NCBI GenBank assembly: GCA_024640585.1
Contig: JAHEEQ010000085.1
Location: 1-9,085, forward strand
Length of the DNA: 9,085 nt
Source of the DNA: Micrococcales bacterium
GTDB taxonomy: Bacteria > Actinomycetota > Actinomycetes > S36-B12 > UBA5976
Reading direction: 5' to 3'
Made by a program: the position numbers and the translations under genes
Notes under the pieces: model-generated
The model's input: the letters and a program-made list of their open reading frames with translations, nothing else
Database searches by the model: none
Told to the model about the DNA's origin: nothing
Part shown: positions 1-9,085 of the stretch, piece by piece
How the letters are laid out: each line of letters starts with the position of its first letter
Position numbering within the stretch: position 1 is the first letter of the stretch

Positions 1-111
1 ACATTCCCGAACAATCAACTCGGCGAACTTTTCCAACACTTCAGGATCACAGTTTTGATTGTTGTAGCCTATTCGAGCCTTCCACCAAAGTCCGTTAATT
101 CGTTCGTTCAT
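1..111 (-). CDS. Small phage protein, MNERI/KFAELIV family (partial, 3' end cut)
   Basis: Only the first 37 codons are present; the frame runs open through the window edge at position 1. The product begins MNERINGLWWKARIG and reaches KFAELIVRE. The gene at 598..861 starts MNERIRELAEQ and also contains KFAELIV, so the two are paralogs within one operon. Two stretches are identical in DNA: 18 nt over the start codon and 26 nt over the KFAELIV segment, while the middle has diverged and is shorter here. Small proteins of this type are common in tailed phages; I know of no established function. The start (109-111) overlaps the TGA of the upstream gene as ATGA, with GGGGA four bases before it. Confidence 0.75.
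   Translation of the reverse strand, partial: MNERINGLWWKARIGYNNQNCDPEVLEKFAELIVREC
11..36. repeat. 26-base repeat in the MNERI paralogs, copy 1 (copy 2 at 734-759)
   Basis: An identical 26-base match encodes the KFAELIV helix in both paralogs; a further 18-base identity (97-114 and 847-864) covers their start codons. The intervening sequence differs in length and content, consistent with duplication followed by divergence of the middle, or with conversion at the ends. Confidence 0.85.
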
Positions 112-377
112 ACATTCCCCAATCCAATACGACTGTAGCCCAACTCTGACTTAACTTCTCGGCGACTTTCTTTGAATTCATCCTCAAACTCACGCAAGAA
201 CTCACGCAATTCCATTGCTTGTTCTGGATTGGTCTTTCTCCAATCTGACAGATACTTGATTGCTGTGTCAGAGTTGGGTGTATCAAAAGCCTCTTTTTCC
301 AAAGCACGAAACTTTTGTGCCAGTGGATGGACAGACTTTCTAAGTGCGTCTGCTACGGTTTCAGGTTCAGTGGTCAT
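108..377 (-). CDS. Hypothetical charged helical phage protein (89 aa)
   Basis: I do not recognise this protein. It is highly charged and probably mostly helical. Residues 52-78 (EQAMELREFLREFEDEFKES and onward) have heptad-like spacing that could make an amphipathic helix or short coiled coil. No signal peptide, membrane segment, or Cys/His cluster is visible. The ATG at 375-377 is supported by AAGGAG seven bases upstream and by an ATGA overlap with the preceding gene. Its own TGA overlaps the next ATG in the same way, so it is translationally coupled on both sides within the five-gene operon that starts at 1001. Confidence 0.75.
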   Translation of the reverse strand: MTTEPETVADALRKSVHPLAQKFRALEKEAFDTPNSDTAIKYLSDWRKTNPEQAMELREFLREFEDEFKESRREVKSELGYSRIGLGNV

Positions 378-601
378 TCTTCAACTCCTTCTAACTCTAC
401 TTCTCGTTGGATGTAGGTTTTAGTTGCCATCTTCAAAACAATAGCGGCACTATGTTGCCACATTGCTTCACGCATACCAAGATAACTCAATCCCAGTGCT
501 TTGAAACTATTGTCCAGTTCATCAAAGTCTAGTGTAGGTGCCATATCGTGAAACTCTTTGGCACGATGTTTGAATTCTTCCCAAGAACAGTCAAGTGTCA
601 T
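374..601 (-). CDS. Hypothetical small phage protein (75 aa)
   Basis: Unrecognised acidic protein. The N-terminal half (MTLDCSWEEFKHRAKEFHDM) and the stretch near residues 32-66 look helical; the tail is rich in Glu (REVELEGVEE). No catalytic motif or metal-binding cluster is visible. The start at 599-601 has CGGAG seven bases upstream and an ATGA overlap with the gene before it; the stop overlaps the next start, again as ATGA. Gene status rests on this coupling, a good ribosome site and an unbroken frame between its neighbours. Function unknown. Confidence 0.75.
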   Translation of the reverse strand: MTLDCSWEEFKHRAKEFHDMAPTLDFDELDNSFKALGLSYLGMREAMWQHSAAIVLKMATKTYIQREVELEGVEE

Positions 602-861
602 TCTGTAACTCCGAAATGTTGTTTAATCTGTGCCTTAGCAATTTTAATACCTGCCGCAACACCTTGACCAAATTCTGTATCAGTGTGATTTTTATATTCG
701 CCGTTGCCATCACACTTACTGATACATTCTTTCACAATCAACTCGGCGAACTTTTCCAAATCCTGTTGTTTGTTTTTCATATGTCGTGTTTCAACTACTG
801 GACCAATTTCTTTAGGCAATAGACCAGCCTGTTCAGCAAGTTCTCGAATTCGTTCGTTCAT
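598..861 (-). CDS. Small phage protein, MNERI/KFAELIV family (87 aa)
   Basis: Begins MNERIRELAEQAGLLPKEIG, has KFAELIVKECISKC at about residues 37-50, and ends with a helix plus QHFGVTE. From memory, this layout (start MNERI, a KFAELIV helix with one or two Cys, terminal HFGV) recurs in small uncharacterised proteins of many tailed phages. A disordered polar segment near residues 50-66 separates the two helical parts. The ATG at 859-861 follows GGGAG by five bases and overlaps the preceding stop as ATGA. The truncated gene at 1..111 is a second copy. Function unknown; the family call rests on recalled similarity, not a search. Confidence 0.8.
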   Translation of the reverse strand: MNERIRELAEQAGLLPKEIGPVVETRHMKNKQQDLEKFAELIVKECISKCDGNGEYKNHTDTEFGQGVAAGIKIAKAQIKQHFGVTE

Positions 862-1001
862 ACAATCTCCCAGAAAATTTTAGGATTTTGTTTTCGGCGT
901 TGAGTCCAGTAAGGTAGAGCCCAGGCAAGATCAGTTTCTACCACAATGGGAGTCATTTGAAAACAAGCATTGAGTCTGCGATTCATATAAACTTTCATCA
1001 T
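858..1001 (-). CDS. Tiny leader gene of the operon, 47-aa hypothetical protein
   Basis: A 47-codon frame between the promoter at 1032-1060 and the next gene. The product begins MMKVYMNRRLNACFQMTPIV, contains WALPYWTQRRKQNPKIFW, and ends EIV. It is basic and rich in aromatic residues; I do not recognise it. Three things support it as real: AAAGGA eight bases before the first ATG (999-1001), a consensus promoter whose transcript would begin about 25 bases upstream, and a TGA stop overlapping the next ATG as ATGA. A second in-frame ATG follows immediately, so the protein may start one residue later. Confidence 0.7.
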   Translation of the reverse strand: MMKVYMNRRLNACFQMTPIVVETDLAWALPYWTQRRKQNPKIFWEIV

Positions 1002-1020
1002 TGCGGGGTTCCTTTGTTGC

Positions 1021-1042
1021 TCTATGTGTATATTATAGCAAA
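1021..1042. repeat. 22-base promoter repeat, copy 1 (copy 2 at 4007-4028)
   Basis: Identical 22-base direct repeat covering the -10 box and the predicted transcript start of two promoters. A diverged version lies in the third promoter at about 3529-3545. Conservation extends well past the -10, which ordinary sigma70 recognition does not require. Confidence 0.9.
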
Positions 1043-1060
1043 ATCAGGATTTTGTGTCAA
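1032..1060 (-). promoter_or_regulatory. Sigma70 promoter for the 1..1001 operon
   Basis: On the minus strand TTGACA (1055-1060), exactly 17 bases, then TATAAT (1032-1037), preceded by TGC as an extended -10. Every consensus base is present. Transcription should start near 1025, about 25 bases before the first ATG. A 22-base stretch covering the -10 and downstream (1021-1042) is identical to 4007-4028, so this is a repeated phage promoter module. The host holoenzyme should be able to use it, which suggests early expression. Confidence 0.88.
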
Positions 1061-1064
1061 TCAC

Positions 1065-1086
1065 AAAAAAGCCCGCATCAGCGGGC
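1065..1086 (-). terminator. Intrinsic terminator after the 1113..1436 gene
   Basis: On the minus strand GCCCGC-TGAT-GCGGGC (1071-1086) forms a perfect 6-bp GC stem with a 4-base loop, followed by TTTTTT (1065-1070). It lies 26 bases past the stop of the zinc-binding protein gene and four bases before the -35 box of the next promoter, insulating the two units. Confidence 0.9.
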
Positions 1087-1112
1087 CAGATTGTAATACT
1101 TTGGGTTTACTT

Positions 1113-1436
1113 TTATTTGCGGAACAAATCGTCAATTTTGGCCATTGCGTCCGGGGTAGATTCTTCCACCTGCTCTTCCGCCACACCTTGCTCTTTGGGT
1201 TTGTATTTGCTACAAAACTTACCGTGAACATTATCATCGTAGGTAGCACATTCAGGACAATGCCATTGTTTTTTACCCTTGCGACGCATAGCATTTTGTA
1301 GTTCAGTTCTAGTGATGCCCTTACCTTTGGGACGAACTTGACGCATCTTGTCTTGTAATTCTGTGCTTGGTGCAGCCTCTGCTACACCTGACTGGGCGGA
1401 CTCAATTAAATCCATCATTTCTCTAAGTGTTTTCAT
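1113..1436 (-). CDS. Zinc-binding phage protein with two GVAE motifs (possible head-maturation substrate)
   Basis: A 107-residue product starting MKTLREMMDLIESAQSGVAE. From memory, an N-terminal helix ending in ESAQ followed by GVAE occurs repeatedly in proteins of marine T4-like phages. A second GVAE sits at residues 84-87, followed by an acidic stretch. Between them C60, C63, H71 and C75 (HCPEC, then HGKFC) form a plausible zinc site, and residues 32-56 are strongly basic. The two GVAE sites could be prohead-protease cleavage points, since T4 gp21 cuts after Glu in L/I-x-E contexts; that is inference. The frame is open 20 codons further up, but the start chosen is the ATG at 1434-1436, which has GAGGT ten bases before it. 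A terminator follows the stop. No convincing promoter is seen in front. Confidence 0.72.
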   Translation of the reverse strand: MKTLREMMDLIESAQSGVAEAAPSTELQDKMRQVRPKGKGITRTELQNAMRRKGKKQWHCPECATYDDNVHGKFCSKYKPKEQGVAEEQVEESTPDAMAKIDDLFRK

Positions 1437-1456
1437 ACAAATATTTACCTCAAAAT

Positions 1457-1464
1457 CATAAATA
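1457..1464 (+). promoter_or_regulatory. Candidate T4-type late promoter for the HNH gene
   Basis: CATAAATA on the plus strand matches the T4 late-promoter core TATAAATA at seven of eight bases. It lies 62 bases before the HNH start, so the transcript leader would be about 50 bases. Sequence support is limited to this single octamer in AT-rich DNA, and no sigma70 promoter is apparent for this gene. Confidence 0.3.
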
Positions 1465-1525
1465 GAAGTGTAGTTCGCGATACTGGAAATATCCAACTAC
1501 TCTAACGCTTGAAGGAGCAATCAGC

Positions 1526-2221
1526 ATGTGTATTTACTGCGAAACCAAAAACTACCGTAAAATCTACGAAAACCACCACGGTCCTATACCCCAAGAACCC
1601 AATGGTAGAAGTTTTGAGATACATCACCAAGACGGCAATCATTCAAACAACGGCCCAGACAATTTAGTAGCGTTAACGCTACAAGAGCACTACGATATTC
1701 ATTACGCTCAGGGCGATTATGGTGCTTGCTTGCTAATGAAACATCAACGCATGGAAAAGACTCCGGAAGAGCTTTCTGAACTTTCGAGCAAACGATCCAA
1801 GGCAATGTATGAAAAAGGTGGCCATCCGTTTCAAGATCGAGTGTGGGCTCGTGAACGAACCAAGAAGATTATCGAACAAGGAACCCATAACTTTCTGGGC
1901 GGCAAAATTCAAAGTAGAACCAACCAACTCAGAGTTGAAAATGGAACTCATCATTGGCTGGGTCAAGGCGATGTTGTTAGCAACAGGCAAAAAGAAAAAG
2001 TTAAAAAAGGAACCCACACTTGGCTTAAACAAGCAGACGGAAAGTCCATTGGTGGGGAGACCAGCAGACGATTAGTAGAAAACGGCACTCACCATTTGTT
2101 GGGGCCGGACTCTCCTACGCAGAAAACTTGGACATGTGTTCATTGTGGAAAGTCCGGCAAAGGTTTATCAAACTTTACAAGATGGCACGGAGATAACTGT
2201 GCTCACTTGCTTTCGTCATAA
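1526..2221 (+). CDS. HNH homing-type endonuclease with GTH repeats and C-terminal zinc finger
   Basis: A 231-residue free-standing endonuclease, the only plus-strand gene here. The nuclease module is near residues 30-60: FEIHHQDGNHSNNGPDNL followed by H55 and H59, the HNH arrangement with H33/H34 as metal and catalytic histidines. Downstream are five short repeats built on G-T/G-H at residues 98, 119, 140, 162 and 187, typically E-N-G-T-H-H-W-L-G, resembling NUMOD-type DNA-binding repeats. The C-terminus has C204-x2-C207-x13-H221-x3-C225, a probable zinc finger. Such enzymes cut a specific DNA site and promote spread of their own gene. The ATG follows AGGAG by eight bases. The last 19 bases overlap the 3' end of the convergent VWA gene, which suggests insertion between genes without disrupting either. 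HNH assignment is firm; the target is unknown. Confidence 0.9.
   Translation: MCIYCETKNYRKIYENHHGPIPQEPNGRSFEIHHQDGNHSNNGPDNLVALTLQEHYDIHYAQGDYGACLLMKHQRMEKTPEELSELSSKRSKAMYEKGGHPFQDRVWARERTKKIIEQGTHNFLGGKIQSRTNQLRVENGTHHWLGQGDVVSNRQKEKVKKGTHTWLKQADGKSIGGETSRRLVENGTHHLLGPDSPTQKTWTCVHCGKSGKGLSNFTRWHGDNCAHLLSS
1811..2104 (+). repeat. Five GTH-type repeats inside the HNH gene
   Basis: Codes for residues 96-193 of the endonuclease. Repeat units of 21, 21, 22 and 25 residues each carry G-T/G-H followed by an aromatic or Leu residue: EKGGHPF, EQGTHNFLG, ENGTHHWLG, KKGTHTWLK, ENGTHHLLG. The DNA has diverged more than the protein, so this is an old repeat under selection rather than a recent tandem duplication. 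Confidence 0.75.
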
Positions 2222-3510
2222 TACGCCCAAGTGCCCCAAGGGGGTTCGATAGTTGTGGTTCCGTGCAGGATCCAGACTGTATCACAATAGTTTTCATCTC
2301 CCCACGAACCGAACGGAAATCCGTCGGTAAAAACTACTAATCGCTTGGGCTCGATCTCTTCTTCTTTCATGTAGTTGAAAATACAGTCAAAGTCAGTGCC
2401 CCCACCGCCCTTGACTTCGTAGTCGCAAATACTATCCAGATTGTCTGAGTTGTATTGCACTGAGTTATAGGCTTCGGTGTCAAATGTAAACACAGTGATT
2501 TTATAAGCAGGGAACGAGTCCATGATGCCTTGGATTTCACTCAAGAAGTCTTTCAGCATCGATTCGCTAATTGAGCCCGAAGCGTCCAACGCCACAGCAA
2601 TATCAATCATTGGATCCAACTTCATACCAGGCATAACAGCATCCATATGCCAACCTTTGCGGCTAGTACGCATCCAGGTGTAGTCTGACTTGATAGTAGA
2701 TTCCAATTGCATACGCAACAGTTCGCGCCAGTTCATTTGTGGCTCGGTCAAGTCCTTGATCATGCGCTTGACACCAGCAGGGATATTGCCTGCATCTTGG
2801 CATGCACTTGCGGCCGCCATCATAGCTTCTTTGATCTCGTCCTTGATAGCATCGCGTTCAGCTTGAGTCAACTTAGGACGACCTTTGCCGTTACCGTCGC
2901 CGTCTTCACCGTCGCCACTGCCATCACCTTCACCGTCCAAATGATCGTCGAGCAATTTGTCAATCAAGTCACTCATGCTGATCTTTTGCGCATTTTGCAT
3001 CAAGTCGTCGTAAACTTCTTCCGAGCTCATGCCGTCATACTTGGCGTCATACAAACAAGGCACACTTGTAATAAACTCGCCTACGTTGTGCTTTTTCAAA
3101 TCTGAGTTAACACAGAAGTCGTTAGCTACGTTCCAGATCTTTGGATCGCGATCACCACGACGACCGAAGTGATCATAAACACAGTGCAACACTTCGTGGC
3201 CAAACAAGAACTCAATTTCTTTTGGACGCAATAGTTCAATGAAACGAGTGTTGTAATAAAAATTACGACCGTCAGTGGCCGCAGTAGGACACCACTCGTC
3301 TGCGTTAATCAACTTCAACCGAGTAGCCAAGTTACCAAAGAAGCTAGCTTTCAACAGCAAGCCCACACGAGCGGTAACTAATTTTTCGCGTACTTTGCGG
3401 TCTAGTGCCGGGTCAGTTGGGCCCAACATATCTTTGAATTTGTCGTTTTCTTTGCTGTCGGCAGTAGTACCGGCTTTGGCATACAAAACGTCTGGGTTAA
3501 AATATTGCAT
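2203..3510 (-). CDS. Predicted metallopeptidase/VWA protein (DUF2201 type, COG3864-like)
   Basis: A 435-residue protein with two recognisable modules. The N-terminal module has HEVLH at residues 105-109 followed by WNVANDFCVN (126-135), matching the zinc-protease-like HExxH plus downstream N/D pattern of DUF2201. A low-complexity acidic Gly/Asp linker lies at about 192-210. The C-terminal module is a VWA-like domain with DASGS (309-313), GGGGTDF (368-374) and FTDG (395-398), the MIDAS metal-ion site. Bacterial proteins of this type often pair with MoxR AAA+ ATPases in remodelling or metal-insertion systems. A MoxR C-terminus is encoded at 8600..9085 on the same strand, so a joint role is likely but inferred. 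The ATG follows AAAGGA by five bases and has its own promoter at 3538-3566. Whether it is an active protease cannot be told. Confidence 0.9.
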   Translation of the reverse strand: MQYFNPDVLYAKAGTTADSKENDKFKDMLGPTDPALDRKVREKLVTARVGLLLKASFFGNLATRLKLINADEWCPTAATDGRNFYYNTRFIELLRPKEIEFLFGHEVLHCVYDHFGRRGDRDPKIWNVANDFCVNSDLKKHNVGEFITSVPCLYDAKYDGMSSEEVYDDLMQNAQKISMSDLIDKLLDDHLDGEGDGSGDGEDGDGNGKGRPKLTQAERDAIKDEIKEAMMAAASACQDAGNIPAGVKRMIKDLTEPQMNWRELLRMQLESTIKSDYTWMRTSRKGWHMDAVMPGMKLDPMIDIAVALDASGSISESMLKDFLSEIQGIMDSFPAYKITVFTFDTEAYNSVQYNSDNLDSICDYEVKGGGGTDFDCIFNYMKEEEIEPKRLVVFTDGFPFGSWGDENYCDTVWILHGTTTIEPPWGTWAYYDESK

Positions 3511-3537
3511 AGGTGTCCTTTGTTGTGTTATGAGTAA

Positions 3538-3566
3538 ATTATAACAGTTCGCGATTTATCGGTCAA
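3538..3566 (-). promoter_or_regulatory. Sigma70 promoter for the metallopeptidase/VWA gene
   Basis: On the minus strand TTGACC (3561-3566), a 17-base spacer, then TATAAT (3538-3543) with an extended -10 (TGT before it). The expected start is near 3531, giving a leader of about 20 bases. Downstream it resembles the other two promoters: TTTACTCATA, then ACAACAAAGGA leading into the ribosome site. The -35 box lies four bases past the stop of the upstream gene. Confidence 0.88.
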
Positions 3567-3570
3567 CGTA

Positions 3571-3984
3571 TTACTTGACTAATGCGTAGGGTTTATTCCA
3601 TTGACCGATGTTGATGTCAATGTAGTGTGAACGGTGGAAGTAATCGCTTTGGATGTCAGAGTGATCAAAAAAGTCCGGGCCCTTCATTGCCGCAATAATT
3701 TCAGTTAAGAATGTTTTTGCAACACCACTGAAGTGTTCGTGAAACCAGTAAGTGTTAACGTCAATGCTAGTAGTAGCAGGCTGGAACGGCAAGTGTTCGG
3801 GGCGAGCCTTTGCACCGCAGACCTTGTTATAGTTGCCCAGGAAGTCAATGCCGCCTTGCTTGATGTTGAGCACAAGGGTGGAGTGATGACGAACTGCGAT
3901 ACTGGCTTTGACACCATACTTTTTGCAGATTGCTCGGATAGTGGGTGCCAACTTTGCTTTCATTTCTTGCGATACGTATGCCAT
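3571..3984 (-). CDS. Conserved phage protein of unknown function (137 aa)
   Basis: Begins with a helical stretch (EMKAKLAPTIRAICKKYGVK). Next come two probable strands, SIAVRHHSTLVLNIKQGGID at residues 28-47, then a central region with NTYWFHEHFSG, and an ending FHRSHYIDINIGQWNKPYAL. From memory, the HHSTLVL, SDxxxDYF and YIDINIGxWxKPY pattern is a recurring uncharacterised family in tailed phages and some bacteria. No enzyme motif is evident, though His and Asp residues are plentiful. The ATG at 3982-3984 has AGGAG six bases upstream and its own promoter at 4018-4046. It is a single-gene unit between the small-gene array and the VWA gene; I see no terminator after it. Confidence 0.82.
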   Translation of the reverse strand: MAYVSQEMKAKLAPTIRAICKKYGVKASIAVRHHSTLVLNIKQGGIDFLGNYNKVCGAKARPEHLPFQPATTSIDVNTYWFHEHFSGVAKTFLTEIIAAMKGPDFFDHSDIQSDYFHRSHYIDINIGQWNKPYALVK

Positions 3985-4017
3985 CTTTCACTCCTGTTTG
4001 TTGCTGTCTATGTGTAT

Positions 4018-4046
4018 ATTATAGCAAATCGGGCATTTCTGGTCAA
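4018..4046 (-). promoter_or_regulatory. Sigma70 promoter for the 3571..3984 gene
   Basis: On the minus strand TTGACC (4041-4046), a 17-base spacer, then TATAAT (4018-4023) with TGC before it as an extended -10. A leader of about 27 bases is predicted. Positions 4007-4028 are identical over 22 bases to 1021-1042 in the promoter of the distal operon, pointing to a shared, selected promoter module. Confidence 0.88.
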
Positions 4047-4061
4047 CCAAAAAGTGTAACT

Positions 4062-4098
4062 AAAAAAGTAGTACTTGAGTATTACAAATTCAAGTACT
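4062..4098 (-). terminator. Probable terminator of the small-gene array
   Basis: On the minus strand AGTACTTGA (4090-4098) pairs perfectly with TCAAGTACT (4070-4078) around an 11-base loop, followed by AC and TTTTTT (4062-4067). The stem is AU-rich for a terminator and its loop contains the TAA stop (4082-4084) of the last array gene. Its position between the array and the next promoter fits a terminator; efficiency may be modest. Confidence 0.65.
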
Positions 4099-4363
4099 TT
4101 AGCTGGAACCAACTTTGTGCTTTATCGTCAAAAAAATCCACATGAACTTGGTCTTCATAGTGCATGTTGACGCCATGTTTTGTTGGATGCTCATTGGGGA
4201 CTAGCCCTTGATGGTGCCTGTAGGTAAACCCTAGCTCACGGCGCATGCGAGTTCGCACTGCCATGCCCATGCCAAAATCCCTCAAAATGCTTGCATAGAT
4301 ATCCGACCACTCTCCAGGATTGTGGAAGATGATTAGATGCTTTTTAACAGTTACTTTGTTCAT
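4082..4363 (-). CDS. Array gene 16: signature protein, WFQLKY subtype (93 aa)
   Basis: Last gene of the array. The product has an N-terminal strand-like segment (VTVKKHLIIFHNPGEWSDI), a basic middle (RTRMRRELGFTYRHHQGL), and the signature QVHVDFFDDKAQSWFQLKY at residues 72-90, ending LNL. The WFQL form is shared with the genes at 7670..7963 and 8205..8552, which also have Arg-rich middles, so these three form a closer subgroup. The ATG is one base past the previous stop; the upstream gene's L-K-W codons (TTA AAG TGG) place GTGG seven bases before this ATG as a weak ribosome site. Function unknown. Confidence 0.8.
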   Translation of the reverse strand: MNKVTVKKHLIIFHNPGEWSDIYASILRDFGMGMAVRTRMRRELGFTYRHHQGLVPNEHPTKHGVNMHYEDQVHVDFFDDKAQSWFQLKYLNL

Positions 4364-4364
4364 G

Positions 4365-4673
4365 CTACTGCCACTTTAATATCAACATGGTGTAGAGTTT
4401 TTCGTGCATGTCAAACACATTGAAGTGGGTATACCACTGTTTATCTATATGCTCGTGTCTGTGCCACATGTTGGGGTCTTGTTCTTGCAGCCAGCCACTA
4501 ACTAGGCTAGGCTTACATTGTACTGTATACCATGTTTCGCTGTCGACTGTTGCTGAATCCAAAATGCGAATCGCTGGAGGATTTACTATGTCCATATATG
4601 TGGTTTTACCTGTTTGGCGAGCTGCCATCAGTACGTTGATTTGGCCTTTACGCCATCCTGTGGTATTTGTCAT
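4365..4673 (-). CDS. Array gene 15: Walker A (P-loop) protein ending in the LKW signature (102 aa)
   Basis: Begins MTNTTGWRKGQINVLMAARQ and continues TGKTTYMDIV: residues 17-24 fit Walker A, [AG]x4GK[ST], preceded by the usual hydrophobic strand (INVLMAA). The RQTGKT form recalls phage terminase-type P-loops, but only about 100 residues are present. There is no clear Walker B aspartate pair, so a full ATPase fold is doubtful. The C-terminus, HFNVFDMHEKLYTMLILKWQ at about 83-102, is a variant of the array signature. It may be a fusion of a P-loop N-terminus with the array's terminal module, perhaps binding nucleotide without a complete motor. The start at 4671-4673 lies 26 bases inside the previous gene, with only GAG 11 bases upstream. 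Confidence 0.8.
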   Translation of the reverse strand: MTNTTGWRKGQINVLMAARQTGKTTYMDIVNPPAIRILDSATVDSETWYTVQCKPSLVSGWLQEQDPNMWHRHEHIDKQWYTHFNVFDMHEKLYTMLILKWQ

Positions 4674-4926
4674 CTGCTAGTATCTCAAAAAGTGTTGCGT
4701 ATTGTACTTCTGGTTCCATGTGAAACCCTGTGCCCCAAACTATCCAGACTTGGCGCTTGTATGCTTTCTCCCAGAACAATTTTGTGCCACCGATTGACTT
4801 TTTGGGAAAGATAACAAATGTCTCTGTCCACGGATAGCAGTCTGCACCGTCTGTAATGATTTGTGTGACTTCCATATTTGAAAATTCTAAATTCCAACCT
4901 ATACTACGACCTGTTTTTAGTTTCAT
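4648..4926 (-). CDS. Array gene 14: hypothetical protein with KRxVWIxWGTG core (92 aa)
   Basis: Starts MKLKTGRSIGWNLEFSNMEV; the core is KKSIGGTKLFWEKAYKRQVW then IVWGTGFHMEPEVQYATLFE. This looks like an all-beta or alpha/beta small phage protein; I recall similar EVQYATLFEIL endings but no function. ATLFEIL loosely resembles the A-x-x-F-x-L part of the array signature, but the protein lacks the K/R-W ending, so I do not count it as a member. The frame is open 15 codons further up, but the ATG at 4924-4926 overlaps the previous TGA as ATGA and has GGA in TTTGGATCTGC just upstream, so I prefer it. Confidence 0.75.
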   Translation of the reverse strand: MKLKTGRSIGWNLEFSNMEVTQIITDGADCYPWTETFVIFPKKSIGGTKLFWEKAYKRQVWIVWGTGFHMEPEVQYATLFEILADDKYHRMA

Positions 4927-5165
4927 GCAGATCCAAATTTTAATGCAAACATTATGGCAGGTTCTTCCCACTCAAATTGGAAAGTGGCATAAGGAGTGTC
5001 CCACTTGCCTTTGTCCTGCCAATCAACATAGTAACGTTGAAAGTAGCCCGACCCTGTAACAGGATAGGCATCACACCATTCCAGCATGCCGTCTTGTCGT
5101 TTGACACGCACCTTGTATCTAAAGTCTGGGTTTGAACGGCCACCGCCGCCATAAAATAGTTCCAT
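4923..5165 (-). CDS. Array gene 13: signature protein ending FALKFGSA (80 aa)
   Basis: Residues 1-15 include MELFYGGGG, followed by RYKVRVKRQDGMLEWCDAYP, an aromatic middle (YFQRYYVDW), and the signature ATFQFEWEEPAIMFALKFGS near residues 60-79. The W-C pair at 30-31 sits where related array proteins carry WCxEN. The FALKF ending is closest to FALRFA of the gene at 6289..6513. The start overlaps the previous stop by one base (TAATG). The F-G-S codons TTT GGA TCT put GGA six bases before the next gene's ATG. Function unknown. Confidence 0.8.
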   Translation of the reverse strand: MELFYGGGGRSNPDFRYKVRVKRQDGMLEWCDAYPVTGSGYFQRYYVDWQDKGKWDTPYATFQFEWEEPAIMFALKFGSA

Positions 5166-5536
5166 TATTCCCAGGCCTTGTTACTTAATCGACGCCATGC
5201 TAGACGCTTTTCCATAATGTCTTTGAATTTTTCAGCGTGTGCCAAAGTCGAAAATCTCACACCTGGAATTGTAAAACGTGCCAAGTGACGAGCGGTACTT
5301 TCTGGTTGCGAATGCCATGCAATCCAATTGATGTGCATGGTTTCGCACTCGTCAAAATTTGATTTGCCCTCTTTAAGAACACCGATCATGGCATAATCTA
5401 CTTCAACTTCGTTAAACAAAATGTCCAGCAACTTGTTTGCTTTATCTGGATTGTTTACAACATTGTATTCATAACCTGGCCAAGTTACTGACCACGTGTT
5501 GTTTGGCAAATCGTTAAGAACAAAATAACTTTTCAT
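5165..5536 (-). CDS. Array gene 12: hypothetical protein (123 aa), atypical member
   Basis: Starts MKSYFVLNDLPNNTWSVTWP; residues 30-60 look alpha/beta, and a segment VRFSTLAHAEKFKDIMEKRL lies at about 93-112. That segment keeps the F-x(5)-A-x-x-F spacing of the array signature but continues into a basic helix (LAWRRLSNKAWE) instead of stopping at K/R-W. It may therefore be a divergent or extended version of the same strand-helix module; this is a weak inference. Seven more codons lie upstream in frame. The ATG at 5534-5536 is preferred because it overlaps the previous TGA and follows GAGGTGG, which is the L-R-W codon string of the upstream gene. Confidence 0.78.
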   Translation of the reverse strand: MKSYFVLNDLPNNTWSVTWPGYEYNVVNNPDKANKLLDILFNEVEVDYAMIGVLKEGKSNFDECETMHINWIAWHSQPESTARHLARFTIPGVRFSTLAHAEKFKDIMEKRLAWRRLSNKAWE

Positions 5537-5790
5537 GACCACCTCAATATAAACCAATCTCTGTCTGCTTCGTTACGAAAGTAAAACCTGGCATTGTTTG
5601 TATACCACCGTGCGCGAGGAGTCCAAACCCCATCTGAGGGAGTGGGGCCAAATGTTTCTACTGCCCACTCGACCATTTGATGCCATGCATCTATGCCGCC
5701 CCAGTCACCAGCTGGGTCCCAACTTGGGATAGGATGCACGATCCAATATCTTGCACCGAATACTCGGCCTTCATCTAGTGTCAGCTCCAT
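5533..5790 (-). CDS. Array gene 11: signature protein ending FILRWS (85 aa)
   Basis: Aromatic-rich product: GARYWIVHPIPSW, a probable helix AWHQMVEWAVETFGP (35-49), a strand with W56/W62, then the signature NARFYFRNEADRDWFILRWS at 66-85. It shows the commonest array layout: W-x-x-E-x helix, a short strand, then a strand-turn-helix end. The final codons TTG AGG TGG TCA TGA also give the next gene its ribosome site and ATG. The start shown (5788-5790) lies inside the previous gene's K-W codons and has no ribosome site, so the true start is uncertain. Confidence 0.78.
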   Translation of the reverse strand: MELTLDEGRVFGARYWIVHPIPSWDPAGDWGGIDAWHQMVEWAVETFGPTPSDGVWTPRARWYTNNARFYFRNEADRDWFILRWS

Positions 5791-6023
5791 TTTAACACAA
5801 ACGCCAACAAATCAGCAGAGCTGTTGAACACAATCTTGTTGGGTTCCATCCAGTAATCTCTGCGATTATCAACATCAATTTTACAGTCGAAGTATTCTTC
5901 AAACTGTTTGAATATTGTTTGGTTGGAAGGCACATTCAAATGCTCTCGTAACCAGACGCCTGCATTCTGTGCTGAACTATGACTGCCAGGCAGCACGTTT
6001 GTTACACCCACTTTAGCATCCAT
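5781..6023 (-). CDS. Array gene 10: signature protein ending FVLKWS (80 aa)
   Basis: Contains AGVWLREHLNVPSNQTIF (21-38), FEEYFDCKID, and the signature PNKIVFNSSADLLAFVLKWS at 61-80, ending exactly at the motif. WLREHLN occupies the place of WCxEN in related members. The ATG at 6021-6023 starts within the previous gene's signature codons and lacks a clear ribosome site. A GTG at codon 10 has GTGGGTG about eight bases before it and is a realistic alternative. Function unknown. Confidence 0.76.
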   Translation of the reverse strand: MDAKVGVTNVLPGSHSSAQNAGVWLREHLNVPSNQTIFKQFEEYFDCKIDVDNRRDYWMEPNKIVFNSSADLLAFVLKWS

Positions 6024-6292
6024 AATACAATATCATCCCGATTAGTAAAGCCCCACCACTCTTTATGATTGTCGGGATCACTGCTGTAACAAAAAACTTT
6101 ACCTTTTAATGTAGTATTGCACCAGTTGTAGTATGCCCATTTAAATCTGCTGACACCAATAGGCTTTACGCACACAAACATTTCGCACCTGTCGCCACTT
6201 TCTTCGGGAATCCACAACGGGCTATCGTCGTTGCCTAGTCCGGCACCTAAGTTATTAAAATAATCTACAAACTGAGCTCGAGTTAGTATCAC
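6002..6292 (-). CDS. Array gene 9: signature protein ending WMLKWV (96 aa)
   Basis: Begins MILTRAQFVDYFNNLGAGLG, then LWIPEESGDRCEMFVCVKPI, then RFKWAYYNWCNTTLKGKVF with W-C at 57-58. The signature is WWGFTNRDDIVLWMLKWV at 79-96. Trp replaces Phe in the F-x-L position, the only such case here. The start is a GTG (6290-6292) overlapping the previous TGA as GTGA. The upstream L-R codons TTG AGA give GAG six bases before it. Its last 22 bases overlap the predicted next gene. Function unknown. Confidence 0.78.
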   Translation of the reverse strand: MILTRAQFVDYFNNLGAGLGNDDSPLWIPEESGDRCEMFVCVKPIGVSRFKWAYYNWCNTTLKGKVFCYSSDPDNHKEWWGFTNRDDIVLWMLKWV

Positions 6293-6513
6293 GCAAATCT
6301 CAATGCAAACATAACAGCATCGGAATCATCCTCAAACTGAACTAAACATTTACCTGTCCAATTAGGTGCTGTATAAAATGGTGCCCGGGTATTTTCTTTA
6401 CACCATCGATAAATTTCACCATTGGTGTATGCGTTATTGTAATGCACATCGTGCAACTTTGGCACCTTCAGAGTTGGTGCTAGATCGGGATAAGGATAAG
6501 TGTATGTAATCAT
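6289..6513 (-). CDS. Array gene 8: signature protein ending FALRFA (74 aa)
   Basis: Short protein: a Pro/Tyr-rich N-terminus (MITYTYPYPDLAPTLKVPKL), then IYRWCKENTRAPFYTAPNW with WCKEN at 37-41, then the signature KCLVQFEDDSDAVMFALRFA at 55-74. The WC-x-EN segment is also in the gene at 7506..7715 (WCAEN), and DAVMFALRF is among the clearest copies of the signature. The start overlaps the previous TGA as ATGA but lacks a strong ribosome site, suggesting dependence on translational coupling. The last codons TTG AGA TTT GCG TGA carry the next gene's GAG and GTG start. Confidence 0.82.
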   Translation of the reverse strand: MITYTYPYPDLAPTLKVPKLHDVHYNNAYTNGEIYRWCKENTRAPFYTAPNWTGKCLVQFEDDSDAVMFALRFA

Positions 6514-6968
6514 GATATTCTATTCATTGCTGCCCACATGTCAATCTGTTCTCGGAGTTTGGCATTTTGTTCTTTAACTTGATTGATCTCTTTCTGAGCT
6601 TCTGATACTTTATGAGCGTTAGCTTTCTTCTCTTGCCACACTTCCTCAACAAACTGCATAATGCTTCGAGCTTTGAGATTGTCGCGTTCTTCTTCTGCTT
6701 GTTCAAGTCTGTCTTTTACGCCCCCAAGTTCATCGTTGGCGTATTCTAGTTGTTTCTCAAGATCTGTGATGTACTGCCCGGGGAACATCTTGTTCCAACC
6801 GTCACCAAACGTCCAAGTCTGCGGATCCATACCTGCGTCTTCGAGGTCCGAAATAATAGCACCGCGAGTCTTTGCTAACACATCGATCAGTCTGCGGATC
6901 AGTGGATCATCACTGTAGATATCCAAGTAATGCAACAGCTCAAGGTCTGTCATTGCATTGTAGTTCAT
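6510..6968 (-). CDS. Array gene 7: coiled-coil phage protein (152 aa)
   Basis: N-terminal part MTDLELLHYLDIYSDDPLIR (6-25) followed by RLIDVL and DAGMDPQTWTF; I recall this LELLxxLDxYSDDPLxRRL pattern from uncharacterised proteins of many tailed phages. From about residue 67 onward the sequence is a long charged helix with heptad spacing (TDLEKQLEYANDELGGVKDR, then QAEEERDNLKAR, then QKEINQVKEQNAKLREQID), probably a coiled coil mediating oligomerisation. It lacks the array signature. Both ends overlap neighbours as ATGA. A later ATG at codon 6 is a possible alternative start. Confidence 0.85.
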   Translation of the reverse strand: MNYNAMTDLELLHYLDIYSDDPLIRRLIDVLAKTRGAIISDLEDAGMDPQTWTFGDGWNKMFPGQYITDLEKQLEYANDELGGVKDRLEQAEEERDNLKARSIMQFVEEVWQEKKANAHKVSEAQKEINQVKEQNAKLREQIDMWAAMNRIS

Positions 6969-7297
6969 ACTTTTGCTAACGCCTTTACCATTTCATATTG
7001 TTCAATCGCCCGTTGCACCACAGCCCATGCATCCTTTTCTGCCACAGAAACTTCGTCACGTCGCCGCATGTTGTAGTCATCGTACCAACCAATGGGATCA
7101 GCGTCTGTCCAATAAATCACACGGGCATATCGTGCATGGCTCACGCTACTGTCCTGCCAGGAGGCGAGTTTGGCGTTCCAGAAATAATACCCAGTATCAG
7201 TTTCGTCATCGCCTATGGTGTAACCTTTGAACGCAAGATAGTAACCAGACTCCGGTGGAATCTTTTCATCTACATCATACCATACACAGGCTTTCAT
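6965..7297 (-). CDS. Array gene 6: DUF551-like protein (110 aa)
   Basis: VWYDVDEKIPPESGYYLAFK at residues 5-24, then YYFWNAKLASW (38-48) and ARVIYWTDADP (59-69) follow the DUF551 pattern: W-x-V-x-E-x-x-P-x-x-G-x-Y-L, a second strand with W, then a V-x-x-W near the domain end. DUF551 proteins are small, common in phages and prophages, and have no established function. The C-terminal 35 residues form a charged helix beyond the domain. The start overlaps the previous stop as ATGA, with only GGA eight bases upstream. It lacks the array signature. Confidence 0.82.
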   Translation of the reverse strand: MKACVWYDVDEKIPPESGYYLAFKGYTIGDDETDTGYYFWNAKLASWQDSSVSHARYARVIYWTDADPIGWYDDYNMRRRDEVSVAEKDAWAVVQRAIEQYEMVKALAKV

Positions 7298-7509
7298 ACT
7301 GTGAATCCGTTTTGGTCTTTGACTTTATGCACTCGCATTTTGTTGCAACATGCACAATGAGCATCTTGTATGTTAGCGGTGCCGCCCTTGGGCAAGTACA
7401 CTTCACTCCATTGTGTCCACCGATGCCACCCAAATCTACATAACCATGAACGAATCAACAATGGTTCATCCTTTAATGCTCTAAATGTGTTTTCTTTATC
7501 AATGTTCAT
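7294..7509 (-). CDS. Array gene 5: small zinc-finger phage protein (71 aa)
   Basis: Contains WLCRFGWHRWTQWSE at 22-36 and HCACCNKMRVHKV at 51-63. C24, H29, C52 and C55 (C-x4-H...C-x2-C) make a likely single zinc site. The C-R-x-G-x-H-x-W-T-x-W pattern followed by a CxxC recurs, from memory, in small phage proteins of unknown role; nucleic-acid or protein binding is possible. An ATG two codons earlier exists. I prefer 7507-7509 because it overlaps the previous TGA as TCATGA, exactly as at 5534-5536, with TTGAGATGG upstream. It lacks the array signature. Confidence 0.83.
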   Translation of the reverse strand: MNIDKENTFRALKDEPLLIRSWLCRFGWHRWTQWSEVYLPKGGTANIQDAHCACCNKMRVHKVKDQNGFTV

Positions 7510-7715
7510 GACCATCTCAATAAAAATGCCGTAAGTGCGGGCCCATCAGGAAATACCAAAGTCATTCCTGCAAACTGTGTGTTATTTTCCGCACACCAGT
7601 CGCGTAAACTATCTTCATTGTCTGCCCAGTAACGGAAGTCTGTTAGTATAACCATCTTTGTTTCATCTGTCAACACATCTGAGACGATAAAGAATCTTTC
7701 TTGAGCTGAAACCAT
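7506..7715 (-). CDS. Array gene 4: signature protein ending FLLRWS (69 aa)
   Basis: Shortest signature protein: MVSAQERFFIVSDVLTDETK, then SLRDWCAENNTQFAG (WCAEN at 40-44), then the signature MTLVFPDGPALTAFLLRWS at 51-69. It is close to a minimal version of the array layout, a leading strand, a helix with WCxEN and the terminal strand-turn-helix. Its ATG lies within the previous gene's T-W codons, 46 bases before that gene ends, with AAGGA six bases upstream. The last codons TTG AGA TGG TCA TGA carry the next start. Confidence 0.82.
   Translation of the reverse strand: MVSAQERFFIVSDVLTDETKMVILTDFRYWADNEDSLRDWCAENNTQFAGMTLVFPDGPALTAFLLRWS
7645..7673 (-). promoter_or_regulatory. Candidate intragenic sigma70 promoter in the array
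   Basis: On the minus strand TTGACA (7668-7673), 17 bases, then TATACT (7645-7650): a perfect -35, correct spacing and five of six -10 bases, within the gene at 7506..7715. It lacks the extended -10 and the shared downstream bases of the three main promoters. If active, it would transcribe array genes from 7509 downward without depending on readthrough of the terminator at 8553. It could be chance within coding sequence. Confidence 0.4.
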
Positions 7716-7963
7716 GTTGCATCCTTTGGGTCTCTAAAGTATATGTCGCACCAGGTGCGTTTTATAACGTCCGGAGCAGAATCAATTCTCTCGTGTCTCG
7801 TTCTGTAGAACCAAGTCCTATCAGAACCCATTCCTGCTTTGCCAAACAATCTTCTCGCTAGTATGAGTGCATGATTAACTTGGATATCAAAACTTTGTCG
7901 GGTCCACCAACCTTGTCCGTGTTCTTCTGATAATACGCTAATTCTAGTAGACTTATTACTCAA
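7670..7963 (-). CDS. Array gene 3: signature protein, WFQLKK subtype (97 aa)
   Basis: Begins MSNKSTRISVLSEEHGQGWW; the middle is basic (ALILARRLFGKAGM, then WFYRTRHERI). The signature CDIYFRDPKDATWFQLKK lies at 72-89, followed by nine extra residues (DSLSSQMC and one more) that overlap the next gene. It groups with the genes at 8205..8552 and 4082..4363 by WFQL and the Arg-rich middle. The start is TTG at 7961-7963, chosen because GGAG lies seven bases upstream; that GGAG is formed by the W-S codons TGG AGT of the previous gene. Confidence 0.78.
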   Translation of the reverse strand: MSNKSTRISVLSEEHGQGWWTRQSFDIQVNHALILARRLFGKAGMGSDRTWFYRTRHERIDSAPDVIKRTWCDIYFRDPKDATWFQLKKDSLSSQMC

Positions 7964-7966
7964 CTG

Positions 7967-8212
7967 TTAACTCCACTTTAGTGTAAACGCCAAGGCATCT
8001 TTGCCATTTTCAAATGCAAACTCATTGTTATGCCAACTAGCTACCCAATATCCCGAGCTAGCTGTTTCTGTCCAGATGCAAAGTCCCATCCATGAGCATG
8101 TTTCTTTCCACTTGGCTTTGTCTGCTTTTACAATATGCCAACCACGTTTTTTAGCACTACGCACACTTCGTGGATTGGATGCTTTATAAGGAAGACTATG
8201 ACTTCTACTCAT
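7967..8212 (-). CDS. Array gene 2: signature protein ending FTLKWS (81 aa)
   Basis: Strongly basic N-terminus (SLPYKASNPRSVRSAKKRGW, then KADKAKWKE), a Trp-rich middle (CSWMGLCIWTETASSGYWVA), and the signature NNEFAFENGKDALAFTLKWS at 62-81. The basic N-terminus could bind nucleic acid; that is only suggested by charge. The ATG overlaps the end of the previous gene by eight bases (ATGAGTAG) and has no Shine-Dalgarno sequence, so translation probably relies on coupling. Its last codons provide the ribosome site of the next gene. Confidence 0.8.
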   Translation of the reverse strand: MSRSHSLPYKASNPRSVRSAKKRGWHIVKADKAKWKETCSWMGLCIWTETASSGYWVASWHNNEFAFENGKDALAFTLKWS

Positions 8213-8552
8213 TGTTGTTTAGTGGATGTGATAGTTGAAACCAACTTAGTTCTTTGTCGCTCACCAAATAAATGCGATAGTCGTTGTATTGCACAGAGTA
8301 TGCCCAGTGCAAATTGATGTCTTCGTCTTGCACTGAATTGTTCTGTGGATCTATTCTGCGTTTTAATAACGCCGACCTAGTATCTACATCTTGCGACCAG
8401 CCCCAAGTCTGATTCATCCAACGTCTAGAACGATCAAAGTCTAGCACGCCAGTGCCACGCCAAGTGCTCTTGGAAAACTCTAGCATGTAAGCAAATTGGG
8501 CGCACCAACTATGCCGTCTATCTAATTTTACAACTTCGTATCGCATAATCAT
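8205..8552 (-). CDS. Array gene 1: signature protein, WFQLS subtype (115 aa)
   Basis: First gene of the array. Sequence features: VVKLDRRHSWCAQFAYMLEF, a Trp/Arg-rich stretch (RSRRWMNQTWGWSQDVDTRS), and the signature DYRIYLVSDKELSWFQLSHP at 91-110, followed by a short tail. The L-K-W is replaced by L-S-H, so it is the most divergent copy. Two ATGs (codons 1 and 3) are possible starts; the first comes directly after the seven-T tract of a terminator and neither has a Shine-Dalgarno sequence. Translation may be weak or may rely on readthrough mRNA. Function unknown. Confidence 0.75.
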   Translation of the reverse strand: MIMRYEVVKLDRRHSWCAQFAYMLEFSKSTWRGTGVLDFDRSRRWMNQTWGWSQDVDTRSALLKRRIDPQNNSVQDEDINLHWAYSVQYNDYRIYLVSDKELSWFQLSHPLNNNE

Positions 8553-8592
8553 AAAAAAAGGCTGTGGGGGACACAGCCTTCCCCCACTAGCC
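8553..8592 (-). terminator. Terminator after the MoxR gene, with two competing stems
   Basis: On the minus strand AAGGCTGTG (8572-8580) pairs with CACAGCCTT (8558-8566) over a five-base loop, followed by TTTTTTT (8553-8559). A second stem is possible: GGCTAGTGGGGG (8581-8592) with CCCCCACAGCC (8560-8570), 11 pairs with one bulged A and a 10-base loop. The two exclude each other but end at the same T tract, so either should terminate. It lies between the MoxR stop and the first array gene. Confidence 0.88.
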
Positions 8593-8599
8593 TTCTAGC

Positions 8600-9085
8600 T
8601 TAGGCCGAAGCCTGCAAAATGTACTTGCCGTACTTGTCGTGGAACTGATCGAAGTTCTTCAACTTGGTAGGTTGGAATGGCAAGTTGTATGTGGTAAGAG
8701 CAATACGTGCGCCCATCACAACCAACTCAGTTTCAAAGTTCTTCATCATGTATGAGAAGAAGTTGTCTGCCATTTCGTGGAACTTCTTAGAATCCACTTT
8801 TTGCTCAACAGCGCCTTTCAACTCGTAGCACATGGAAATCACCAGTGAATACATAGCTGACACTTCCTTGACATTCAAGTCCGATACCTTGCCAGACAAG
8901 ATGTCTTCTGGGCGAGGCATACGACCTGCAATCTTACGATGTGCCATGAACTTCACTGCAAGGCCTTCGCCAATTGTACCAGCAATCAAGTTGGTTGCAG
9001 TTTCGTCATCTACACCGTCGTCGTCCAGTAACTGGCTCACAAAGGTCCATGAGCGCGGTGTAGCAAATGCACGGCTTGCAGATTT
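8600..9085 (-). CDS. MoxR-type AAA+ ATPase, C-terminal part (partial, 5' end cut)
   Basis: The frame is open from 9085 to the TAA at 8600-8602, giving 161 residues. They begin KSASRAFATPRSWTFVSQLL, the A-x-P-R-S/T-W...S-x-L-L segment of the small C-terminal domain of MoxR-family AAA+ ATPases. Next comes a helical region with GTIGEGLAVKF and PRPEDILSGKV. The Walker A and B motifs would lie upstream of the window. A GTG near 9040 could look like a start, but conserved family sequence continues above it, so the gene is cut by the window edge. MoxR proteins typically energise a VWA-domain partner, and one is encoded at 2203..3510. A terminator follows 20 bases after the stop. Confidence 0.85.
   Translation of the reverse strand, partial: KSASRAFATPRSWTFVSQLLDDDGVDDETATNLIAGTIGEGLAVKFMAHRKIAGRMPRPEDILSGKVSDLNVKEVSAMYSLVISMCYELKGAVEQKVDSKKFHEMADNFFSYMMKNFETELVVMGARIALTTYNLPFQPTKLKNFDQFHDKYGKYILQASA

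Follow-up and report, generated by a model that had tools for sequence, protein, structure and literature searches.

Phages of the T4 type carry tandem arrays of small genes that have no assigned function and turn over rapidly. MoxR-type AAA ATPases and VWA-domain proteins form another kind of system, and we know of no described MoxR-VWA system with proteins of the kind reported here. Some host sensors, such as Avs, recognize folded proteins. Others respond to peptides such as T4 Gol, which we take to be gp23 residues 94-122. PMC3014915 describes Gol as 29 residues long and lying within the first quarter of gp23, and according to PMC3014915 and PMC9712102 bacteria sense such phage proteins.

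In this study, we analyzed a 9,085-nucleotide stretch of DNA (the window) that carries sixteen small genes in a row. An earlier note placed this array at 4082..8552, and the window ORF listing verified all sixteen ORFs there, on the minus strand. The array and its neighbors are as follows (E values without a database name are those of the C-terminal profile described below; genes are named by their start).

8600..9040, minus strand: MoxR-type AAA ATPase, C-terminal part, cut by the window edge (phrog_1297 'ATPase', E 4e-16)
8205..8552, minus strand: gene 8552, 'KLDRRH' paralogue, core gene adjoining MoxR, ends FQLSHPLNNNE; likely start ATG at 8546 (E 0.71; dN/dS 0.06)
7967..8212, minus strand: gene 8212, array member, ends FTLKWS (E 1.4e-6; ortholog L023:6882-7124)
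7670..7963, minus strand: gene 7963, array member, TTG start, FQLK followed by a tail of about 10 residues (E 9.6e-8; ortholog L023:7129-7413)
7506..7715, minus strand: gene 7715, array member with W-C-A-E-N helix, ends FLLRWS (E 0.21); its codons TTGAGATGGTCATGA contain the ATGA start of the following gene
7294..7515, minus strand: gene 7515, small, without the motif, likely start 7509 (phrog_28834, E 7e-5 over 17 residues)
6965..7297, minus strand: gene 7297, small, without the motif, ATGA-coupled
6510..6968, minus strand: gene 6968, without the motif, probably a coiled coil (by eye)
6289..6513, minus strand: gene 6513, array member with W-C-K-E-N helix, ends FALRFA (E 3.3e-5)
6002..6292, minus strand: gene 6292, weak array member, GTG start, ends WMLKWV (E 2.6)
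5781..6023, minus strand: gene 6023, array member, ends FVLKWS (E 0.0022)
5533..5790, minus strand: gene 5790, subfamily 'RWYxNNAKFWFRxxxDxxWFxLRW' (E 6.4e-9; AlphaFold2 model bb-a-bb-a)
5533..5547, minus strand: TTGAGGTGGTCATGA, the L-R-W-S-stop codons of gene 5790, also the Shine-Dalgarno sequence (GAGGTGG) and ATGA start (5536) of the following gene
5165..5557, minus strand: gene 5557, without the motif, likely start ATG at 5536; its TTG start is the motif in another frame
4923..5165, minus strand: gene 5165, array member, ends FALKFGSA (E 4.2e-6)
4648..4971, minus strand: gene 4971, without the motif, likely start ATG at 4926 (ortholog in L023)
4365..4673, minus strand: gene 4673, array member with N-terminal P-loop module (RKGQINVLMAARQTGKTT), ends LILKWQ (E 1.7)
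4082..4363, minus strand: gene 4363, second core paralogue, VWA-proximal, ends FQLKYLNL (E 2.1e-5; dN/dS 0.07)
3571..3984, minus strand: conserved hypothetical gene between the array and the VWA gene (phrog_10415, E 2e-36; no Pfam match)
2203..3510, minus strand: putative metallopeptidase with a VWA-like domain, HEVLH (PF13203, E 3.8e-37; PF09967, E 1.7e-16)

Genes 8552, 7515, 5557 and 4971 probably start further downstream than their longest ORFs suggest, the latter three at an ATGA overlap. The eleven of the sixteen array genes that were compared with the nearest relative, L023, had dN/dS values of 0.06-0.31, which are rough because dS exceeded 1 in ten of the eleven; these values indicate that the array genes are real. 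PHROGs gives the family of the gene at 2203..3510 the name 'HNH endonuclease' (phrog_1314, E 1e-109), which is not supported by its Pfam domains.

At least eleven products had been said to share a C-terminal pattern. We built a profile of the last 31 residues from relatives and seven of the window's own products. It scored exactly the eleven named, and up to E = 100 no further window ORF of at least 35 aa; seven were below E = 0.01, and genes 7715, 8552, 4673 and 6292 lay between 0.21 and 2.6. The motif is absent from genes 7515, 7297, 6968, 5557 and 4971. The expectation that members could be recovered from each other was borne out in part: with window sequences alone and one left out at a time, eight of the eleven scored above every non-member, and 6292, 8552 and 4673 failed. 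Overall, the observation was confirmed, and the motif is mostly terminal. Among 10,792 ORFs from 80 related loci and the window, 79 of the 98 F-x-L-[KR]-[WF] occurrences were within 4 residues of the C-terminus, and no shuffled or reversed ORF ended in this motif; the pattern is not due to chance. The motif products had no match at E < 1e-3 in PHROGs (all eleven searched) or Pfam (ten of eleven searched).

The constant element had been suggested to point to a shared partner, a fold core or a C-terminal tag. AlphaFold2 models of two divergent members, 8552 (pLDDT 86, pTM 0.80; listed as bb-a-a-bb-a) and 5790 (pLDDT 87, pTM 0.79), both have a bb-a-bb-a domain whose closing strand, turn and helix are formed by the motif. 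In these two of the eleven, the C-termini thus adopt one predicted structure, and unrelated folds were not seen. In a profile-profile comparison, the 8552 and 5790 families aligned over 54 columns, beginning at helix 1 and running to the C-terminus (probability 86%, E 5e-6). The models and this alignment support the motif as a predicted part of the fold core, and its place inside the modelled domain speaks against a free tag. The statement that the rest of each protein is different was half right: the stretch with W-C-x-E-N and the strands that precede it belong to the same fold. The idea of a modular build was upheld by relatives, some of which bear N-terminal modules resembling virion-assembly proteins.

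The codons of the motif have a second feature. The L-R-W codons often coincide with the ribosome-binding site of the next gene, and the motif Arg is AGG in 47% (n=60) and 61% (n=206) of cases vs 7-8% in the background. AGG was used in 64% (n=223) when the next start was at -12..+1 and in 18% (n=22) without a start nearby. Such a strong bias, together with the fact that 426 of 587 members have a single residue between motif and stop, could mean that the C-terminal signature is merely a by-product of the next ribosome-binding site (TTGAGGTGG and ATGA) and does not reflect protein structure. This spacing, however, occurs mainly in the pattern-found set, because the search pattern demanded it; in set A it was found in only 75 of 176. 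Set A also has K in 110 of 176 vs R in 60, and W or Y is kept in 37 of 42 members without a downstream start. In addition, the Shine-Dalgarno bases begin only after the conserved F-x-F, D-A-x-x-F and F-x-L columns, and in both models the motif falls in the last strand and helix. The by-product reading is therefore already disfavored, and we regard it as very improbable. Against the coupling itself, a Shine-Dalgarno core was found for only 109 of the 239 ATG starts located at -4 and for one of the 31 at -10.

The family extends well beyond the window. With a match to the 31-residue profile at most 14 residues from the C-terminus as the criterion for membership, the superfamily had 639 members in the sequences searched; at the 587-member stage, none of 16,758 reversed ORFs matched. 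Among the matches listed for a DNA pattern of the motif, members were present in 115 of 119 loci, and a one-base control pattern gave members in none of 28. Arrays recur across large phage contigs, the member-bearing ones reaching 364 kb, and one named phage, Sinorhizobium phage Phosso, has members. The two core paralogues are widespread: of the 93 loci with ORFs in the set, 50 have a blastp homologue of 8552 and 46 have one of 4363. Gene 8552 has 805 homologues, and among the 120 matches listed all were unnamed or 'hypothetical protein', two with PF21629. Of the three window members tried, gene 5790 had 43 single-sequence relatives in the loci searched vs 8 and 9 for the others. Other array genes change quickly: a blastp search (E <= 1e-3) of the L001-L100 ORFs found no homologue of 7515, 7297, 6292 or 6023, the sole one of 6968 there (L089:1496-2038, in its nearest genome) lies outside that genome's array, and 5165 is shifted in position relative to L023. 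Overall, it is well supported that the array consists of tandem, largely overlapping genes for paralogous small phage proteins of one undescribed superfamily.

In related arrays, some members bear N-terminal pieces that either match the phage's own major capsid protein or hold a terminase-like P-loop. Pfam Gp23 (PF07068) was above the gathering score in all five array proteins of relatives chosen for this search, and also in L267:10563-10961 and Phosso L254:8924-9304. These are fragments and not capsid proteins, since they cover only 27-63 of the 376 Gp23 profile positions. Nine of 21,482 small ORFs matched the capsid profile at E < 3e-5; the array profile recognizes seven of the nine as members, and an eighth (L177) escapes it but ends LTLRWS. 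Database proteins matching one capsid module, the query included, were all (12 of 12) 127-134 aa long and ended in F-x-[LI]-[RK]-W. In all seven proteins aligned, the capsid module overlaps residues 94-122 of T4 gp23, in four of them entirely, and module (a) of the relatives retains much of the core PxxIAxxIxGVQPM; the b-type fragments were selected with a pattern chosen after seeing them. The capsid pieces come mostly from the region of the T4 Gol peptide, which is sensed by the E. coli Lit system. The sequence corresponding to gp23 94-122 is present in array proteins of relatives and not in the window, where no ORF scored better than E 0.8 with the capsid profile and no gene has a capsid piece.

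The only such N-terminal module in the window is the P-loop of gene 4673. Over 110 columns that include the P-loop, this gene shares 42% identity with L267:8619-9044 on phage contig G026. Among its 52 homologues, an LKW-type end is kept in 43 and the R..GK[ST] pattern in only 34, which makes ATP binding doubtful. When 1,410 large ORFs were ranked against the P-loop module, all six terminase ORFs were in the top seven, with E 1e-4 at best; the terminase profile found no small ORF at E < 0.05. The terminase identities rest on E ~1e-39 or better, because at the threshold applied the family used, phrog_2, has matches in 13 of 14 control genomes as well.

Pieces taken from a capsid protein and probably a terminase, both of which serve assembly, raise the possibility that these are capsid or packaging accessory proteins, in which a gp23 piece would target the small domain to capsid subunits, scaffold or terminase and so tune assembly or poison that of competitors. 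We find this unlikely. Among 149 scanned members whose N-terminal parts are longer, six had a Gp23 piece, and most members have no recognizable capsid or terminase piece. Moreover, the arrays of G026 (191-195 and 208-213 kb) are far from its capsid gene (2.6-3.8 kb). The window also lacks a T4-type TATAAATA, an absence that says little because 0.3 were expected by chance and this T4-type sequence may not be used by these phages.

Fast turnover could instead reflect gene birth, with recombination randomly fusing gene pieces to a permissive domain and the N-terminal pieces unselected; the often identical junction DNA might supply microhomology. Yet the pieces are in frame and repeatedly derive from the same capsid segments, and a capsid-module protein occurs in 12 database clusters with its Gol-like core kept. 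Other large proteins of G026 were not sampled above noise: among its 162 large ORFs, only the capsid protein clearly beat the reversed control against the members (best E 6e-10, 7 members; next forward ORF 0.001; best reversed 0.0025). We consider unselected fusion quite unlikely.

The flanking genes suggest a further function. The array and its two core paralogues lie between MoxR (the full-length ortholog, L023:5397-6488, has AAA and AAA_5 above the cut-off and bpMoxR below it) and the VWA-metallopeptidase. The members could be protease adaptors, whose constant domain docks on this phage pair while the variable fronts, including any baits, bring in host proteins to be unfolded or degraded. 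Among 16 pattern-found contigs (of at least 119 loci), the VWA gene was in all nine array contigs of at least 174 kb and in one of seven smaller ones, and in G026 a KLDRR-type relative adjoins it. Against adaptors, further arrays in G004 and G026 are far from the VWA gene, six cultured VWA-gene phages besides Phosso give 0 or 1 weak family match, and Phosso has its AAA-ATPase gene directly beside the VWA gene, without an intervening array. We consider an adaptor role unlikely; the conserved neighbors, MoxR and the metallopeptidase, may act with 8552 and 4363.

The reading that we prefer, with a probability of about 0.4, is a diversified anti-host arsenal in which capsid and terminase pieces would act as baits or decoys. 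The bb-a-bb-a domain would provide a stable scaffold with a variable face, and duplication and turnover would expand it into a set of binders that neutralize host proteins during infection. The capsid and terminase pieces would occupy host recognizers (EF-Tu/Lit-like, CapRel-like or Avs-like sensors) and thereby keep the genuine capsid protein and terminase from being sensed. As Avs-type sensors see folded proteins, a short P-loop may be a poor decoy. That most members lack such a piece also counts against this reading. Since the L-R-W-x-stop end often carries the next ribosome-binding site, the genes would be interchangeable cassettes. A long shot combines this arsenal with the flanking protease: 'self-bait' arrays of jumbo phages, in which the constant domain would be coupled to the MoxR/VWA protease, while exchangeable fronts, some of them copies of the capsid Gol region and terminase P-loop of the phage itself, would capture and remove host proteins that sense or exploit those virion proteins.

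A shared domain would gain a definition; it has hundreds of members in large phages, and we found no family or fold described so far that fits it. Array proteins with capsid modules allow a direct test of whether copies of a sensed peptide act against capsid-sensing immunity. Where motif and ribosome-binding site overlap, a single stretch is exposed to two kinds of selection, and the overlap is a possible means for a phage to keep cassettes interchangeable.

The bb-a-bb-a domains of eIF1/SUI1 and GyrA/ParC may be among the closest known systems. As in MoxR-VWA systems, genes for an AAA ATPase and a VWA-metallopeptidase flank the array, a link by synteny. The surroundings of Walker A in the terminase large subunit (phrog_2) resemble the P-loop module; however, the module has no later terminase parts and sometimes loses the glycine-lysine motif. 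Similarly, module (a) of some relatives' array proteins aligns around residues 94-122 of T4 gp23, the Gol region, but here 27-63 capsid residues are fused to an unrelated small domain and no capsid fold is possible. Finally, unlike the T4-type sets of non-essential small early genes, the arrays described here consist in large part of one superfamily, with a common C-terminus and, in some members, N-terminal modules like virion proteins.

Two genes flank an array of sixteen small minus-strand ORFs in the window:

8600-9040, minus strand: end of a gene for a MoxR-type AAA ATPase
2203-3510, minus strand: gene for a putative metallopeptidase with a VWA-like domain (PF13203 and PF09967), here called the VWA gene

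The earlier note held that eleven of the small products share a C-terminal pattern (F-x-F...D-A-x-x-F-x-L-[RK]-W, here called the motif). A 31-residue C-terminal profile, trained on relatives and seven of the eleven window products, scored exactly these eleven and no further ORF of the window. Mutual recovery by profile, also proposed, held in part: in a leave-one-out analysis with window sequences alone, 8 of the 11 were recovered and the other three were not. In 10,792 ORFs from 80 related loci and the window, the core pattern turns up 98 times; 79 of these occurrences are C-terminal, at most 4 residues from the end, and no shuffled or reversed ORF ended in it.

When the window is compared with locus L023, its nearest relative, synonymous variation far exceeds replacement variation, and the array ORFs are therefore genes under purifying selection. 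In this comparison, in which dS is close to saturation, dN/dS is 0.06-0.07 for core genes 8552 and 4363 (window genes are named by their start) and 0.07 for the VWA gene, i.e., equal constraint; the other nine array genes compared are under weaker constraint (0.11-0.31). Neutral gene birth is a possible alternative account of the array.

Iterated profiles expanded the superfamily to 587 and later 639 members, 406 of the 639 directly adjoining another member. At the 587-member stage, none of 16,758 reversed ORFs matched. Many sequence families are included (36 blastp clusters in the first 150 members). Structures were predicted for two members, 8552 (from 33 sequences) and 5790 (46 sequences). 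Both models have the order strand-strand-helix-strand-strand-helix, with one extra helix in 8552, and for these two members the proposed common strand-turn-helix ending is borne out. The conserved F-x-F forms the last predicted strand and D-A-x-x-F-x-L-[RK]-W the last helix, while the first helix holds W-C-x-E-N or W-C-x-x-x-F-G. Profile comparison also aligned the 8552 and 5790 families (E 5e-6). No known fold or function was indicated for the shared domain; at E < 1e-3, there was no Pfam match among the ten of eleven motif products tested and no PHROGs match among the eleven.

IMG/VR was searched with a DNA pattern encoding the motif and, one codon further on, a stop, and with a control pattern carrying TGC for TGG. 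The motif pattern was found in at least 119 loci and the control in 28; members were present in 115 of the 119 listed loci and in none of the 28. Member-bearing contigs reach 364 kb, and the capsid genes found in them are of the gp23 type, to which the search was confined. The closest relative, contig G004, has two arrays. Sinorhizobium phage Phosso (469 kb), which has a cultured host, gave 18 matches at E <= 1, of which 8 fall below 1e-3 and which are spread over several clusters; nine other named phages gave zero or one weak match each. Annotations in the Phosso record, noted at locus L256 (position 446.7 kb), include a tRNA-Pyl(cta) among many tRNAs, as well as Clp proteins and translation factors.

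Of the 93 loci represented, 50 hold a homologue of 8552 and 46 a homologue of 4363; in L023 both homologues sit between MoxR and VWA. Among 16 pattern-found contigs examined, the VWA gene is present in all nine of at least 174 kb and in one of seven smaller ones. That array proteins are adaptors of the neighboring MoxR/VWA protease is a possible alternative. Two orthologous superfamily groups (L006:7053-7328 and L027:13656-13982, with relatives) occur in 24 loci each, the examples shown lying downstream of the VWA gene. In the nearest genome, a homologue of window gene 6968 lies outside the array (L089:1496-2038, minus strand), hinting at possible movement of cassettes between loci.

Other features were seen in the window. 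At 1526-2221, a plus-strand ORF with repeats reaches into the end of the oppositely oriented VWA gene; judged by its motifs, it resembles an HNH endonuclease. Two copies of a 47-nt repeat (79%; 1021-1067 and 4007-4053) precede the minus-strand ORFs at 1001/861 and 3984; on the minus strand their sequence is TTTGCTATAATATACACA or close to it, similar to an extended -10 box. Direct repeats at the left end (1-36/724-759, 89%; 88-120/838-870, 82%) point to a tandem duplication of one gene region whose two copies have diverged.

The motif also touches gene junctions. Outside bait matches, 254 of 467 members have their start at -4 relative to the preceding stop, mostly as ATGA, and the L-R-W codons, often TTG AGG TGG, supply a Shine-Dalgarno sequence suitably spaced ahead of that ATG. 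The motif Arg is AGG in 47% of 60 cases (loci not pattern-found) versus 6.8% elsewhere in the same proteins, and in 61% of 206 (pattern-found loci without bait matches) versus 8.4%. The bias is 64% of 223 with a start near and 18% of 22 without (Fisher p 4e-5). Since the strict Shine-Dalgarno core precedes 109 of 239 ATG starts at -4 and 1 of 31 at -10, many junctions lack it, and these counts speak against a general rule. Several longest-ORF starts, e.g., 5557, are the motif in another reading frame. Because ATGA overlaps are frequent throughout G004, the notable feature is the Shine-Dalgarno register within the motif rather than the overlap.

In 209 of 587 members, about a third, at least 28 residues stand ahead of the last 62, and some of these long fronts match virion-assembly proteins. 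Three capsid segments were seen:

segment (a): region of T4 gp23 around 94-122
segment (b): stretch ending AQEITxEIDQEIL (fragments outside L267 and L120 were selected by pattern)
segment (c): YCPYVPL...TRYG stretch near the C-terminus

Pfam Gp23 scored above gathering in five of five chosen proteins, within profile positions 2-48; across 149 scanned members whose N-terminal parts are longer, it had 6 hits and no other Pfam family had more than one. When 21,482 small ORFs were searched with a profile built from 19 capsid sequences of these phages, 9 matched at E < 3e-5. The superfamily profile recognizes seven of them as array members but not the eighth (L177), which ends LTLRWS; the ninth is a 226-aa Phosso ORF (L277:4176-4856, 182.2-182.9 kb) without the motif, whose capsid segment of ~65 residues is identical to Phosso's own capsid protein at 26 of 65. 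Among eight named phages, small-ORF capsid fragments were found only in Phosso, the one with arrays; the second T4 capsid match is the full-length vertex protein gene. Searching a database with module (a) returned 12 small proteins including the query, all of 127-134 aa and all ending F-x-[LI]-[RK]-W. One array of contig G026 combines P-loop, segment (b) and segment (a) genes; 26 of 56 residues of (b) and 14 of 25 of (a) are identical to the phage's own capsid protein, which, among 162 large G026 ORFs, alone matches members clearly better than the reversed control. No capsid module was found in the window, and the evidence for capsid fronts comes from relatives. Association of array proteins with the capsid is another possible explanation.

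The second front type is a P-loop with a GRQxGKS-like pattern, carried in the window by gene 4673 (42% identical to the P-loop gene of G026). When 1,410 large ORFs were ranked by the profile of this P-loop, the first seven places went to all six terminase ORFs taken (best E 1.3e-4) and to one unannotated ORF from a control contig; reciprocally, a terminase profile did not find the P-loop modules. No described family for the shared domain, and no report of such fronts, turned up in the searches made.

A set of host-directed binders would, we infer, account most simply for the fast turnover, the constant scaffold, the variable faces and the virion-like fronts together; some of these binders, those with virion-like fronts, would act as baits or decoys. 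Residues 94-122 of T4 gp23 (29 residues), which we take to be Gol, the peptide sensed by the E. coli Lit system, lie wholly inside module (a) in four of seven aligned proteins and are mostly covered in three. In the published description of the Lit system, Gol is 29 residues long, lies in the first quarter of gp23 and is the most conserved part of that protein; it binds EF-Tu, which Lit can then cleave (PMC3014915). Capsid proteins are expected to be common defence triggers, and terminase or portal is what triggers Avs proteins (PMC9712102).
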